Positions 1 to 64,000 of a DNA stretch of 64,000 nucleotides are shown in pieces. Numbering within the stretch: the stretch's first letter is position 1; the number at the start of each line of letters is the position of its first letter. Location: assembly GCA_021789995.1 (NCBI GenBank), contig JAJYIQ010000001.1, positions 248,001-312,000 of the forward strand, given 5' to 3'. Under the pieces are notes generated by a model. The model did not search any database. It had not been told where the DNA came from and was given only the letters and a program-made list of their open reading frames with translations. The position numbers were made by a program, and so were the translations under genes. Source of the stretch: a bacterium. Lineage in GTDB: Bacteria > Patescibacteriota > Microgenomatia > UBA1406 > GWC2-37-13.

Positions 1-1637
1 AGTATGTGGGAGAAGTTGATAAAACCGCTGATAATATTAAGAAATTGCCGAAAAGTATCGTCGGAATCGGTCATACCCGCTGGGCGACAACCGGCGCGGT
101 GACAAAAATTAATGCCCATCCCCATTATTCCACTGATCGTTCTTTTGTTTTGGCCCAAAATGGGATTGTCGAGAATTACGAAGAATTAAAAAAAGATTTG
201 ACGCAAAAAAAATATCGGTTCGTTACCCAAACCGATACGGAAGTTATTACCCGGCTTATTGAGGAAGAATTAACAAAAAACAATGACTTATTCTCTGCTG
301 TCCGACAAGCATTTTTGCAACTAAAAGGCCGCAATACGATCATCATCCTCACCAAAACCGGACAGGTGATTGCCGCCCGCAATGGCTCCCCACTTGTTAT
401 CGGCTTGAATCCAGAGTCAAACGAAATCTTCATTTCTTCCGACGTTTTGTCTTTTGCCCCTTTTGCCGATAAAATGATCATTATCGACAATAATCAATTA
501 GTCAACTGTATAAATGGAAAAATTAAAATTTTCGATATCAGATCCGGTCAGGAAAATAAGTACGGGATCGAGAACATCGACATAAAAAATGATAGAGTCG
601 ACAAACAGGGTTATGCCCATTTCATGTTGAAAGAGATAAATGAAGCACCTTATGTCATTAACCAATTATTAAAACAGGATATCGGCGCTTATAATGAATT
701 GGCGGCGGCAATTAAAAAAGCCAGAAGTGTGTATACCATTGGTTCAGGGACAGCCGGCGTAGCGGCAGCACAAACGGCTTTCTATCTTCGCGAATATGCC
801 GGTATAAATGCTATTTACTTAGTCGGCGCCGACGCCAGAGAATATTATGAGTTAATTGATAAAGACGACTTATTTCTTGCCCCTTCCCAGAGCGGTGAGA
901 CTGCCGACGTATTAGAAGTGCTGGAAGTTGTCAAAAAAAAAGGAGCAAAGATTGCGTCATTTGTTAATATGTCCGGCTCGATGATGACACGGTTATCCGA
1001 CTATAAATTTATGGCCCAATCGGGCCCGGAAATTTGTGTCTTATCAACAAAAGTCTTTGACGCCCAAATCGCCTGGGGTTATCTGGTAGCAAAAATCACA
1101 GCCGGTAAAACCCGGGAAGCTAAAGAAAATCTACGGAATCTTTCCGTCCAGATTGGTAACTATTTGGGAAATAATAAAACAAAAATTCAGGAGCTCGCTA
1201 AATATTTATTAAACGCACACGATATATTTTTGCTGGGTAAGTATCAGAATTTTCAAATTGTTCGAGAGGGAATGATAAAATTGGTGGAGGCGACTTATAA
1301 ACACGCTCATGCCATTCCGGCCGGCGATTTGAAACATTACGCGATTACATTGATGGAACCTGGTGTGCCGGTAATTGTTGTTTCCTCCAACGATAAAGTC
1401 AAATCCGATATTCTTAATACTGTCTATGAGGTCAAAGCGCGGGGAGCACGGGTAATCGGAATTTCCCCGGAATTTGATGAGAGTTTTGATTTTCATCTGG
1501 AAGTACCCGATAGCGGCGAAACCAGTGCCATTTTGAATATTATTCCGTTACAACTCCTGGCGTATTATATTGCTTTAATGTTGGGCAATAATATTGATAA
1601 ACCGCGCAATATCGCTAAAAGCGTGACGGTGAAGTAA
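1..1637 (+). CDS. glmS: Glutamine-fructose-6-phosphate aminotransferase, 5' truncated by window edge
   Basis: GlmS makes glucosamine-6-phosphate from fructose-6-phosphate and glutamine, the entry step to UDP-GlcNAc and peptidoglycan. The frame is open from the first base, and about 60 N-terminal residues including the catalytic Cys1 lie outside the window. The GTG at position 6 is internal, not a start. Visible are the glutaminase motif GHTRWATTG with NAHPH, then two SIS sugar-isomerase domains (GSGTAG, SQSGETADV, STKVFDAQ) and the family C-terminus AKSVTVK. The second SIS domain is somewhat divergent (HAIPAGDLKHY where AYAAGELKHG is usual). It converges on secA with only 2 nt between the stops. 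Confidence 0.95.
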   Translation, partial: YVGEVDKTADNIKKLPKSIVGIGHTRWATTGAVTKINAHPHYSTDRSFVLAQNGIVENYEELKKDLTQKKYRFVTQTDTEVITRLIEEELTKNNDLFSAVRQAFLQLKGRNTIIILTKTGQVIAARNGSPLVIGLNPESNEIFISSDVLSFAPFADKMIIIDNNQLVNCINGKIKIFDIRSGQENKYGIENIDIKNDRVDKQGYAHFMLKEINEAPYVINQLLKQDIGAYNELAAAIKKARSVYTIGSGTAGVAAAQTAFYLREYAGINAIYLVGADAREYYELIDKDDLFLAPSQSGETADVLEVLEVVKKKGAKIASFVNMSGSMMTRLSDYKFMAQSGPEICVLSTKVFDAQIAWGYLVAKITAGKTREAKENLRNLSVQIGNYLGNNKTKIQELAKYLLNAHDIFLLGKYQNFQIVREGMIKLVEATYKHAHAIPAGDLKHYAITLMEPGVPVIVVSSNDKVKSDILNTVYEVKARGARVIGISPEFDESFDFHLEVPDSGETSAILNIIPLQLLAYYIALMLGNNIDKPRNIAKSVTVK

Positions 1638-1639
1638 TG

Positions 1640-4375
1640 TTAATTCGGATAATGACATTTTTTGTACTTCTTGCCGCTGCCGCACCAGCAGGGATTGTTG
1701 CGGCCGGGTTTTTTGTCCGTTTTTGTTCCCGAAGGAATGAATTTTATGCCGCCGAATTCCTGTGGCGCCGGAGGCGGATTTTTGGTATTCTGGACTTTGC
1801 GAACGGTGATTTTTGCCGGCTCATCGCTGACAGGAACGGTTTTTCTGGCTTCGGCGACGGTATCGACGGCCGATGCCGATTTGTAAACCATTTCTTTCGG
1901 CTTTTCCTGGGAAATAAGTGGCGTCGGTGATCCGATATTTATTTCCATCTTAAACAGCCGTCTGGTGACTTCGAAATTGATATCGCCAACCAGTCGCTCA
2001 AACATGGAATACGCTTCGTTTTTGTATTCAACCAACGGATCAAGCTGGGCGTAGCCGCGAAGATTGATCCCCTCCCGCAAATCCTCGATTGCCGTCAGAT
2101 GATCCATCCAGTATTTGTCGATTGTCGACAAAAAAATTGCCCGGACGATATTCATCCATAATTCCCTGCCGATATTCTTCTCCCGTTTCTTATACTCGTT
2201 TTTCACTTTGTCCAAAAGATATGTGTCTAATTTTTCAGTATTTCGCGATTTCACCAATGGTTGAAGTTCTTTGGCGGCAACGGGAATAATCAAATTCAAT
2301 TCCTTAAGCAGGGTATCAGTATCTTCATCGGTAACTATTTCGTTTGCTACCAGTATACTGGCAGTAAGAGTCGCCAATTCTTCCGTAAAAGTCTCCGTCA
2401 CCACCTCGCCCATTTCCCCGTAGAGAATTTTCCGTCGCATGGCATAAATAATTTCCCGCTGTTTGTTCAAAACATCGTCATAATCGACCAGGTGTTTCCG
2501 AATATCAAAATTAAAACCTTCCACTTTTACCTGGGCCTGTTCGATCGCCCGCGACACCATCGAATGCGTCAGTGGCTGGTCTTCCGGCAATTTGAAGAAA
2601 GTCATCAGATTGGCAATCTGCTCGCCACCGAAAATCCGCATCAGGTCGTCTTCCAAAGCGACGAAGAAACGCGTCTGGCCGGGGTCACCCTGCCGACCCG
2701 ACCGGCCTCTTAACTGATTATCGATTCTTCTTGATTCGTGCCTTTCCGTACCGATGACGTATAAGCCGCCAAGAGCGACGACCTCGTCATGTTTTTTCTG
2801 CCAATCTTTGGTCGAGTCCGGTTCTCCGCCCAGAATGATATCGACACCCCGACCGGCCATATTAGTGGCGACCGTCACCGCTCCTTTTTCCCCGGCCCGG
2901 GCGATAATCGTCGCTTCCCGCTCGTGATTTTTGGCGTTAAGAAGTTCGTGCGGTACGCCTTTTTGTTTTAGCAATCGTGATAAGTATTCATTTTTTTCAA
3001 TCGAAGTGGTACCAACCAGGACCGGTCGGCCCTTTTGATAATTCTGGGCAATCTCTTCGACAACGGCATCAAATTTTCCTTTTTCGGTTTTATAAATCAT
3101 ATCCGGATGGTCTTTGCGAACCATCGGCATATGGGTGGGAACCACAATGACATCGGTATGATAAATTTTGTGGAATTCCTCCGCTTCCGTCGCCGCCGTC
3201 CCCGTCATCCCTCCCAGTTTTTTATACATCCGGAAATAATTCTGTAGTGAAACCGTTGCCAGCGTTTTCGATTCTTTTTGGATTGTTGCTCCTTCTTTGG
3301 CTTCGATTGCCTGATGCAACCCTTCGGAAAATCGCCGGCCATAAAGCAGCCGGCCGGTAAATTCGTCAACAATAATCACTTCATTATCTTTGACGATATA
3401 ATCCTTATCGAGTTTGAACAATGTCTGCGCTTTCAAGGCTGCCTCGATATGAAACAAGGTGTCAAAATCTTTTTCGTAAATGTTATCGACTTTTAGGATG
3501 GATTCGATATTTTTGATGCCTTCTTCCGTCAAATTGGCCGTCCTCAATTTTTCATCGATGACATAATCGGTTTTTTCATCAAGCTGTTTGACAATCTGGG
3601 AATAGCGGTAATACTTAGAGGTATCTTCTTCAAAAGGCGCGGAGATAATATGTGGCGTCCGGGCCTCATCAATCAGGACTGAATCGGCCTCATCGATAAT
3701 GGCAAAATTGAATCCCCGCTGTACCAATTCCTGGGGATTTTGTGCCATATTGTCCCGCAGGTAATCAAAACCGAATTCACTGTTGATGCCGTAGGTAATA
3801 TCGGCGGCATAAGCCTCTTTCCGGGAAATCGGCCGCAAATGAGCCAGGCGGCGGTCACGAGCTTCCTTGTCGGTATATTGGGGATCAAACACATATGAAT
3901 AGTCGGCAATCATCGCTGCCGTGCTTAAACCGAGGAAATGAAAAATTTCCCCCATCCAGCCGGCATCGCGCCGGGCAAGATAATCGTTGACCGTCACCAA
4001 ATGAGCGCCTTTACCGCTTAAGGCATTAAGATATAAAGCGGTTGTCGCCGACAGCGTTTTTCCTTCACCGGTTTTTTGCTCGGCAATCTTTCCCTCATGA
4101 AGGGCGATCCCCGCCATAAGCTGAACATCAAAATGCCGCTGCCCAAGCTGACGACGTGCTGCCTCCCGGACCAATGCATAAGCCCACGGCAGAATCTCGT
4201 CCAGACTGGTGCCGGCTGCCGCTTTTTCCTTGAGGGCTTTGGTCTCTTTGGCAAAGTCCCTATCCTTCAAATCCCGGGCCTTGTCTTCAAGGGCATTTAT
4301 CGATTCGACTTTTTTGGCCAGGCGGTCAACTTCTTTCTGGTTGTAATCAAAGAATTTCTTCAGGAATCCTAACAT
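1640..4375 (-). CDS. secA: Preprotein translocase ATPase SecA
   Basis: SecA is the cytoplasmic motor that drives unfolded preproteins through SecYEG; its partner secY lies at 55 kb. The 911-residue protein is of normal length. Visible are Walker A GEGKT (residues 103-107), the DEAD box with DEADSVLIDEART (228-240), the preprotein cross-linking region, NQLRGRSGRQGDPG of motor domain 2, the helical scaffold (MDHL), and a C-terminal zinc SEC-C tail, CWCGSGKKYKKCHYP. The start is the ATG at 4375 giving MLGFLKKFFD. The zinc tail suggests that SecB or phospholipid/ribosome binding is kept. Confidence 0.98.
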   Translation of the reverse strand: MLGFLKKFFDYNQKEVDRLAKKVESINALEDKARDLKDRDFAKETKALKEKAAAGTSLDEILPWAYALVREAARRQLGQRHFDVQLMAGIALHEGKIAEQKTGEGKTLSATTALYLNALSGKGAHLVTVNDYLARRDAGWMGEIFHFLGLSTAAMIADYSYVFDPQYTDKEARDRRLAHLRPISRKEAYAADITYGINSEFGFDYLRDNMAQNPQELVQRGFNFAIIDEADSVLIDEARTPHIISAPFEEDTSKYYRYSQIVKQLDEKTDYVIDEKLRTANLTEEGIKNIESILKVDNIYEKDFDTLFHIEAALKAQTLFKLDKDYIVKDNEVIIVDEFTGRLLYGRRFSEGLHQAIEAKEGATIQKESKTLATVSLQNYFRMYKKLGGMTGTAATEAEEFHKIYHTDVIVVPTHMPMVRKDHPDMIYKTEKGKFDAVVEEIAQNYQKGRPVLVGTTSIEKNEYLSRLLKQKGVPHELLNAKNHEREATIIARAGEKGAVTVATNMAGRGVDIILGGEPDSTKDWQKKHDEVVALGGLYVIGTERHESRRIDNQLRGRSGRQGDPGQTRFFVALEDDLMRIFGGEQIANLMTFFKLPEDQPLTHSMVSRAIEQAQVKVEGFNFDIRKHLVDYDDVLNKQREIIYAMRRKILYGEMGEVVTETFTEELATLTASILVANEIVTDEDTDTLLKELNLIIPVAAKELQPLVKSRNTEKLDTYLLDKVKNEYKKREKNIGRELWMNIVRAIFLSTIDKYWMDHLTAIEDLREGINLRGYAQLDPLVEYKNEAYSMFERLVGDINFEVTRRLFKMEINIGSPTPLISQEKPKEMVYKSASAVDTVAEARKTVPVSDEPAKITVRKVQNTKNPPPAPQEFGGIKFIPSGTKTDKKPGRNNPCWCGSGKKYKKCHYPN

Positions 4376-4408
4376 ATGATGCTAATACAACGAATAAATT
4401 CGATACCG

Positions 4409-4463
4409 ATCTACGAATATACGAATATTAGCATATTCGCAACATTCGCATTCATTCGTAGAT
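4409..4463. repeat. AT-rich inverted repeat upstream of secA
   Basis: This lies in the 96-nt gap between the secA start and the next upstream gene. Outer arms of 10 bp match perfectly (ATCTACGAAT at 4409-4418 and ATTCGTAGAT at 4454-4463). The interior repeats the word ATTCG/CGAAT several times and has a nested CGAATA/TATTCG pair. It could form a cruciform or an mRNA-leader hairpin for secA. No T-run follows, so it is not a typical intrinsic terminator. Confidence 0.6.
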
Positions 4464-4471
4464 TCGTTACC

Positions 4472-5146
4472 CTATTGCATAAAGTACTCTTGCGGCAGAA
4501 TCAGTATCTTAAGGGCAGAATAGGTATTATTTGTCTCTTGACCAGACTGCTTCGCGACAAAATGGATCGTATCGCCCACCTTTATTTTTGAAAAACCGGC
4601 TTTTTCTACCTCAAGAGTTTTAATGTTGATAATTTGCTGTTTAGTCGTTGTTTCTATATTCAATGTATAAGTATCCTTATCGGTTGTCACCACGGTCAGC
4701 GTATAGTTGTCCGAATTGACCTGGGAAACTTTGCCAATTCTGACCAAGAACGCTTCGTCGATATAAATAAAGTTGGCACTGACCGATTTATCGTTGATCA
4801 CGCCGGCAGCGATCGCATAATCGCCTTTTTTCAAATCAGACAATTTTATCTCCTTCCGGCCATTACCAACCACCCGGTAATACTTGGTTAAAATGTCATC
4901 CAGCTTAATTTCGTATTTCTGATCGTTGGAAGTATTAATCGTAATCGTATTGCCGCTTATATCGGTAATGAAACCGCTGACAGCTTTATCGTTGTTGCTG
5001 TAATACTGGGCTGCCGCCGAAGCTACTTTATCTTTAAAAGCCTCCTCGCCGGCCGATGGCGAAGCGGGTTGCGTCTGACTATACGCCACACCAACCGTTG
5101 TCAGAAAAATAATTATCGAAAGGATAATGGTAAATATTTTCTTCAT
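4472..5146 (-). CDS. Predicted secreted protein with duplicated beta-rich modules
   Basis: The 224-residue protein is not assigned to a named family. A signal peptide is clear: MKKIF, a hydrophobic stretch to about residue 20, then AYSQ. The rest looks like two similar beta-strand modules, each beginning with a phrase of the type 'xGxVxxIsgnxiTlxT' (SGFITDISGNTITINT near 56 and IGKVSQVNSDNYTLTVVT near 134) and each followed by a 'KxGD' segment (LKKGDYAI, IKVGDTIHF). This resembles the small OB/DUF5666-like secreted proteins common in CPR genomes, which is an inference. Its start overlaps the stop of the next upstream gene by 4 nt, so the two are cotranscribed. Confidence 0.8.
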   Translation of the reverse strand: MKKIFTIILSIIIFLTTVGVAYSQTQPASPSAGEEAFKDKVASAAAQYYSNNDKAVSGFITDISGNTITINTSNDQKYEIKLDDILTKYYRVVGNGRKEIKLSDLKKGDYAIAAGVINDKSVSANFIYIDEAFLVRIGKVSQVNSDNYTLTVVTTDKDTYTLNIETTTKQQIINIKTLEVEKAGFSKIKVGDTIHFVAKQSGQETNNTYSALKILILPQEYFMQ

Positions 5147-5577
5147 AGCGATTGGTCAAAATAATAAATCCGCAGTTCTTTTTCCTGCGGCCGCAGCTGT
5201 TTATCTTTCGGATAAATCGCTACCCGGATGATATTTTCACCGTATGCCAGCGGGAAATCGACACTGAACTGGTCCTTATCAGTCATAAAGACCATATCCT
5301 TTGCCGGCGATTGGATGATAACCAGTGAATTTTTTATGGCGTTGACTTTTATGGTGATGCTGTTTTTGTTAACGATCGTCCGGTCATCGGGCGAGACGAT
5401 TTCCATCGGTTTCAAATCGGCGTTGTTGGCCAGAGCCGGCTGGACGGTTTTTTCCGCCGGGGTGATCATCTTGTTTTTTGCCAGCTGGGAATCGCGGCTT
5501 TTGATGATCAGGATGACAGCCAATATTCCGCCTAAAATTATGCCAAAGACGACAGCAGTTACGGTTTCCTTCTTCAT
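5143..5577 (-). CDS. Membrane-anchored protein with Ig-like/glucodextranase-B-like domain
   Basis: The 144-residue protein has one N-terminal transmembrane helix (residues 7-26, VTAVVFGIILGGILAVILII), so most of it faces outward. Residues 57-140 form a small beta domain: 'EIVSPDDRTIVNKNSITIKV' then 'PLAYGENIIRVAIY'. This matches the pattern of bacterial Ig-like domains in which 'GxNxIxVxAxD' closes the sheet. No catalytic motif is seen. It is coupled by a 4-nt overlap to the secreted protein downstream, so the two probably act together at the cell surface. The function is unknown. Confidence 0.8.
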   Translation of the reverse strand: MKKETVTAVVFGIILGGILAVILIIKSRDSQLAKNKMITPAEKTVQPALANNADLKPMEIVSPDDRTIVNKNSITIKVNAIKNSLVIIQSPAKDMVFMTDKDQFSVDFPLAYGENIIRVAIYPKDKQLRPQEKELRIYYFDQSL

Positions 5578-5622
5578 GCCACTTCGCTATTAATTTTAAT
5601 TAAATTCATAAGCTTCGTTAGG

Positions 5623-5662
5623 TATGACCCCAATCGTAGCCTTTAGGCGAAGTGGGGTCATA
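5623..5662. repeat. Inverted repeat at the nnrD 3' end
   Basis: A 10-bp perfect stem (TATGACCCCA at 5623-5632, TGGGGTCATA at 5653-5662) with a 20-nt loop overlaps the nnrD stop codon. A second interlocking pair, CCACTTCGC (5579-5587) and GCGAAGTGG (5647-5655), allows an alternative fold. It could stop or stabilise the nnrD transcript. No clear T-run is present. Confidence 0.5.
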
Positions 5663-6521
5663 GTTTAAACTTTAATTGTACCAATACATTAGCGACTTTA
5701 TCAATGATATCAGATACATTATACCAATATCCTTTTTCAGAAAAAAGTGTGTCGGCGGTTTTTTTCAGGATGATAGACGCAAGGACCGCCGATTCGACGG
5801 CACTGTTTTTGGCAAATAGAGCAACAGTCAATCCGGCCAAAGCATCGCCCGTCCCTCCCTTAGTCAACCCGGCATTGCCACCCTCCACCACATAAGTTTC
5901 TTCTCCGTCAGAAATGATATCGATGACTGTTTTTAAAAGAATGACTGATTTGAATTTTTTAGCCGTTTCTCTGACAATATTAATTTTCTCGTCAAACGAA
6001 TCATTGTTTATCGATATGTCAAATAATTTTTCGAATTCGATTTGATGTGGAGTGATTATGGGTTTCGTTTTTAACTTCTTTAGCCAGTCGGCATCCATCG
6101 TATGCAAGCTTCCGGCATCGAAAACAAATCTTTTTTCCGGAAATTTTTCGATCAGTGACCTGGTCAGATCACGGGTATATTCTCCCTCTTCACCTTCCCG
6201 GACCATTCCCGGCCCGATCAATACCGCATCATCTTCCTTGATATAAAAATCAGTATCTTTTTGTGGCACGATGATGCCATTCTGGAATTTTTTCTTCAGC
6301 GTCAGGAACACTTCTTCGTTTTCTATCGTCGACAAATAATGGACGGTGTCGGCAAAACGGGATGCGATTTCCGCCGCCCAAATCGAGGCGGCATGGAAAA
6401 GCGAAGACCCGCCGATGACCAATACTCTTCCGTTTTGGCCCTTATGTGAATTAGGAGGTGGAATATAAAGCTTGTCTAAAAATGGCTGAATTGCTTTAGT
6501 GTCGGATGTTCTTATTAGCAT
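5658..6521 (-). CDS. nnrD: ADP/ATP-dependent NAD(P)H-hydrate dehydratase
   Basis: NnrD repairs hydrated NADH/NADPH by nucleotide-dependent dehydration. The 287-residue protein has the ribokinase-like fold of the YjeF C-terminal domain: HKGQNGRVLVIGGS at 26-39, 'DAVLIGPGM' around 98, 'ITPHQIEFEKLF' around 157 and the catalytic 'GGTGDALAGL' near 220. The epimerase half (NnrE), often fused at the N-terminus, is absent, so this is a stand-alone dehydratase. It is divergent from alaS with only 21 nt between the starts, so the promoters must overlap. It ends in UGA. Confidence 0.92.
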   Translation of the reverse strand: MLIRTSDTKAIQPFLDKLYIPPPNSHKGQNGRVLVIGGSSLFHAASIWAAEIASRFADTVHYLSTIENEEVFLTLKKKFQNGIIVPQKDTDFYIKEDDAVLIGPGMVREGEEGEYTRDLTRSLIEKFPEKRFVFDAGSLHTMDADWLKKLKTKPIITPHQIEFEKLFDISINNDSFDEKINIVRETAKKFKSVILLKTVIDIISDGEETYVVEGGNAGLTKGGTGDALAGLTVALFAKNSAVESAVLASIILKKTADTLFSEKGYWYNVSDIIDKVANVLVQLKFKL

Positions 6522-6525
6522 ATAG

Positions 6526-6534
6526 TGTTATAAT
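6526..6534 (+). promoter_or_regulatory. Extended -10 promoter of alaS
   Basis: The sequence TGTTATAAT is a full extended -10 (TG-N-TATAAT). Only 8 nt separate it from the alaS ATG at 6543, so the predicted mRNA begins within a few bases of the start codon. No Shine-Dalgarno sequence fits in between. No convincing -35 is seen at 17 nt. Confidence 0.55.
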
Positions 6535-6542
6535 TTTACATT

Positions 6543-8336
6543 ATGGCAATGACTCATGTCCAACTAAGGCAATTATTCAAAAAATTCTGGGAAGAGCGCG
6601 GCCACCGCGAAGTGCCGCCGATTCCCCTCGTGCCGCAAAACGACCCGACCACTCTTTTCACCGGCTCGGGGATGCAGCAGCTTGTCCCCTATCTTCTTGG
6701 TGAGCCGCATCCGTTGGGCAAGAAATTATACAATATTCAGCCCTGTTTTCGCGCCCAGGATATTGAGGAAATCGGCGATAACCGTCATACCACTTTTTTT
6801 GAAATGATGGGCAATTGGTCGCTTGGCACTTATTTTAAGAAGGAACAACTGACGTGGTTCTGGGAATTTTTAACGCAGGTATTAAAGTTGCCGAAAGCAA
6901 AGCTTTATGTCTCGGTCTTTGCCGGTACTAAAGAAATCCTCGAAGACAAGGAATCGATCGAAATCTGGAAATTGCTGGGTGTTCCGGAAAATCATATTTA
7001 TAAATACGGACCGAATAAAAATTGGTGGTCGCGGGCGGGCGAACCGCAAAATATGCCGCCGGGCGAGCCGGGCGGACCGGATTCGGAAGTATTCTACGAT
7101 TTTGGTAAGGAACTACAATTCCATGAAAATTCTCCATTTAAAAATAAGGAATGCCACCCGAATTGTGACTGCGGCCGCTTCCTCGAAATCGGTAATTCCG
7201 TTTTTATGGAGTACAAAAAAAATCCCGATGGAACATTTTCTCCGCTGCCAAATAAGAACGTCGATTTCGGCGGCGGACTGGAAAGGTTATTAGCGGCAGC
7301 CAATGATGAACCGGATATTTTTAAAACAGATATTTTCTCCGATATCGTCAAAATTATTGAGCGTTGGTCGGGAAAACGTTATGAAGGAGAAAATATACGA
7401 TCAATTAGAGTTATTGCAGATCATATCAAAGCTTCAACATTTATCATATTATCCGGCGTACGCCCCTCCAACAAAGGACAAGGTTATGTATTAAGAAGAT
7501 TATTAAGAAGAGCAGCAATAAAAATACATAAATTAAACGGACGGCTAACGCCGCATGAATTTGCCAATATCGCCGATGAAGGTGTGTTAAAAACATATGA
7601 AAATGTTTATTCCGATCATCAAAATACAAGAGAAACTGTTATGTTTGTAATAGAAGATGAATTAAATAAATTCGGAAAAACGCTCGATAGAGCTCTTCGC
7701 GAATTTCAAAAAATAGATAAAATTAACGGAAAAATTGCTTTCGATTTTTATCAATCATATGGCTTACCGGTCGAGATAATGCATGAATTGGCAACAGAAA
7801 AAGGACAAGTCATTGATTTAAAGGAATTCTTAGAAGCATTTCATAAACACCGGGAACTGTCCCGCACTGCTTCCGCGGGGATGTTCAAGGGCGGTCTGGC
7901 CGACCAATCGGAGCAAACGATCAAATATCATACCGCGACCCATTTAATCCATCAGGCACTTTTTGACATCCTCGGAAACGAAGTCCGGCAGGAGGGTTCA
8001 AACATTACCGGGGAAAGGTTGCGCTTCGACTATCACAGTCCGGTCAAACCGGCGCCGGAGCAGATCAAACAGGTGGAAACGATCGTGAACGAGAAAATAA
8101 AGCAGGCGTTGCCGGTGGAATTCAAAATCATGCCGAAAGCGGAAGCGGACAAACTTGGCGCCAGATCTTTTTTCCGCGAAAAATATCCGGAGATGGTAAA
8201 AGTTTATTTTATTGGAGATTACTCGAAAGAATTCTGCGGCGGCCCCCACGTAAAAAATACATCCGAGATTGGCAAAATCGAGATCTTCAAATCGGAAAAA
8301 ATCGGCAGCAATTTATACCGGATTTATGCAAAATAA
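6543..8336 (+). CDS. alaS: Alanyl-tRNA synthetase, short form without C-Ala domain
   Basis: AlaRS charges tRNA-Ala. Class II motifs are present: motif 1 around GHREVPPIPLVP, motif 2 in 'NIQPCFRAQDIEEIGD' and 'GNWSLGTYF', and motif 3 in 'DFGGGLERL'. The editing domain follows with the HTATHL zinc motif (HxxxH) and FCGGPH (CxxxH) close to the end. At 597 residues it stops right after the editing domain. The C-terminal oligomerisation/C-Ala domain that makes most bacterial AlaRS about 870 residues is missing. The ATG at 6543 is supported by the promoter 8 nt upstream. The next gene overlaps its 3' end by 11 nt. Confidence 0.97.
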   Translation: MAMTHVQLRQLFKKFWEERGHREVPPIPLVPQNDPTTLFTGSGMQQLVPYLLGEPHPLGKKLYNIQPCFRAQDIEEIGDNRHTTFFEMMGNWSLGTYFKKEQLTWFWEFLTQVLKLPKAKLYVSVFAGTKEILEDKESIEIWKLLGVPENHIYKYGPNKNWWSRAGEPQNMPPGEPGGPDSEVFYDFGKELQFHENSPFKNKECHPNCDCGRFLEIGNSVFMEYKKNPDGTFSPLPNKNVDFGGGLERLLAAANDEPDIFKTDIFSDIVKIIERWSGKRYEGENIRSIRVIADHIKASTFIILSGVRPSNKGQGYVLRRLLRRAAIKIHKLNGRLTPHEFANIADEGVLKTYENVYSDHQNTRETVMFVIEDELNKFGKTLDRALREFQKIDKINGKIAFDFYQSYGLPVEIMHELATEKGQVIDLKEFLEAFHKHRELSRTASAGMFKGGLADQSEQTIKYHTATHLIHQALFDILGNEVRQEGSNITGERLRFDYHSPVKPAPEQIKQVETIVNEKIKQALPVEFKIMPKAEADKLGARSFFREKYPEMVKVYFIGDYSKEFCGGPHVKNTSEIGKIEIFKSEKIGSNLYRIYAK

Positions 8337-9429
8337 CGATTCTCTTAAGTTGATTCGCGACAATTTTGTCGATGAACTGCGCCGTGCTACCGCCGGGCAA
8401 AAAACCAGCCTTCCGTTTATCAAAAGTCCCCTGCCGCAAAAAACCGGCGTCGCCGGCGGCGAGATTTTCCAGGTAATGGTCCTTGGCGGCTCTATTTTCA
8501 AATCCGCTCTTGTCAAGAAAAACAATCGGCAAACGCATGTTATTTCCGTAAAGTCGGAAAATATTTCACCGATAAAAAATCAGTCAATGCTTTTTGCCCT
8601 TTTTGCCGAACATCTTGACCCAAAAGTTTCCACCCTGGCGATCAATTTCGCTTTCGGCCTGAAACCGACCCTTCGCAACGGGCTGCTTGACGGCCAATGG
8701 CAACCAACCATGGACAGCAAGGAATTTTTTTTCGAGAACCTGGCCGGCAAGCTTATCGGCGAGGAATTGGAAAAATACCTTTTGGAAACAAAAAGATACC
8801 GGATCCGCGTTACCATTGCTAACGATACGATCTGCCTGCTTCTTTCCACCCTCGATAAATTAGCTCTTCCACGATCGTATAAGAGCTATTATGTCGCCGG
8901 TGTCATCGGCAGCGGCATCAATTTCGCCTTTTTTCTCGATGAAAATACCGCCGTCAATCTTGAATCCGGCAACTTCAACCGGTTTGAGCAATCACCGGCA
9001 GGAAAAGCAATCGATCGGAATTCCAATGCTCCGGGCAAACATTTATTCGAAAAGGAAGTGACCGGCGCCTATCTTTACCGGCATTACAATCTGCAAATCA
9101 AAGACGATAAACATTGCTTGTCGTCAACGAAAGAACTGTCGGCCGTCGCCAAAAATGCCGATAATCTTCATTTCCGGCTGGCGCAACAACTGCTGAAGCA
9201 TTCGGCTTCCCTGGTCGCCTGTCAGGTAGCCGGAATTTATCTTTATTTAAATAAACCACCGCAACTTAATTTCATCATAGAAGGTTCGCTTTTTTGGGAC
9301 GGATACCGTTACCGGGAGTACATTAACAATTATCTGACTCTTTTAGAAGTTCCGAAAACTGCCGTTGGATTTTTAAAAATAAAAAACAGCGATATCTTCG
9401 GAACGGCCAATCTTCTGATTATCTTCTGA
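8326..9429 (+). CDS. Divergent hexokinase-family sugar kinase
   Basis: The protein is 367 residues from the ATG at 8326; an earlier in-frame start at 8269 would run 68 nt into alaS and is not preferred. Residue patterns match the eukaryote-type hexokinase fold: 'VTIANDTICLLLS' (hexokinase 'VNDTVGTL'), 'GVIGSGINFAFF' (phosphate-binding 'GTGTNACY'), 'NLESGNF' ('NxEWGxF') and 'FIIEGSLFW' ('DGSxY'). The catalytic Asp within NDT is kept. The first glycine-rich loop is weak (MVLGGSIFKSALV), so activity is not certain. Translational coupling to alaS is likely. Glucose or another hexose is the presumed substrate. Confidence 0.7.
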   Translation: MQNNDSLKLIRDNFVDELRRATAGQKTSLPFIKSPLPQKTGVAGGEIFQVMVLGGSIFKSALVKKNNRQTHVISVKSENISPIKNQSMLFALFAEHLDPKVSTLAINFAFGLKPTLRNGLLDGQWQPTMDSKEFFFENLAGKLIGEELEKYLLETKRYRIRVTIANDTICLLLSTLDKLALPRSYKSYYVAGVIGSGINFAFFLDENTAVNLESGNFNRFEQSPAGKAIDRNSNAPGKHLFEKEVTGAYLYRHYNLQIKDDKHCLSSTKELSAVAKNADNLHFRLAQQLLKHSASLVACQVAGIYLYLNKPPQLNFIIEGSLFWDGYRYREYINNYLTLLEVPKTAVGFLKIKNSDIFGTANLLIIF

Positions 9430-9470
9430 CTTTATTTTTAATAACGGTTTCGTTATACTTTGCTATTATC

Positions 9471-9809
9471 ATGAAGAAAAATACTCTTTCTTTTACTGAT
9501 TTTGACAAACTCGATATCCGCGTCGGCGATGTTAAGGAAGCCAGTAATGTCGAAGGGTCGAAAAAATTAATCCGTCTGCTTGTCGATCTTGGCGAAGATT
9601 ATGGTGTCGTGGAAATATTAACCGGACTCGCCGAATATTATCAACCGCAGGATTTCATCGGCAATAAATATGCATTTTTAGCTAACCTGGAGCCGAAAAA
9701 AATGGCGGGTGCCGTCTCCAACGGCATGGTTCTCGTTGCCGATACTCCGGAAAGACCAATTATTTTTCCTCTTGATAAAAATTTAAAAACTGGTACAGTA
9801 ATAAGATAA
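9471..9809 (+). CDS. tRNA-binding OB-fold protein (MetRS beta / CsaA-like)
   Basis: The 112-residue protein is a stand-alone copy of the tRNA-binding domain found at the C-terminus of MetRS and in CsaA and EMAP-II. The signature 'FDKLDIRVGDVKEASNVEGSKKL' begins at residue 9, and the closing motif 'GAVSNGMVLVA' is present. It may bind tRNA non-specifically and help a synthetase, perhaps the shortened AlaRS encoded just upstream, or act as a chaperone as CsaA does. Both roles are inference. TATACT at 9454-9459 is a plausible -10 element 11 nt before the ATG. Confidence 0.88.
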   Translation: MKKNTLSFTDFDKLDIRVGDVKEASNVEGSKKLIRLLVDLGEDYGVVEILTGLAEYYQPQDFIGNKYAFLANLEPKKMAGAVSNGMVLVADTPERPIIFPLDKNLKTGTVIR

Positions 9810-9828
9810 TAAAAATTAATTCAATAAT

Positions 9829-10680
9829 ATGCCCAGAGCAAAAAAGATAGTCGATAAACCGAATGTTGAAAAGACAGTCGAAGTTAAAACTACTCCCGCT
9901 GCTTTTAACCTGATGAATATTCTTCTTATTATCGTTACCTTATTTTCCCTTTATCTTTTTTATAAAATACATATTTTGGAACAGAAATTGGCCGCAGCTA
10001 CGACCACCACCCCAACCCAGCAAGGCCAGCAGCAGCCAACGGGGCCGTCGATTTCCATCGGTAAAGTCAAGGCTCTGTTTTCGAAAGGCTATATGAATTT
10101 CGGTAACGCGAACAACAAATTACTGTTTGTGGAAGTCACCGATCCCAGTTGTCCGTTTTGTCATGTCGCCGGCGGCCAGGATCCGGAAACCAGTAAATCT
10201 ATTAACAGCCGTTTCCAATATGTCTCCGATGGCGGTTCATATGACCCGCCCGTCACCGAAATGAAAAAACTGGTTGATACCGGCAAGGCATCGATGGTCT
10301 TTTTGTACAGCCCGGGACATGGAAATGGCGAACTGGCAGCTCAGGCACTTTATTGCGCTTACGAAAAAGGCCAATTTTGGCCGGTTCATGACCGCCTGAT
10401 GTCCAATGCTGGCTATAACACGATTAATAACGATGTCCGCAACGACACGACAAAAATACCGGTTTTAGTGGACTTCTTATCACAGCAAATCGATTCCAAC
10501 TTCCTGTCCTCTTGTCTAACCAGCGGCAAATATGCCTCGATGTTAAAAAGAGACGAACAGGTCAGCCAATCGCTTGGCTACCAAGGGACACCGTACTTTT
10601 TAATCAATACGACTACCTTTAACGGTGCATACGATTGGGGTTCGATGTCCAGCGTCGTCAATAAGGCGTTACAATCATAA
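9829..10680 (+). CDS. Membrane-anchored DsbA-like thioredoxin-fold protein
   Basis: The 283-residue protein has a short cytoplasmic Lys-rich start, one transmembrane helix (about 26-48), a Thr/Gln/Pro-rich linker (56-75), and then an extracytoplasmic thioredoxin fold. The active site is CPFC at 108-111 in 'VTDPSCPFCHVAGG', and the cis-proline loop is 'YQGTPYFLIN'. The arrangement fits a thiol-disulfide oxidoreductase of the DsbA/BdbD type that oxidises or isomerises surface proteins. The start follows the previous stop by 19 nt, so the two genes may share a transcript. No partner DsbB-like protein is in the window. Confidence 0.9.
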   Translation: MPRAKKIVDKPNVEKTVEVKTTPAAFNLMNILLIIVTLFSLYLFYKIHILEQKLAAATTTTPTQQGQQQPTGPSISIGKVKALFSKGYMNFGNANNKLLFVEVTDPSCPFCHVAGGQDPETSKSINSRFQYVSDGGSYDPPVTEMKKLVDTGKASMVFLYSPGHGNGELAAQALYCAYEKGQFWPVHDRLMSNAGYNTINNDVRNDTTKIPVLVDFLSQQIDSNFLSSCLTSGKYASMLKRDEQVSQSLGYQGTPYFLINTTTFNGAYDWGSMSSVVNKALQS

Positions 10681-10770
10681 TCAATATCGAGGTTTTTCTG
10701 CCCGACCAATCCGTCGAATGATAGATGAGTCATATATGTGGAGAAAAAGCCGTATTAACCGATTATTTCA

Positions 10771-10801
10771 AATAAAAAAACAACCCACCGTTTCCGATGG
10801 G
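10771..10801 (-). terminator. Intrinsic terminator of the small secreted protein gene
   Basis: Read on the minus strand, CCCATCG (10801-10795) pairs with CGGTGGG (10790-10784) around a 4-nt loop, with one C-A mismatch inside the stem. TTGTTTTTTT follows. It lies 18 nt past the stop of the secreted protein gene, after a smaller CTGAAT/ATTCAG hairpin. Confidence 0.75.
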
Positions 10802-10818
10802 CTGAATTTATTCAGTCT

Positions 10819-11124
10819 TTATTGGTTACAGGATGCTGATAAACCTGAATTGATCTGGCCAGTGACCACACCTTGCTCCTGTCCGAAATTAGCACCACCA
10901 GACGGCGTTACGGTTCCATTGGGGAGTGGGTTACCGTCGCTTGCCTCGTCTTGGACCCAATAGTACGGGCTGTTAACTCCTAGTCCACCCGGCGCACCGT
11001 GCCATGAATTGCAAGATATTCCATTATCTCCTGGAAAATTCGCTGGGATAGAAGAAGCAAATACGGGAATTGCCAGTGATCCAAGCATGAATGCACCTGC
11101 TGCTGCACCTATTAAATATTTCAT
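10819..11124 (-). CDS. Small secreted protein, unknown function
   Basis: The 101-residue protein has a textbook signal peptide: MKYLIGAAAGAFMLGSLAIP, then VFASS, with cleavage likely near residue 24. The mature part is about 77 residues, Gly/Asn/Ser-rich, with two cysteines (in ISCNSW and SASCNQ) that could form one disulfide. It has its own promoter, an unusually strong Shine-Dalgarno sequence (AGGAGGGGGGTG, centred about 12 nt before the ATG) and a terminator, so it is probably well expressed. The codirectional thiol-oxidoreductase candidate for its disulfide would be the convergent DsbA-like gene next door. No family was recognised. Confidence 0.8.
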   Translation of the reverse strand: MKYLIGAAAGAFMLGSLAIPVFASSIPANFPGDNGISCNSWHGAPGGLGVNSPYYWVQDEASDGNPLPNGTVTPSGGANFGQEQGVVTGQINSGLSASCNQ

Positions 11125-11136
11125 TTACTTCACCCC

Positions 11137-11142
11137 CCTCCT
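11137..11142 (-). promoter_or_regulatory. Strong Shine-Dalgarno of the secreted protein gene
   Basis: On the minus strand AGGAGG is followed by GGGGTG, with 12 nt from AGGAGG to the ATG. It is one of only two clear strong SD sites noticed in the window; the other precedes rpsT. It fixes the start at 11124. Confidence 0.75.
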
Positions 11143-11157
11143 TTTTATAAATTAATA

Positions 11158-11183
11158 ACAAAAAACCAACCTATTACGGTTGG
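11158..11183 (-). terminator. Intrinsic terminator within the leader of the secreted protein gene (attenuator candidate)
   Basis: On the minus strand CCAACC (11183-11178) pairs with GGTTGG (11171-11166) around a 6-nt loop and is followed directly by TTTTTTG. It sits between the predicted promoter (11225-11254) and the coding region, so it could stop most transcripts early. It could instead end the tRNA-Glu transcript that comes from upstream. Confidence 0.65.
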
Positions 11184-11218
11184 CTCCTGACGCATCGATA
11201 ATCGGTAATCGTGGTCAT
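11174..11218 (-). other. Possible 14-codon leader peptide ORF
   Basis: An ATG lies about 7 nt after the predicted -10 box. It opens the frame MTTITDYRCVRSQP, and its stop codon falls in the loop of the leader terminator hairpin. This is the geometry expected for a translation-controlled attenuator. There is no SD, so it would have to be translated leaderless. It is a candidate only. Confidence 0.25.
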
Positions 11219-11224
11219 GTGGTT

Positions 11225-11254
11225 AATATAGTACTTTTTACCAGTCATTTGCAA
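11225..11254 (-). promoter_or_regulatory. Promoter of the small secreted protein gene
   Basis: On the minus strand TTGCAA (11254-11249) and TATATT (11230-11225) are separated by 18 nt. Predicted transcription starts near 11218, giving a leader of about 95 nt that contains a terminator-like hairpin. Confidence 0.55.
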
Positions 11255-11370
11255 GACATTTTAGTGGATCAAACCAGCTTATACTAAATCATTGACTTTA
11301 ATCTGAAAAGCATGTGTGGTTTTAAAAAGAGTTATTAGGGTGATATTGTTTTTGTCGTTTTCAATGTCAG

Positions 11371-11443
11371 TGCTCTCAGCGGGATTCGAACCCGCGTGTC
11401 CAGGATGAGAACCTGGTATCCTAGGCCACTAGATGATAAGAGC
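11371..11443 (-). tRNA. tRNA-Glu (CTC anticodon)
   Basis: The 73-nt cloverleaf reads on the minus strand. The acceptor arms GCTCTTA and TGAGAGC pair over 7 bp with discriminator A. The anticodon stem CCAGG/CCTGG encloses the loop TTCTCAT with anticodon CTC. The T-arm is GCGGG-TTCGAAT-CCCGC. The 3' CCA is not encoded, so a CCA-adding enzyme is needed. A TTC-anticodon tRNA-Glu must exist elsewhere for GAA codons. Confidence 0.95.
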
Positions 11444-11471
11444 TGAATTGTCATCTATTTTGCTTGATCCA

Positions 11472-11509
11472 TTCGACTTCGCTCAGGATCAATACTGAGC
11501 AGAGTCGAA
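11472..11509. repeat. Palindromic repeat, TTCGACT/CGCTCAG type
   Basis: Arms TTCGACT-TC-GCTCAG (11472-11486) and CTGAGC-AG-AGTCGAA (11495-11509) pair over 13 of 15 bases. The sequence shares TTCGACT and CGCTCAGGAT with the repeat at 45786-45817. It lies between tRNA-Glu and greA. Confidence 0.7.
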
Positions 11510-11593
11510 GTATTGACAATTCCACCGAAATATAGTACTATTTTATCATAATCCCCGGCTGTTATCGTCAGTTTGAGGGGATTTATTTTTATT

Positions 11594-12052
11594 ATGAAGA
11601 AAGTCCAGTTAACCAAGGATGGATATAAAAACTTACAAAAAGAATACAAGGAGCTCGTAGAGATAAAACGGCCATATGCGGTCGAACGCCTCGGCAAAGC
11701 CCGGGCGATGGGTGACCTGTCGGAAAACAGCGAATATTCTGCCGCCAAGGAAGAACTGGCGTTTGTCGAAGGCCGGATCCAGGAAATCGAACAAATTCTG
11801 AAGCAGGCAGAGGTAGTTGCCAATCATAATGGCAATCATAAAGTCGATGTCGGCGTCGCTGTCACTGTCGAAGTCGATGGCCGGCAGGAACAGTTCAATA
11901 TTGTCGGTGAATTCGAAGCCGATCCGCTGAATAAAAAACTGTCCCATACCTCCCCTATCGGCCAGGCACTTCTGGGCAAAAAAGTCGGCGATTTCGCCGA
12001 AATCGAAGTCCCGGCGGGAAAAATAAAATACAAAATCGTCGAGATCCGTTAA
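11594..12052 (+). CDS. greA: Transcription elongation factor GreA
   Basis: GreA enters the RNA polymerase secondary channel and stimulates cleavage of backtracked transcripts. The 152-residue protein has the N-terminal coiled coil with LTKDGYKNLQKEY, the acidic tip 'MGDLSENSEYSAAKEE' (essential Asp/Glu at the coiled-coil end), and the C-terminal FKBP-like domain ending with 'TSPIGQALLGKKVGDFAEIEVPAG'. The ATG at 11594 gives the family start MKKVQLT; a TTG 21 nt earlier is in frame but less likely. It converges with the next gene, and the stop codons overlap. Confidence 0.97.
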   Translation: MKKVQLTKDGYKNLQKEYKELVEIKRPYAVERLGKARAMGDLSENSEYSAAKEELAFVEGRIQEIEQILKQAEVVANHNGNHKVDVGVAVTVEVDGRQEQFNIVGEFEADPLNKKLSHTSPIGQALLGKKVGDFAEIEVPAGKIKYKIVEIR

Positions 12053-12708
12053 TTTTTGCCGGATAAGGATTTCTTCAGTACAGAAAATGCGCGATCGACT
12101 TCCCGGTCCTCCAAAATAACAGTGAACTCGGTATAAGCGGAAACGACTTCGACCAGATTGATCCCCTCCCACGCCAATGCTTTAAGGAAAAAATAATATA
12201 AACCCGGGGTGTAAATATTATTCTGTGGAAGACGAATCGTAATCGAGGATAGATTAAGCAATTCCTTAATAATATTTTCATTGGTGAGTGTTGCCTTTAT
12301 TTTTCCATACAATTCCTGGCTGGCGATGATCGTCGTTTCGTAGACACCTTCGGTGATCGTCATAAAATAATTTTCCTGTTCTTCGGCAAACGCCAATAAT
12401 TCCTTATGCATTTCAACAGTAAAATTGGTGTTGGCAATAACACATTCCACAAGATTGGAACGAACAATTAAATCGGGATTGGATTGTAATATTTTTTTTA
12501 ATGAGGGATTGGGTTTTAGTTTTTTGGATAAACGGCGTAGCGCCATCAGGATAGCGCCTTCCTGGACATTTTTCATTAACTTCTTTTGGACATCCGGTTT
12601 GATCTTCCGGGCTAAAGAAGAGTAATTGATCAATCCTTCGTATAAGGCTTCCTCTAACAGTGGCGAATTGACAATGATTTTTTCGACAACCTCGGGAACA
12701 GTAATCAT
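12049..12708 (-). CDS. Uncharacterised protein with C-terminal ACT-like domain
   Basis: The protein is 219 residues from the ATG at 12708. That start is chosen because a TTGACA/TAAAAT promoter ends at 12721, immediately beside the alternative ATG at 12720. The N-terminal half is helical (VPEVVEKIIVNSPLLEEALYE, then a Lys-rich 'VQEGAILMALRRLSKKLK' resembling a winged helix). The C-terminal half has a repeated beta-alpha-beta pattern with 'ALAWEGINLVEVVSAYTEFT', as in ACT domains of aspartokinases and regulators. A small-molecule-responsive regulator is a guess. No enzyme motif is seen. Confidence 0.75.
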   Translation of the reverse strand: MITVPEVVEKIIVNSPLLEEALYEGLINYSSLARKIKPDVQKKLMKNVQEGAILMALRRLSKKLKPNPSLKKILQSNPDLIVRSNLVECVIANTNFTVEMHKELLAFAEEQENYFMTITEGVYETTIIASQELYGKIKATLTNENIIKELLNLSSITIRLPQNNIYTPGLYYFFLKALAWEGINLVEVVSAYTEFTVILEDREVDRAFSVLKKSLSGKN

Positions 12709-12720
12709 AATTATGTTCAA

Positions 12721-12749
12721 ATTTTAACATAACATACTAATTTTGTCAA
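12721..12749 (-). promoter_or_regulatory. Consensus promoter of the ACT-like gene
   Basis: On the minus strand a perfect -35 TTGACA (12749-12744) and TAAAAT (12726-12721) are separated by 17 nt. It is one of the best promoter matches in the window. The expected start near 12714 leaves about a 6-nt leader before the ATG at 12708. Confidence 0.75.
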
Positions 12750-12763
12750 AATTATTTAAATAT

Positions 12764-12791
12764 TTGACCTAGATCAGTTGGATAATATAAT
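12764..12791 (+). promoter_or_regulatory. Promoter of the GNAT-M20-LysRS operon
   Basis: TTGACC (12764-12769) and TATAAT (12786-12791) are separated by 16 nt. The ATG of the GNAT gene is 16 nt after the -10. It is divergent from the promoter at 12721-12749, and the two -35 elements are only 14 nt apart. Confidence 0.7.
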
Positions 12792-12807
12792 TTAATGAAT
12801 AAAAGAT

Positions 12808-13845
12808 ATGGAAACTTTAACACCTACCAGCATTGGCGAGGTGTCGCCGATACCGATCCGGGCGACGGAAATGAGGAAAAAAAATATTTATCCTGACGTC
12901 ATCGCTAAACGTAGTGACCTGATGGGAATGATCGACCAATTTCATTCTCATCCTTTCGATAATGACACAACAAGGTACAGCACGCGGGCATTTGTTACGG
13001 ATCAATCGCTTCAATCTTTAAGTGTCGTTGACAGAAAATTTGCGGAACCGTATATTGAAGGCATCATTCCGCTTGCCGGTTGCGGTTCTTTACCGCTGGA
13101 AGACTGCGCTCTTTTATATCTTGGAAAAAACGCTCCCGAAAGAACACCGTCAGCCGATATCGTCGATAGAGAAATAGCAAAGGCGAAACCGATTTTTAAT
13201 GAGAGCGATGACGGCTCCGTCCGCCCTCTTCCCGGAGGGTTTGAACTAAGAGCCCTGACGTCGGAAGACAGACAGAATGCCGGTATCCAATCACAATATG
13301 CGGAGTTATATCAGGCATTCGGTTACGGTCCGGAGGATGTTGCCAAAATGCTTCTCAACCAAAATAATGTCATGGTGGCGTTATTCGATGAAGATACCAT
13401 CGTCAGTACCGGGATGGTGGAGCACGCCCATCTGCATCTTGCACGCAACGGTCAACCGTTTATGTTCAGCGTCGGAGAAGTAACAGAGGGATTTACCCGC
13501 GAAGAGGCAAACGGCCAGGTTTACCGCGGCAAAGGATTGTATACTCATGTAGTCACAGAGCTGATGAGAGAGGAGGCAAAAAATGGTGTTAACCTGATTT
13601 ATGCCGAATCAAACGCCGATCTGTCAATCCCTTATGATTTACCACCCGTTCTGGTTTCGGCAAAAAAACAAGGAAGGGAGTCGGCGCTTGCCGCATTTGA
13701 CCATTATGGATTCCGGCCGCAACTGCTGCGGCGGCACGTCCATATCGTTAATGACAAAAATGATGCTCGCCCGCCGGAAATCCAAAATGATCTTCTGGTA
13801 ACATATATGGTAAGGAACAGATTAAGGGAAAGATATGGAAAGTGA
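12808..13845 (+). CDS. GNAT-family N-acetyltransferase, substrate unknown
   Basis: The protein is 345 residues. The C-terminal part (about 175-310) has the GNAT fold: 'VMVALFDEDTIVSTGMVEHAH' (beta-4 region) and the acetyl-CoA loop 'VYRGKGLYTHVVTELM' with the R-x-x-G-x-G/A pattern, then 'NLIYAESN' and 'AFDHYGFRPQ' (typical 'GF' after the last helix). The N-terminal 150 residues are not recognised and contain a phrase, 'GMIDQFHSHPFDNDTTRYSTR', with no known match. It is the first gene of a three-gene operon, and its 3' end overlaps the M20 gene by 11 nt. Confidence 0.8.
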   Translation: METLTPTSIGEVSPIPIRATEMRKKNIYPDVIAKRSDLMGMIDQFHSHPFDNDTTRYSTRAFVTDQSLQSLSVVDRKFAEPYIEGIIPLAGCGSLPLEDCALLYLGKNAPERTPSADIVDREIAKAKPIFNESDDGSVRPLPGGFELRALTSEDRQNAGIQSQYAELYQAFGYGPEDVAKMLLNQNNVMVALFDEDTIVSTGMVEHAHLHLARNGQPFMFSVGEVTEGFTREEANGQVYRGKGLYTHVVTELMREEAKNGVNLIYAESNADLSIPYDLPPVLVSAKKQGRESALAAFDHYGFRPQLLRRHVHIVNDKNDARPPEIQNDLLVTYMVRNRLRERYGK

Positions 13846-14965
13846 TATCGCTTCATTGCTAAAACAATTAGTTTCCGTAAAATCCACTTATCCTGATGAA
13901 AAAGAAATCGGAGAGTATTTATTTCAGCTATTCCAATCGCACAATTATAATCCAAAAAAACAAATAGTAGAAAATAATCGCTTTAACCTGACGGTGCAAA
14001 AAGGGCATGGCAAAAAAAGCGTCTTATTATACTCTCATCTGGATACGGTTAATGTCGTTGAGGGCTGGCAAACCGATCCCCTTGAATTAAATATCAAAAA
14101 CGGGAAAGCCTTCGGATTGGGCGCTTGGGACATGAAGGGTGGAATGGCTGTAAACATTCTCACCTTCCTCCGTTTCCATCCAAAAAATTTTCGGTTGAAG
14201 CTTGTTTTTTGCGTTGATGAAGAAAATATTTCAAAAGGTGTGCAGACGTTAATCAAGACTAATTTTATCAACGATGTTGACTGCGTCATCTCTCCCGAAC
14301 CGGCATTCGACTACGGTTTGAGAGGAATAGTGACGGGCAGAATCGGCCGGGCGGTATATAATATCGAAATTAAGGGTGAATCGAGGCATTTTGCGCTGTA
14401 TGAAAAAATGTACGATATCAATCTTTTTGCGGCCGAATTTTTGGTCCAAATCAGCAGGTTAAACAGGATCATCGGCCACCGGAAACAATTTATTTTTGCC
14501 CGGAAAATTATCTCCGAAGCGGTAGGCATGTCTATCCCACCAAAAACCTGTATTCAACTTGATTCTTCGGTGTTGCCGCCCAATACCCATAACCAAATTC
14601 TTGATTGCCTGGCCGGCATCGGTAAAAATTTAAGCAAAAAATACGGTAATTACTTTTCCGTCAAGCTCGGTTTTTTGCAACGCGATACGCCATTCCTGGA
14701 ATCGTATCAGATTAAAGACAACAATCCGTACCTGAAATTACTCAAAAAAAGCATCGGCCAAAAAACCGGTCTTGCCGCCCAAGATTATTTCCGGTCATCG
14801 GTAGCGGATGAAAATGTCTTTGGTTCTCATGGCAAAACCGTTCTTGGTATCGGCGCTCACGGCGGTAACGCTCACGCGGCCAATGAATGGGTTTCATTGT
14901 CTTCACTGGAAAAACTCTATATAATATTAAATAGCTTTCTTGAAAAAGTTAATACGCAAATATGA
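13835..14965 (+). CDS. M20-family metallopeptidase/deacylase (ArgE/DapE/LysK-like)
   Basis: The 376-residue protein has all the M20 zinc and catalytic motifs: 'LYSHLDTV' (His ligand and catalytic Asp), 'GAWDMKGGMA' (bridging Asp), 'DEEN' (catalytic Glu), 'SPEPAFD' (Glu ligand) and 'GAHGGNAHAANEW' (last His). The dimerisation insert lies between about 165 and 280. Family members remove acyl groups from amino acids (ArgE, ACY1) or from carrier-bound lysine (LysK), or split dipeptides. The substrate cannot be read from the sequence. It is coupled upstream to a GNAT acetyltransferase (11-nt overlap) and downstream to LysRS (4-nt overlap). Confidence 0.92.
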   Translation: MESDIASLLKQLVSVKSTYPDEKEIGEYLFQLFQSHNYNPKKQIVENNRFNLTVQKGHGKKSVLLYSHLDTVNVVEGWQTDPLELNIKNGKAFGLGAWDMKGGMAVNILTFLRFHPKNFRLKLVFCVDEENISKGVQTLIKTNFINDVDCVISPEPAFDYGLRGIVTGRIGRAVYNIEIKGESRHFALYEKMYDINLFAAEFLVQISRLNRIIGHRKQFIFARKIISEAVGMSIPPKTCIQLDSSVLPPNTHNQILDCLAGIGKNLSKKYGNYFSVKLGFLQRDTPFLESYQIKDNNPYLKLLKKSIGQKTGLAAQDYFRSSVADENVFGSHGKTVLGIGAHGGNAHAANEWVSLSSLEKLYIILNSFLEKVNTQI

Positions 14966-17286
14966 TCTGGGTTGACCGGGAAGTAAAAAAAATCAAAGAA
15001 CGCAGTTTACACCGAGCTGGGCGAGGTGAATGGGTGGACGATATGAAAACACCCTCCGGCCGCATCCATGTCGGATCACTGCGGGGTGTCGTCATTCATG
15101 ATTTGGTCTATAAGGCGTTGGCGGAACAAGGCGTCAACGCCCATTTTTCTTATGTTTTTAATAACATGGATCCGATGGACGGGATGCCGGCATATCTCGA
15201 TAAAAACAAATGGCAAAAATACATGGGTTTTCCTTTGTGCAAAATCCCATCGCCCGAGCCGGGATTTGATAATTTCGCCCATTATTATGCCAGTGAATTT
15301 ATTCAGGTATTTAGTTCGATCAATTGCCATCCGCAAATCATCTGGTCAATTGATCTTTATCGGTCAGGCAAAATGAATGTCCTCATAAAATTGGTTTTGG
15401 ATAATGCCGACAAAGTCCGGGAAATTTATAAAAAAGTCGCCAAAACGGAAAAACCGGCCGACTGGTTTCCTTATAGCCCGATCTGTCAGAAATGCGGCAA
15501 GATCGGTACCACCCGCGTTTATAAATGGGATGGGCAATATGTTTATTACCGTTGCGAACCGAACATGGTCGAATGGGCGCAGGGTTGCGGTCACGAAGGT
15601 AAAGTGGAACCGGTGAATGAAAACGGGAAATTACCGTGGAAACTTGACTGGCCTGCCCACTGGAAAACAATCGGCATTACCATCGAAAGCTCCGGTAAAG
15701 ACCATATGTCGGCCGGCGGTTCTTATGATTTATCATCACATATCTGTCGCGAGATTTTAAATTACGAAGCGCCCGATGCTTTAGGCGGTTACGAATGGTT
15801 TACGATTGGCGGTCGGAAAATGTCGTCCTCCAAAGGCATCGGTACATCCGCCAAAGAAGCGTCACAGATTTTGCCGCCGGATGTCTTCCGTTTCCTTTTG
15901 GTGCGGACGCCAAAAGACACGCATCTCGATTTTAATCCTGAAGGCGAAACAATTCTCAATTTATTTGACGATTACGATCGCTGCCTCAATGCTTATTTTG
16001 CCAAATTGGAAAATAATATTCCGAAAAGCAAACAGGGGGAAGTCATGCTCGACTTTGCCCGGATTGCCGAACTTTCCTCTGTCCGGCCGATGCCTTTGGC
16101 GCGAATGCTTCCCCCCCGCTTCCGGACAATCGTCAATTTGCTAAAAAACAAAACCGATATTGCCGATTATTTTATGAAACAGAAAAAAGCGGCATTAACG
16201 GTTGAAGAAAAGCAAATGCTTGATGAACGGATTAAATACGCCAAATTGTATCTATCCAATCATGCGATTAACAAAAACGAAAAATCCGATTTCCAAACCA
16301 CCGCTAACCAAATAAAGTCTTTAACAGAATTACGCGATCGCGTAATTCTGTTAAAGAATCCTACTCAAGAAAATCTGCAAACAATCATTTTTTCAGTTAT
16401 AAAAAAAACGAATATTTCCCCTCAATCATTTTTCCAAGCTTTTTACCAGATGCTGACCGGCAAAGATTTTGGACCGAAAGCAGCCGATCTAATATTAGAT
16501 TTGGGGATAGAAAACGTAATTGGCAAATTATCCGGCGGACAGCAATCGACAAACGCTGGACAGGATAGCAAAACAAACCGCTTACCGAATTTAAATGCTC
16601 CGCAAATTTTTTCTATTAATTCAACCGTTGTGCAAAAATATCCTTCAATCAGTGTCGGCATCGCCATGATTAAAAATGTCAAAATAAATAAAAACAATTC
16701 CGAATTGACCAAAAAGTTTGACGAATTTATTCATTCACAAGAAAACCTGACAACGGAAATCCTTGGCACTTATCCGGAAGTCAGAAGTTATCGGAAACTT
16801 TACAAAGAAATGGGTATCGATTGGCACTCCCGCCGGCCATCGCCGGAAGCATTATTACGACGGGTAGCCCAGAAAAAAAATCTTTATCGGATTAACGATT
16901 GCGTCGACGCTTATAATCTGATCGTTATGAAAAACCGTGTTTCCGTCGGCGCGTTTGACTTGGATAAAATAAAATTTCCAACCATTCTGAAATTTCCGAA
17001 AGAAGGCGACGAAATCTTATTGCACGGAGATAAAGAACCCACTAAATACAAATCAACGGAACTGGCGTATTTCGATCAGGCAGGCGGTTACAATATTGAC
17101 TTTAATTATCGCGATTCCCAACGGTCGCTGATAACCGACGAAACTATGAATTTACTAATAAATGTCGATGGCGTTTACGATATTTCCCGCGACATGGTGG
17201 AAAAAACTCTGCAGGAATCAATCGACGAAATTATCAAATACTGCGGCGGCGAAGTGACTAACACCGGTATAGTCTCTGCTACTTAA
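14962..17286 (+). CDS. lysS: Class I lysyl-tRNA synthetase fused to a B3/4 editing-type domain
   Basis: The 774-residue protein starts with class I LysRS: HVGS at 36-39, a zinc-finger-like insert (CQKC near 173 and a later 'QGCGHEG'), KMSSSK at 286-291 and the C-terminal anticodon-binding helices ending with 'LTGKDFGPKAADLILDLG' near 510. After a polar linker (about 520-545), residues 546-774 match the B3/4 domain of PheRS beta and its stand-alone relatives: 'YPSISVGIAMIKNV', 'RPSPEALLRRV', 'INDCVDAYNLIVM', 'VGAFDLDKI', 'FNYRDSQRSLIT' and 'KYCGGEV'. That domain hydrolyses mischarged tRNA or free amino-acid adducts in known cases. A 40-bp perfect palindrome lies inside the reading frame at residues 453-466. 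Confidence 0.95.
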   Translation: MIWVDREVKKIKERSLHRAGRGEWVDDMKTPSGRIHVGSLRGVVIHDLVYKALAEQGVNAHFSYVFNNMDPMDGMPAYLDKNKWQKYMGFPLCKIPSPEPGFDNFAHYYASEFIQVFSSINCHPQIIWSIDLYRSGKMNVLIKLVLDNADKVREIYKKVAKTEKPADWFPYSPICQKCGKIGTTRVYKWDGQYVYYRCEPNMVEWAQGCGHEGKVEPVNENGKLPWKLDWPAHWKTIGITIESSGKDHMSAGGSYDLSSHICREILNYEAPDALGGYEWFTIGGRKMSSSKGIGTSAKEASQILPPDVFRFLLVRTPKDTHLDFNPEGETILNLFDDYDRCLNAYFAKLENNIPKSKQGEVMLDFARIAELSSVRPMPLARMLPPRFRTIVNLLKNKTDIADYFMKQKKAALTVEEKQMLDERIKYAKLYLSNHAINKNEKSDFQTTANQIKSLTELRDRVILLKNPTQENLQTIIFSVIKKTNISPQSFFQAFYQMLTGKDFGPKAADLILDLGIENVIGKLSGGQQSTNAGQDSKTNRLPNLNAPQIFSINSTVVQKYPSISVGIAMIKNVKINKNNSELTKKFDEFIHSQENLTTEILGTYPEVRSYRKLYKEMGIDWHSRRPSPEALLRRVAQKKNLYRINDCVDAYNLIVMKNRVSVGAFDLDKIKFPTILKFPKEGDEILLHGDKEPTKYKSTELAYFDQAGGYNIDFNYRDSQRSLITDETMNLLINVDGVYDISRDMVEKTLQESIDEIIKYCGGEVTNTGIVSAT
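16318..16357. repeat. 40-bp perfect palindrome inside lysS
   Basis: Arms 16318-16337 and 16338-16357 are exact reverse complements with no spacer. The centre is GCGATCGC (16334-16341). The reading frame is maintained and encodes SLTELRDRVILLK in the helical C-terminal part of LysRS. In mRNA it would form a very stable hairpin, and in DNA a possible cruciform. Confidence 0.95.
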
Positions 17287-18004
17287 TTATGCCGTTAGCC
17301 AAACCCTTAAATGACTGCTTATTGGCGGAATTAAATGATAGCCCTCCAGCTATCATTTGCGTTAACGGAAACTGCACCAATTCATGCAACTCCCAGCGAA
17401 TCGGCAATTTCGGGATGATAAAATCATTATCCCAACCACCAACCGCATCCAAGCCACCAGCAACAGCCGAATGATCCCGCATATAATCAACTAGGTTAAC
17501 CATATCCAAGTTTGGATTAATAATCCCCTCATGTAAAACATATAAATATATATGTTCCACCTTGTCGTCAAAAACTACCACGCCGGTTTCCGATCTAATG
17601 TTCTTTCCCCGTTTACTCCAATAAAAATCGGCCATTTCCATTACTCCGGCCTCTGTACCGTCAGTATGAGCTTCCGGTTTACATAAAACCGAACCCTCCA
17701 CCACCTGATCGGAATCAGTGACAACATGCTTATGACTGATCTTCATCTCGCCATTATCCAATAATGGTTTCAGCGCTGTCTCTTTTGCCAAATCCACGTG
17801 TACCGGGTAGGGCCATCCATCACTGTAGTAAGGTATAATTATTCCGTTTTTCCTTGCCGTATCATATTCTTTTTCTCCTGTAGCCACTATATGAAGTTTG
17901 TGTTCATCCTTTTCAACCGCAAGCCCATATGTCCTCGCCAACTCCTGCTTTATCCTACTACCGCTTACAAGGCGGATATTGGGATCGTAATATGGTATTT
18001 CCAT
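17279..18004 (-). CDS. Conserved-looking orphan protein, unknown function
   Basis: The protein is 241 residues from the ATG at 18004 (MEIPYYDPN). An upstream ATG at 18037 is in frame, but a -10 box (18010-18015) lies between the two. No family was recognised. It is soluble, with no signal or transmembrane segment. Charged or polar phrases that might be functional are 'GEMKISHKHVVTDSDQVVEG', 'KPEAHTDGTEAGVMEMADFY' and 'DHSAVAGGLDAVGGWDND'. The His/Asp/Glu content would suit a metal site, but this is only a hint. Its stop overlaps the lysS stop on the other strand by 8 nt. Confidence 0.75.
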   Translation of the reverse strand: MEIPYYDPNIRLVSGSRIKQELARTYGLAVEKDEHKLHIVATGEKEYDTARKNGIIIPYYSDGWPYPVHVDLAKETALKPLLDNGEMKISHKHVVTDSDQVVEGSVLCKPEAHTDGTEAGVMEMADFYWSKRGKNIRSETGVVVFDDKVEHIYLYVLHEGIINPNLDMVNLVDYMRDHSAVAGGLDAVGGWDNDFIIPKLPIRWELHELVQFPLTQMIAGGLSFNSANKQSFKGLANGIIK

Positions 18005-18009
18005 AATTA

Positions 18010-18037
18010 ATTGTATATGATACTGTATGATAGTCAA
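18010..18037 (-). promoter_or_regulatory. Promoter of the orphan gene 17279-18004
   Basis: On the minus strand TTGACT (18037-18032) and TACAAT (18015-18010) are separated by 16 nt. Only 5 nt separate the -10 from the ATG at 18004, so the message is probably leaderless. Confidence 0.5.
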
Positions 18038-18064
18038 CCTAATTTTTATATAGGTCGAATACTG

Positions 18065-18070
18065 TATAAT
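18065..18070 (+). promoter_or_regulatory. -10 box of rdgB
   Basis: A perfect TATAAT ends 5 nt before the rdgB ATG at 18076. The -35 region is AT-rich with no good match. A leaderless message is implied. Confidence 0.45.
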
Positions 18071-18075
18071 TAATC

Positions 18076-18690
18076 ATGAAGAAATTATTACTCGCTACCC
18101 ACAACCGGGCAAAACTGCAGGAATTAAAAACCGGTGCCGCCGGATTGGTTTCGCAGAGTATCAAAATCCTCTCTCTATCGAACCTCAATATTACGACCGA
18201 ACCGGAGGAAACCGGAAAAACCTTTGAAGAAAATGCCTTAATTAAAGCCAGGTATTATGCTGAAAAAACCGGCCTGCCGACAATCGCCGATGACGGCGGA
18301 CTGGAAATTGAGATCCTAGACGGTGAGCCGGGTGTAAAATCAAAAAGATGGGTCGGCCATGAAGGGACGGACGAAGAGCTGATTACCTATACTTTGAAAA
18401 GACTAACCGGATTACCAAAGCAAAAACGAAAAGCGTATCTGTCCGTCTGTCTTTGTTATTTCGACCCTAAAACAAAAATGACTCTCTGTAAACAGGAAAA
18501 AATAAATGGTCATATTGCCGAAGTGCCAAGTGGCCGACCAACCAATGGCTATCCTTTTCGCGCCCTTTTTGTTGTTGATGAATTAGGGAAATATTATGAT
18601 GAATTAACGGAAGAAGAACATAATAAAATAAACCACCGGCTGAAAGCGCTGAAACGGCTGATAAACAATATAAAATATATGCTAAAATAA
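18076..18690 (+). CDS. rdgB: dITP/XTP pyrophosphatase (HAM1/RdgB family)
   Basis: RdgB hydrolyses non-canonical purine triphosphates (ITP, dITP, XTP) to the monophosphates and so keeps deaminated bases out of DNA and RNA. The 204-residue protein has the N-terminal 'LLATHNRAKLQELK' (SxNxxK-type nucleotide-binding motif with T for S), 'FEENALIKARYYAEKTGLPTIADDGGLEIE' with the catalytic acidic residues, and 'GRPTNGYPFRALFV' near 155. The usual 'SHR' near the C-terminus appears as 'NHRLKAL'. Length and motif order are normal. Confidence 0.93.
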   Translation: MKKLLLATHNRAKLQELKTGAAGLVSQSIKILSLSNLNITTEPEETGKTFEENALIKARYYAEKTGLPTIADDGGLEIEILDGEPGVKSKRWVGHEGTDEELITYTLKRLTGLPKQKRKAYLSVCLCYFDPKTKMTLCKQEKINGHIAEVPSGRPTNGYPFRALFVVDELGKYYDELTEEEHNKINHRLKALKRLINNIKYMLK

Positions 18691-18759
18691 TATTGTAGTG
18701 GAGTGATTTATCACTCCTGGATTAACAATTAAAGTGCGATAAATCGCACCACTACAATA
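18691..18759. repeat. Paired REP-like palindromes (BIME-type unit) before serS
   Basis: Two head-to-head units each begin with GTAG followed by a hairpin. On + the unit is GTAGT, then GGAGTGAT-TT-ATCACTCC (18700-18717). On - it is GTAGTG, then GTGCGAT-TT-ATCGCAC (18749-18734). The outer sequences TATTGTAGTGG (18691-18701) and CCACTACAATA (18749-18759) are also complementary. The layout matches bacterial REP/BIME elements mobilised by RAYT (TnpA-REP) proteins. Confidence 0.7.
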
Positions 18760-18764
18760 AAACA

Positions 18765-20027
18765 ATGCTTTCACTTGACTTCATCCGCAACAATCAACAG
18801 GCCGTTATAGCCGCCGCCAAAAATAAAAACCGTGTAATTGAATTGGACAAATTACTGCAGCTTGATGACGAACGAAGAAAAACTATACAGTCAATCCAGA
18901 CATTGCGGGAGGAAAGAAATAAATTACCAAAACAGAAACCTGATGAAACAACGATCAAACGCGGCAAAGAAATTAAAACTGCCCTTAAGGAATTGGAAAC
19001 CAAACATAACGAACTCACAACGAGCGTAAACAAGTTGCTTTCGGTCATTCCCAATGTTCCTCTGCCCGAAGTCCCTACCGGCCCGGATTCTTCCTGCAAT
19101 GTCGAAATCCGGAAATGGGGAGAAATTCCCCAATTCGATTTTTCCCCCAAATCTCACCTCGAACTGGGAAAGAGTCTCGATATTATCGATACCGAACGCG
19201 GTGCCAAAGTTTCCGGCTTCCGCGGCTATTTCCTTAAAAACGAAGGGGCGGTATTACATATTGCCAGTCTTTTTTATGTCTATCAAAAATTGATAAAAAA
19301 AGGCTATACTCCCCTGATCGCCCCGGCGATTGTTAAAGGATTCACTCTCTTTGGTTCCGGCCAATTACCCTGGGGAGAGCAAGAAGTATATAAATTAAAT
19401 GATGACGACGCTTATCTGGCCGGCACGGCCGAAGTCCCCGTCACTTCTTATTATTCGGGTGAAATCCTCCCGGAAAAAGATCTGCCGAAAAAATTTGTCG
19501 CCCTGTCCCCTTGTTTCCGGAAAGAAGCGGGTGCATATGGTAAAGATACCAAAGGCCTGTACCGGCTGCATGAGTTCTGGAAAATCGAACAGGTCATTAT
19601 CGGAAAAAATGATATTGAGGAAGCTAAAAAACTCCACGAAGAATTGCAGCAAAACGCCGAAGAAATTTTGCAGGATTTGCGGCTTCCCTACCGCGTTCTT
19701 TTGATGTGTACCGGCGACATGGGCGAACCGCAGATCAAAAAATATGATACCGAAACCTGGATGCCCTCAAGAAACGCTTACGGCGAAACTATGTCTAATT
19801 CTATCATGGGCGATTTTCAGACAAGAAGATTGAAAATAAAATACCGGAAAAAGGATGGGTCGACGGAATATTGTTATTCGTTCAATAACACAGCCTTAGC
19901 ATCGCCAAGAATATTGATCGCTATTCTTGAAAATTACCAACAAAAAGACGGGTCGATTAAAATACCCGACGTTCTTCAGAACTTGACCGGATTAAGGATG
20001 ATTGGTCGGAGTGGGACTCACATTTAA
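18765..20027 (+). CDS. serS: Seryl-tRNA synthetase
   Basis: SerRS charges tRNA-Ser (and tRNA-Sec where present). The 420-residue protein has the N-terminal long coiled coil that grips the tRNA variable arm (residues about 30-100, Lys/Glu-rich with 'TLREERNKLPKQ'), then the class II core: 'VSGFRGYFLKNEGA', motif 2 'LSPCFRKEAGAYGKDTKGL' with the following 'HEFWKIEQ', and motif 3 'NNTALASPRILIAILENYQ'. The ATG at 18765 lies 6 nt after TACAAT (18753-18758), which belongs to the upstream palindrome. Length and domains are normal. Confidence 0.97.
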   Translation: MLSLDFIRNNQQAVIAAAKNKNRVIELDKLLQLDDERRKTIQSIQTLREERNKLPKQKPDETTIKRGKEIKTALKELETKHNELTTSVNKLLSVIPNVPLPEVPTGPDSSCNVEIRKWGEIPQFDFSPKSHLELGKSLDIIDTERGAKVSGFRGYFLKNEGAVLHIASLFYVYQKLIKKGYTPLIAPAIVKGFTLFGSGQLPWGEQEVYKLNDDDAYLAGTAEVPVTSYYSGEILPEKDLPKKFVALSPCFRKEAGAYGKDTKGLYRLHEFWKIEQVIIGKNDIEEAKKLHEELQQNAEEILQDLRLPYRVLLMCTGDMGEPQIKKYDTETWMPSRNAYGETMSNSIMGDFQTRRLKIKYRKKDGSTEYCYSFNNTALASPRILIAILENYQQKDGSIKIPDVLQNLTGLRMIGRSGTHI

Positions 20028-22253
20028 GCTGGTATCACTGCACGCCGTTTTTTCCGTTCCTTTCAGAAAATATTCTTTCCGGCCGTAGTAACATTTCTTT
20101 GCCACCACATCATCAGGCTGGAGATACCACTGATTTCCGCCTCCATAATTTTTTAAAAGATACGTCATTACCCGGTGCCATATGGGGGCAGCACCGGTAA
20201 TTCCTGATGCCAATGCCTGATTCATCGGCGTATTGTCGTTATTACCTACCCAGACGATTACCAGAAAATCCGGCGTATAGCCGATTGTCCAGTTATCTTT
20301 TTTATTGTCGGTCGTCCCCGTTTTTACCGCCACTTTATAGCCGGGAATTTCCAAACCCGAATTGGTACCGAATTCCCATTGCCTGGCAAAATTATCCGAT
20401 AAAATGTCGGAAATAATATAAGTGATTCCTTCGTCGATTTCCCTGATTTTAAAAGGATGAAATTCTCGGGAAGAGACATCATTATTGCCGTCTATTTTTA
20501 AATAATAAGTCGGTGGAATTTTGTAGCCGCGGTTGGCGAGGACACCGTAGGCCGTTGCCATATCAAGCATGGTCACTTCTCCACCACCCAGCGTTAGTGA
20601 CAAACCATAATGGCTGGGATTGTCGGTCCATGTACTGATTCCCATCTTCTGGGCATAATCCAGGAAATTGGGCACGCCGATCGTATTTAACACTTTAACT
20701 GCCGGAATATTGAATGAATTAGCCAAAGCATACCTTAGCGGTACCTTACCGTGATATCGAAGATCATAATTGACCGGCTGGTACGGCGGTGCGCCAGCCG
20801 ATTGGAAAACGACAGGAGAATCATCAAGAATCGTGGCGGCTGTATATCCTTTTTGCAGGGCAAGCGAATACATTACCGGCTTTATCGAGCTGCCCGGCTG
20901 TCTTAAGGCAGTCGTGACATTAAAAGCTCCCGAAGGGGTGGCAAAGTAGTTGGCGCTTCCGACCATGGCCAGAATTTCGCCGGTCGAAGGCCGGGTAACC
21001 AGAACGGCTCCGTTTGTAATATTCAAATATTTGACTTTTGCCAACTCCTCATTAAGAATTTTTTCCGCTTCTTCCTGAATATCCAGATCCAGAGTGGTTG
21101 TCACTTTTAGTCCTCCCTCTTCCACCTGATTTATACCATAAGCGTTTTCTAATTGGGATTTAACGTAAAAAACAAAATGGGGTGCATGAATGGTGGTGGC
21201 CAATGGTTTAAAATCCAGCTGAGTATTGATGGCCTTTTCATACGTTTCCTTGTTAATATATTTTTGATCATACATCGCCTTGAGGACTTCGTTGCGGCGG
21301 GTAAGTGCCATTTGCGGATTACTATAAGGGGAATAAAGCGAAGGCGCCTGCGGTAATCCGGCGAGTGTTGCCGCTTCCACCAGCGTCAGATCCTTGGCGT
21401 CTTTGTCGAAATACAGTTTGGCTGCTTCCTCTATACCGTAAGATGCTCCGCCGTATGGTACCTGGTTGAGGTACATTTCAAGGATTTGATTTTTGGTAAA
21501 TAGTCTTTCCGCCCAGAGGGCAAGGATGATTTCTTTGATTTTTCGCTGGATTGTCCTGTCCGGCGTCAAAAGCGCCGTTTTAACCAGTTGTTGGGTAATC
21601 GTTGATCCACCCTGCAAATTTTTTTCGATGGCCATATCCCTGATGGCGCGGATTATGCCTGATGTTAGAGAAATGCCGCCGTGATGATAGAAATCCTTGT
21701 CTTCGATGGCAATTGTCGCCTGACCAACATAGGATGGCAGTTGGTTAAGGGTAACCGGTGTCCGGTTCTGGTCACGATAAATTTCATAGAGCAGCTTGCC
21801 GTTGCGGTCGTAAATATGAGTGGAAAGGGAATAATTGGTTTTTCCGATATTGGCCGGGTCCGGCAATGCCTCGACAAATCGATAAGATTGAAATGCAAAA
21901 AGAGCGATTAATGTCAATATCACTCCTAATGAAAAATACCGGAATTTCAGAAAGATACGTTTCGTAAAATGGAGTTTTGGCGATCTGATTTTTAACAATT
22001 TCATTTTTGGAAATTCAATTGAAGGAATTTTGACCGCCGGTAATTTGATTACGGGTAGTTTGATTACCGGGAAATGAATCTTCGGCAATTTAACTTTCGG
22101 AATTCTCCATTTCCTCGATGATTCGAAGATGACTATAAAATATTTTATGGGGAGAAATAACACTTTTTTCGCCAGTTCGCCGATACCAATAAAGAAAGAG
22201 ATTATTAGGTAAATCGCCTTAAAAAAATAGTGCGTCAGCAGGCTCTTTTTCAT
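19992..22253 (-). CDS. Class A penicillin-binding protein (PBP1a-type) with pentad-repeat N-terminus
   Basis: It polymerises and cross-links peptidoglycan. The protein is 753 residues from ATG 22253 (MKKSLLTHYF). Glycosyltransferase GT51 motifs are 'EDKDFYHHGG' and 'GGSTITQQLVK'. Transpeptidase motifs are SxxK in 'PGSSIKPVMY', SxN in 'NSFNIPAV' and 'KTGTTDN'. An unusual N-terminus precedes the main transmembrane helix (107-127): a hydrophobic stretch (about 9-45) and nine pentads of the form [ILF]-P-x-[IV]-[KHE] (residues 51-95). It is last in an operon with a sortase, an actin-like protein and a solute-binding protein. Confidence 0.95.
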   Translation of the reverse strand: MKKSLLTHYFFKAIYLIISFFIGIGELAKKVLFLPIKYFIVIFESSRKWRIPKVKLPKIHFPVIKLPVIKLPAVKIPSIEFPKMKLLKIRSPKLHFTKRIFLKFRYFSLGVILTLIALFAFQSYRFVEALPDPANIGKTNYSLSTHIYDRNGKLLYEIYRDQNRTPVTLNQLPSYVGQATIAIEDKDFYHHGGISLTSGIIRAIRDMAIEKNLQGGSTITQQLVKTALLTPDRTIQRKIKEIILALWAERLFTKNQILEMYLNQVPYGGASYGIEEAAKLYFDKDAKDLTLVEAATLAGLPQAPSLYSPYSNPQMALTRRNEVLKAMYDQKYINKETYEKAINTQLDFKPLATTIHAPHFVFYVKSQLENAYGINQVEEGGLKVTTTLDLDIQEEAEKILNEELAKVKYLNITNGAVLVTRPSTGEILAMVGSANYFATPSGAFNVTTALRQPGSSIKPVMYSLALQKGYTAATILDDSPVVFQSAGAPPYQPVNYDLRYHGKVPLRYALANSFNIPAVKVLNTIGVPNFLDYAQKMGISTWTDNPSHYGLSLTLGGGEVTMLDMATAYGVLANRGYKIPPTYYLKIDGNNDVSSREFHPFKIREIDEGITYIISDILSDNFARQWEFGTNSGLEIPGYKVAVKTGTTDNKKDNWTIGYTPDFLVIVWVGNNDNTPMNQALASGITGAAPIWHRVMTYLLKNYGGGNQWYLQPDDVVAKKCYYGRKEYFLKGTEKTACSDTSLNVSPTPTNHP
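21969..22103 (-). repeat. Nine pentapeptide repeats in the PBP
   Basis: The encoded protein reads IPKVK, LPKIH, FPVIK, LPVIK, LPAVK, IPSIE, FPKMK, LLKIR, SPKLH in unbroken phase. The alternating hydrophobic and basic pattern with Pro every fifth residue would form an extended, cationic, membrane-proximal rod. Confidence 0.85.
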
Positions 22254-22302
22254 GGCTAAGATTTTACCACATATTATAGGCCGCTGCAATCCGATTTCTC
22301 TA

Positions 22303-23040
22303 TCACAACGTTGACAGTTTCGCTTTTACTACCAGTCGTTTCCACCATGTACCGGGCGGAACACAAGTAATAAGCGTCAGATATGAATTATCGCTCTGCT
22401 GATCCAAAACCGAAATCTGATCGGGATTAATCACAAACATATCGTAAACTTCATATGTATATTGAAAATCACCGATATTAACTATGATTTTATCTCCTTT
22501 TTCCAGTGATGGCAAGTAGGTAAATATCGTTTTATAGTCTTTTGGGTTGTAAAGTTGCGGCAGGGTCGAATGACCAAATATAACCACATTTCCCGGTTCA
22601 CCCGGCAATGACTGCGGTAAATAATGAACCAGGCTTTTGGCTAAATCATCCCCACCGACAGTAACTGTTGCGTCTTTAATGTTCAATTTGGGGATTGATA
22701 AATAATATTGTTTGATATCCGAATTGATCGATAAAGACGATTGCGGTTTGGTTGGAAACCATAAATTTGCCTGGGTAAAATCCCGCAGATTATTCGAAAA
22801 TATGTTAAAACTGCCGAGAACCGAACCGGCCTGGGCCAAAGAAGTAACGTCACCCGATTTGGGAACAGGTGTTTGCATGTTGTTTTGGATGAAAAGCCGC
22901 GAGTATATTTCAAAGGAAACAATGGGATAAAACGACCAGAACAAAAGCAATGAACCGATAATCAGTGAAATATAGGAAAAATAGTTGACCATTTTTTTCT
23001 TCGGGGAAGGAATTCCCTTGATGTAATAATATAAAGCCAT
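22303..23040 (-). CDS. Sortase (transpeptidase that anchors surface proteins)
   Basis: The 245-residue protein has one transmembrane helix (about 20-40) and an extracytoplasmic sortase beta-barrel. The catalytic triad is visible: His157 in 'IFGHSTLP', Cys226 in 'LTLITCVPPG' and Arg235 in 'WWKRLVV'. The pattern is closest to class D/E-like or exosortase-independent housekeeping sortases; the class is not certain. A possible substrate with LPETG is encoded at 32 kb. It sits 2 nt after the actin-like gene and 49 nt before the PBP gene. Confidence 0.94.
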   Translation of the reverse strand: MALYYYIKGIPSPKKKMVNYFSYISLIIGSLLLFWSFYPIVSFEIYSRLFIQNNMQTPVPKSGDVTSLAQAGSVLGSFNIFSNNLRDFTQANLWFPTKPQSSLSINSDIKQYYLSIPKLNIKDATVTVGGDDLAKSLVHYLPQSLPGEPGNVVIFGHSTLPQLYNPKDYKTIFTYLPSLEKGDKIIVNIGDFQYTYEVYDMFVINPDQISVLDQQSDNSYLTLITCVPPGTWWKRLVVKAKLSTL

Positions 23041-23042
23041 AG

Positions 23043-25031
23043 TTAATAACTGGAAATTGTTACAGTAATATTCTTACCGATGAAAGGCAGATAATTATTC
23101 AAAAACGGCAGGGGCTCTTTCACATGTAACTCATAACCGTGGATCTGATAGTTGTTTTTTAACAATGTTCCAACACTGTTTTGGCTTTTTCCTTTGATCA
23201 TATTTATTATTTCGTTGGTATTGATATTCTGCATTGCCTTCGCATCAAAAGTTATCTTGACTGTTGCTATTTCTCCGGATATTTTCGCGTTATCGATATG
23301 ATAACCGATATGATTCTTATCCAGGGAATAGTCTCTCCGTATTTCCGGCGTTATTAAAGCGCTTAGTTTGTTCAATAACTCATTTTTATCGTACATATAA
23401 TATATGCTATCAACTTTTGCTTTTAAATTGATGTCAGTTGCTTCTTCACCGATCTCTTTGCTAAATATTGGATTCTCTAAGCTTGTTTTTGTCAGCGAGG
23501 GGATAAGACCGTTTCCTGTCTGGGGAGAGGGTGCCTGTTTCAATGCCATCGCTTTCAGATTTTCGATATCTTTTTCGGCGACCGTCTGTACCTCTTTTTT
23601 GGATCCGCCGGAAAAAATGGAATCCGAAACGGCAAAATAAGTGGCATCGGGCAAGCCATCGATGGTAAAACGCTGATCTTTAGCCAAATTTCCTTCCGGT
23701 CCGATTGCCGTCGCCGTTACCTTAGCATTGCCGGCGCCGGACAACATAGACGAACCGTCGGGCGACAACGAAGCGGAAGCGACTTTCACGTCGGAATCAA
23801 GCGTGAATGAAATGCCGCCCGCGGAAATTTTTGTTCCCTGGGAAAACGTTTTCAGCTGGTTGCTGAAATTGCGGATAACGACCGAACCATGGGCTGGATC
23901 GCCGATTTCCTTGCTTCCGGTCGTTGCTACCGATTCGGAAATATCGGCCGACATGGTAGCAATCCGGACGGGAATATCGACGGAAAGAGATTTATTTATG
24001 GACTGAAATGGCAATAATAGTTTGACTTGAGCCTTATGGAGAAAATACTGGTCGGCGAATAATGCCGATAAAATAATTACCAAACCGATTATCACAGGAA
24101 TTTTGCCCGATATTTTGAATGACGGTAACCGAAAATTAATATTTTTTGGGATAATTTGGCTGATTTTGTCTTTAACATTAACTTTAATATTCGTTTCTTT
24201 TTTGGTTTTTTCCGGTTTTTCCTCCACGTCTTCTCCGACAACAAACCCCATAACTTCCTTAGGCGCCGGCACTGATTCTTCCGTCGCAACGCTCTCTTCC
24301 CTTTCGTTAATCTGATTCTGAAATATATTCATGAGCCCGGTAACAACCTCTTCGTCTTTGACCACTTCCACCCGGGGAATCTGAACAAAGTAATCTTCGC
24401 TCCAGCGGTGAGTCAGGATTTTTGTCGACTCGTCGTCCAGATCCTTGGAATTATAAAGAATTATCCTTGTCGGCAAAAATATATTTCCCTTGAGCGGCTC
24501 AAAACTGCTTAACAAGTCATCAACCAGGTTGTGAGTCCGCTCCAGGATTTTTTTATGGATAATGCGACCACCTTTATAGACAAAAACGCTGATTTGTGTT
24601 TTATCCAGCTCGGCGACAATCGCTGTTAACGGCATTTCTTCCCTTTTTTCCAAAAAACCGACAACGGCTTCATAACATTCGATATAACCTAACGCCCGCA
24701 ATTCCAGCGATTTTACCAGTTCCTTGATTTGCGAAAGATACGGTTTTTTAATATCGTTTGTTTTTTCGTCAATAAAATGTGAATAGACGAAAAAAATCGT
24801 ATCGGTAAACTGGTTACCCAGTCTTTGCTCCATTTTCGCCAGCAAATCATCAATATCTTGAGTGAGATTTTCCCAACCGTCGGAGTAAATAAATTTTTCT
24901 TTTTCCACGATTCTCATCTGGCCATTTTCCCAGCTCATCGCAATCCCCATACCTTCATATTCTTTTAGAAATAAACCCAAATACCATTTTTTGTTTGTTT
25001 TCGGTTTTTGGAAAAAAGGCAGTTTTATCAT
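23043..25031 (-). CDS. Actin-like (PilM/FtsA-type) domain fused through a transmembrane helix to a baseplate-J-like domain
   Basis: The protein is 662 residues. Residues about 15-240 follow the PilM/FtsA actin-like layout ('YLGLFLKEYEGMGIAM' as a degenerate phosphate-1 loop, 'AIVAELDKTQISVFVYKGG' as phosphate-2). An acidic Glu/Lys linker follows (245-285). Then 'IPKNINFRLPSFKISGKIP' leads into a transmembrane helix (about 310-330). The outer part (340-662) has 'GSVVIRNFSNQLKTFSQGT' and 'VTATAIGPEGNLAKDQRF', as in baseplate-J-like domains. The ATP-binding glycines are poor, so ATPase activity is doubtful. The start overlaps the solute-binding protein stop by 4 nt. Confidence 0.7.
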   Translation of the reverse strand: MIKLPFFQKPKTNKKWYLGLFLKEYEGMGIAMSWENGQMRIVEKEKFIYSDGWENLTQDIDDLLAKMEQRLGNQFTDTIFFVYSHFIDEKTNDIKKPYLSQIKELVKSLELRALGYIECYEAVVGFLEKREEMPLTAIVAELDKTQISVFVYKGGRIIHKKILERTHNLVDDLLSSFEPLKGNIFLPTRIILYNSKDLDDESTKILTHRWSEDYFVQIPRVEVVKDEEVVTGLMNIFQNQINEREESVATEESVPAPKEVMGFVVGEDVEEKPEKTKKETNIKVNVKDKISQIIPKNINFRLPSFKISGKIPVIIGLVIILSALFADQYFLHKAQVKLLLPFQSINKSLSVDIPVRIATMSADISESVATTGSKEIGDPAHGSVVIRNFSNQLKTFSQGTKISAGGISFTLDSDVKVASASLSPDGSSMLSGAGNAKVTATAIGPEGNLAKDQRFTIDGLPDATYFAVSDSIFSGGSKKEVQTVAEKDIENLKAMALKQAPSPQTGNGLIPSLTKTSLENPIFSKEIGEEATDINLKAKVDSIYYMYDKNELLNKLSALITPEIRRDYSLDKNHIGYHIDNAKISGEIATVKITFDAKAMQNINTNEIINMIKGKSQNSVGTLLKNNYQIHGYELHVKEPLPFLNNYLPFIGKNITVTISSY

Positions 25032-26527
25032 TTTCCGTATTGATTAAAAACTTGGTCGACGCCGGCCTTAGCAGTTTTCAGAGCTTCCGAATAGGACACT
25101 CCCTGGGCGGCGGAATTAATGGCGTTTTCGATATACTGAACTATTTGGTCGTCCAACCCGTTATCGTAAGTCCGGTTAATTGCCGGCACACTGACAAAAT
25201 TACCTGCCTCCTTCATCACCGGCCCCACATATTCGTTTTGGATAAGTAACGACGCCAAGTCAACCCGTGAATACGGTTCGCCAAACAGCTTGACTTTGCT
25301 TTCGTTTTCGTAAAGCCGCGTTAGGCTATCTTTTTCCACTAAGAAGCGCAAAAATTTCCAAGCCGCGAGCTGGTTTTTGCTGAATCGTGATACACCTTCC
25401 ACCCAATAATTGGCGATCGATATGGCCGGCGCTCCCGGGACTGCCGGCACCGGTGCAACTTTGACGGTAATATCAGGATTAGCTGCTTTAATCGACAATA
25501 CATCCCATGATGGCGCAATGATCATCGCCACTTTTTCTTGGATAAATGCCGTCAATGAATCGGGCATATTGTCATTCCAAAATGCCTGTTGCGGTTCGGC
25601 AAATTTCCGGTAAATTTCCAAGGCGCCGGCCGCTTCCTGAGCGTCCAGTTTGGTGATGTTACCGCCGTTTTGCGTCAGAAGCAAACTGAAGATATCGCCA
25701 AAGTGTTCAACGTTTCCTGTTGTCCCCATGGCGATCGCCGCCGTAATCAGGTTGCCCGAGCTGTCTCTGACTGTCAATTTATTGACATCATTAGTTAAAT
25801 CATCCCAGGTCGCCGGAGGCGCCGATATACCGGCCTTTTTGAGCAGACTGTCGTTGTAAATCAGAACCAAGCCATCGATTTCCAATGGTAATCCGTAATA
25901 ATAATCGCCGACTTTCAAATCCTGCTGCGCTACTTTATAAAATGTCTTTTCAAATTCGGCATTACTCATTATATTAGCCGGTATGGGCGAAGCTAGCTCT
26001 TTTATTTCCGGCAGCCAGGTATTGTGAAAACGGAAAATGTCCGGCCCCTGACCGTTTTTGCTGCGGGCAAGCAATTTATCGCGATACTCCTGCGGCGACA
26101 TTTCCTGATAATCAATCTTTATACCGGGATTTTGTTGCTGATACTGCTGAATCAGTGGATCAAATATGGTTTTATCTTCCCATAACCCCCAATATGTCAG
26201 TGTGATATTACCGGTTGCTCCTTTGCCGGAAAAAACAAACTTAAAGAAAATAATCAGCAATAAAAAAAATACGATTACTCCGCCGATGACAACGAAGTAT
26301 TTGCTTTTGTTATCTTCATAAACAGGCGGCGGCATATCCGGCGGCAGACCGCTTTCCTGATTTATTTCTTCGGGGGCGGCGGAAGTGACTTCGGGAGCGA
26401 CTTCTTCGGCGACCGGCACCGATTCAAATATCGGCTGTGGTTCGGAAACAGGCTCGACGGATATCGGGGTTGAATTTTGGCTGGGTGGCGGTTGATTTTG
26501 GTCTTTATTTATTTTATTATCATCCAT
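25028..26527 (-). CDS. Membrane-anchored extracellular solute-binding protein (family 1)
   Basis: The protein is 499 residues. The first 70 are cytoplasmic and Pro/Glu-rich ('PPPSQNSTPISVEPVSEPQP'). A transmembrane helix (about 76-98) follows, then a family-1 sugar-binding fold: 'ITLTYWGLWEDKTIFDPLIQ', 'RSKNGQGPDIFRFHNTWLPE', 'YYGLPLEIDGLVLIYN' and 'ATWDDLTNDV'. In place of a lipobox there is a full transmembrane anchor and a long cytoplasmic tail. No ABC permease or ATPase is nearby, so it may sense or scaffold rather than import. It is first in the operon with the actin-like protein, sortase and PBP. Confidence 0.9.
   Translation of the reverse strand: MDDNKINKDQNQPPPSQNSTPISVEPVSEPQPIFESVPVAEEVAPEVTSAAPEEINQESGLPPDMPPPVYEDNKSKYFVVIGGVIVFFLLLIIFFKFVFSGKGATGNITLTYWGLWEDKTIFDPLIQQYQQQNPGIKIDYQEMSPQEYRDKLLARSKNGQGPDIFRFHNTWLPEIKELASPIPANIMSNAEFEKTFYKVAQQDLKVGDYYYGLPLEIDGLVLIYNDSLLKKAGISAPPATWDDLTNDVNKLTVRDSSGNLITAAIAMGTTGNVEHFGDIFSLLLTQNGGNITKLDAQEAAGALEIYRKFAEPQQAFWNDNMPDSLTAFIQEKVAMIIAPSWDVLSIKAANPDITVKVAPVPAVPGAPAISIANYWVEGVSRFSKNQLAAWKFLRFLVEKDSLTRLYENESKVKLFGEPYSRVDLASLLIQNEYVGPVMKEAGNFVSVPAINRTYDNGLDDQIVQYIENAINSAAQGVSYSEALKTAKAGVDQVFNQYGK
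26492..26520 (+). promoter_or_regulatory. Promoter of vanW
   Basis: TTGATT (26492-26497) and TATTAT (26515-26520) are separated by 17 nt. The vanW ATG is at 26534. The promoter lies inside the first codons of the divergent solute-binding protein gene. Confidence 0.5.
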
Positions 26528-26533
26528 AGTATT

Positions 26534-26542
26534 ATGATAGCA
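26534..26542 (-). promoter_or_regulatory. Extended -10 of the solute-binding protein operon
   Basis: The minus strand reads TGCTATCAT, an extended -10 (TG-N-TATCAT). Six nt separate it from the ATG at 26527, again predicting an almost leaderless message. It overlaps the vanW start codon. Confidence 0.5.
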
Positions 26543-27919
26543 AAAAAATTAACTGGAATTGTATTATTGCTTGCTTTAATCGCTGCCGTAGTATTTATCT
26601 TTTTTGTATTTAAAAAAAATACCCAATTCCATCAAAAAATATATCCCGGCGTTTATATCGATAACCGGCCGGCGGAGGGCAAAACAAAAAAAAACATTAC
26701 TGCATATTTCCGTCAAAAAAATTCTTCATTGCAGAATGTCAGTTTCCAGGTCATTTATCAGGATGCATATATTGCCACTTTTTCCGGCTCGAAGCTGCAA
26801 CTGGCCTATAATGGTGATGCTACCGCCGACCGGGCCTATCTTATCGGCCGGTCAACCGCCCTTACTTCCCGTATTTATCAGCAACTATCTGCCCTTTTTC
26901 ATTGGCAACGCTTTGATTTCGAAAGCCGGATCGACTTTAACCGCGATCCGCTGCAGGAGTTTATTGCAAACAGCGAGGAAAAATACAACCAACCGGCCAA
27001 AAACGCCTTATTTAAATTCGAAAGCGGTAAAGTTGTCAATTTCCGCAAGGAAACACTGGGAAATGTTATCTTGTCGGATCAGTTTCTCAAAGAATTCGAA
27101 CAGGATATTCAAAGCCTGAAGCAAAAAGCCGGCAACAAAATTATCATCCTTCAATCCCAGCCGGTCGAACCGGAGATCACCCTGGCCCAAGCAAATAATT
27201 ATGGAATCAGGGAGTTTATCGCCGAAGGCCAGTCGGATTATTCCCATTCGATTCCCGGACGCATTCATAACATCTTGCTGGCCGCTTCTAAATTCAATGG
27301 CGTTCTGATTCCCAAAGGCAAAATTTTTTCCTTTAATGACATCGTCGGCGATATATCCGCCGATACCGGCTACCAACAAGCATATATTATCAAAGCGGGA
27401 AGAACAGTTCTGGGCGACGGCGGCGGCGTTTGCCAGGTGTCGACGACTTTATTTCGCGCCGCCTTACATGCCGGATTGCCGATTGTTGAGCGCCACGCCC
27501 ATGCTTACCGGGTCGGTTATTATGAAAACGATGCCGGACCGGGTTTTGATGCCACTGTTTTTGCCCCATCGGTCGATTTGAAAATCAAAAACGATACACC
27601 CGCTTCCCTGTTAATAGAAACTGAAGTCAATCAAACAAAAAACATTCTCATTTTCAAGTTTTACGGTACGAAGGATGACCGGAAAGTCGAGATCGGAACG
27701 CCGGCCCTTTATGATGTGACTCCGGCGCCGCCGCCCCTTTATCAGGATGACCCGACTTTAAAAATAGGGGTGGTAAAACAGGTCGATTTTGCCGCTCCCG
27801 GCGGCAAAGCCGATTTTACTTATAAAGTTTATAAGGATAATAAACTGACGATTGATACCGACTTTTTCTCCGCCTATCAGCCCTGGCAGGCAGTATACCT
27901 AAGAGGAACGGCGGATTAA
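26534..27919 (+). CDS. VanW-family surface protein
   Basis: The protein is 461 residues from ATG 26534 (MIAKKLTGIV). A transmembrane helix (about 6-26) anchors it outward. Two regions resembling the peptidoglycan-binding domain found before VanW (PG_binding_4-like) cover about 40-210. The VanW domain itself is clear: 'IPKGKIFSFNDIVGDISADT', 'GGGVCQVSTTLFRAALHAGL', 'RHAHAYRVGYYENDAGPGFD' and 'NDTPASLLIET'. The family is linked to vancomycin-resistance clusters but has no proven activity. Its position beside cell-wall genes fits an envelope role. The 3' end overlaps the acyltransferase gene on the opposite strand by 4 nt. Confidence 0.93.
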   Translation: MIAKKLTGIVLLLALIAAVVFIFFVFKKNTQFHQKIYPGVYIDNRPAEGKTKKNITAYFRQKNSSLQNVSFQVIYQDAYIATFSGSKLQLAYNGDATADRAYLIGRSTALTSRIYQQLSALFHWQRFDFESRIDFNRDPLQEFIANSEEKYNQPAKNALFKFESGKVVNFRKETLGNVILSDQFLKEFEQDIQSLKQKAGNKIIILQSQPVEPEITLAQANNYGIREFIAEGQSDYSHSIPGRIHNILLAASKFNGVLIPKGKIFSFNDIVGDISADTGYQQAYIIKAGRTVLGDGGGVCQVSTTLFRAALHAGLPIVERHAHAYRVGYYENDAGPGFDATVFAPSVDLKIKNDTPASLLIETEVNQTKNILIFKFYGTKDDRKVEIGTPALYDVTPAPPPLYQDDPTLKIGVVKQVDFAAPGGKADFTYKVYKDNKLTIDTDFFSAYQPWQAVYLRGTAD

Positions 27920-28521
27920 CGGAACCAGCGTGCCCGGCCGAGTTTATAGTGAAGTTCTTTATTACGCCGTTCGCCGATTATTTTTGCCGGTACTCCTCCG
28001 ACAATCGCTGACGGGGGAACGTCTTTGGTAACAACTGCTCCGGCGCCGACCACCGCTCCTTTGCCAATGATTACACCAGGCAAAATGATTGCCCGCGGGC
28101 CGATAAAAACGTAGTCATCAATTGTCACCGGTGCTTCCGACGCCGGAAAATATTCATCATCGATATTATGTTCGGAGTTGTAAACCATCACTTCGGAAGC
28201 GATAGCCACGTGATTGCCGATCGTCAACGGCGCCCGGCCGTCAAGAACGGCTTTCTCGCCGATGACCGTATCGCTGCCGATCTGGATATTTTTCGGGTCA
28301 TAAAAACTTGTGCCCATATGAATCGTCGTCCCCCGGCCGATTTTTATCCCGGCCAGCCGATAGACAAATCGTCGCCAGTGGTGGAAAGGAATACAGCCTG
28401 TCAAATAAAGAAGATAAACCTCAAACTCCAGAATAATATTTCCAATGCGGTTAACGCCTTTACCCGCCAGTTCGCGCGGCGTTAATTTTTTGCCGGTCTT
28501 ATCTGCTAAAGGTAATTGCAT
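27916..28521 (-). CDS. Left-handed beta-helix O-acyltransferase
   Basis: The protein is 201 residues from ATG 28521 (MQLPLADKTG). A longer reading to 28620 would run into the helicase gene and is not preferred. Hexapeptide repeats are clear: 'IKIGRGTTIHMG', 'IQIGSDTVIGEKAVLDGR', 'LTIGNHVAIASEVMVYN', 'ITIDDYVFIGPRAIILPGV' and 'VVGAGAVVTKDVPPSAIVGG'. The last phrase is typical of maltose/galactoside/WbbJ acetyltransferases. The catalytic His is probably in 'YNSEHNID'. It likely acetylates a surface sugar. Confidence 0.9.
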   Translation of the reverse strand: MQLPLADKTGKKLTPRELAGKGVNRIGNIILEFEVYLLYLTGCIPFHHWRRFVYRLAGIKIGRGTTIHMGTSFYDPKNIQIGSDTVIGEKAVLDGRAPLTIGNHVAIASEVMVYNSEHNIDDEYFPASEAPVTIDDYVFIGPRAIILPGVIIGKGAVVGAGAVVTKDVPPSAIVGGVPAKIIGERRNKELHYKLGRARWFR

Positions 28522-28528
28522 ATTATGA

Positions 28529-30295
28529 TTATACAATATCCGCAAAATGATCTTCCTCACCGATAAACCGCGACCGCATAGCCTCCCCCCGTCGACCAAA
28601 GATGAAACGCCGGCGGGCAAATGTTACATACAGCTTCTTTTTTGCCCGGGTGATGCCGACATAAAATAGCCGCCTTTCTTCCTCCAGCTGGAAAATATCG
28701 TCCATCGAACGCGCGTGCGGCAGAATTCCCTCCTCTACTCCGACGATAAAAACGTCGGCAAACTCCAGCCCTTTAGCCTGATGCAAAGTCATCAGCCGGA
28801 CGCCGTCCTTGCCCCGCGCCTTCTTTTCCCCTTCCGAATATTCGGCCTCCACCAAAGCCACCTGTTCCAGAAAATCGTTTAACTTCGGAAATGTCACAGC
28901 GACCGATTTCAATTCTTTGATGTTTTCCAACCGGGCATAATCTTCCTCGATTTCCGGGTTATACAACTTCAAATAACCCGTTACCTGAAAAATTTCTTCC
29001 ATCAATTGATTTGTATTTTTTTCTCTGGCGGTTTTTCCTTCTTTTTTATAATATTCCACAAACTGTTCCCATTTTCTTTTGCCGATTTTTTTTATCCTTT
29101 CCACCGCTACTTCATCTTCCGGGTTGACCATTAACCGCATATAGCTTAGAGCGTCCCTGATTTCTTTCCGCTCGTAGAAGCGGGTGCCGCCAACAAGAAT
29201 ATAAGGAATACCATAATGCAAAAACGCCTCCTCGATCACCCGCGATTGGGCATTGGTGCGGTACAAAACGGCCACCTGGGAATAATCTTCATGCTTGACG
29301 AGTTCTTTGATCCGGGAAGCGACATAAATCGCCTCATATTCTTCATTTTCCGCTTCATAAACAGTAATTTCCTCGCCTTTGGTGTTTTTTGTAAATAAAT
29401 CAAGGATCGGATGCATCTGGTTTTTGGATATTACTTTAAAGGCAAAATCGAGAATATTTTGTGTCGACCGGTAGTTTTCTTCGAGATGGAAAATTTGCGT
29501 TTCCGGAAAATCCTCCTTGAATTTCTCCAGGTTGCGGATATCCGCTCCCCGCCACGAATAAATGCTTTGGGAAAAATCGCCGACGGCCGTTACCTGCCGG
29601 TATTTTTCTCCCAATAATCTCGTCAGTGTATATTGAGCATAATTGGTATCCTGGAATTCATCAACCAGCAAATAGCGGTAACGGTCTTGATATTTGACTA
29701 AAAGCAACGGGTGTTTAATGAAAAGCTCGACTGCTTTCATGATCAGATCGTCAAAATCAACCGCTTTATTCTTGGCTAACGCTTTTTGATAAGCGGCATA
29801 GATTTTAGCGACCTCGGCAACATGATAATCGGAAAATAATTCCATATACCGCTCCGGAGAGATCAGTTGATTTTTTGCGGCAGAAATCCGGTTTAACAAA
29901 TAACCCGGCGTCAGTTTGCCGGCGTCAATTTTTTTCAATAATGATTTCATTAAGCTTTGCTGGTCGTCGTCGTCATAAATGACAAAGTCGTGATCAATAC
30001 CGATGTGCGGCCCTTCCCGGCGCAGAATCTGAGCGCACCAGGAGTGAAACGTACCGATATAACCGAGTTTCAAACGAACCCGTTCCTTCATTTCATTAGC
30101 TGCTTTATTGGTAAAAGTGATCATGACGATTTGTCCCGGATCGGCTTTTTCGTTTTCGATCAAGTTCAATACTTTGTATACCAAAACACGTGTTTTTCCG
30201 CTGCCGGCGCCAGCCATGATCACCGAGGGACCTTTGGTATACTGGACGGCTTCTTTCTGCTGACTGTTTAAACTGTTGAATAGAGTCGATTTCAT
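28529..30295 (-). CDS. UvrD/PcrA/Rep-family DNA helicase (short)
   Basis: A 3'-5' superfamily 1 helicase for repair or replication restart. Motifs are: Walker A GAGSGKT (29-35); Ia 'ITFTNKAANEMKERV'; II 'LLVDEFQDTNYAQ'; III 'VGDFSQSIYSWRGAD'; IV 'LEENYRSTQNIL'; V 'MTLHQAKGLEFADVFIVGVEEGILPH'; VI 'EEERRLFYVGITRAKKKLYV'. At 588 residues it is about 130 shorter than PcrA and UvrD. Motif VI is almost at the end, so the disordered C-terminal RNA-polymerase-binding (Tudor) part is missing. Which paralogue it is cannot be decided from this window. Confidence 0.95.
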   Translation of the reverse strand: MKSTLFNSLNSQQKEAVQYTKGPSVIMAGAGSGKTRVLVYKVLNLIENEKADPGQIVMITFTNKAANEMKERVRLKLGYIGTFHSWCAQILRREGPHIGIDHDFVIYDDDDQQSLMKSLLKKIDAGKLTPGYLLNRISAAKNQLISPERYMELFSDYHVAEVAKIYAAYQKALAKNKAVDFDDLIMKAVELFIKHPLLLVKYQDRYRYLLVDEFQDTNYAQYTLTRLLGEKYRQVTAVGDFSQSIYSWRGADIRNLEKFKEDFPETQIFHLEENYRSTQNILDFAFKVISKNQMHPILDLFTKNTKGEEITVYEAENEEYEAIYVASRIKELVKHEDYSQVAVLYRTNAQSRVIEEAFLHYGIPYILVGGTRFYERKEIRDALSYMRLMVNPEDEVAVERIKKIGKRKWEQFVEYYKKEGKTAREKNTNQLMEEIFQVTGYLKLYNPEIEEDYARLENIKELKSVAVTFPKLNDFLEQVALVEAEYSEGEKKARGKDGVRLMTLHQAKGLEFADVFIVGVEEGILPHARSMDDIFQLEEERRLFYVGITRAKKKLYVTFARRRFIFGRRGEAMRSRFIGEEDHFADIV

Positions 30296-30299
30296 AGAT

Positions 30300-30309
30300 T
30301 ATAATTATA
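30300..30309. promoter_or_regulatory. Overlapping divergent -10 boxes for uvrD-like helicase and tpiA
   Basis: On + TATAAT (30300-30305) is 18 nt from TTGAAT (30276-30281) and serves tpiA. On - TATAAT (30309-30304) lies 8 nt before the helicase ATG. The two boxes share two bases, so the two promoters probably compete. Confidence 0.45.
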
Positions 30310-30327
30310 GAACAATCGACAGACTAT

Positions 30328-31008
30328 ATGAAATATTTTATTGCCAACTGGAAAGCGCGGATTACTGCCGATCAGGCGCTCGATTGGAGCAAAGAATTCA
30401 GCGATAAAGTAGCCGTTGATACCGCATTGCAATTGGCGTTGAATAACGACAAAATCCGCATTGTTATTTGTGCACCTTTCCCGTTTTTATTCCTGTTAAA
30501 AGATAAATTCAGCCATAGCAAAAATATTTTTCTTGGTTCACAGGATATTTCTCCGTTTGATGAAGGGACATATACCGGCGAAGTCACAGCGAAAATGCTG
30601 CAGGGTACAATCCGCTACTCCCTAATCGGCCATAGTGAACGCCGGCATTTTTTCAACGAAACCGAGGAAATGATCGGTCGGAAAATCGAACAAGCCTGCT
30701 CCCACGGCATTGAACCGGTTCTTTGCGTCCGCGGTCCGGAAGATAAAATATACTCCACGGTTAAAATAATTTCTTACGAGCCGGTGGGCGCCATCTGGCC
30801 GGGAAAAAATGAGGATCCGGCGAAAACGGTTGAAAGCAAACATAAACTTTCTTTGCCGCCGGACCGGGTTTTTATTTACGGCGGCAGCGTCGATGCGTCC
30901 GATATTAGATCTTATACCGCGACCGGTGAAATTGACGGCTTTCTTGTCGGCAATGCTTCCCTTAACCCGGCCGATTTTTACCAGACAATCGTTAACGGTC
31001 AATTATGA
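30328..31008 (+). CDS. tpiA: Triosephosphate isomerase, short and divergent
   Basis: TpiA interconverts dihydroxyacetone phosphate and glyceraldehyde-3-phosphate. Catalytic residues are visible: Lys in 'FIANWKA' (residue 9), His in 'LIGHSERRHFF' and Glu in 'SYEPVGAIWPGK'. Phosphate-binding 'YGGSVDASD' and 'GFLVGNASLNP' are present. At 226 residues it is about 25 short; the helix region after 'PVLCVRG' is cut down. Loop 6, nearly always PVWAIGTGK, reads PVGAIWPGK here. Most catalytic residues are kept, so it is probably active. The LCP gene overlaps its stop by 4 nt. Confidence 0.92.
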   Translation: MKYFIANWKARITADQALDWSKEFSDKVAVDTALQLALNNDKIRIVICAPFPFLFLLKDKFSHSKNIFLGSQDISPFDEGTYTGEVTAKMLQGTIRYSLIGHSERRHFFNETEEMIGRKIEQACSHGIEPVLCVRGPEDKIYSTVKIISYEPVGAIWPGKNEDPAKTVESKHKLSLPPDRVFIYGGSVDASDIRSYTATGEIDGFLVGNASLNPADFYQTIVNGQL

Positions 31009-32036
31009 AAACAAAAATTCTGTTGTCGTTACTGACATTGATAGTGGTTTTTTTTGCCGGAATCTATTTTTATATCAAACCATATTATGACTTTTTTACC
31101 AACACCCTGAAAATCTCTCCGGTAAAAACTTTTTTTACCAACGGTTCGTTGCAAATCCATAACGATCAGGTGAATATTGCAATTTTGGGAATAGGTGGCG
31201 GTAATCACGACGGTCCCAATCTGTCGGATTCCATTATCGTCGCCAGCTACAATTTCCAAACCAACAGGCTGACAACAATTTCCATTCCCCGCGATATATG
31301 GAGTAATACTCTTAAAGACAAAATTAATTCCGCCTATGCCTATGGAGGAATGGATATGGCCAAAACCGAATTATCCGCTATCGTCGGTATACCCATCCAG
31401 TACGCCGCTGTCATTGATTTCAGCAAATTCGAACAATTAATCAATTTCCTGGGCGGTATCGATGTCAACGTCGAACGTTCTTTTACCGATCATCTTTTTC
31501 CCATTCCGGGAAAAGAAAATGATCCTTGTAATGGCGATCCGCAATTTTTGTGCCGGTACGAAACTATTTCCTTTACCAAAGGAATGACCCATATGGACGG
31601 TGTAACGGCATTAAATTTTGTTCGTTCCCGCCACGCCGAAGGAGAGGAAGGAACCGATTTTGCCCGGGAAAAGAGACAACAATTAGTCATCGCCGCGGTA
31701 AAAAATAAGATCGTCGCTATCGCTAAACAACACAACATCGGTCAGATGGAAGCACTTTACAAATTAGTCAACCAGCTTGTTAAGCGCGACCTGACCAATC
31801 AACAAGCGGCAATTATTGGTAAGAATATTATTTTAAAAAAAAATTTTAAGCAAAATTCCGTCGTCCTGACCGAAGATTTTTTTATCGTCCCCGACTATTC
31901 GCCGGTATATAAAGAAATGTGGGTCCTGGTACCAACGGATAATAATTTTACGATAATCCATAAATATATTAGTTGCTACCTAAATACCCGGCAAAATTGC
32001 GAAAGCCTTAAACCGACCCCGACCCCCACTCCTTAA
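31005..32036 (+). CDS. LytR-CpsA-Psr (LCP) family glycopolymer ligase
   Basis: LCP proteins transfer undecaprenyl-linked polymers to peptidoglycan or other acceptors outside the membrane. The 343-residue protein has an N-terminal transmembrane helix (about 5-25) and the LCP core: 'NIAILGIGGGNHDGPNLSDSIIVASYN', 'LTTISIPRDIW' (the conserved SIPRD arginine), 'KINSAYAYGG' and 'ALNFVRSRHAEGEEGTDFAREKRQ' (R-x-R). A Thr/Pro tail ends it. The 3' end touches the LPETG gene on the other strand by 4 nt. It may act with the polysaccharide genes at 38-43 kb. Confidence 0.95.
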   Translation: MKTKILLSLLTLIVVFFAGIYFYIKPYYDFFTNTLKISPVKTFFTNGSLQIHNDQVNIAILGIGGGNHDGPNLSDSIIVASYNFQTNRLTTISIPRDIWSNTLKDKINSAYAYGGMDMAKTELSAIVGIPIQYAAVIDFSKFEQLINFLGGIDVNVERSFTDHLFPIPGKENDPCNGDPQFLCRYETISFTKGMTHMDGVTALNFVRSRHAEGEEGTDFAREKRQQLVIAAVKNKIVAIAKQHNIGQMEALYKLVNQLVKRDLTNQQAAIIGKNIILKKNFKQNSVVLTEDFFIVPDYSPVYKEMWVLVPTDNNFTIIHKYISCYLNTRQNCESLKPTPTPTP

Positions 32037-32488
32037 AACAGGAAGGAAAAGAAAATCATGAGACCGGCAGCAGCGAATATGAAAAGACCATTGGTAATTG
32101 TCCCCGTTTCAGGTAAACTGGTGGTTTTTGTCGGTGTAATTGTTCCCGATGCCGTCGCGGCTGACGTTGGTGAAACCCCGGCAGTCGGTGATACCGCTTT
32201 TGCCAGTAATATTTCCGTCGGTGACGGTGACGGTATCGAGGTTGGAGTCGTTGCAACTGTTGGCGAAACCGCCGTTGTCGATTCCGGAGTTGGCGTCGCC
32301 GTCGGCAGTACCTGGTTAAAAGCGATCAACCGGCTGTAAGTAACACTTTGTGCTTTGGTTTGCTTGGGCGCGATCATCGATGTCGATACCGACGGCCGGG
32401 TTATTACAAAACCTACGACCAATATTGCTACGATCAACACTACGGTCATAAATACCAAAACTATTGTCGTTATTTTCGATTTGGACAT
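32033..32488 (-). CDS. LPETG-bearing surface protein, Thr/Ser/Pro-rich
   Basis: The protein is 151 residues from ATG 32488 (MSKSKITTIV); an ATG 24 nt earlier is less likely. An N-terminal hydrophobic segment (about 6-30) acts as a signal or anchor. A low-complexity stalk of Thr, Ser, Pro and Ala follows ('PTATPTPESTTAVSPTVATT'). At the end stands LPETG followed by a hydrophobic helix 'LFIFAAAGLMIFFSFLF'. This is a sortase sorting signal, but the usual basic tail is missing. The sortase at 22-23 kb is the likely partner. It probably works as a wall-linked spacer or small adhesin. Confidence 0.8.
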   Translation of the reverse strand: MSKSKITTIVLVFMTVVLIVAILVVGFVITRPSVSTSMIAPKQTKAQSVTYSRLIAFNQVLPTATPTPESTTAVSPTVATTPTSIPSPSPTEILLAKAVSPTAGVSPTSAATASGTITPTKTTSLPETGTITNGLFIFAAAGLMIFFSFLF

Positions 32489-32492
32489 AATC

Positions 32493-33149
32493 TTAATCTC
32501 CCAACCAGCCATCGGCGGCCGAATGCAACTGTGCCTGAATTTTTAATGTGGTATCACCGCTGGGAATGGTATATTCGCGGTAATATACGTTTTTATCTTT
32601 ATTTAAAGCCATAACAATGTCATCGATTGTCCACTGCGCGGAATTGATCCGGATACGCGCCCGATCAATATCAGTTTCCCCAATTGTCGCAATGCCTATA
32701 TACAATTTTGTTCCGGCCGACATCGTCGCCAACTGCTCATTGGTTAGCAGCGACCAATTCTCATCAAAGATCTCGATTCCTTTGGAAGCGACCAGGTTAA
32801 CCATCGGAGTAATACTGTTATCAGCCCTACCCAATAAACCGGGCACTTCTTTATTAACCACTCCAATGAAAAAAACAATGCCGAAAACCGCCAGAAAAGC
32901 GCCGCCGACAATCAGAGGAAGCCGGTTTGGTTTTTTGAAAGAAGCAACCGCCTTGTCGTCAATAATTACCTTGGTATAACCTGCTGCAACCGGAGTTTGG
33001 TCATTAAAAGCCGGAATATTCGGTTTACCTTTTTTTGTCGATACTTCTTTCTTTAGCAGATAAAACTGATAAATAATGAAGCCCAAAGTTATTAAAAAAG
33101 CCAATAAACTTATCTTGTTGAGCGAACTTATCAGATTCAACGGTTCCAT
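32493..33149 (-). CDS. Two-helix membrane protein of unknown function
   Basis: The protein is 218 residues from ATG 33149 (MEPLNLISSL); the longer frame to 33206 overlaps the upstream gene. There are two transmembrane helices (about 11-31 and 76-98) with a Lys-rich loop between them. The outer domain (about 105-218) includes 'SKGIEIFDENWSLLTNEQLA', 'AGTKLYIGIATIGETDIDRA' and 'YREYTIPSGDTTLKIQAQLH'. No family was recognised. It belongs to the run of envelope genes downstream of rpsT, pilN and pilO and ends 4 nt before the LPETG gene start. Confidence 0.7.
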   Translation of the reverse strand: MEPLNLISSLNKISLLAFLITLGFIIYQFYLLKKEVSTKKGKPNIPAFNDQTPVAAGYTKVIIDDKAVASFKKPNRLPLIVGGAFLAVFGIVFFIGVVNKEVPGLLGRADNSITPMVNLVASKGIEIFDENWSLLTNEQLATMSAGTKLYIGIATIGETDIDRARIRINSAQWTIDDIVMALNKDKNVYYREYTIPSGDTTLKIQAQLHSAADGWLGD

Positions 33150-33174
33150 AATTTTATTGTAGCGTACCGGATCA

Positions 33175-34446
33175 TTAGAATGCAAGTATAACCCCCATAC
33201 CGACAATGATTAGTGAAGCGCCGCCGAGCGCTGGCATGATAAAGCCGTTTGTCCCCGAAACCGGTGCCGACGGCGACGCCGTACTAACCGCCATTGACGT
33301 CGGTGTCAACGGATAAGTAGGCAGCACCGTTACTGTCGGCGTAACCGTAATCACCGGTGCTCCGCTAACAACCGCTGCACTGGTCGCGGCTCCCAGCACA
33401 TCATTTTGCATCACGAAATCTCTTTTCAGGGTCACTTCCTTGCCATTCTCATCTCTGGTGGTTATCGTTATTGTATGTTGTCCGAACGATAAACCTTCAG
33501 GTAAAGTGTATTGCCAGTTGCCGTTACTGTCGCTTTTAACTCTGGCAGAATAAGTCTTATCAGAATGGACGGTAATGGAAATATCGCTGTTAGGCATGGC
33601 CGTTCCCTTTATTATCGGAATCGTGCCCGGGATAGGCTTGTCTTTCAATGGATAGATAATAGCAATGGTGTTCTTTGCTGTTCCGGTCGTTTCTGATCCA
33701 AGAACATTAGTTGCCTCCGCGGAAAAATTATAATTTTTTCCCATCACGATTGTCTGTGGCAGCGGTGACAATTGTGACAAATCGGCGGTAACGGTCGATA
33801 TTTCACCGTCTTCACTTATAACTTCTATTTTCGCTGGCTCCCGGGCTGATGTCGTTTTGATGTAATTAAGCGATACCAGCCATTCACCGGTCGCTTTGGT
33901 TAAGGCAGCTAAAGGATTGTTATTGGCGACTGAAACCAGTATGACGGCGTTTTCCAGCGGCTGGCCGTTGCTTTTGACAACTTTGCCGTATGCCGGGCTC
34001 AAATTGGATACCGGTGAATTACTGGCCGGAGTCGTAAAAGTAAATGCCTTCCCGTCATTACCAACCAGCTTGTTGTTGCATATGATCTTATAAAAATATT
34101 GACGGTTGTCTTTCAAATTTCTCAACACCGCATAGTGATTGATATATTGACTACGATCATTACTGACATCCCTTTCATCGTTAAAAACCCGATTCATCTG
34201 ATTTTCTTTATCTCCAAGCATTACCCAGCCCGTCTGTCTGGTATCGGTTTGCCAGTAAATAGCGGCTTGATAGGGAGATAAGTTTACCACTTCCACTCTT
34301 TTAAGAGTAATATTACTGGCCCTTGACGGCAAAGATGCTTTCGTAAAAAAACGGGCAAAAAAAATGATCAGGATAAAAACAAATATCAAACTGATTATTG
34401 TCGGTATTTTGAATCTATCTTTCAAATACAGTTGCGAATAGGCCAT
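33175..34446 (-). CDS. Anchored multi-domain surface protein (FN3-like and Ig-like)
   Basis: The protein is 423 residues. A transmembrane helix at about 14-34 is followed by an FN3/purple-acid-phosphatase-N-like domain ('LSPYQAAIYWQTDTRQTGWVM', 'HYAVLRNLKDNRQYFYKI'), a carboxypeptidase-regulatory-like domain ('GKVVKSNGQPLENAVILVSV') and a bacterial Ig-like domain ('KPIPGTIPIIKGTAMPNSDI', 'GNWQYTLPEGLSFGQHTITI'). It ends with a Thr/Pro stalk and a second hydrophobic helix 'LGGASLIIVGMGVILAF'. No intact LPxTG precedes the last helix. It probably builds a surface appendage or links the pilus proteins encoded upstream to the envelope. Confidence 0.82.
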   Translation of the reverse strand: MAYSQLYLKDRFKIPTIISLIFVFILIIFFARFFTKASLPSRASNITLKRVEVVNLSPYQAAIYWQTDTRQTGWVMLGDKENQMNRVFNDERDVSNDRSQYINHYAVLRNLKDNRQYFYKIICNNKLVGNDGKAFTFTTPASNSPVSNLSPAYGKVVKSNGQPLENAVILVSVANNNPLAALTKATGEWLVSLNYIKTTSAREPAKIEVISEDGEISTVTADLSQLSPLPQTIVMGKNYNFSAEATNVLGSETTGTAKNTIAIIYPLKDKPIPGTIPIIKGTAMPNSDISITVHSDKTYSARVKSDSNGNWQYTLPEGLSFGQHTITITTRDENGKEVTLKRDFVMQNDVLGAATSAAVVSGAPVITVTPTVTVLPTYPLTPTSMAVSTASPSAPVSGTNGFIMPALGGASLIIVGMGVILAF

Positions 34447-34449
34447 GTT

Positions 34450-34635
34450 CTACTCTGTTTTTTCTTTTAATGTTTGTAAAATATTTTTATTAATATCATA
34501 TTTATTTATCGTCGGTATTTCCTCCTTGGTTTTTATTTGTTCAACGGTCGCGGCATGATAAATATCGGCAATCAGCCAGGCAACAACAGTCAGAAATATA
34601 CCGATTGACAAAAGCATTAATTCTTTTTTGTTCAT
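34450..34635 (-). CDS. Small single-pass membrane protein
   Basis: The 61-residue protein has one transmembrane helix (about 6-25, LMLLSIGIFLTVVAWLIADI) and a polar tail. It overlaps pilO by 4 nt and ends 3 nt before the FN3-like gene, so it belongs to the same transcript. It takes the place pilP usually occupies in a pilMNOP operon but lacks the PilP domain. The function is unknown. Confidence 0.7.
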   Translation of the reverse strand: MNKKELMLLSIGIFLTVVAWLIADIYHAATVEQIKTKEEIPTINKYDINKNILQTLKEKTE

Positions 34636-35201
34636 AAATAGTATCCCTCTATACTTAATGAAACTTTTAATGCCGCGCTATCGGTGCTGTCTTTTGCCCG
34701 TCTGATATCCATTTTGGAAATTGTTTTCAACCGACGTTGACCGTATAATGTCTGTGTAAATTTCATAATATTGTCAAAACTTGCTTCGCCGTCAATCAAC
34801 ACGGTAATCTGTTTGATATTTTGCTGATTTTTATCGAATAAATCTACATCGGCTACGCTGGCTTTTTGGATCACAAACGAATTCTGATCGGCAGCCGATT
34901 TTATATCCACGATCATTTTATTTACTTTCGGGTATGAAGTAACTGCTTGGATCAGCAACGGGAAGTCGTTACGATTATCTTCCATTGCCTGCTGAATATT
35001 GGCGATACCGATAATTTTATTTTCGTACACACTATCCACTTTCTCCAAATCGCTTTTTTCCTTTTTCAACGTGGCCGCTGTCGTCAACGACGGCTTGATG
35101 GCTAAAACTATAAATAGGGAAAATATGAGAAAAAACATAATCGTAAAGCTGTAGTCGCTTGTTTTTTTAGTGAATATATTAGATAGAAATGCTTTATTCA
35201 T
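34632..35201 (-). CDS. pilO: Type IV pilus assembly protein PilO-like
   Basis: PilO dimerises with PilN in the inner-membrane alignment complex of type IV pili. The 189-residue protein has a transmembrane helix (about 17-38), a coiled coil (about 43-70) and a ferredoxin-like C-terminal domain ('QNIKQITVLIDGEASFDNIM', 'FTQTLYGQRRLKTISKMDI'). Position right after pilN with an 8-nt overlap supports the call more than the sequence does. No pilQ or pilP is present. Confidence 0.75.
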   Translation of the reverse strand: MNKAFLSNIFTKKTSDYSFTIMFFLIFSLFIVLAIKPSLTTAATLKKEKSDLEKVDSVYENKIIGIANIQQAMEDNRNDFPLLIQAVTSYPKVNKMIVDIKSAADQNSFVIQKASVADVDLFDKNQQNIKQITVLIDGEASFDNIMKFTQTLYGQRRLKTISKMDIRRAKDSTDSAALKVSLSIEGYYL

Positions 35202-35715
35202 AGTTTGCCAATTTCAAATTAAAATCATAACCATAATCGGTTTTTTTTATACTTGACAGATCGACCACCTTAAATTTTTTTTCCGTTTTCAGGAGAGAAT
35301 AAAAAGACTGCAGCTGTGGCAGATCGGTCGTCGTACCGGCGATGGTTAATGAATTTGTATCCAGTTTCAAGTCGGACAACGTCGCGCTTTCGGGAAACTG
35401 CGCCAGAAAATAGTTTACCATCCGGGTAAAATGAGTCTGCGTTTGGATGACATCTTCGCTGGTCGCCGTTCTTTTTGTAATGATTTCCGCCTCCGTTAAA
35501 AGAGGATTAACTACCTGGACAATTTCTTTTTTCTGGTCAACCGATTCCTTTAAGTCAATAATCTGCTGATCGATTTGAAAACGATAAAAAAAAACGCCGA
35601 TCACCACCAGTTGGGTAATGACAATAATATACCTTAAATAATTGAGCGAAAAATACATTACCTGCTCCGCTAAAGGAGCTTCCTTTTTAGGCAATAGATT
35701 GATCGAGTATTTCAT
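35194..35715 (-). CDS. pilN: Type IV pilus assembly protein PilN-like
   Basis: The 173-residue protein begins with 'MKYSINLLPKKE', the N-terminal INLLP motif by which PilN binds PilM. A transmembrane helix (about 30-48), a short coiled coil ('QIIDLKESVDQKKEIVQVV') and a ferredoxin-like domain with 'ATLSDLKLDTNSLTIAGTTT' follow. That last phrase is typical of PilN ('G.A.....v..f...L'). The preserved INLLP motif implies a PilM exists. None is adjacent; the only PilM-like domain in the window is at 23-25 kb. The start overlaps the rpsT stop by 4 nt. Confidence 0.85.
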   Translation of the reverse strand: MKYSINLLPKKEAPLAEQVMYFSLNYLRYIIVITQLVVIGVFFYRFQIDQQIIDLKESVDQKKEIVQVVNPLLTEAEIITKRTATSEDVIQTQTHFTRMVNYFLAQFPESATLSDLKLDTNSLTIAGTTTDLPQLQSFYSLLKTEKKFKVVDLSSIKKTDYGYDFNLKLANYE

Positions 35716-35954
35716 TTTTTAGACAGCCGGCGAACTTTCGACTTTAATCGGTTGGCTTTGTTTTTGTGAATAACGTTTTTTTTCATTGCCCGGTCAACGA
35801 TCGAATAGAAATTGCTTACCATTTTCTGCATGTCACCAGTTCCCTTTTTCAATTTCTTTAATGCATCTTTATAGGCTTTTATATAAGTGGCGTTCTGCGC
35901 TGTTCTTTTTTTATCTTTTCTCATCTTTTTTGTCGCTGATTTTATCAATGGCAT
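35712..35954 (-). CDS. rpsT: Ribosomal protein bS20
   Basis: The 80-residue, Lys-rich, all-helical protein binds the 5' and 3' minor domains of 16S rRNA. The family pattern 'SATKKMRKDKKRTAQNATYI' and a basic end 'KSKVRRLSKK' are seen. It has the best Shine-Dalgarno in the window. It is unusual as the first gene of a pilN/pilO transcript. Confidence 0.93.
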   Translation of the reverse strand: MPLIKSATKKMRKDKKRTAQNATYIKAYKDALKKLKKGTGDMQKMVSNFYSIVDRAMKKNVIHKNKANRLKSKVRRLSKK

Positions 35955-35962
35955 ATCGATAG

Positions 35963-35970
35963 CACCTCCT
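35963..35970 (-). promoter_or_regulatory. Consensus Shine-Dalgarno of rpsT
   Basis: On the minus strand AGGAGGTG, the full complement of the 16S anti-SD, lies 8 nt before the ATG. It shows the organism uses SD-led initiation as well as short-leader starts. Confidence 0.85.
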
Positions 35971-35989
35971 CTTTAAATTTAACTTTAAA

Positions 35990-36454
35990 TTATATCGAGT
36001 AATCCTTCTGAAATATTCTCTGGCCGTAATCACCGGTAAACTTCAATGTCAGATTAATTTTGCCCACCACCTGATGGTAAATACAAACACCTGACGAACA
36101 TGTTCCTAAAAGAATGTCTTTCTGATAATCGGATTCGCCGTTCGATAATGTAATTGTGCCGATCACGCCTTGTAAACCTTGTTTTGCCGTTTGATACGAC
36201 AATTCATAGTCAATGGATGTTGTTCCACGGGAAATTTGTCCGATCTTCAAGGTGACATTCTTACCACCGGTTGCCGAAGTTAAACTGACCTGGACAGAAC
36301 TGTCAACCGTCGGTATCACCTCTTCCGTCGGGGTCGGCGAGGTGGAAGAAACGGTTTGTTTGTTACCGCGCAACAAATATCCACCAATACCAATCAACAA
36401 AAGAATAACCACGACGATGATACCGATTGTTAAATATTTTTTATTCGTTCCCAT
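35990..36454 (-). CDS. Membrane-anchored small beta-domain protein
   Basis: The protein is 154 residues from ATG 36454 (MGTNKKYLTIG). A transmembrane helix (about 8-28) is followed by a Thr/Pro linker ('SSTSPTPTEEVIPT') and an outer beta domain ('QVSLTSATGGKNVTLKIGQI', 'LGTCSSGVCIYHQVVGKINL') with two cysteines in CSSGVC. That pair could be a disulfide and a substrate for the DsbA-like protein at 10 kb. It overlaps the glyS 3' end by 25 nt. No family was recognised. Confidence 0.75.
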   Translation of the reverse strand: MGTNKKYLTIGIIVVVILLLIGIGGYLLRGNKQTVSSTSPTPTEEVIPTVDSSVQVSLTSATGGKNVTLKIGQISRGTTSIDYELSYQTAKQGLQGVIGTITLSNGESDYQKDILLGTCSSGVCIYHQVVGKINLTLKFTGDYGQRIFQKDYSI

Positions 36455-37716
36455 AGATATTTCTCCAAATTTATAATTGGAATCCGCTCCTGCTTCATTG
36501 TATCCCGGTCCCGCACGGTCACTGAATTGTCTTCTTTCGTCTGATAATCTATTGTAACACAAAATGGGGTTCCGATTTCATCCTGCCGGCGATACATTTT
36601 TCCGATATTGCCGGCATCGTCGAATTCAGTCACTATTTTGATTTTTAGACTGTTATGAATTTCTAAAGCGATCTTACGCAACGCTTCGTCTTTTTGCAGC
36701 GGAAAAATGGCGGCTTTAACCGGTGCCAGTTTGGGATTAAGTTTTAGAACTGTTCTGGTCTTACCATTCACCTCTTCCTCACGAAAAGCATCTATCAAAA
36801 AAAATAATAATGCGCGATCTACTCCGCCTGAGGTTTCAATCACCCAAGGGGTATACTCTTCATTAGTCGATGGATCTTTATATTTTAATTTATGCCGTGA
36901 CAAATCCCAATCGCCCCGGTGATGGATCCCTTCAAATTCGCTCCAACCGAACGGAGCGTTATATTCAATATCGGTTGCAAACCGGGCATAATGGGCCCGT
37001 TCATCGGGTGCATGATCACGATAACGAAGATTGGCCGGATTAATCCCCAACGACTTATACCACTCCATCCGCTGTTCCTTCCAGTACGCAAACCATTTGT
37101 CTCCTTCAGTGTCATCCGGCCGGATGAAAAACTCCAATTCCATTTGCTCAAATTCCCGACTGCGGAATGTGAAATTGCCTGGCGTAATTTCGTTGCGGAA
37201 CGCTTTTCCGATCTGGGCAATTCCGAACGGAATTTTTTTCCGGGTAGAATCAACGACATTTTTAAAATTGATAAACACTCCCTGGGTAATCTCACCGCGA
37301 AGATATGTTTCCTGTTTGTCAACTACACCCAGCTCTGCCTTGACCAGGAGATTGAATTGTTTTGGTTCCGTCCATTCCGCCTTTTTTCCCGAATGGTTTT
37401 TTTCATGAGCTTTAATTTCTTCCGGCTTATCAGACCGGAAACGCTGGTGACAAATTTTACATTCCACCAACGGATCGGAAAAGGCAGCCACATGTCCGGA
37501 AGCGACCCAAACGGCCGGATTCATGACGATCGCGGCGTCGATCCCGACGACATCCTCACGGTCATAAACCTCTGTTTTCCACCATTCCTTTTTGATATTA
37601 TTTTTCAACTCCACGCCCATCGGCCCGTAATCCCAGAAGCCGGTAATTCCCCCATAGATATCGCTACCGGGATAAATAAAACCTCTACGTTTGGCTAAAG
37701 CAACGATTTTATCCAT
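36430..37716 (-). CDS. glyS: Glycyl-tRNA synthetase, single-chain dimeric type
   Basis: It charges tRNA-Gly. The 428-residue protein is of the alpha-2 type used by archaea, eukaryotes and Gram-positives, not the alpha-2-beta-2 bacterial type. It begins 'IVALAKRRGFIYPGSDIYGG' and has class II 'GPMGVELKNNIKKEWW', motif 2 'FGIAQIGKAFRNEITPGNFTFRSREFEQMELE', motif 3 'WVIETSGGVDRALLFFL' and the anticodon domain ending near 428. A zinc-ribbon-like insert (CKICHQRF and HEKNH) lies at about 86-107. Upstream is recO with 8 nt between. Confidence 0.96.
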   Translation of the reverse strand: MDKIVALAKRRGFIYPGSDIYGGITGFWDYGPMGVELKNNIKKEWWKTEVYDREDVVGIDAAIVMNPAVWVASGHVAAFSDPLVECKICHQRFRSDKPEEIKAHEKNHSGKKAEWTEPKQFNLLVKAELGVVDKQETYLRGEITQGVFINFKNVVDSTRKKIPFGIAQIGKAFRNEITPGNFTFRSREFEQMELEFFIRPDDTEGDKWFAYWKEQRMEWYKSLGINPANLRYRDHAPDERAHYARFATDIEYNAPFGWSEFEGIHHRGDWDLSRHKLKYKDPSTNEEYTPWVIETSGGVDRALLFFLIDAFREEEVNGKTRTVLKLNPKLAPVKAAIFPLQKDEALRKIALEIHNSLKIKIVTEFDDAGNIGKMYRRQDEIGTPFCVTIDYQTKEDNSVTVRDRDTMKQERIPIINLEKYLWERIKNI

Positions 37717-37724
37717 AAAATCAA

Positions 37725-38252
37725 TTATATATCAAACGAGGGGATTTTTTCGTGAATCAGTTCCTCAATTAAGGAGAACAGCTGAAATAGTGGTTTTTCC
37801 TCGGTAGAGTAGCCTAAAACCATTACTATCTGGTTGATATATTTGCCTAACAATACGTCTAATTTATCATTTTTTTTTGACAAATCCACCAGATAGTGTT
37901 TGGTCAGATTGTAAACCGGTATTTCCGGCTGGTTTTCCGGCAACAGCCGTTCGATAATGAATAATAATATATATAAATTATTCATCTTTGCCCGGTTTTT
38001 TTTGATTTCCGAAAAACCGGAGATGAGATGGGATTCCTGCAGGTAAAAACGGTCGTGGTGATTATAAAGAACGATATTTAACAGATTGGCCGTTTGGGTA
38101 TGCGGCAAACGGCGGCTCGTTATCTTTTTTATTCCTTTGGCTACAGAGCGAACCTTACCGTATTCCCGGGTAAAGAAAGTCACGATGCTATCTTTGTTCA
38201 GTAGGCTGCGTTTTTTCAACACTATCGCCTCTGTCTTAAATGTCCGTGACAT
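37725..38252 (-). CDS. recO: DNA repair protein RecO, short form
   Basis: RecO helps RecR load RecA on SSB-coated DNA. The 175-residue protein begins with the OB-fold 'MSRTFKTEAIVLKKRSLLNKDSIVTFFTREYGKVRSVAKGIKK' pattern, followed by helical 'HHDRFYLQESHLISGFSEIK'. The usual length is about 240. The second half, with the zinc-finger Cys residues, is missing. No frameshift or downstream remainder is visible, so it appears to be a genuine short form. Confidence 0.88.
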   Translation of the reverse strand: MSRTFKTEAIVLKKRSLLNKDSIVTFFTREYGKVRSVAKGIKKITSRRLPHTQTANLLNIVLYNHHDRFYLQESHLISGFSEIKKNRAKMNNLYILLFIIERLLPENQPEIPVYNLTKHYLVDLSKKNDKLDVLLGKYINQIVMVLGYSTEEKPLFQLFSLIEELIHEKIPSFDI

Positions 38253-38279
38253 GCCACTATTGTATCACGTAGGCGAGGA

Positions 38280-40109
38280 TTATCTTACTTCTTTATCGAT
38301 ATTCAGTATCCCGTCAAATGCTTTCCGACCGTTAATGGTCACGGTGTATTTCTGATTGTCCGTACCTGCCTGTTTTTCCAGATACAGTTGGTAGTTGTTG
38401 GCGTTGAAATTGGCCGGTAGGGTGTAAGAAACATTGATTTTAGCCATTCCCTGGGTCGGCACTTCGAGATACCCCTCGAAAACTGTATGTCCTAATTCGT
38501 CGTAAGTCTGGACTTTCTTCATTGAGCCTTGGAAATCAACCAGTTTTGATCCCTGGGGCACATACAGTCTAACCCAGTTGCGCAGGGTGGCGTTCAGGCA
38601 TAAATTACCATGTTGCAGATTGCAATCGGAATGCGGATAAGGATTACGATACTCGACACTGACTGTCCGCTGTGTTTGTCCGTTATTGAACTTTGTATCA
38701 GATGTCACTGCTTCACTGACGAATAGATTGGACTTCGCGCCGGCGAAATTGACGTTGACGATATCCAGGAAATCGCCTGCCGGATTTTTTATCCGTCCGG
38801 CAAAATTCAGTTTGTCGGCTGCCGCTTCCAGAGCCGGATCGGTAAAGTACAACTGGATATGTTTTTCCTGTAAATCTTTAAACATCTCCTGGGCCAAAGT
38901 CCCCCAATATTTTGATGGGGAGAAGCCGATCGCCTTATAAAACAATTGATACATTAAATCACCAAGGATGCCTTTACGGTTTTCCCGGATATAACCGGTT
39001 GGCCGATCAACCATATCAAATAATTGATAAAGAACTTGAGCGCAATCGCACCTTTTATCCGTTTTGGAGGAAAAAACAACCCCGTCAGCTTCGGTATCGC
39101 CAAAAATCGTCAGCATATCAACCAGGACTTTCGAATCAATCGTAATAATGCCGTCATAATTCACCCGTTGGTTGCTGTTTTTATATAGAGAGTTGAACAA
39201 AGCGACGGAAGTCGGCAGGTCGGGTGACAAGTTGCTGTCGCGGATATAAAACCGGTTAACATTCAGGTGATAAGTAAGAATTTCCCTTGGCGCCACCGGA
39301 TGATCACTAATACTGTTATCCAATGAATAAATGTCTTCCGAATTCTTGATTGTCATTTTTCCGTCTTTGATCTGGAAAACTGCTGTCGAGGTCAGAAATC
39401 CGCCGGTTGCCCGAAGTTCTTTATCGTTTTGGAAAAGTAGCAGGTAGGTTTTTTCCTTGTCTTTGCCAAATATGGCCGGTAAATTTTTAATAAGCGGTTT
39501 GGCATCGACGAATAACGATGCCAGTCCTTCAAATTGGGTCAGAACGTTGGTGATATTGGCCCGGACAACCGTATTACCGATTTTTTCCGGATAACGGCTT
39601 GGGTCGATTTTATTGAAATGCAAGCGCGCCTGCTCGATATCACCGGAAATGGTATCCAGTTTGCCCAGCACTTTATCCAAAGTCAGAACGGCGGTTTGCA
39701 GACGGTCTTCGGACGACCGCTCGACAAAGGATGTCGCTCCTTTTTTAAATCCGATCAAATCGGCATATGGAGTGATGGCAACAACTGTTTCCTGGGCAGC
39801 AGCAACGGCATATTGTCCACCCTCAACCCCGTTTTTGAAATCGCTGATATACGGAATAAACGATGCCCAATATACGGCTTTTGCCGCATTCTCAAAATCC
39901 TGATACTGGCTGACAAATTTATTCATTTTTGCATTCAGGAGATCGATATTGTTTTGGGAAATAGTCGCTTTAAGTTCTTTAGCGGAAGCAACCAACACCA
40001 TTCCTTTAGCCTTGATATTTTCGTAGGGGCGATATACCAAAAAATAACCAAATAATATGACTATTACTAAAATTCCGACAACAACACCAATCAATCTTGA
40101 CTTTTGCAT
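38280..40109 (-). CDS. DUF4012 membrane-anchored protein
   Basis: The 609-residue protein has a transmembrane helix at about 7-27, then a helical region, then the DUF4012 core: 'TYLLLFQNDKELRATGGFLT', 'KMTIKNSEDIYSLDNSI', 'HLNVNRFYIRDSNLSPDLP', 'DGIITIDSKVLVDMLTIFGD'. A C-terminal beta region ('SVEYRNPYPHSDCNLQHGNL') faces outward. DUF4012 proteins are frequent in CPR and Gram-positives, beside sugar transferases. A role in surface polysaccharide handling is inferred from the neighbours (sugar transferase and GDP-mannose genes, 12 nt away). It resembles LCP proteins in the RATGGF phrase pattern. Confidence 0.9.
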   Translation of the reverse strand: MQKSRLIGVVVGILVIVILFGYFLVYRPYENIKAKGMVLVASAKELKATISQNNIDLLNAKMNKFVSQYQDFENAAKAVYWASFIPYISDFKNGVEGGQYAVAAAQETVVAITPYADLIGFKKGATSFVERSSEDRLQTAVLTLDKVLGKLDTISGDIEQARLHFNKIDPSRYPEKIGNTVVRANITNVLTQFEGLASLFVDAKPLIKNLPAIFGKDKEKTYLLLFQNDKELRATGGFLTSTAVFQIKDGKMTIKNSEDIYSLDNSISDHPVAPREILTYHLNVNRFYIRDSNLSPDLPTSVALFNSLYKNSNQRVNYDGIITIDSKVLVDMLTIFGDTEADGVVFSSKTDKRCDCAQVLYQLFDMVDRPTGYIRENRKGILGDLMYQLFYKAIGFSPSKYWGTLAQEMFKDLQEKHIQLYFTDPALEAAADKLNFAGRIKNPAGDFLDIVNVNFAGAKSNLFVSEAVTSDTKFNNGQTQRTVSVEYRNPYPHSDCNLQHGNLCLNATLRNWVRLYVPQGSKLVDFQGSMKKVQTYDELGHTVFEGYLEVPTQGMAKINVSYTLPANFNANNYQLYLEKQAGTDNQKYTVTINGRKAFDGILNIDKEVR

Positions 40110-40121
40110 TTTGGAATTAAA

Positions 40122-40775
40122 TTATATGGCGCCTTTACCGCTTACCATCACCAGAGGTGTTTTTAATATTATACCCAAATCACCCCATAAGGATATATTA
40201 TCCACATATTTGGCATCAATTGCAATACGTTTATCGAAATGTATCTCTGACCGCCCATTTACCTGCCATAATCCGGTAATCCCCGGCTTAACCGACAACA
40301 CATTAGCGACCAGTTGTTTGGTGTAGGGATATTTTTGCTGCTGGTTTTCCAATTCATCGGGGTAATATGCCCGCGGGCCAACCAAGCTCATATCACCCTT
40401 AAGCACGTTAATAAGCTGCGGAATTTCGTCGATGGAATGCTTGCGGATGAATCTACCACATTTTGTCACCCGCGGATCCTTTTTTAATTTATAGCTGCCT
40501 TTTTTGTACTCCTGGAAAAGAGTCTGGAAACGGGGGTCGGTCCGCAAAAGATAATGGGCATTAACGATCATTGAGCGGAATTTAAACATTTTGAATTTAC
40601 GGCCGCATTCGCCGACTCTTTCCGGCACGTCAGCCAACACCGGGCCAGGCGAATCCAATTTAATGACAATCATCGCCAGAATATAGATCGGTGAGAATAC
40701 GACAAGCAATATCAACGCAAAAATAATATCCAGCGGACGTTTCAGGTATTTTCGGTAGTTTTCTCCTTCAAACAT
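40122..40775 (-). CDS. Undecaprenyl-phosphate sugar phosphotransferase (WbaP/PssY type)
   Basis: It starts surface polysaccharide synthesis by moving a sugar-1-phosphate from a nucleotide sugar to undecaprenyl phosphate. The 217-residue protein has a re-entrant membrane helix (about 13-36, '[20 protein letters not shown]'), '[17 protein letters not shown]' (usual 'SPGPVFFxQxR'), 'KMFKFRSM', '[26 protein letters not shown]' and '[16 protein letters not shown]'. This is the catalytic domain alone. The sugar is unknown. It is preceded 4 nt upstream by the mannose-1-P guanylyltransferase. Confidence 0.95.
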
Positions 40776-40779
40776 TGAT

Positions 40780-41817
40780 TTATGTTAATTTTTCATGCTC
40801 GGTTCCGGAAAAGCTTTCAACGATTTTTTTTATCTTGGCGACGGATGTCTTTTTGGAAATGAGAAGAACGTCTGGAGTATTGACTACCAACAAATTTTCC
40901 AGATCCACGCCGACCAGCAGCTTGGTATCGTTGAAGTTATAAATCAGGTTATCGACGGAATCTTTCAGATAAACCGGCCCTTTGGTGATATTGTCATCAT
41001 GATTTTTCTCCAGTGCTTCTTTTAACGCCTCCCAGGCGCCAACGTCGCTCCAGCCAATATCGTCAATGACGACATAAGCGCATTGCGGATCGATATGCTC
41101 GAGGACGGAGTTGTCGAAATTAATTTCCGGCATCTGCCGGTAATCTTTGTTGATCAATTTGTATATTTGCGGCGCAAATTTACGGTATAGGGAAAGAATG
41201 AAGCGCGGGGTGGAAACGAAATAACCCAGATTCCAGCAGTGATGATGATCCGAAAAAAACTTTTCCGCCTGTTCCTTATCCGGCTTGTATTTAAAACCGA
41301 CAAAACGGTGAAATGCCACCCCATCCACTTTTTTTTCGATCTCGTTTGTTTCAATCCATCCCAGATTATCGGAAGCAAAACGCGGTTTCTGGCCGATAAA
41401 AACGATTTTCTCCTTATCCTTTTCGATTAGATTTCCCGCGGCCGACAATATTTTTTTGAATTTTTTTTCGTTTTTAACCAAATGGTCACTCCACAGAATC
41501 ACTACCGGCTCATCCGGGAATTGCCGGTATAACATATCCATCATCAAGGCAACCGCCGGACCAACGTCTTTTTTTTCCGGTTCGCCGACGATATTTTCTT
41601 CCGGAAGAAAATCCAACTGTTGGGCGACGATTTTCTTATATAACATTCCGGTTGACACATAAATATTTTCCGGTTTGAATTCGGGCAGCAACCGTTCGGT
41701 GGCCAGCTGGAGAGTTGATTTTTCCCCGATTATCTTACCAAACTGTTTTGGGGATTTTTTTCGCGACAGCGGCCACAATCTTGTCCCAACACCTCCGGCA
41801 AATATAACTGCCTTCAT
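40780..41817 (-). CDS. manC: Mannose-1-phosphate guanylyltransferase
   Basis: It makes GDP-mannose for surface glycans. The 345-residue protein opens with the nucleotidyltransferase signature 'VIFAGGVGTRLWPLSRKKSP' and has 'GPAVALMMDM', 'VVILWSDHLVKN', 'FIGQKPRFASDNLGWIE' and 'IGWSDVGAWEALKEAL' (metal site). It ends after the nucleotidyltransferase and beta-helix part, so it lacks the C-terminal phosphomannose isomerase domain of the bifunctional ManC. Symbol assigned by homology of the first domain. Confidence 0.9.
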   Translation of the reverse strand: MKAVIFAGGVGTRLWPLSRKKSPKQFGKIIGEKSTLQLATERLLPEFKPENIYVSTGMLYKKIVAQQLDFLPEENIVGEPEKKDVGPAVALMMDMLYRQFPDEPVVILWSDHLVKNEKKFKKILSAAGNLIEKDKEKIVFIGQKPRFASDNLGWIETNEIEKKVDGVAFHRFVGFKYKPDKEQAEKFFSDHHHCWNLGYFVSTPRFILSLYRKFAPQIYKLINKDYRQMPEINFDNSVLEHIDPQCAYVVIDDIGWSDVGAWEALKEALEKNHDDNITKGPVYLKDSVDNLIYNFNDTKLLVGVDLENLLVVNTPDVLLISKKTSVAKIKKIVESFSGTEHEKLT

Positions 41818-41901
41818 ATGCCTATGATAAATTCAAAATTCAAAATCATAATTCGAAATTGAACAACGTATATTTTGGCTTTTTACTTGTTCTTATGAAT
41901 T

Positions 41902-43035
41902 TTAACTTTTAACTTTTGAATTTATTACCTGTACAAACTTCTTCTCAAACTCTATTCTACTAAACTTTTCAATATTTTTTAGGCCTGTTGCTCGTGTGGC
42001 GCTTTTAAGATTGTATGACATCGTGTGAAATCTTTCAAGTATTTTTATCAAAGATGAATCTGTCTGCTCGTCAAAAAATAATCCGGTTTGACCGTCGGTG
42101 ATTGTTTCGCTGCTTCCGCCTTTCCGGTAAGCAATTACCGGACAGCCGAAAAACTGGGCTTCGAGAGCGACATAGCCAAAATCTTCGTTCTGCGGCATAA
42201 TCAGCGCTTCCGCATGGCTGTACAGCCAACCCAGCTCTTTATCGCTTAATCCTTTCAAAAACGTAATATTCTCTCCGGCCATTTTTTTCAGGTTATCTTC
42301 CTGTGTTCCCATCCCTACCACCACCAACGGCCACTTCAATTTTTTAAAACAACGAAGTACCAAATCGACTTTTTTATATGGCTCCAAGCGACTGACAACA
42401 AGATAGAATTTGTCGGTTAGCATCATCCTATCGCTTCGCTCCGGCATAACATTTTTAATGCTGCCCCAATATTCTATATCAAACGGCGGATATATCACTT
42501 CGCTCTCCCGTTGGTAATACTGCCGGCAACGATCGGCAACTGTTCGGGAAATAGAAATGATTTTATCCGGCCGATTGGCGACGACTTTATCCCAAGATTT
42601 CAGGTGATTAATTAGAGGCGACAGCAATGTTTGCTGCATGTTGTTTAGATATAAATCCGGCGTTATCCACAGAAATCTGGTCGGCGTTAATAAATAGCAG
42701 ATATGTCGGCTACCCGGCTTGGTTACAACCGATTTAGCAAATGTTGAAGTAATGGAAATAACCAAATCATACGCCGATAAATCCAGCGTTTCGAACGCAA
42801 AAGGATAAAACGGCAATGATAAAACGCGACTGGTCCTAATGACAGACGGTAAACTATTGACAAACGACGTCTTTACATTTAAATTCTTTGCCCAAGCTGC
42901 TTTTTGGAAATCAAAATAGGAAGTATAAAAATCCGCTTTCGGAAACATGTCGTGTAACGTCAGCAATACTCTTTCCACTCCGCCCCATTTATCGATCCAG
43001 TCATAAACGATAGCGATTTTTTTACCGGAAGGCAT
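41902..43035 (-). CDS. Family 4 glycosyltransferase
   Basis: The 377-residue protein has the GT-B fold. The N-domain has 'IVYDWIDKWGGVERVLLTLH' and the C-domain 'KFYLVVSRLEPYKKVDLVLR', 'PLVVVGMGTQEDNL', 'ITFLKGLSDKELGWLYSHAE' and the E-x7-E motif in 'MPQNEDFGYVALEAQFFG'. The pattern is like WbaZ/mannosyltransferases, which fits the GDP-mannose gene 84 nt downstream, though the donor is unproven. Its ATG lies 6 nt from an extended -10 box. Confidence 0.92.
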   Translation of the reverse strand: MPSGKKIAIVYDWIDKWGGVERVLLTLHDMFPKADFYTSYFDFQKAAWAKNLNVKTSFVNSLPSVIRTSRVLSLPFYPFAFETLDLSAYDLVISITSTFAKSVVTKPGSRHICYLLTPTRFLWITPDLYLNNMQQTLLSPLINHLKSWDKVVANRPDKIISISRTVADRCRQYYQRESEVIYPPFDIEYWGSIKNVMPERSDRMMLTDKFYLVVSRLEPYKKVDLVLRCFKKLKWPLVVVGMGTQEDNLKKMAGENITFLKGLSDKELGWLYSHAEALIMPQNEDFGYVALEAQFFGCPVIAYRKGGSSETITDGQTGLFFDEQTDSSLIKILERFHTMSYNLKSATRATGLKNIEKFSRIEFEKKFVQVINSKVKS

Positions 43036-43041
43036 GAATAT

Positions 43042-43050
43042 ATTATAGCA
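43042..43050 (-). promoter_or_regulatory. Extended -10 promoter of the polysaccharide operon
   Basis: The minus strand reads TGCTATAAT, a perfect extended -10, ending 6 nt before the glycosyltransferase ATG at 43035. It should drive the glycosyltransferase, manC-like, sugar transferase and DUF4012 genes. Confidence 0.6.
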
Positions 43051-43162
43051 GTCTCCAGTTCGGACCGCTTGACAGCTATGAAGCTACTATGATAAAGTGA
43101 GTAATAGTTTAATGGAATAAAGTCAGAAAATATCTAAAACCGGATAGGACATCAACCCGAAA

Positions 43163-43429
43163 TCAAGATTCACGTAATGCCGCTTCGCCTTCTTCCTCCA
43201 TCTTCGCCAGCCGGGTGTAATAGTCGGAAAATTCGTTGAGGTGAGCCAGGGCGATTTTTCCGGTCATCAGCGGATCGTCATTGGTAATATTGGTATTGGG
43301 ATCAACTGTCCCGTGCTCAAGCTCGACATCCATTCCCATCCGGTACTGCTCGACGTCAAATTTGCTCCAATCCACCCCTAACTGCTCCCCGATTTGTTTC
43401 GCCTCTTCGGCGGTAAATGATTTTTTCAT
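43163..43429 (-). CDS. DUF5661 family protein
   Basis: The 88-residue soluble protein matches DUF5661 throughout: 'FTAEEAKQIGEQLGVDWSKF', 'YRMGMDVELEHGTVDPNTNI', 'TNDDPLMTGKIALAHLNEFS' and 'DYYTRLAKMEEEGE'. The invariant ELEH and KIALAHL motifs are intact. The family is widespread in CPR and other bacteria and has no known function. It stands alone, divergent from the EamA gene, with TATAAT (43443-43438) 8 nt before its ATG. Confidence 0.9.
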   Translation of the reverse strand: MKKSFTAEEAKQIGEQLGVDWSKFDVEQYRMGMDVELEHGTVDPNTNITNDDPLMTGKIALAHLNEFSDYYTRLAKMEEEGEAALRES

Positions 43430-43437
43430 ATATAATG

Positions 43438-43443
43438 ATTATA
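43438..43443 (-). promoter_or_regulatory. -10 box of the DUF5661 gene
   Basis: Minus-strand TATAAT ends 8 nt before the ATG at 43429. On the other strand TATAAT (43431-43436) lies 12 nt before the EamA start at 43449. The intergenic space is only 19 nt. Confidence 0.4.
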
Positions 43444-43448
43444 ACATT

Positions 43449-43871
43449 ATGTCTTGGTTAATATATGCATTTTTGTCGGCTCTATTTGCGGCGCTGACCG
43501 CTATCCTGGCCAAAATTGGCGTCAAGAACGTCGACTCCAACCTGGCGACGGCGGTCAGAACTGTCGTTATCCTTTTTTTTGCCTGGGCAATCGTTTTCGT
43601 TCAGGGAACTCATAAACAATTGGTGAATATTGACCGTTTTTCATTAATCTTCCTGATATTATCGGGGATAGCGACAGGCTTATCCTGGCTGTTTTATTTT
43701 CGTGCCCTGCAACTCGGAAACGCCTCGCAGGTATCGCCAATCGACAAATTGAGTTTGGTACTGACGATTGTCCTGGCGGCCATTATTTTGAAGGAAAAAG
43801 TCTCCCTACCAATCGTTGCCGGAGCGATTTTGATGTCAATCGGCGCCATTCTCGTTGCTTTGGCGAAGTGA
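43449..43871 (+). CDS. EamA/DMT-family half-size transporter
   Basis: The protein is 140 residues from ATG 43449 (MSWLIYAFLSAL); the frame is open much further upstream, but that part overlaps the DUF5661 gene. About five transmembrane helices are visible, with the EamA phrases 'FAALTAILAKIGVKNVDSNL', 'GLSWLFYFRALQLGNASQVS' and 'PIDKLSLVLTIVLAAIILKE'. Members move small metabolites. A single EamA repeat must form dimers, as in EmrE. Its 3' end overlaps typA by 36 nt on the opposite strand. Confidence 0.92.
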   Translation: MSWLIYAFLSALFAALTAILAKIGVKNVDSNLATAVRTVVILFFAWAIVFVQGTHKQLVNIDRFSLIFLILSGIATGLSWLFYFRALQLGNASQVSPIDKLSLVLTIVLAAIILKEKVSLPIVAGAILMSIGAILVALAK

Positions 43872-45695
43872 TTTCTCCTGGCGTTGTTTGACGCGCCGCT
43901 CAGTCGTAGATAAATGTTTTTTTCTGATCCTCAGACTGACAGGTGTCACTTCCAACAGTTCGTCATCGGCAATAAAATCAAGCGATTGCTCGAGAGTCAT
44001 CGGTGATGCCGGAATAAGCGGGACGGATACGCCTTCGCCGGCGGAACGGTTATTGGTTAACTTTTTCTCCTTGCAGACATTGACTTCGATATCGAATTCC
44101 CGGTTGCCTATACCGACAACCAGTCCTTCATATATCGGATCGCCCGGGCTAACGAAAAGTGTGCCACGGTCCTGCGCATTAACCAAGCCGTAGGTCATCG
44201 CTTCGCCGGATTTGACAGCCACTAATGCGCCGTTTCGCACCTGCATCATAATACCGGTTTTCGGGAAATAACCTAAGAAATAAGTGCTCATGACGGCTGT
44301 TCCTCTGGTTTTTGTCAGTAAGGAACTACGAATTCCCAGCAGGTTTTGGTCAGAAATCTTATAAATGAGCCGGACGGTTTGGCCGTTATTGACCATATCT
44401 TTCATTTCTGCTTTCCGTTTGCCGAATTCCTCGCTGACCACTCCCATATGTTCAGTATCGACATCGATCGTCACTTCCTCAAACGGTTCGCAAACTTCAC
44501 CGTTTATCGTTTTATAAATAACCTGCGGTTTGGAGATTTGCATTTCAAACCCTTCCCGGCGCATTGTTTCTATCAATATCGCCAGATGCAGCTCACCCCG
44601 GCCATGAACGACGAAATTTACGCCTTCCGGGTCCGGCTCGATCCGCAAACCCAGATTGGTTTCTTTTTCTTTAAGCAACCGTTCCTTAATCTGGCGTGAA
44701 GTACAGAACTTTCCCTCTTTTCCGGCAAACGGGCTGGTGTTCGGGCCAATGGTGATTTTTATCGTCGGTTCTTCCACCTTGATTGCCGGCAGACTTTCCG
44801 GGTATTGCGGATCGGTCACTGTCTGACCGATAGTCAGTTGGGGAATTCCGGCAATCGCCACGATATCACCGGCCGATACTTCATTAACTTCAATCCGATT
44901 CAAACCTTCGTAGATATATAACTGTTGTGCTTTGTATTGACCGATAATCTGGTTATTTTGCACCAAAGCAATCGATTTATCCTTTTTCAATTTACCCCGG
45001 TTGACTTTACCAATGCAGATTTTACCGACATAATTATTGTAATCAAGAGTGGAAATAAGCATTTGGAAAGGTTTATCTTCATCCTTAATGCTGTTGGGAA
45101 TTTCATTGACTATTGTTTCAAAAAGCGGCACCAAGTCTCCTTCCATGTTCGGAGAATATTTTTCCGGCAGACGGTAAAAAGCTTTACCGTCGCGGCCCAC
45201 CGCATATAAGGTGGTAAATTCCAAGGAAGAATCATCGTCCGCCAGTTCGAGGAATAAATCCTCGACTTCACTCAATACTTCCTGCGGTCGGGCATCTTTT
45301 TTATCTATTTTGTTGATAACTAAAATGATTTTCAACCCGGATTCAATCGCCTTTTTTAATACAAATTTAGTTTGCGGTAACGGCCCTTCGGCAGCATCGA
45401 CCAGCAGAATTCCGCCGTCGGCCATATTTATTACCCTCTCGACTTCGCCGCCGAAATCGGCATGCCCGGGAGTATCAATGATGTTGATTTTGACGTCTTT
45501 GTAATGGACGGCAGTATTTTTAGCCAAAATAGTAATTCCCTTTTCCCGTTCCAGATCGTTGGAATCCATGATAAGCGTTTCGTTCATTTCTTTCTGGTTT
45601 TCGCGAAAGGTATGGGTTTGTTTCAATAACGCATCAACCAAGGTGGTTTTACCATGGTCAACATGTGCGATAATGGCAATATTGCGTATTTCCAT
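43836..45695 (-). CDS. typA: Ribosome-associated GTPase TypA/BipA
   Basis: TypA is a translational GTPase, related to EF-G, that aids 50S assembly and stress or cold adaptation. The 619-residue protein has G1 'AHVDHGKTTLVD' (10-21), switch I 'ERGITI' as 'LEREKGITILAKN', G3 'DTPGHADFGGEVERV', G4 'NKIDK', beta-barrel domain II, EF-G-like domains III and V, and the BipA C-terminal domain with 'LVNAQDRGTLFVSPGDPIYEGLVVG'. Length is normal. An extended repeat region follows upstream of its start. Confidence 0.97.
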   Translation of the reverse strand: MEIRNIAIIAHVDHGKTTLVDALLKQTHTFRENQKEMNETLIMDSNDLEREKGITILAKNTAVHYKDVKINIIDTPGHADFGGEVERVINMADGGILLVDAAEGPLPQTKFVLKKAIESGLKIILVINKIDKKDARPQEVLSEVEDLFLELADDDSSLEFTTLYAVGRDGKAFYRLPEKYSPNMEGDLVPLFETIVNEIPNSIKDEDKPFQMLISTLDYNNYVGKICIGKVNRGKLKKDKSIALVQNNQIIGQYKAQQLYIYEGLNRIEVNEVSAGDIVAIAGIPQLTIGQTVTDPQYPESLPAIKVEEPTIKITIGPNTSPFAGKEGKFCTSRQIKERLLKEKETNLGLRIEPDPEGVNFVVHGRGELHLAILIETMRREGFEMQISKPQVIYKTINGEVCEPFEEVTIDVDTEHMGVVSEEFGKRKAEMKDMVNNGQTVRLIYKISDQNLLGIRSSLLTKTRGTAVMSTYFLGYFPKTGIMMQVRNGALVAVKSGEAMTYGLVNAQDRGTLFVSPGDPIYEGLVVGIGNREFDIEVNVCKEKKLTNNRSAGEGVSVPLIPASPMTLEQSLDFIADDELLEVTPVSLRIRKKHLSTTERRVKQRQEKSLRQSNENGAD

Positions 45696-45708
45696 AGTCT
45701 TTTTTTAT

Positions 45709-45835
45709 CATTCCGACCGAAATCCCGCCATAGCGGAATGAGTGGAGGAATCCCTTAACGATCATTTTAGATGAAAGAGATCCTTCGACTCCCCCGAGGA
45801 CTCGGGGTCGCTCAGGATGACAGAAATGTAAGTAT
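45709..45835. repeat. Composite intergenic palindromic repeat
   Basis: It contains CATTCCG (45709-45715) / CGGAATG (45734-45740), and a strong hairpin CCCCGAG-GA-CTCGGGG (45792-45807) inserted between TTCGACT and CGCTCAGGATGACAG. The flanking words TTCGACT and CGCTCAGGAT are the same as in the repeat at 11472-11490, so this looks like a second copy carrying an extra hairpin. No gene is visible in the 162 nt between typA and the cyclophilin gene. Confidence 0.7.
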
Positions 45836-45857
45836 ATATTCTACCAAAAAAAAGGCA

Positions 45858-46505
45858 TTATTGCTCGGTAATCGTTACGGAGAGTATCTTGACGGGATTA
45901 ACCGGTTTGGACATCTCGCCCTGCGCACTCATCGTCACCGGCGCATCGGCGATTTGGTCGACGACGTTAATCCCCTGCGTCACTTCGCCGAATATGACGT
46001 AATCTTTGGGCATATTAACGTCTTTCTGGACGATGAAAAACTGACTGCCGTTGGTATTGCGACCGGCATTGGCCATCGCTACAATCCCCCGGTTATAATC
46101 CCCAGTAAACGTTTCGTTATCAAATTCATAGCCCGGTCCGCCGGTGCCGTCGCCTTTGGGATCGCCTCCCTGGATCATAAAGTCCTTGATGACACGGTGA
46201 AAAATAGTATTGTCGTAAAAATGATTTCTTGCCAAGTAAATAAAATTGTTGCAGGTAATCGGTGTCATGCCGGTTTTTAAGCCAAAAACGATATCGCCAT
46301 CGGTCGTATGCAATATTGCCTGGTAATTTTTTTTCGGATCAATAATCATTGATGGTTTTGGCAGTGTTTTCACGGCTGGTGTTGGTGTGGCCGCCGGCTT
46401 TTCCGACTGGCCGCTATTACTTTTATTATTTTGGACGGCAACAAAAACCAATGCGCCGACGATAAGTACGACAAAAAAAGCCACTAATAAATTATCGCTT
46501 TTCAT
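45858..46505 (-). CDS. Membrane-anchored cyclophilin-type peptidyl-prolyl isomerase
   Basis: It speeds proline isomerisation in exported proteins. The 215-residue protein has a transmembrane helix (about 5-25), a Ser/Pro linker with 'SEKPAATPTPAVKTLPKPS', and the cyclophilin core 'FHRVIKDFMIQGGDPKGDGT' and 'VAMANAGRNTNGSQFFIV'. The active-site Arg and Phe, the GSQFFI motif and the glycine-rich loop are all present. The start overlaps the coiled-coil gene by 4 nt. Confidence 0.95.
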   Translation of the reverse strand: MKSDNLLVAFFVVLIVGALVFVAVQNNKSNSGQSEKPAATPTPAVKTLPKPSMIIDPKKNYQAILHTTDGDIVFGLKTGMTPITCNNFIYLARNHFYDNTIFHRVIKDFMIQGGDPKGDGTGGPGYEFDNETFTGDYNRGIVAMANAGRNTNGSQFFIVQKDVNMPKDYVIFGEVTQGINVVDQIADAPVTMSAQGEMSKPVNPVKILSVTITEQ

Positions 46506-46900
46506 GGATTATACTTGGACTTTTTGACCAGGCGGTATACCGGCACAATCTGCTGCATTTCGCCGTCGGCCCCCTCGATAACATTGGTACCGGAAACGCG
46601 CTGGTACTCCTGCAAATAGCCGGATAATTTATCGTCCATGTCGCGTAGTTCCGTCTGCAACTCCTTCATTTTGGCGACCGCTGTTTCGACCGCCGGCTGC
46701 TTCATGATTTTTTGCTTAATGGCGTTCTTTTCCTTATTCAACGCTTTGACCTGTTCGGCTTTATCATGATAATCTTTATCTCCCTCCAAAGCGTCTTTGA
46801 CCATCTGCCGCTGGACTTTGATCTTGTCTTTAAGATCGTCAATCGTTTTTACGTAATCGTTAATAAGTGATGAAAGTTCAATCTGCGATAAGGTATTCAT
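46502..46900 (-). CDS. Coiled-coil protein of unknown function
   Basis: The 132-residue soluble protein is highly charged and predicted to be mostly coiled coil (residues 1-95: 'TIDDLKDKIKVQRQMVKDAL', 'KALNKEKNAIKQKIMKQPAV', 'AKMKELQTELRDMDDKLSGY'), with a short C-terminal tail 'EMQQIVPVYRLVKKSKYNP'. No family was recognised. It sits between a glycosyltransferase and a cyclophilin in the same transcript. Confidence 0.7.
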   Translation of the reverse strand: MNTLSQIELSSLINDYVKTIDDLKDKIKVQRQMVKDALEGDKDYHDKAEQVKALNKEKNAIKQKIMKQPAVETAVAKMKELQTELRDMDDKLSGYLQEYQRVSGTNVIEGADGEMQQIVPVYRLVKKSKYNP

Positions 46901-46912
46901 AGAATTTTAATA

Positions 46913-47983
46913 TTAAATATTTTTCTTATAAATTTCAAGGGTATCTTTCGCCATTTTTTCAAACGAATATTTTTTCAGCAAATTTTCATAATTAAATTTT
47001 TTCGGCCTGGCCGAAAACCCGGTTATTTTGTCGGCGATGTCTTTAATATTGTAAGGGTCAAACGGCAAATACTGTCCGTCCAGCAATTCTTTAAAAACGG
47101 GGATATCCGAGGCGATAATTGGACAATTGAAATAAGCCGCTTCGGTAAGCGGCAGACCGAATCCTTCCGATAATGACGGATGAATAAGTGCCTTAGCATT
47201 TTTATAAAAGAAAACCAAATCTTCTTTTGTCGCTGTCGGGTATAAAATAATGTTTTTTTTAGTTTTTAATCGAGAGGCAAAATAATCGTTCGGGCCAATG
47301 AGAATAAGTGATGTATCCGTTTTAACCTGGGAGAATGCTTCAATCAGTCGCTCGATATTTTTATGAGGATAAAAATTGCCGACATAGATAAAGAATTCCC
47401 TGAATTTATTCTTCAAGACGGTATTCTCTTTGGCGCTAATCAACGACTCACTCACCCCTTCGTAAATCGGGACAATCTTATCGCTATATTGTTCACCATA
47501 TATTTCCAGTAGTTGTTTTTTGACAGTTTGGGTCGGTGTAATAATCGTTTGGGCCTGTTTAACCTGATTGGCCAGAATCTGCATAAAAAAGAAGTGTTTG
47601 ACGCTATACACCAGCGGGTTTTTGGTCGATGCTTTACCGGTCTTAAATAATAAAGGCGTCGTATCGTGAATGGTGGCGATAAATCGGCGTTGGTATAAAA
47701 TCGGCGAACCGAAATAGGTAAAATGCATTAGGTCGAGATCGTCACCATACAGGATTTTCAGGAATAATGTTTGCTCGGCGACGGTATGCCAACGTGAACT
47801 GACGGTCCGGGCAATAAAGTTTTTGTTGTCGAGCTTTATCTTAACCATATCTTGCGGTAGCAGATAAATATAGAAAGATAAACCGCTGGGCGATAATTTT
47901 CCCAGCTGGTAAATAAAATTTTGCAGATAAGTCCCGACTCCTGTCTGGGAATACAATCTGGCGTCAATACCGATTTTTTTCAT
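46913..47983 (-). CDS. Family 4 glycosyltransferase
   Basis: The 356-residue protein has the GT-B fold with 'GIDARLYSQTGVGTYLQNFI' at the start, 'FFIYVGNFYPHKNIERLIEA' and the E-x7-E motif in 'LIHPSLSEGFGLPLTEAAYF'. The N-terminal loop is typical of mannosyl- or glucosyl-transferases acting on lipid-linked glycans. The next glycosyltransferase gene overlaps by 4 nt. It may modify the same surface polymer as the enzymes at 40-43 kb. Confidence 0.93.
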   Translation of the reverse strand: MKKIGIDARLYSQTGVGTYLQNFIYQLGKLSPSGLSFYIYLLPQDMVKIKLDNKNFIARTVSSRWHTVAEQTLFLKILYGDDLDLMHFTYFGSPILYQRRFIATIHDTTPLLFKTGKASTKNPLVYSVKHFFFMQILANQVKQAQTIITPTQTVKKQLLEIYGEQYSDKIVPIYEGVSESLISAKENTVLKNKFREFFIYVGNFYPHKNIERLIEAFSQVKTDTSLILIGPNDYFASRLKTKKNIILYPTATKEDLVFFYKNAKALIHPSLSEGFGLPLTEAAYFNCPIIASDIPVFKELLDGQYLPFDPYNIKDIADKITGFSARPKKFNYENLLKKYSFEKMAKDTLEIYKKNI

Positions 47984-48840
47984 GCGATTTTGTTTTTCCC
48001 GTCAATCATTAAATAAATAATCCAGTTGAGTATTGTCGGATGTTGGCTATCATAATGCTTTTTGTAGAATATTTTCATAGCATCATAAAAATGTTTTTTT
48101 GTCTGTCTCTTCGTTTCTCCGTCAGTTTTTAAACCACTGGTATATTTTAAATGAGTGACCTTAAATAATGGATAATAAATGATTTTATAGCCCAGATCTT
48201 TGATTCGATAGGACAAATCCAGATCCTCGCCATACATAAAATAATCGGTATCGAAGCCGCCGACTTTATCCAGGACATCCTTGCGCGCCAGGTAAAATGC
48301 GCCGCTTGGCGAATCGATTTCGTGGATTGTCGACAAATCAAGATAATTAAGATGGTAGCCGGCAAACGGCTTACCTAATTTTTCCAGTTTGAGGAAGTAG
48401 CAAAATGAGTTCCAGAGAGTGGGAAACCCCCGGTGGGAAGCGGGATCAATTGATCCGTCTTTAAGGTTGACTCTGACCGTCATCGCTCCCACTTCCGGAC
48501 GGGAATCGAAATAATTCAATAGCTGTCCGAACCGGACTTTATCGATAATGACATCGGAATTCAAAAATAAAATATACTTTCCCGATGCCAGCTTTAACCC
48601 CTGGTTATTTCCTTTCGGGAAGCCGGTGTTTTCCGTATTCTTTACAACTTTAAGAAAGTTATGAGCTTGATGAATTTTTTCAAGCGTTTCCATCGAATTA
48701 TCTTTTGATCCATTATCAACGACGATAACTTCGTAATCCAGCGACGGATCACTATTGAGGCTCTTAAATAACGACTGCAGGCACTGTTTCGTCACCTCGG
48801 CAGTATTATACGACAGAATAATGACAGACAGTTTCGGCAT
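47980..48840 (-). CDS. Family 2 glycosyltransferase (rhamnosyltransferase-like)
   Basis: The 286-residue protein has the GT-A fold: 'LSVIILSYNTAEVTKQCLQS', 'VIVVDNGSKDNSMETLE', the DxD-like 'ILFLNSDVIID' and 'SGAFYLARKDVLDKVGGFDT' followed by 'YGEDLDLSYRIKDLG'. The family builds rhamnan-type and other cell-surface chains. It follows the rpsI stop by 24 nt, so a ribosomal operon runs directly into glycosylation genes. Confidence 0.94.
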   Translation of the reverse strand: MPKLSVIILSYNTAEVTKQCLQSLFKSLNSDPSLDYEVIVVDNGSKDNSMETLEKIHQAHNFLKVVKNTENTGFPKGNNQGLKLASGKYILFLNSDVIIDKVRFGQLLNYFDSRPEVGAMTVRVNLKDGSIDPASHRGFPTLWNSFCYFLKLEKLGKPFAGYHLNYLDLSTIHEIDSPSGAFYLARKDVLDKVGGFDTDYFMYGEDLDLSYRIKDLGYKIIYYPLFKVTHLKYTSGLKTDGETKRQTKKHFYDAMKIFYKKHYDSQHPTILNWIIYLMIDGKNKIA

Positions 48841-48864
48841 AAAATAATTATAACAGTTGTATGA

Positions 48865-49320
48865 TTATCGTTTTGGAGATTGTTTTGCCCGTCGGGCCTT
48901 GCCACCGGTACCGACTTTGCGCCGTTCTTTTTTCCGGGGATCGCGGGTGAGCAGGCCATGTTCTTTAAGAACCGGCCGGAAAGTATCCTTATCAACCAAA
49001 TTCAGCGCTCGGGAAATGCCATGAGAAACGGCTTCCAGCTGTCCGGCCCGGCCGCCGCCATGGACGAGGATCGAAACAGCAAACCGCCCTTCATTGTTGG
49101 TCAATTTTAACGGCAGAAGATATGTCTGCTGTTCCCAAGCCAGCGAAAAAAAATTAACCGCCGGATGATTGTTAATATATATTTCCCCGGCTTTAATTTT
49201 ATGATTGTTAACGGTAACTTCCGCCTGTTTGGCCGCCAGGTATAAGCGGACACGGGCGACCGCTTTTTTTCTTCGTCCGACTCCTTCATAATACTGAACA
49301 CCTTTAGTTTTTTTAGCCAT
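48865..49320 (-). CDS. rpsI: Ribosomal protein uS9
   Basis: The 151-residue protein has 'YYEGVGRRKKAVARVRLYLA', 'GGGRAGQLEAVSHGISRALN' and the basic C-terminal tail 'ERRKVGTGGKARRAKQSPKR', which normally touches P-site tRNA. The family end -SKR is replaced by -SPKR. It is last in the rplM-rpsI pair. Confidence 0.96.
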   Translation of the reverse strand: MAKKTKGVQYYEGVGRRKKAVARVRLYLAAKQAEVTVNNHKIKAGEIYINNHPAVNFFSLAWEQQTYLLPLKLTNNEGRFAVSILVHGGGRAGQLEAVSHGISRALNLVDKDTFRPVLKEHGLLTRDPRKKERRKVGTGGKARRAKQSPKR

Positions 49321-49335
49321 ATGTTTTTAGTTAAA

Positions 49336-49361
49336 AGTTTAAAATTAATTAATTTTAAACT
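49336..49361. repeat. 26-bp perfect AT-rich palindrome between rplM and rpsI
   Basis: Arms AGTTTAAAATTAA (49336-49348) and TTAATTTTAAACT (49349-49361) have no spacer. It fills most of the 62-nt rplM-rpsI gap. Similar TTCAAAATT/TTAAAATT-rich spacers occur around 41830, 51870, 57240 and 58865, suggesting a family of AT-rich intergenic filler. Confidence 0.7.
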
Positions 49362-49382
49362 ACAACTTTGAACTTTGCACTT

Positions 49383-49814
49383 TTAACCTTTAATTTTATC
49401 ACCATACGGATGTTTCTCATCCGCAAAAATATATAGTCTCGCTAACCGCTGATCTCTCAATTTATTTTTTGGTAACATTCCCGATACTGCATGCTTGATT
49501 ATTTCGGTTGGTTTTTCCGCCAGCATTCTTTCGAAACTGACTTTTTTCAGTCCGCCCGGATAACCGGAATAACGGGTATATTCCTTAGCTTGATCTTTTC
49601 TGCCGGTTAGCCGGACTTTGGCGGCATTGATGACAATGACATGATCGCCGCTATCGATGTAGGGTACGTAATTCGTTTTATGCTTTCCCTGGAGAAATTT
49701 GGCGATGCCCGGAGTCAATCTTCCAAGCACCTGGCCGTTAGCATCTACCAAATGCCATGCTCTTTTTATTTCGCTTTCCCTGACCGGTTTTGTTGAGTGA
49801 GTAAAAGTTGTCAT
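49383..49814 (-). CDS. rplM: Ribosomal protein uL13
   Basis: The 143-residue protein has 'RAWHLVDANGQVLGRLTPGIAKFLQGKHKTNY', 'GDHVIVINAAKVRLTGRKDQ' and 'ERMLAEKPTEIIKHAVSGMLPKNKL'. It assembles early on 23S rRNA. The start overlaps the rplQ stop by 4 nt. Confidence 0.97.
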   Translation of the reverse strand: MTTFTHSTKPVRESEIKRAWHLVDANGQVLGRLTPGIAKFLQGKHKTNYVPYIDSGDHVIVINAAKVRLTGRKDQAKEYTRYSGYPGGLKKVSFERMLAEKPTEIIKHAVSGMLPKNKLRDQRLARLYIFADEKHPYGDKIKG

Positions 49815-50266
49815 TTTGTTTTTGATTTTGGCTCAACTTTCGCCGCCTTAGCCTTAACCGAGGCACGCTTGCTCTCTTTCGCTTTAGCGGGGGCAGGAGC
49901 TTCATTAACGATCGGATACGCCCATTCCAGTTGTGCTACTTCCGAACCATCGGACAATCGCGCCCCCAACCGAACAATCCGCACATAACCGCCGTTAATT
50001 TTGCTTACTGCCGGTCCGATGTTATCAAATAGTTTTTTAACGATTGACCAGTCGCTTAACTGCCGCAACAGAAAATTTTTATTGGCCTCATTGCGGACCC
50101 GTGCTTTCGATACTAATATTTCTACCACCGGCCGGATCATTTTTGCTTTCGGCAAAGTGGTCTTCATTCTTCCATGTGTAAGGAAATTGATCGCCAGTTT
50201 ACGTACCAGCATATCATTAGCATCCTTACCACCCTTAAATTTTTTTTGATTGACTCCGTGCCTCAT
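49811..50266 (-). CDS. rplQ: Ribosomal protein bL17
   Basis: The 151-residue protein has 'MRHGVNQKKFKGGKDANDML', 'INFLTHGRMKTTLPKAKMIR' and 'GYVRIVRLGARLSDGSEVAQLEW'. It has an Ala/Lys/Glu-rich C-terminal extension of about 30 residues (EAPAPAKAKESKRASVKAK) not found in short L17s. It follows rpoA by 1 nt, as usual. Confidence 0.96.
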   Translation of the reverse strand: MRHGVNQKKFKGGKDANDMLVRKLAINFLTHGRMKTTLPKAKMIRPVVEILVSKARVRNEANKNFLLRQLSDWSIVKKLFDNIGPAVSKINGGYVRIVRLGARLSDGSEVAQLEWAYPIVNEAPAPAKAKESKRASVKAKAAKVEPKSKTK

Positions 50267-50267
50267 A

Positions 50268-51191
50268 TTATTTTAATTCAATACCCATTTTTTTAAGCTC
50301 TTCATCAATCAACTCGATCGATTTCTTGCCAACACCTTTCATGTCGGTGAGCTTGTCCTTACCGATTTTAACCAAATCGGCGACAGTTTCTATATGCTCC
50401 CGGAGCAGGGCATTAATCACCCGTGACGGAAGGCTTAATTCATCAATAATAATTTCATACAGTTTCTTATCGATCATTTCCTTATTTTCTTCCTCGATCC
50501 TTTCTTCTTTTCTTTGCGGCGTATCTTTTCCGCTCATGATATGAGCGAAGAAATCGGACATAAGAACTGAAGATTGCTTCAATGCTTCTTCCGGTTTGAT
50601 ACTACCGTCTGTCCAGATCTCGAGAATCAGCCGGTCAAAATTGGTTTTACGGCCGACCCGGGCTTCCTCAACTTTGAAATTGACTTTTCTGACCGGAGAG
50701 AAGAAACTGTCAACCGGAATAAAGCCGTATTCTTTTTTTTCTCTTTCCTCAACCTGTGAATAACCGCTGCCGACTTCTACGATCGCTTCCAGCTCCAATT
50801 TTCCCTTATCATCCGTGATCTCGGCGATATAAGCACCGCCGTTGACCGGTTTGACTTCTCCTTCAATGTCCTTGGCATATATTTTGCCAACTCCCTTGCT
50901 TTTTAAGGATATTTTGAAGGGACCGCCTTCGGCGACAGCAAATTTCAGTTGCTTCAAATTCAAAACGATTTCCAAAACCGATTCTTTCACTCCCTTAAGA
51001 GTGGTGAAAAGATGGGACGCACCTTCGATTTTGACATTGGTGATAGCCGCTCCGGTCAGGGAAGACAGGAGTGTCCTTCTCAACGAATGGCCTAAACTTT
51101 GCCCGAAACTTAAGGGCAGCGGTTCAAGCACAAACTTACCAAAAGTCTCATCCTGTTCCACCTTCTGGGTGAAAAAGTTAGGTACCGTCAT
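50268..51191 (-). CDS. rpoA: RNA polymerase alpha subunit
   Basis: The 307-residue protein has the N-terminal assembly domain ('FVLEPLPLSFGQSLGHSLRR', 'TLLSSLTGAAITNVKIEGAS') and the C-terminal helix-hairpin-helix domain that binds UP elements and activators ('LSLPSRVINALLREHIETVA', 'DLVKIGKDKLTDMKGVGKKS'). Length and order are normal. It is encoded between rpsD and rplQ, as in most bacteria. Confidence 0.98.
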   Translation of the reverse strand: MTVPNFFTQKVEQDETFGKFVLEPLPLSFGQSLGHSLRRTLLSSLTGAAITNVKIEGASHLFTTLKGVKESVLEIVLNLKQLKFAVAEGGPFKISLKSKGVGKIYAKDIEGEVKPVNGGAYIAEITDDKGKLELEAIVEVGSGYSQVEEREKKEYGFIPVDSFFSPVRKVNFKVEEARVGRKTNFDRLILEIWTDGSIKPEEALKQSSVLMSDFFAHIMSGKDTPQRKEERIEEENKEMIDKKLYEIIIDELSLPSRVINALLREHIETVADLVKIGKDKLTDMKGVGKKSIELIDEELKKMGIELK

Positions 51192-51235
51192 ACGAAAAAA
51201 TTTTATAAATTGTAAATTACCTCGCCAATGGCGGG

Positions 51236-51856
51236 TTATCGAGAATAATACTCGATGACTAACCGTAAATTAACCTGTTTGCTTATTTCGTCCGTCGTCG
51301 GTGCCGCAATCAATTTTCCAACAGTGGCTTGTTTTTCCAGCCAGATCGGAACCAAAACATCTTTATTGGTCAGAACTTTGTCAATATAGGGAATTTTGAT
51401 CGTTTTTTCGTCTTTAAAAGTAACGGCTTCATCAGGTCTGACTTGATAGGAAGGGATCGTCATCTTTCGGCCGTTGACACTCATATGGCCATGGCAAACC
51501 AGCTGGCGGGCCGCTGCCCGTGTCGGAGCAAAACCCAGGCGGTAAACGACATTATCCAACCTTTTTTCCAATAGTTGGGACACGAATAAGGCAGTATTAC
51601 CCTTTTTTTCCACTGCCTGGTGAAAATAGTTTTTCAACTGCCGTTCCGTTAAACCGAAAATCGCCCGCAGTTTTTGTTTTTCGCGCAACTGAAAACCGCG
51701 CTCCGATACTTTCCGCCGGCCGCGGGTACCGTGCTGACCGGGTAAGACGTTTAATTTTTTCAGCAAACGGGCATGCGACTTCGACCCTAAGGTTTTTAAA
51801 CCAAGGTCGGTTGCTTCCCGTCTTGCTATTCTATTTTTTGGTCCTGTATATCTCAT
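51236..51856 (-). CDS. rpsD: Ribosomal protein uS4
   Basis: The 206-residue protein has 'MRYTGPKNRIARREATDLGL', 'LREKQKLRAIFGLTERQLKN' and the S4 RNA-binding domain 'LEKRLDNVVYRLGFAPTRAAARQLVCHGHMSVNG'. No N-terminal zinc-finger cysteines are present. A small hairpin (ATCGAG/CTCGAT) overlaps its stop codon region. S4 often represses its own operon. Confidence 0.97.
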   Translation of the reverse strand: MRYTGPKNRIARREATDLGLKTLGSKSHARLLKKLNVLPGQHGTRGRRKVSERGFQLREKQKLRAIFGLTERQLKNYFHQAVEKKGNTALFVSQLLEKRLDNVVYRLGFAPTRAAARQLVCHGHMSVNGRKMTIPSYQVRPDEAVTFKDEKTIKIPYIDKVLTNKDVLVPIWLEKQATVGKLIAAPTTDEISKQVNLRLVIEYYSR

Positions 51857-51913
51857 AAAGTTAATTCAAAGTTCAAAATGAAAAATTAAAATTTTGAACT
51901 TTATATTTTAACT

Positions 51914-52288
51914 CTAAACTCGCCGAATCTTCGGCGGCCGGACACCATTATGCGGTACCGGCGTCATATCAATTATCCGATTAATCTCAATTATCGAACC
52001 TTTAATCGCTCGCAAAGACGCCTCTCTCCCCGGCCCGATCCCTTTGACAAAAACATCGGCCATCCGGAAACCGTACTGCTCTACCGCTTTTTTTAAGGTG
52101 GCATCGGTCGTAACGGTCGCGGCATGGGGGGTAGATTTGCGCGTTCCGACAAAACCAAACATTCCGCATGAACCGAGGACAATAGTATTCCCTTTTTCGT
52201 CGGTAACCGTCACCAGGGTATTATTAAAAGTAGAGGTAATATAAATTCTCCCTTTTTCGACGGTTTTTTGCGTTTTCTTTTTTACCAT
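51914..52288 (-). CDS. rpsK: Ribosomal protein uS11
   Basis: The 124-residue protein has 'GRIYITSTFNNTLVTVTDEK', 'GFVGTRKSTPHAATVTTDAT' and 'GIGPGREASLRAIKGSIIEI' with the C-terminal 'TPVPHNGVRPPKIRRV'. It lines the mRNA exit side of the 30S platform. It is 3 nt downstream of rpsM. Confidence 0.97.
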   Translation of the reverse strand: MVKKKTQKTVEKGRIYITSTFNNTLVTVTDEKGNTIVLGSCGMFGFVGTRKSTPHAATVTTDATLKKAVEQYGFRMADVFVKGIGPGREASLRAIKGSIIEINRIIDMTPVPHNGVRPPKIRRV

Positions 52289-52291
52289 AGA

Positions 52292-52732
52292 TTATTTGGT
52301 CGGTTTAACTTCTGCTGCCGGCGTTTTAGCGGTCGTCTGGCCTTGTTCCAACTTCGCCCAAACTTCCTTTCTTAATGCGCCAACAGTCTTTCTTTTACCT
52401 CTTTTTGTCCGGGCATTAGAGCGCGTCCGCTGTCCATGTACCGGTAGATTCCTTATATGGCGGATACCGCGGTAGCTTCCGATTTCCCGCAATCTTTTTA
52501 TGTCGCCGGTTATTTGTTCTTTCAAATCACCTTCTACTTTGAAATTTTTGTCAATCAAAGTGGTTATTTTTTTCAGTTCTTCTTCGGTCAATTTACCCAC
52601 CCGTTTATTCCTGTCAACACCGACCTGATTAAGGATTTTGCCGGACCTGGTCCAGCCGATTCCATACAACAATGTTAAAGCGTATTCGACCCGTTTATCA
52701 TCCGGCAATGTAATTCCAAACATTCTGGCCAT
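52292..52732 (-). CDS. rpsM: Ribosomal protein uS13
   Basis: The 146-residue protein has 'ARMFGITLPDDKRVEYALTL', 'GIGWTRSGKILNQVGVDRNK', 'RLREIGSYRGIRHIRNLPVH' and 'GQRTRSNARTKRGKRKTVGA'. A C-terminal extension of about 20 residues ends TPAAEVKPTK. S13 bridges the subunits at the head. Confidence 0.97.
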   Translation of the reverse strand: MARMFGITLPDDKRVEYALTLLYGIGWTRSGKILNQVGVDRNKRVGKLTEEELKKITTLIDKNFKVEGDLKEQITGDIKRLREIGSYRGIRHIRNLPVHGQRTRSNARTKRGKRKTVGALRKEVWAKLEQGQTTAKTPAAEVKPTK

Positions 52733-52738
52733 AATTTT

Positions 52739-52852
52739 TTATCCCTGCCTTTGTTTATGCTTTGGATTGGAACATATAATATATAATCTCCCTTTTCTTT
52801 TCACCAGCTTGCATTTTGGACAAATTTTTTTAACTGACGACTGCACTCTCAT
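52739..52852 (-). CDS. rpmJ: Ribosomal protein bL36
   Basis: A 37-codon frame translates to [33 protein letters not shown] and QRQG. It carries the L36 zinc ligands (C-x2-C, C, H) and the invariant end KHKQRQG. The start is the ATG at 52852. It sits between infA (2 nt away) and rpsM (6 nt away), its normal place. Confidence 0.95.
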
Positions 52853-52854
52853 TT

Positions 52855-53070
52855 TTATAAACGGAAAACGATCCGGCCGCGGTTCAGATCATAAGGCGTA
52901 ATCTCTATCCTCACCCGATCACCCGGCAAAATTTTAATATAATTTTTGCGCATTTTTCCCGATAAATAGCACAAAATAACCTTTTCCGAATTAAACAGTT
53001 TAACCCGAAAAAGGGTATTGGGAAGATTCTCCATCACTTCCCCTTCGACCACAAGAACATTATCCTTCAT
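52855..53070 (-). CDS. infA: Translation initiation factor IF-1
   Basis: The 71-residue OB-fold protein has '[20 protein letters not shown]', '[20 protein letters not shown]' and '[17 protein letters not shown]'. The family motif 'GKMRxxxIxIxxGDxVxVE' is intact. It is placed between map and rpmJ, as usual. Confidence 0.96.
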
Positions 53071-53107
53071 AAAGAACTAATATTGTACCATAAATACGGC
53101 TAAAATG

Positions 53108-53860
53108 TCACGTTAATATTTCAGTCGCCTCCTTCGTAATCGCGACCGTATGCTCAAAACATGCTGCCAAACTGCCGTCGGCTGTCACAATCGACCAGTC
53201 ACTGCCGTCCTCATAGGCAATTTCCTCCGTGCCCATTGAATAAATTATTTCAATAGCAATCACTAATCCCGGTCGGATAACCGGCGTTTTCTCTCTGGGC
53301 CGGAAATTATAGCCAAAAACGTAGGGGTCCTCATGAAGCTCCCGGCCGATTCCGTGTCCGGTCAGCTCTTTCATGATGAAATAGCCGTGGCCGTAAATTT
53401 CTTTTTCGATCGTCGCCGAAATATCGCCAATATGATTACCTACCTTAGCCTGCTGAATCGATTTGTAAAGTGCATCATGCCCCGTCTTTAAAAAACGGTC
53501 CTTCTTTTCCTCCGAACGGCCGTCAACTATGATCGTATCGGCGTAATCCGTATGGAATCCGCGGTAAAACATACCGATGTCGATCGTCAGCATATCGCCC
53601 GGTACCAGTACCCGGTTCGAAGGCGGCGTATGGACCACCTGCTCGTTTACCGGCAGGCACGTCGTCCAATAATAATTGCGGACTTTCTTAAATGACGGCT
53701 CTCCTCCCTGTTTCCTTATCAATCTTTCCGCCTCCTTGTCGATCTGTTTTGTCGTCATACCCGAATGAATATCCGGGACTAAAGATTGCATCACTGCCCG
53801 CAATCGTACTCCGCCTTCCGCCATCACCGCAATTTCTTCCGCTGTCTTAAGATGAATCAT
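53108..53860 (-). CDS. map: Methionine aminopeptidase type I
   Basis: It removes the initiator Met from new proteins. The 250-residue protein has the metal ligands in 'DMLTIDIGMFYRGFHTDYADT' (two Asp), 'GHGIGRELHEDPYVFGYN' (His), 'GLVIAIEIIYSMG' (Glu) and the last Glu in 'FEHTVAITKEATEIL'. No N-terminal zinc extension is present. The start touches the adk stop (1-nt overlap). Confidence 0.97.
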   Translation of the reverse strand: MIHLKTAEEIAVMAEGGVRLRAVMQSLVPDIHSGMTTKQIDKEAERLIRKQGGEPSFKKVRNYYWTTCLPVNEQVVHTPPSNRVLVPGDMLTIDIGMFYRGFHTDYADTIIVDGRSEEKKDRFLKTGHDALYKSIQQAKVGNHIGDISATIEKEIYGHGYFIMKELTGHGIGRELHEDPYVFGYNFRPREKTPVIRPGLVIAIEIIYSMGTEEIAYEDGSDWSIVTADGSLAACFEHTVAITKEATEILT

Positions 53861-54987
53861 CAGGAAAAATATACCGTTCGGTACACATGCTCCAACTTAT
53901 CATGAAAATCTTCAATGGAATAATTATTCTTGATTACGAAATCGGCAAAAGCCAATGTCGGCCCCATATTGGTACCAATAAGTTCATCGAGATCGCGTTT
54001 TTCACCATATAATTTATCCCGGTCGCTACGGTTGGCTATCCGACGGTAACGCAAACGTTTATCGGCATACAGGCTAACAATGACTATTTTTACTCCGGGA
54101 AACTTCTTTTTCAGGTATATATATTCCTCCCAACTTCTCATACCATCAATCACCAGCATAATATTTTTTGCCAATGCCTCCCTAATCTTTTTTTCATTAA
54201 GCACCGCCAGGGCTTCCTTTCCATATTTTAATCTGATATCTTCCCGCACTTTTTTATGAACTTCTTCCGTATGCGATAATTTATGGCTGGTAATATAATC
54301 ATTAATGGCCTTGCCGAAACTGACGACCGGCAGTTCTTTTTTTTTGAAAAAGTTAGCCGCTTCGGTTTTGCCGGCACCCGGCAAGCCGACAACCGCCAGA
54401 ATAGTTTTTTCTTTTCTCTCCCAGTCGTGAATCTGACCTTTGATAAGCTGCTTACCCAAGCTGTTTAAAATGCTTTTATTCACTTCTTCGATGCTTTTTG
54501 TTCCGTCAATCGTAATCAATTTTTTTTCCTTATCGTAATATGTCAATACGGACCGGGTAAACCGGTTGAACAGATCAATCCGTTTTTTCAGGGCCGGCAG
54601 AGTTTCGTCACTGCGCGTCTCGTCATTACGGTGCAACAGACGCCACAAAGCGTCCTTTTCCGGAATTTCGAGATAAATTACTTTATCAACATTGTTTTGA
54701 AATTTTGTTGCCTGGGGTACTGTCCGGGGAAATCCGTCAAGAATATAGCCTTTTTTATATTCCGGCCGGGATAAATACTGGTTGACGATTTCAATTGTTT
54801 TTTCGTCAGGGATGAGCAGGCCGGCGTTCATTGTTTCTTTTATGTACCGGCCAAGCTGCGTTTTTTCCTTGGCGAGCTCCCGAAAAATGTGGCCGGTAGA
54901 TAAATAAGGGATTTTTAATTGTTTGGATAGCGAATTGCCCTGGGTTGATTTACCTGAGCCCTGAATACCGATTAAAACTAATTTCAT
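53860..54987 (-). CDS. adk: Adenylate kinase fused to a second P-loop (UPF0200/dephospho-CoA-kinase-like) domain
   Basis: The protein is 375 residues. Residues 1-185 are adenylate kinase: P-loop 'GIQGSGKSTQG' (7-17), 'STGHIFRELA', 'DGFPRTVPQATKF', and a short LID with no zinc cysteines ('HRNDETRSDETLPALKKRI'). Residues about 192-375 are a second kinase-like domain: P-loop 'GLPGAGKTEAANF' (201-213), 'VVSFGKAINDYI', 'VIDGMRSWEEY' (279-289) and a basic LID-like 'RYRRIANRSDRDK'. This second half resembles archaeal UPF0200 proteins. The ordinary adk place between secY and map is kept. Confidence 0.93.
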   Translation of the reverse strand: MKLVLIGIQGSGKSTQGNSLSKQLKIPYLSTGHIFRELAKEKTQLGRYIKETMNAGLLIPDEKTIEIVNQYLSRPEYKKGYILDGFPRTVPQATKFQNNVDKVIYLEIPEKDALWRLLHRNDETRSDETLPALKKRIDLFNRFTRSVLTYYDKEKKLITIDGTKSIEEVNKSILNSLGKQLIKGQIHDWERKEKTILAVVGLPGAGKTEAANFFKKKELPVVSFGKAINDYITSHKLSHTEEVHKKVREDIRLKYGKEALAVLNEKKIREALAKNIMLVIDGMRSWEEYIYLKKKFPGVKIVIVSLYADKRLRYRRIANRSDRDKLYGEKRDLDELIGTNMGPTLAFADFVIKNNYSIEDFHDKLEHVYRTVYFS

Positions 54988-54991
54988 ATTT

Positions 54992-55165
54992 TTAATCTAA
55001 TTTCTTTTTCTCTTTATGCATTGTGTGTTTTTTACACTGGTTGCAATATTTTTTTAATTTCAAGGCGGTGGTGGTATTGATTTTATTTTTTTCCACCACG
55101 TAATTTTGCTTGTTGCAAACCTCGCAAACCAAACCAACCAGTAATCGTGAACCTTTTTTTGCCAT
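54992..55165 (-). CDS. rpmG: Ribosomal protein bL33
   Basis: The 57-residue protein translates as MAKKGSRLLVGLVCEVC, NKQNYVVEKNKIN and TTTALKLKKYCNQCKKHTMHKE. The zinc-ribbon pairs C-x2-C and C-x2-C and the end KKYCxxCxKHTxHKE define L33. It lies between secY and adk, 4 nt before the adk ATG. In many bacteria it sits elsewhere (with rpmB or secE), so the position is worth noting. Confidence 0.93.
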   Translation of the reverse strand: MAKKGSRLLVGLVCEVCNKQNYVVEKNKINTTTALKLKKYCNQCKKHTMHKEKKKLD

Positions 55166-55182
55166 ATGATTTTTATATGTAC

Positions 55183-55207
55183 GGACAGCATAGTATGCTG
55201 TCCCTAC
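55183..55207 (-). repeat. REP-like palindrome between secY and rpmG
   Basis: On the minus strand GTAG (55207-55204) is followed by a stem GGACAGCATA/TATGCTGTCC. It has the same GTAG-plus-hairpin design as the pair before serS, but the stem sequence differs. It lies just after secY. Confidence 0.6.
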
Positions 55208-55213
55208 AACTAT

Positions 55214-56503
55214 TTAACGGACAAATTTCTCATAACTTCTCATTACCAACTGCGACTCGACCATTTTGAACGTTTCCAAAATAACGGAAACGACGATTAA
55301 GATACCGGTGCCGCCGATAACCAGATTAGCAATGCCGGTCAGCCGGGAAACGATCGCCGGCAGGATGGCAATTAAGCCCAGAAATATTGCTCCAACGCTC
55401 GTTATCCGGTAAAGGATTTTCTCCAGATATTGTTTCGTCGCCAACCCCGGCCGGATACCGGGAATAAACCCACCGTGTTTCTGAATTTCCTCGGCGATCT
55501 TTTGAGGATTAAAAACAACAACGGTGTAAAAATAGGTAAATCCGATTACCAGGATAAAGTAAAAAAAGTTATAAAAGAAACCTGACGGGTTGAACAACGT
55601 TGCCAGGAACCGGGCTGCACCGGCGACCGCCGGATTTTTAACATAGGCCAGAAAATTGCCGACTAATTGAGGCATAAGAACAAAAGATACGGCAAAAATA
55701 ATCGGAATCACACCGGCCTGATTAAGCTTCAACGGTAAATAATTGGTTGCACCCTGATACATCCGGTTACCCTTTATCCGCTTTGCATAGTAAACGGGGA
55801 TTTTCCGGGTAGCTTCATTGATGAACACGATCGCGGCGATGACGACGACAGCCAACGCCAGAAAAATGATGACGTTAAACAATAACTGTTGGTTGAAAAT
55901 AGCGACAGTCCGGCCGAAACTGACCGGAATCCGGCCGACGATACCGGCAAATATCAAAAGAGATATCCCGTTACCCAGACCGAATTCGGAAATCAGCTCG
56001 CCGAACCACATTAGAATGAAAGTCCCCGCTACCATGGTAAAAATGAAAGAAATAAACTCCAATGGCGACAAAGCGCCGATAATTTTTTGGTTTTTTAGAA
56101 GGACAAAAATACCGACCGATTGAACAAGAGTCAGCGGTACCGTTAGAAACCGCGTATACTGGTTAATTTTATATTGACCGTATTCCCCTTCTTTGGAGAG
56201 CGCCTCCAATTGGGGGAAAATTGCCGTTAAAAGCTGCAGGATAATCGATGCATTGATATACGGGTTCAAACCGAGCGCCATGACCGAGAAATTGATGAGT
56301 GTACCGCCGGAAAAAATATCCAGAAGCGATAAAAATTGATTTTGGGCAAAAAGCGTCCGTAACCTGGTCAGATTAATTGCCGGTACCGGCAAATAGGCAA
56401 AAATACGGAAAATAAGAAATATTCCTAAGGTAAAAAGTAACTTCTTTTTTAACTCCGGGTCACGCAAAAATAACCGTATTTTTTCAAGAATGTCTTCCAT
56501 CAT
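55214..56503 (-). CDS. secY: Protein translocase subunit SecY
   Basis: SecY is the channel of the SecYEG translocon and works with SecA (1.6-4.4 kb). The 429-residue protein has ten predicted transmembrane helices. The plug helix region '[20 protein letters not shown]' follows TM1, and '[20 protein letters not shown]' (TM2), '[20 protein letters not shown]' (cytoplasmic C4 loop) and '[20 protein letters not shown]' (C5 loop) are typical. A second in-frame ATG directly follows the first. Its start overlaps the shortened rplO by 20 nt. Confidence 0.97.
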
Positions 56504-56750
56504 AAAATTTTTTCTGTTTTAATTTTACACTTGTCAGTGATTTATTTTTGCCTTTGCCGCGGATAAGTGGAAAACGTTTGACCAAACGACCCTGTCCTCC
56601 TTCAAAATGGAGAGGGATGTTTTCTCGAGCCTTCTGATGACGGGTTGTTCCCCGGCCGCTTTTGGCGCCTTTGCCACTTCCCAAACCACGACCGAGACGC
56701 TTTTTTTTCGGCAAAACGATTTTCGGAAGATTGGATAAAAAATTATTCAT
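56484..56750 (-). CDS. rplO: Ribosomal protein uL15, C-terminally truncated form
   Basis: The 88-residue protein has the L15 N-terminal arm '[29 protein letters not shown]' and '[19 protein letters not shown]', then stops after 'KKFYDGRHS'. Typical L15 is about 145 residues. The folded L18e/L15 domain (last about 60 residues) is absent. The stop lies inside the beginning of secY, so no lost exon-like remainder fits between the two genes. rpmD (uL30) is missing between this gene and rpsE. Confidence 0.9.
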
Positions 56751-56752
56751 AA

Positions 56753-57214
56753 TTATTTATGATTTTTTAACTTACCAAGTGCTTCCATAATCGCATAAGT
56801 ATTGACTACCTGATTGCGTGAACCGATTATCTTGCCCGAAGCATTATAGATACCGGCCAGATCAAATAGGGGCCGCGTCACGCTGCCGACTTTCAAACCG
56901 GTTCCTTCCGGTGCCGGCTTGATAAGGACCAATGCCGATTTGAATTTCAGTCTTACCTCATGGGGAATGCTGTTTCTTTTGATTGGAACGGTGATCATAT
57001 GTTTTTTGGCATGACTTATTGCCTTTTGAATTGCCGGCGGCACTTCCAGACCTCTGCCGATACCAATTCCCACCCGGCCTTTTTTATCGCCGACGGCGAC
57101 CAGGGCCGAAAAGGAAACATAATTGCCTCCGGGAATCTTCTTCGATACCCGTCTGATTAATAATACCTTCTCCTCCAGTTTTTTTTCTTCCGTTTGATTA
57201 TTTATGTATGCCAT
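56753..57214 (-). CDS. rpsE: Ribosomal protein uS5
   Basis: The 153-residue protein has the S5 double-stranded-RNA-like N-domain '[20 protein letters not shown]' / '[20 protein letters not shown]' and the C-domain '[20 protein letters not shown]' with '[19 protein letters not shown]'. It helps mRNA entry and fidelity. rplO follows 2 nt after its stop, with rpmD skipped. Confidence 0.97.
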
Positions 57215-57252
57215 TGGTAATTTATTGAAAACTGAGAACTGAAAATTTAAAA

Positions 57253-57615
57253 TTAAATTTTAATGCCTCCCTCGCGCAACCCTTCGGCTAACGCCTTGAC
57301 CCGTCCTTTATAATTGTAAAAACTGCGGTCGTATACGCCTTGTCCGACTTTTTTCTCTTTCAATAATCTGGCCAGACCCAGGCCCACTTCTTTTGCTTCG
57401 TTTGTTTTTGCCGTTTTTTTATAATCTTTGTTTTTTTTCATTGACAGGCTGGAAAAAGAAGCGACAGTCGCTCTCTTTTCATCATTAATCGCCTGAGCAT
57501 AAATATATTTATTTGAACGGAAAACGACAATCCGTGGCCTTTTATCCGTTCCCGTGATATTCTTGCTGACTCTCAATTTGCGGCGCAATTTTCGGTTAAA
57601 ACTGGTGTTTTTCAT
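57253..57615 (-). CDS. rplR: Ribosomal protein uL18
   Basis: The 120-residue protein has 'RKLRRKLRVSKNITGTDKRP', 'RIVVFRSNKYIYAQAINDEK', and the C-terminal 'YDRSFYNYKGRVKALAEGLR'. It binds 5S rRNA with L5. rplF lies 2 nt upstream. The GR-KAAEG end of the family reads GRVKALAEG. Confidence 0.96.
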   Translation of the reverse strand: MKNTSFNRKLRRKLRVSKNITGTDKRPRIVVFRSNKYIYAQAINDEKRATVASFSSLSMKKNKDYKKTAKTNEAKEVGLGLARLLKEKKVGQGVYDRSFYNYKGRVKALAEGLREGGIKI

Positions 57616-57617
57616 GG

Positions 57618-58172
57618 TTAGGCGGCGGCGCCGGCAGCTTTTGCTTTTTTACCGGGTTTAATTCTTAAATGCTCATTTTCATAACGGATTCCTTTACCTT
57701 TATAAACGTCGGGTTTCTTGAGTATTTTTATCTGATAGGCGATCTGGCCAACCAGCTGTTTATCACTGCCGGTAACAACCACTTTGTTATTCCCCTCTAC
57801 CTGAAAATGGACACCAACCACTTTTTTGAAGACTACCGGATGAGAATAACCCAATTTAAAAACCAGATCTTCCCCTTGAAGTTTGACATTGTAGCCGGTA
57901 CCGACGACTTCCAGCCGTTTTTGCCAGGGCGTAGTCATGCCGGTGACAGCATTGTAAATAAGCTGTCTCATCAATCCGTGAAGAGATTTCGATTTCTTTT
58001 CTTCATTGATCCGGGTCAAGCTGATAGTGTTATCATCCAAATGGGCATCAATGCGGCGGGGCATTGTAATAACCAATTCTCCACCGTTTCCTTTAACGAC
58101 GACCGTTTTTTTATCGATCGTGACGTTAACTCCTGCCGGTACGCTGATTGTTTTTTGACCGATTTTCGACAT
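57618..58172 (-). CDS. rplF: Ribosomal protein uL6
   Basis: The 184-residue protein is built of two L6 repeats: 'SKIGQKTISVPAGVNVTIDK' and 'LEVVGTGYNVKLQGEDLVFK', ending with 'KPDVYKGKGIRYENEHLRIK'. The C-terminal phrase GKGIRYENE (usual GKGIRYxxE) is the L6 signature. It sits near the GTPase centre. Confidence 0.97.
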   Translation of the reverse strand: MSKIGQKTISVPAGVNVTIDKKTVVVKGNGGELVITMPRRIDAHLDDNTISLTRINEEKKSKSLHGLMRQLIYNAVTGMTTPWQKRLEVVGTGYNVKLQGEDLVFKLGYSHPVVFKKVVGVHFQVEGNNKVVVTGSDKQLVGQIAYQIKILKKPDVYKGKGIRYENEHLRIKPGKKAKAAGAAA

Positions 58173-58174
58173 AT

Positions 58175-58561
58175 TTACCAGATATTGAATAATAATTCTC
58201 CGCCTGTTTTTATTTTCCGGGCTTCTTTGTTCGTTAAAATTCCTTTAGAGGTGGAGATAATCGACACGCCGATACCGGAAACGACCGGTTTTAAATGACG
58301 GTAAGACGTGTAATACCGCCGTCCCGGTTTGGAATAGATCGATACATCGCTGATCGCCGGTTCACCGTCTTTATAGAGAAGCGTCACTTCAATGGCTTTA
58401 ATCTTATCGCCGGTGATTTGAAAATCTTTGATATAACCCAGTTTCATCAGTTTACTGACGACTTCTTCACCAAAGCGGGTATAGCTCAAAGTTATTGTTT
58501 CCCTTTTTGCCAAATAACCGTTCTTAATCCTGATTATTAAATCAATTGCGGCATTTCCCAT
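58175..58561 (-). CDS. rpsH: Ribosomal protein uS8
   Basis: The protein is 128 residues from ATG 58561 (MGNAAIDLIIRIKNGYLAK); an earlier in-frame ATG would overlap rpsS. The end 'RYYTSYRHLKPVVSGIGVSI' then 'ISTSKGILTNKEARKIKTGG' is the S8 signature. It binds helix 21 of 16S rRNA and often represses the spc operon. Confidence 0.97.
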   Translation of the reverse strand: MGNAAIDLIIRIKNGYLAKRETITLSYTRFGEEVVSKLMKLGYIKDFQITGDKIKAIEVTLLYKDGEPAISDVSIYSKPGRRYYTSYRHLKPVVSGIGVSIISTSKGILTNKEARKIKTGGELLFNIW

Positions 58562-58568
58562 ATTATTT

Positions 58569-58853
58569 TTACGTGGCCTCAACCACTTTCTTCGTCACCT
58601 TTCCATGACTTCTAAAGGTCCGGGTCGGCGAGAATTCGCCCAAACGATGGCCAACCATCGCTTCAGAAATCAAAACTTCTATAAATTTCCGGCCATTATG
58701 AATGGCAATCCGATGCCCGACAAAATCGGGCGATATCTGTGAATCCCTGGCCCAGGTTTTAAGAGCATCATACTCTTTTGTTTGTTTTTGACGAAGCACT
58801 TTTTTCAAAAGATTTTCGTCAACGTATGGTCCTTTTTTAGCCGATCTTGACAT
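58569..58853 (-). CDS. rpsS: Ribosomal protein uS19, displaced from its usual place
   Basis: The 94-residue protein has '[20 protein letters not shown]', '[20 protein letters not shown]' and '[19 protein letters not shown]', all S19 signatures. In nearly all bacteria rpsS sits between rplB and rplV. Here it lies between rpsN and rpsH, and rplB is followed directly by rplV. The gene appears intact and is the only S19 in the window. Confidence 0.96.
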
Positions 58854-58886
58854 ATTATTCGAAAATTAAAAACTGAAAATTAAAAA

Positions 58887-59072
58887 TTACCATGACATCT
58901 TTCTTACTCCCGGTATTTCTCCTTGTAACGCTTTCTCTCTGAAACAAATCCGGCACATGCCGAATCGCCGGATATAACCGCGGGCCCGCCCGCAGAAAGG
59001 ACAACGGTTTCTCATCCGTACTGCGAATTTTTGTTTATGCTTGAATTTTACTTCATCTGATGTTTTTGCCAT
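58887..59072 (-). CDS. rpsN: Ribosomal protein uS14, zinc type
   Basis: The protein is 61 residues from ATG 59072 ([20 protein letters not shown]). It has the zinc-ribbon [20 protein letters not shown] with the two C-x2-C pairs and the end '[17 protein letters not shown]'. The frame continues upstream to 59147, but that part overlaps rplE. The ATG at 59072 lies 1 nt after the rplE stop. Confidence 0.95.
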
Positions 59073-59073
59073 A

Positions 59074-59610
59074 TTATTTTTTAAATGGTACTCCCATAAT
59101 TTCGAACAATTTTCTTCCCCTGTCATGACTTTTGGCATCGGTGACAACGGTCACTTCCAAACCTCTTATTTTATCAATTTTATCGAATTCTATCTCGGGA
59201 AATATGATTTGTTCCGGAAAACCGATGTTCAGATTGCCGTTCTGGTCGACGCTTGTAGGCGGTATGCCCCGGAAATCTTTGAGCCGGGGGATAACCACCT
59301 TGATTAATTTTTCCAAAAAACTGTACATCCTTTCTCCCCGCAGAGTGACTTTGACACCAATCGCCAGACCTTTGCGGATTTTGAAAGCAGATACCGATTT
59401 CCGGGCATTGGTAATGACCGCCTTCTGTCCGGTAATCGTCGATAATTGTTCCTGGATTTTTTCCAGCACTCCCTTGCTGCTGACGGCTTCGCCGGCGCCA
59501 ACGTTAACGACGATTTTGAGCGGGCGCGGCACTTCCATCGGATTTTTAAGTGTCAGGGTCTCAATCATTTTTTTCCGAACATCCTGATTGTAATAATCTT
59601 TAAAAGTCAT
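59074..59610 (-). CDS. rplE: Ribosomal protein uL5
   Basis: The protein is 178 residues from ATG 59610 ([11 protein letters not shown]). This start is chosen for its 4-nt overlap with the rplX stop; two earlier ATGs at 59634 and 59625 are possible. The L5 phrases '[20 protein letters not shown]', '[20 protein letters not shown]' and '[20 protein letters not shown]' are clear. It binds 5S rRNA and touches P-site tRNA. Confidence 0.96.
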
Positions 59611-59912
59611 ATTCGGCTGTGGCATTTTTGGCAAATTCTAAATTTCTTGGTTTTCTCGACCACATAACCCACTCTCGTCGTTTTACCGCATTTGGGACAA
59701 ACCAGCATGACTTTAGCAATATCAAGCGGCCGGGGGACTTCCACCACACCACCTTGCGGCATTTTTTCATTTTTCTTGATATGTTTTTTGTAAATGTTGA
59801 TTTTCGGTAAAAGTATCTGGTGGCTTTTTTCGTATACCCGATCCACTACCGCTTCCCGACCCTTATCCTTGCCGGTTGTGACTTTTACTTTATCGCCTTT
59901 TTTTATTTTCAT
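59607..59912 (-). CDS. rplX: Ribosomal protein uL24
   Basis: The 101-residue protein begins with the KOW motif 'IKKGDKVKVTTGKDKGREAV' and has 'KINIYKKHIKKNEKMPQGGV' and the zinc-ribbon-like 'LVCPKCGKTTRVGY' near 'CQKCH'. The four cysteines (two C-x2-C) are of the zinc-containing L24 type. It starts large-subunit assembly. Confidence 0.95.
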   Translation of the reverse strand: MKIKKGDKVKVTTGKDKGREAVVDRVYEKSHQILLPKINIYKKHIKKNEKMPQGGVVEVPRPLDIAKVMLVCPKCGKTTRVGYVVEKTKKFRICQKCHSRI

Positions 59913-59930
59913 AAAAATACTGTAATTTAT

Positions 59931-60305
59931 TTAATAAATTTCTTCCGCTAAACTCGCTATTTTTGCAAAACCATTATCTTTTACTTCTTTGGCGATCGGG
60001 CCAAATATACGCGTTCCCTTGGGATCTTTCGTGTCTTTTCCGGATAAAATCACGCACGCGTTGTCATCAAAGCGGATATAGCTGCCATCCACCCGCTTTT
60101 TTTCTTTTCGGGTACGGACGATGACTGCCGGTAATACTTCCCCTTCTTTGACTTGCGCATACGGATCGGCCTCGGCCACGACGACATTAATGACCTCACC
60201 GGTATAGGCAAAACGCCGGTTGCCTTTTTTGGGCATACCGATCATGTATGCCGTTTTGGCGCCGGTATTATCTGCGACTGTTAATACTGTTCGTAACTGC
60301 AACAT
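59931..60305 (-). CDS. rplN: Ribosomal protein uL14
   Basis: The protein is 124 residues from ATG 60305 (MLQLRTVLTVADNTGAKTAY). The L14 phrases 'GEVINVVVAEADPYAQVKEG', 'AVIVRTRKEKKRVDGSYIRF' and 'DDNACVILSGKDTKDPKGTR' are present. It lies at the subunit interface with L19. Confidence 0.97.
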   Translation of the reverse strand: MLQLRTVLTVADNTGAKTAYMIGMPKKGNRRFAYTGEVINVVVAEADPYAQVKEGEVLPAVIVRTRKEKKRVDGSYIRFDDNACVILSGKDTKDPKGTRIFGPIAKEVKDNGFAKIASLAEEIY

Positions 60306-60325
60306 AATAATTTCAAATTTCAAAA

Positions 60326-60574
60326 CTACTTTGATTTTTTACTTTTGCCTTTTTCCAAGACAATAAAATGCACTTCTTTCGATATCGGTCTGGTTTCTTC
60401 GATGGAAACTATGTCACCGACATTCAACTTTTGATTTTCATTATGCGCCTTGTACTTTTTATGTCTTGTAATAACTTTCCGGTATGCCGGATGCCGGAAC
60501 TTTCGCTCGATTTCGACGACGACCGTTTTTTGCATTTTGGCGGAAACAACCTTTCCCTCAAGCGTTTTTTTCAT
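60326..60574 (-). CDS. rpsQ: Ribosomal protein uS17
   Basis: The 82-residue OB-fold protein has 'KTLEGKVVSAKMQKTVVVEI', 'HPAYRKVITRHKKYKAHNEN' and 'VGDIVSIEETRPISKEVHFI'. The family motif GDxVxIxExRPISKxK is intact. It overlaps rpmC by 17 nt. Confidence 0.97.
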   Translation of the reverse strand: MKKTLEGKVVSAKMQKTVVVEIERKFRHPAYRKVITRHKKYKAHNENQKLNVGDIVSIEETRPISKEVHFIVLEKGKSKKSK

Positions 60575-60767
60575 ATTCTTTTTTGACAGTCAAAATAGTT
60601 AACAATGCAGCCAGCTGTTTCTTTTTTTTCTTCACCACATTGGTGTCTTTTGGCAAATTGGCTTTAAAATTAAGTTCCATTTTGGCCAGTTCATCCCGCA
60701 GGACCTGTTCCTGCTTGGCCAACTCGGCAACTGTCTTATTTTGCAATTCCTTGACTGTTTTTTTCAT
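60558..60767 (-). CDS. rpmC: Ribosomal protein uL29
   Basis: The 69-residue protein is two helices: 'MKKTVKELQNKTVAELAKQE' and the family-specific 'FKANLPKDTNVVKKKKKQLAALLTILTVK'. It borders the exit tunnel and is a docking site for SRP and trigger factor. The start overlaps the rplP stop by 4 nt. Confidence 0.93.
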   Translation of the reverse strand: MKKTVKELQNKTVAELAKQEQVLRDELAKMELNFKANLPKDTNVVKKKKKQLAALLTILTVKKEYEKNA

Positions 60768-61168
60768 CGAGCAACGACTTTGGACTTAACTGACAACTTT
60801 GATGCGACACCTTTTAATACCGACTGGCTTTCTTCGGCACTTAATCCGTCAATTTCAAAAAGCATTTTTCCCGGAGTAACGGAAGCAACAAAATAAGCGA
60901 CATCGCCTTTGCCCGAACCCATCGTTACTTCCGGCGGTTTTTTGGTAAACGGTTTATCGGGAAAAATTCTGATCCAAAATTTTCCGGTTTTTTTAGTCGC
61001 CCGGGCCAAAACGACGCGGGCTGCTTCGATTTCCCGGTCCTTGATCCATCCGGTAGAAACGGTTTTCAGGCCGAAATTACCAAAATTGAACCGTTCGCCT
61101 TTGACAGCTAACCGACGCCAAATTCCCCGAAATTGTTTGCGATATTTTTGTCTTTTTGGCGCTAACAT
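60764..61168 (-). CDS. rplP: Ribosomal protein uL16
   Basis: The protein is 134 residues from ATG 61168 (MLAPKRQKYRKQFRG); the 7 codons further upstream would overlap rpsC. 'FGLKTVSTGWIKDREIEAAR', 'GKFWIRIFPDKPFTKKPPEV' and 'MGSGKGDVAYFVASVTPGKM' are L16 phrases. It supports tRNA binding in the A site. Confidence 0.97.
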   Translation of the reverse strand: MLAPKRQKYRKQFRGIWRRLAVKGERFNFGNFGLKTVSTGWIKDREIEAARVVLARATKKTGKFWIRIFPDKPFTKKPPEVTMGSGKGDVAYFVASVTPGKMLFEIDGLSAEESQSVLKGVASKLSVKSKVVAR

Positions 61169-61173
61169 AATAT

Positions 61174-61812
61174 TTAACGGCAAATCCAAACTTTTACACC
61201 TATATATCCTGATCTCGTCAGGGCCGCATACCTCGCGAAATCAACATCTTCGCGGATAGTCGACGTCGGTATCGTACCTTGGAAATATTTTTCCCGGCGG
61301 GAAATTTCCGCACCGTTAATCCGGCCGCCCAACTGGATTTTTATCCCTTTGGCGCCGGCCTCGATCGCCCGGTTCATCGTATTATGGACGACGGAACGGT
61401 GAGGGAATCCTTTTATTAACTTTTCGGCAATCGACTGGGCGACATAATAAGCGTTGACATACGGTTTTTTTACCGGTTCGATCTTCAAATCCATTTTCGA
61501 TTCCTTTGCTTTTCGGCCAATCTGAATATATTTACTGACGTATTTTTTGATATCTTCCAGGCCTTTTCCACCCCGACCGATAATCATTCCCGGCTTGACC
61601 GAGTAGATAATTAATGTCGCTTTATTAATCGCCCGTTCGATATCAATCTGGGTAACGGAAGCAAAAGACAATTTCTTCATCAGTTCCTTTCTGATTTTGA
61701 TATCCGCTTCCAATGCCAACCGGTAAACTTTTTTATTGGAAAAAAACCACCGGGAATTCCAGTTATAAATTATGCCCAGCCGTAATCCTTTTGGATGAAC
61801 TTTTTGACCCAT
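61174..61812 (-). CDS. rpsC: Ribosomal protein uS3
   Basis: The 212-residue protein has 'MGQKVHPKGLRLGIIYNWNS', the KH domain 'KPGMIIGRGGKGLEDIKKYV' and the C-domain 'HRSVVHNTMNRAIEAGAKGI' and 'LGGRINGAEISRREKYFQGT'. It lines the mRNA entry channel and shows helicase activity in other bacteria. The C-terminal tail after 'IGVKVWICR' is short. Confidence 0.97.
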   Translation of the reverse strand: MGQKVHPKGLRLGIIYNWNSRWFFSNKKVYRLALEADIKIRKELMKKLSFASVTQIDIERAINKATLIIYSVKPGMIIGRGGKGLEDIKKYVSKYIQIGRKAKESKMDLKIEPVKKPYVNAYYVAQSIAEKLIKGFPHRSVVHNTMNRAIEAGAKGIKIQLGGRINGAEISRREKYFQGTIPTSTIREDVDFARYAALTRSGYIGVKVWICR

Positions 61813-61813
61813 A

Positions 61814-62269
61814 TTATTTTTTAACTTTAGGTTTTGAACTTCGTCCGCCAGCTGGCGGATTAATCTTTGAACTTTGAACTTCAGACTTAGCGGCCGCTTC
61901 TATTTTTTTGACTTCTGTTTCCGGTTCCGGCTTATGTTCGACCGCTTTCAGGATAATTTTGATATGCGACAATCTTCTTTTGATTGGCTTCGCCGTTCCC
62001 CGACCGCCGGCTTTGTACCGTTTTAATTTTTGGCCTTCTTCAACGGTCAAAAGCTTGAATTGTAGCAAATCAGGGTCGACTTTTAAAGCGTTTTTAGCAT
62101 TATTGAGCGCCGATTTAATTGCCTTGTAAAAGATATTAGCCGGTTTCTTATTAACATAAAATAAATATTCAGCCGACTGGGCCGGAGACATAACCTTAAT
62201 CGCCGGCAGGAAAAACCGGAGTTTTTTCGGCGATATCCGCAAATTTTTCAGATAAGTGGTCGATTCCAT
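61814..62269 (-). CDS. rplV: Ribosomal protein uL22 with repeat-encoded C-terminal tail
   Basis: The 151-residue protein has the L22 fold with 'LKNLRISPKKLRFFLPAIKV' and the tunnel loop around 'EGQKLKRYKAGGRGTAKPIK', then 'RRLSHIKIIL'. The core ends near residue 113. The last 38 residues are a charged extension ending 'SKINPPAGGRSSKPKVKK'. The DNA for the tail is made of direct AGTTCAAAG words and the palindrome CCGCCAGCTGGCGG. rplB lies 2 nt upstream, with rpsS skipped. Confidence 0.96.
   Translation of the reverse strand: MESTTYLKNLRISPKKLRFFLPAIKVMSPAQSAEYLFYVNKKPANIFYKAIKSALNNAKNALKVDPDLLQFKLLTVEEGQKLKRYKAGGRGTAKPIKRRLSHIKIILKAVEHKPEPETEVKKIEAAAKSEVQSSKINPPAGGRSSKPKVKK
61845..61858. repeat. 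14-bp perfect palindrome within the rplV tail
   Basis: CCGCCAGCTGGCGG with flanking GTTCAAAG and GAAGTTC arms. It looks like an intergenic filler repeat that has become coding (PPAGG). Confidence 0.7.
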
Positions 62270-62271
62270 GG

Positions 62272-63039
62272 TTATTTTCTTTTTTGAACAATTAACGAAT
62301 TACTCCATTTATTTTTAGTTCTTGTTTTCTTGCCGCGGGCCGGCTTTCCCCACGGGGTTTTCGGATGCATACCTTCACCGCTTCGGCCTTCTCCACCACC
62401 ATGCGGATGACTACGCGGGTTTTGAGCGGTACCACGGACTGTCGGCCTAATCCCCATTAGTATCTTCCGGCCGGCCGAGCCGATAATCTCGTCTTTGTGA
62501 TCGATATTACCCACCTGGCCGATTGTTGCGAAGCTATCGGCCAAAAATTTGCGGACTTCACCTGACGGCATCTTCAAATGAACATATTTGTCTTCCTTAG
62601 CCACGACCACCGCTGAGGTTCCAGCACCGCGCATCATTTGTCCACCGCGGCCGGGATATAATTCGATATTATGAACGTTTATTCCTAGTGGAATATTTTT
62701 TAAAGGCAGGGCATTACCGATTTTGATTTCCGCCTTTTCTCCCGCCGTGACTTTGTCACCGACGGCCAAATCTTTCGGATGAAGAATATAGCGTAATTCT
62801 CCGTCTTGGTATTTGATTAAGGCAATATGGGCATTGCGGTTCGGGTCTTTTTCGATCCGTAATACTTGACCTTCGACATTTCTTTTATCGCGCCGGAAAT
62901 CAACCATCCGGTAATATCTTTTTTGCCGGCCACCCTGGTGGCGGACAGAAATGCTGCCGGATGAATCCCGGCCCGAATTTTTTTTCAGGATACTGATCAG
63001 GCTTTTTTCCGGTTGAGCGTCTTTAGCAATTTGTATCAT
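62272..63039 (-). CDS. rplB: Ribosomal protein uL2
   Basis: The 255-residue protein has '[20 protein letters not shown]', '[20 protein letters not shown]', '[20 protein letters not shown]' and the peptidyl-transferase-near '[20 protein letters not shown]'. The last motif normally reads [18 protein letters not shown]; here it is SHPHGGG, with Ser for Asp. The N-terminus is about 20 residues shorter than in E. coli. Confidence 0.97.
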
Positions 63040-63040
63040 A

Positions 63041-63328
63041 TTATGTTTGCGGGAATAGGTCGATTTTTCCCTCAGTAACGGTTATAAAAGCGATTTTCCG
63101 GTCCGGATTTCTTTTAACGACCATCCGACGGCCCACCCGCCGCTCTTTTCCTTTTTTGATTACTGTCCGGACGGCGCTTGTTTTTACTTTATATAATTTT
63201 TCCAGTGCCTTCCGGACCTGAGACTTGGATGCCGCCTTATGAACCTCGAAAGTATAGACATGGCCTTTGGTGAGGTTGGTTGCTTTTTCGGTCATTACCG
63301 GCTTAACTAAAATCTGATTAATTTTCAT
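63041..63328 (-). CDS. rplW: Ribosomal protein uL23
   Basis: The 95-residue protein has '[20 protein letters not shown]', '[20 protein letters not shown]' and '[20 protein letters not shown]'. It is the main exit-tunnel docking site for SRP and trigger factor. The start overlaps the rplD 3' end by 11 nt. Confidence 0.96.
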
Positions 63329-63989
63329 GCATTAAAAAATGTTTTTCCAGAACTGTTAACGCTGTATCCAGCATAATGATTTTATTCGTCCGGATGGTAT
63401 CATAAGCGTTAATCGATACCGCATCAGTTAACTGAATATTGGAAATATTGCGGGCCGCCAAAAGCAGGCTGTTTTTTTCCATCTTTGGCATAACCAACAA
63501 TATTCTGGTTCCTTCAAGTTTAAGGTTCTTAAGAAAACTTGTCATGTTTTTAGTCTTGATGCCTGTTCTGGACTCGGCCAAACCAATGATATCTTTTCTT
63601 TTCATCGTCAGGGCGGAAAAAAGCGCTTTTTGTTTTTGTTTTTTATTCATTTTTAATGAATGATCGGTCGGTTTCGGTCCGCCGACGACGCCGCCGCCGA
63701 CAAAAATCGGCGCTTTACTGCTGCCGTGGCGGGCGCGGCCAGTGCCTTTCTGACGATAAATCTTTTTGGTTGAACCGCTGACTTCACCTCTTGTTTTAGC
63801 GGAGGCCGTTCCCTGCCTTTGATTGGCCAAATAAACTCTGACATATTGCGCAAGCAATTTCGGGCTGGCTTTAACATTGAAAATTTCTTTCGGCAAATTA
63901 AGCGCTTCTTTTTCTTTTCCGCTGATGTCATAAAGCGGCATGTTCAAGCCGGTAACTGTTTTTTTAACCGTCGTTTTTTTAACTGGCAT
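63318..63989 (-). CDS. rplD: Ribosomal protein uL4
   Basis: The 223-residue protein has 'LAQYVRVYLANQRQGTASAK', the tunnel-loop phrase 'TRGEVSGSTKKIYRQKGTGR' and 'ARHGSSKAPIFVGGGVVGGP'. The extended loop reaches the tunnel constriction with L22. Normal length. It is preceded in the operon by the end of rplC. Confidence 0.97.
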   Translation of the reverse strand: MPVKKTTVKKTVTGLNMPLYDISGKEKEALNLPKEIFNVKASPKLLAQYVRVYLANQRQGTASAKTRGEVSGSTKKIYRQKGTGRARHGSSKAPIFVGGGVVGGPKPTDHSLKMNKKQKQKALFSALTMKRKDIIGLAESRTGIKTKNMTSFLKNLKLEGTRILLVMPKMEKNSLLLAARNISNIQLTDAVSINAYDTIRTNKIIMLDTALTVLEKHFLMHEN

Positions 63990-63991
63990 AA

Positions 63992-64000
63992 TTATTTGGC
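63992..64000 (-). CDS. rplC: Last codons of rplC (uL3), cut by the window edge
   Basis: Upstream of rplD on the minus strand the last readable codons are GCC AAA TAA (Ala-Lys-stop), 2 nt before the rplD ATG. In this operon the gene before rplD is rplC, so this is assumed to be its end. The sequence is too short for proof. Confidence 0.4.
   Translation of the reverse strand, partial: AK

What the first reader, a model, noticed from the sequence alone, without database searches (positions are those of the whole stretch)
14962..17286. Class I LysRS carries a C-terminal B3/4 editing-type domain
The sequence shows one uninterrupted 774-codon frame with HVGS and KMSSSK class I LysRS motifs followed by a complete B3/4-like domain (RPSPEALLRRV, INDCVDAYNLIVM, FNYRDSQRSLIT, KYCGGEV). 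B3/4 is known as the editing domain of PheRS beta and as stand-alone proteins. LysRS class I is not normally edited by such a domain. A covalent fusion suggests cis-proofreading of tRNA-Lys or hydrolysis of a lysine analogue; this is inference.
Basis: partly seen in the sequence, partly recalled or inferred. Interest (0 to 1): 0.7.

Follow-up and report, generated by a model that had tools for sequence, protein, structure and literature searches.

The report
Lysyl-tRNA synthetase with fused editing domain
In some candidate-phyla (Patescibacteria) microbes, the enzyme that loads lysine onto its tRNA carries a built-in proofreading-type domain related to the canavanine-editing enzyme CtdA; the same domain rides on two unrelated kinds of lysine enzyme, which suggests it removes a lysine look-alike from tRNA-Lys.

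Summary
The 774-aa frame at 14962-17286 is a class I LysRS (PF01921, 307 bits) followed by a complete B3/4 domain (PF03483, 66 bits, cut-off 29). It is no artefact: 65 full-length loci from other genomes, almost all Patescibacteria, carry this B3/4 subfamily, and all 65 are LysRS fusions. The tail evolves under the same purifying selection as the synthetase. By fold the nearest solved relative is not PheRS but CtdA, the stand-alone canavanyl-tRNA-Arg deacylase (Z 24.9 against about 18).

(1) The same Lys-type domain is also fused to class II LysRS, which has an unrelated fold; a single origin of the class II fusions is rejected (AU p about 2e-50), and some sit in the same gene neighbourhood. 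The tail therefore follows tRNA-Lys/lysine, not one catalytic core. (2) The CtdA-type branch is fused to ArgRS, which agrees with CtdA's known tRNA. (3) Single cases are fused to TyrRS, TrpRS and MetRS.

Best explanation: a cis post-transfer editing module that clears a lysine analogue from tRNA-Lys. The substrate is unknown and no activity was tested. Novelty: new variant of a known kind.

The parts
14962..17286 (+). class I LysRS-B3/4 fusion gene, 774 aa, ATG start, TAA stop
14965..16017 (+). class I LysRS catalytic domain (PF01921, residues 2-352)
   Evidence: E 1.7e-91; Foldseek 1irx_A E 7e-32
15067..15078 (+). HIGH-type motif HVGS (residues 36-39)
   Evidence: sequence; H36 and G38 invariant in 54 fusions
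15817..15834 (+). KMSKS-type motif KMSSSK (residues 286-291)
   Evidence: sequence; K286, M287, S290, K291 invariant
16204..16530 (+). anticodon-binding helical domain (PF19269, residues 415-523)
   Evidence: E 3.3e-07
16540..16572 (+). flexible linker (residues 527-537, pLDDT below 50)
   Evidence: AlphaFold2 model
16594..17283 (+). complete CtdA-like B3/4 editing-type domain (residues 545-774)
   Evidence: PF03483 core 610-740; domain model pLDDT 96.9; CtdA Z 24.9 over 216-224 residues
16819..16863 (+). Lys-type signature DWHSRRPSPEALLRR (residues 620-634)
   Evidence: 90-100% conserved in 76 Lys-type domains; differs in Arg/solo type
16903..16917 (+). VDAYN (residues 648-652); D649 and N652 also conserved in solo B3/4 and PheRS beta
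16948..16959 (+). GAFD (residues 663-666): G663 where PheRS has His; F665 where Arg/solo type has Glu
17101..17115 (+). FNYRD (residues 714-718): N715 and R717 shared with solo type; D718 is E/Q in Arg/solo type
13835..14965 (+). upstream M20-family deacylase (DapE/ArgE-like); its stop codon overlaps the LysRS start (ATGA)
   Evidence: also found beside fused LysRS in 10 related loci
18076..18690 (+). RdgB/HAM1 non-canonical NTP pyrophosphatase; recurrent neighbour of the fusion, not itself part of the fused protein
   Evidence: present in 38 related loci

Best explanation
The protein is a self-editing lysyl-tRNA synthetase. The class I LysRS core charges tRNA-Lys. The C-terminal domain is a CtdA/PheRS-B3/4-type aminoacyl-tRNA deacylase, tethered by a short flexible linker, that hydrolyses tRNA-Lys carrying a wrong amino acid, most likely a scavenged lysine analogue that the LysRS active site cannot exclude. 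Shown: the fusion, the fold, conservation of the residues shared with CtdA-type proteins, purifying selection, and repeated association with two unrelated LysRS classes. Inferred: hydrolytic activity, action on tRNA-Lys, and that the substrate is a non-cognate amino acid (identity unknown).
For: Fold: CtdA 9mkl_A Z 24.9 (rmsd 2.4, 216 residues) and 9f7e_A Z 24.9 (224 residues), ahead of the PheRS beta editing region at Z about 18. CtdA deacylates canavanyl-tRNA-Arg in vitro and protects cells (PMC10018355). Every one of 65 complete loci with this subfamily is a LysRS fusion, 60 class I and 5 class II. In the tree the Lys-type domains form one clade with class I and class II partners interleaved: at least 5 class changes, single clade of class II rejected, AU p 1.9e-50. 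Synteny is kept across the class change: M20 - LysRS2-B3/4 - RdgB in L103 and GreA - LysRS2-B3/4 - HD - SerRS in L134. Calibration: CtdA-type domains are fused to ArgRS, or adjacent to ArgRS as a split pair (L208), matching CtdA's known tRNA-Arg. D649, N652, D705, N715, R717, R721 and T722 (S in the window itself) are shared with CtdA-type solos, while putative pocket positions switch (F665, D718, V655, F714, D736). dN/dS is about 0.1.
Against: No activity was measured. The domain shares only 13-15% identity with CtdA. Which residues of CtdA are catalytic was not available to me, so 'active site intact' rests on conservation only. Several related genomes have an unfused class I LysRS and no B3/4 hit other than PheRS, so the domain is dispensable in some lineages. 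LysRS is not known to need post-transfer editing; LysRS1 is reported not to charge ornithine at all (PMC8001834). Relative domain placement in the full-length model is uncertain (pTM 0.63).
Confidence: 0.72

Rival explanations
1. The domain is a catalytically silent appendage that only improves tRNA-Lys binding or stability, as OB-fold additions do on other synthetases.
For: Other LysRS of Patescibacteria carry a tRNA_bind OB domain (L184), and Mukai et al. 2017 report a C-terminal B2-like domain on a few Microgenomates LysRS (PMC5370408). The domain follows tRNA-Lys across both LysRS classes, which binding alone would also explain.
Against: Strong conservation of a specific residue set shared with the enzymatically active CtdA family; a separate tRNA_bind domain coexists with B3/4 in one protein (L184).
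Confidence: 0.13
2. The domain edits a different tRNA in trans (for example canavanyl-tRNA-Arg), and fusion to LysRS is only a co-expression convenience.
For: CtdA works without its synthetase (PMC10018355); both substrates are basic amino acids.
Against: Lys-type domains form their own clade apart from the Arg/CtdA-type domains, with different signature and putative pocket residues (E to F at 665, E/Q to D at 718); the CtdA-type branch is the one fused to ArgRS.
Confidence: 0.07
3. Regulatory deacylase: the domain hydrolyses correctly charged Lys-tRNA-Lys under some condition, or removes lysyl groups from another acceptor.
For: A gene for an HD-type hydrolase is repeatedly fused or adjacent to LysRS in these genomes, so LysRS may carry regulatory modules.
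Against: A constitutively tethered Lys-tRNA-Lys hydrolase would be futile; CtdA discriminates against the cognate amino acid (PMC10018355).
Confidence: 0.05
4. Assembly or binning artefact joining two genes.
For: The window lies in a 4-contig, 93% complete genome (G000), and its relatives are mostly metagenome-assembled.
Against: Same fusion and same order in 65 independent loci plus 13 of 57 relatives, on contigs up to 1.2 Mb.
Confidence: 0.01

Closest known systems
CtdA, canavanyl-tRNA-Arg deacylase (solo B3/4, COG3382; PDB 9f7e, 9mkl; PMC10018355)
   Same: whole-domain fold, Z 24.9 over 216-224 of 230 residues; shared conserved residues D649, N652, D705, N715, R717, R721
   Different: covalently fused to LysRS; 13-15% identity; different signature (DWHSRRPSP against x-P-K-K), F665 instead of Glu, D718 instead of Glu/Gln; separate clade
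PheRS beta B3/4 editing region (PF03483)
   Same: Pfam family; VDxxN core; editing-type fold, Z about 18
   Different: the His conserved in PheRS at the 663 position is Gly here, and NYRD stands where PheRS has a glycine-rich stretch; no PheRS partner
Class I LysRS (LysK; 1irx)
   Same: catalytic and anticodon-binding domains and motifs
   Different: no editing domain is listed for LysRS-I in AARS Online (PMC11580382); here there are about 230 extra residues
B2-domain additions on Microgenomates LysRS and CPR TyrRS (Mukai et al. 2017, PMC5370408)
   Same: domains of PheRS beta attached to LysRS/TyrRS in the same bacterial group, with swapping of the synthetase core under a constant appended domain
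   Different: they describe the B2 OB-fold RNA-binding domain, not the B3/4 editing domain; I could not retrieve their two LysRS accessions to compare

Membership tests
PF03483 B3_4 domain | score over the curated cut-off | tested here: met
   66.1-69.7 bits against 29.3
PF03483 B3_4 domain | fold of solved B3/4 proteins | tested here: met
   Z 24.9 to CtdA, about 18 to PheRS beta
CtdA (canavanyl-tRNA-Arg deacylase) | stand-alone protein | tested here: not met
   covalent C-terminal tail of LysRS
CtdA (canavanyl-tRNA-Arg deacylase) | deacylation of canavanyl-tRNA-Arg | not testable with these tools
   sequence type differs from the Arg/solo clade
Class I LysRS | TIGR00467/PF01921 over cut-off with HIGH and KMSKS motifs | tested here: met
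Class I LysRS | serves as the genome's LysRS (no class II LysRS over cut-off) | tested here: met
   no TIGR00499 match over cut-off in G000; genome 93% complete, so a missing second gene is possible
PheRS beta Tyr-editing site | conserved His in the HAFD-like motif and the PheRS glycine-rich pocket stretch | tested here: not met
   G663 and NYRD instead
cis post-transfer editing domain of an aaRS | hydrolysis of the mischarged cognate tRNA of the same enzyme | not testable with these tools
   supported indirectly by class I/class II sharing and by the ArgRS-CtdA calibration

The most novel reading that the evidence does not exclude
Patescibacteria use the CtdA-type B3/4 fold as a plug-in proofreading module. 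A dedicated Lys-type subfamily clears an unknown lysine analogue made by both unrelated LysRS classes, and sister types have been attached in cis to ArgRS, TyrRS, TrpRS and MetRS, giving editing to synthetases not known to carry an editing domain.
Probability: 0.5. Interest if true: 0.82.

Novelty: new variant of a known kind. Interest (0 to 1): 0.7.

Why it matters
LysRS is the one synthetase found in both classes with neither form known to have a post-transfer editing domain. A single editing-type domain that stays with tRNA-Lys while the catalytic core is exchanged between unrelated folds implies a lysine mischarging problem strong enough to select for proofreading in these small-genome bacteria. 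The ArgRS fusions match the known tRNA of CtdA, so fusion partners can be used to predict the tRNA specificity of uncharacterised B3/4 proteins. The finding gives a short list of testable enzymes and residues.

Tried and rejected
Viral contigs: no relative. Phage records: only weak 26-34% hits, most in short unannotated records, not pursued. One 'Deltaproteobacteria' locus (L135) was considered as evidence outside the phylum and rejected: its GreA, HD and SerRS neighbours match those of Patescibacteria loci, so it is probably mis-binned. Ornithine as the single substrate is unlikely for the class I form, since LysRS1 is reported not to charge it (PMC8001834). Canavanine as substrate is disfavoured by the Glu-to-Phe switch at 665 but not excluded. 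Literature searches for a LysRS-B3/4 fusion found none; the library holds only open-licence papers.

Full report
Observation. The frame at 14962-17286 encodes 774 aa without interruption. hmmscan gives PF01921 (residues 2-352), PF19269 (415-523) and PF03483 B3_4 (610-740; 66.1 bits against a cut-off of 29.3), and TIGR00467 lysS_arch at 335 bits. The best solved sequence match of the N-terminal part is the class I LysRS 1irx. The own genome (898 kb, 93% complete) has two B3/4 matches, PheRS beta and this gene, and no class II LysRS over the family cut-off, so this appears to be the cell's only LysRS.

It is not an artefact. Among 57 related genomes 13 carry the domain in frames of 758-798 aa, 12 with class I LysRS and one (G009) with class II LysRS. 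A scan of 84,980 species genomes gave 66 loci, nearly all Patescibacteria (Roizmanbacteria, Gottesmanbacteria, Levybacteria, Daviesbacteria, Woesebacteria, Dojkabacteria, CPR3). All 65 that are not cut at the contig end are LysRS fusions: 60 class I and 5 class II (L103, L126, L127, L134, L136). Against the nearest relative, dN/dS is about 0.13 in the LysRS part and 0.09-0.12 in the tail.

Structure. The full-length AlphaFold2 model has mean pLDDT 91.7 and pTM 0.63, with a low-confidence linker at 527-537. The domain alone models at pLDDT 96.9, pTM 0.92. Its best structural matches are the two CtdA entries (9mkl Z 24.9, 9f7e Z 24.9), then PheRS beta at about 18; Foldseek on the full-length model agrees. 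CtdA is a stand-alone B3/4 protein that deacylates canavanyl-tRNA-Arg in vitro and prevents canavanine incorporation in vivo (PMC10018355).

Phylogeny. In a tree of 118 B3/4 domains, Lys-type domains group together, while stand-alone proteins and ArgRS-fused domains form another group, with PheRS beta as outgroup. Two LysRS fusions (L185, L186) fall in the stand-alone/Arg group and look like separate recruitments. In a careful tree of 52 rows the split between the two groups has 100/100 support. Within the Lys group, class I and class II partners change at least five times, and forcing the class II fusions into one clade is rejected (AU p 1.9e-50). The synteny supports replacement in place: M20 deacylase - LysRS - RdgB around the class II fusion L103 as in the window, and GreA - LysRS - HD - SerRS around L134. 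In the class I core tree, L086 groups with distant unfused cores while its tail groups with the window's close relatives, again the core changing under a constant tail. Fused and unfused LysRS1 are interspersed (at least 6 changes forced), so the tail is gained or lost often.

Residues. Lys-type and Arg/solo-type domains share D649, N652, D705, N715, R717, R721 and a Thr at 722 (Ser in the window) (window numbering). They differ at F665 (Glu in Arg/solo), D718 (Glu/Gln), V655 (Ser), F714 (Trp), N711 (Cys), D736 (Glu) and in the DWHS stretch. PheRS beta has His where both have G663. Recalled from the literature, not tested here: the T. thermophilus PheRS editing site uses Thr249, Asn250, His261 and Glu334; the profile match to 1b70 pairs positions 88-150 with 230-292, which, if ungapped, would place N652 at Asn250 and G663 at His261. 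The reading that the shared set is catalytic and the switched set is specificity-determining is inference.

A wider pattern. A search of 380 genomes across the phylum, followed by fetching regions and reading frames, found B3/4 fused N-terminally to ArgRS (L187 and L197 by Pfam; L188-L191 and L195 by sequence), to TyrRS (L193, L196), to TrpRS together with a YbaK-type editing domain (L192), and C-terminally to MetRS (L194). In L208 a B3/4 gene lies next to an ArgRS gene 61% identical to the ArgRS of the fused form, and its domain groups with the ArgRS-fused ones. Because CtdA acts on tRNA-Arg, the ArgRS cases are a positive control for predicting the tRNA from the fusion partner. The TyrRS, TrpRS and MetRS cases are one or two genomes each and sit on long branches.

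Mechanism. The most likely function is cis post-transfer editing of tRNA-Lys. Shown: fusion, fold, conservation, selection, and association with both LysRS classes. Not shown: hydrolysis, the tRNA, the amino acid. LysRS2 but not LysRS1 is reported to charge ornithine (PMC8001834), so a substrate common to both classes would have to be something else, or the tail may have a broad range.

Prior knowledge. AARS Online lists LysRS-I without an editing domain (PMC11580382). Mukai et al. 2017 noticed a B2-like C-terminal domain on a few Microgenomates LysRS and core swapping under an appended domain in TyrRS (PMC5370408). I found no paper describing a LysRS-B3/4 fusion, in a library limited to open-licence papers. 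Domain databases may list the architecture automatically, which I could not check.

Noticed in passing
L059:4629-5222; L112:5709-6284; L060-L067; table: An HD-type hydrolase (PF01966) is repeatedly next to LysRS of either class or fused to it: LysRS2-HD in 8 relatives, LysRS1-B3/4-HD in L112, LysRS2-B3/4-HD in L182, LysRS2-HD-B3/4-DUF2000 in L183. Function unknown; an Ap4A hydrolase is one guess since LysRS makes Ap4A (own knowledge). G000 itself has no match.
   Followed up: partly
L141:2424-5696: Class I LysRS with two tandem B3/4 domains (1091 aa); the inner copy has changed motifs (VADIFN, GGVYD, FGYRD).
   Followed up: partly
L192:1166-3412 (-): TrpRS carrying two different editing-type domains at its N-terminus: YbaK-type tRNA_edit (PF04073) and B3/4.
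   Followed up: partly
L194:2246-4666 (-): MetRS with a C-terminal B3/4 domain (one genome).
   Followed up: partly
L078:2249-3842: A solo B3/4 gene directly follows an arginase-family gene.
   Followed up: no
L126:2436-3401: A gene that looks like diaminopimelate epimerase (DapF-like by eye, no profile run) lies directly upstream of a class II LysRS-B3/4 fusion; the window has a DapE/ArgE-like M20 gene in that place.
   Followed up: no
G033:C44:47324-48907 (L047): An unfused class I LysRS match with one in-frame TAG; assembly error, decay or recoding not examined.
   Followed up: no
window 12808-13845 (+) and 17279-18037 (-): Two ORFs of 345 and 252 aa flanking the region have no Pfam match at E 0.1.
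   Followed up: no
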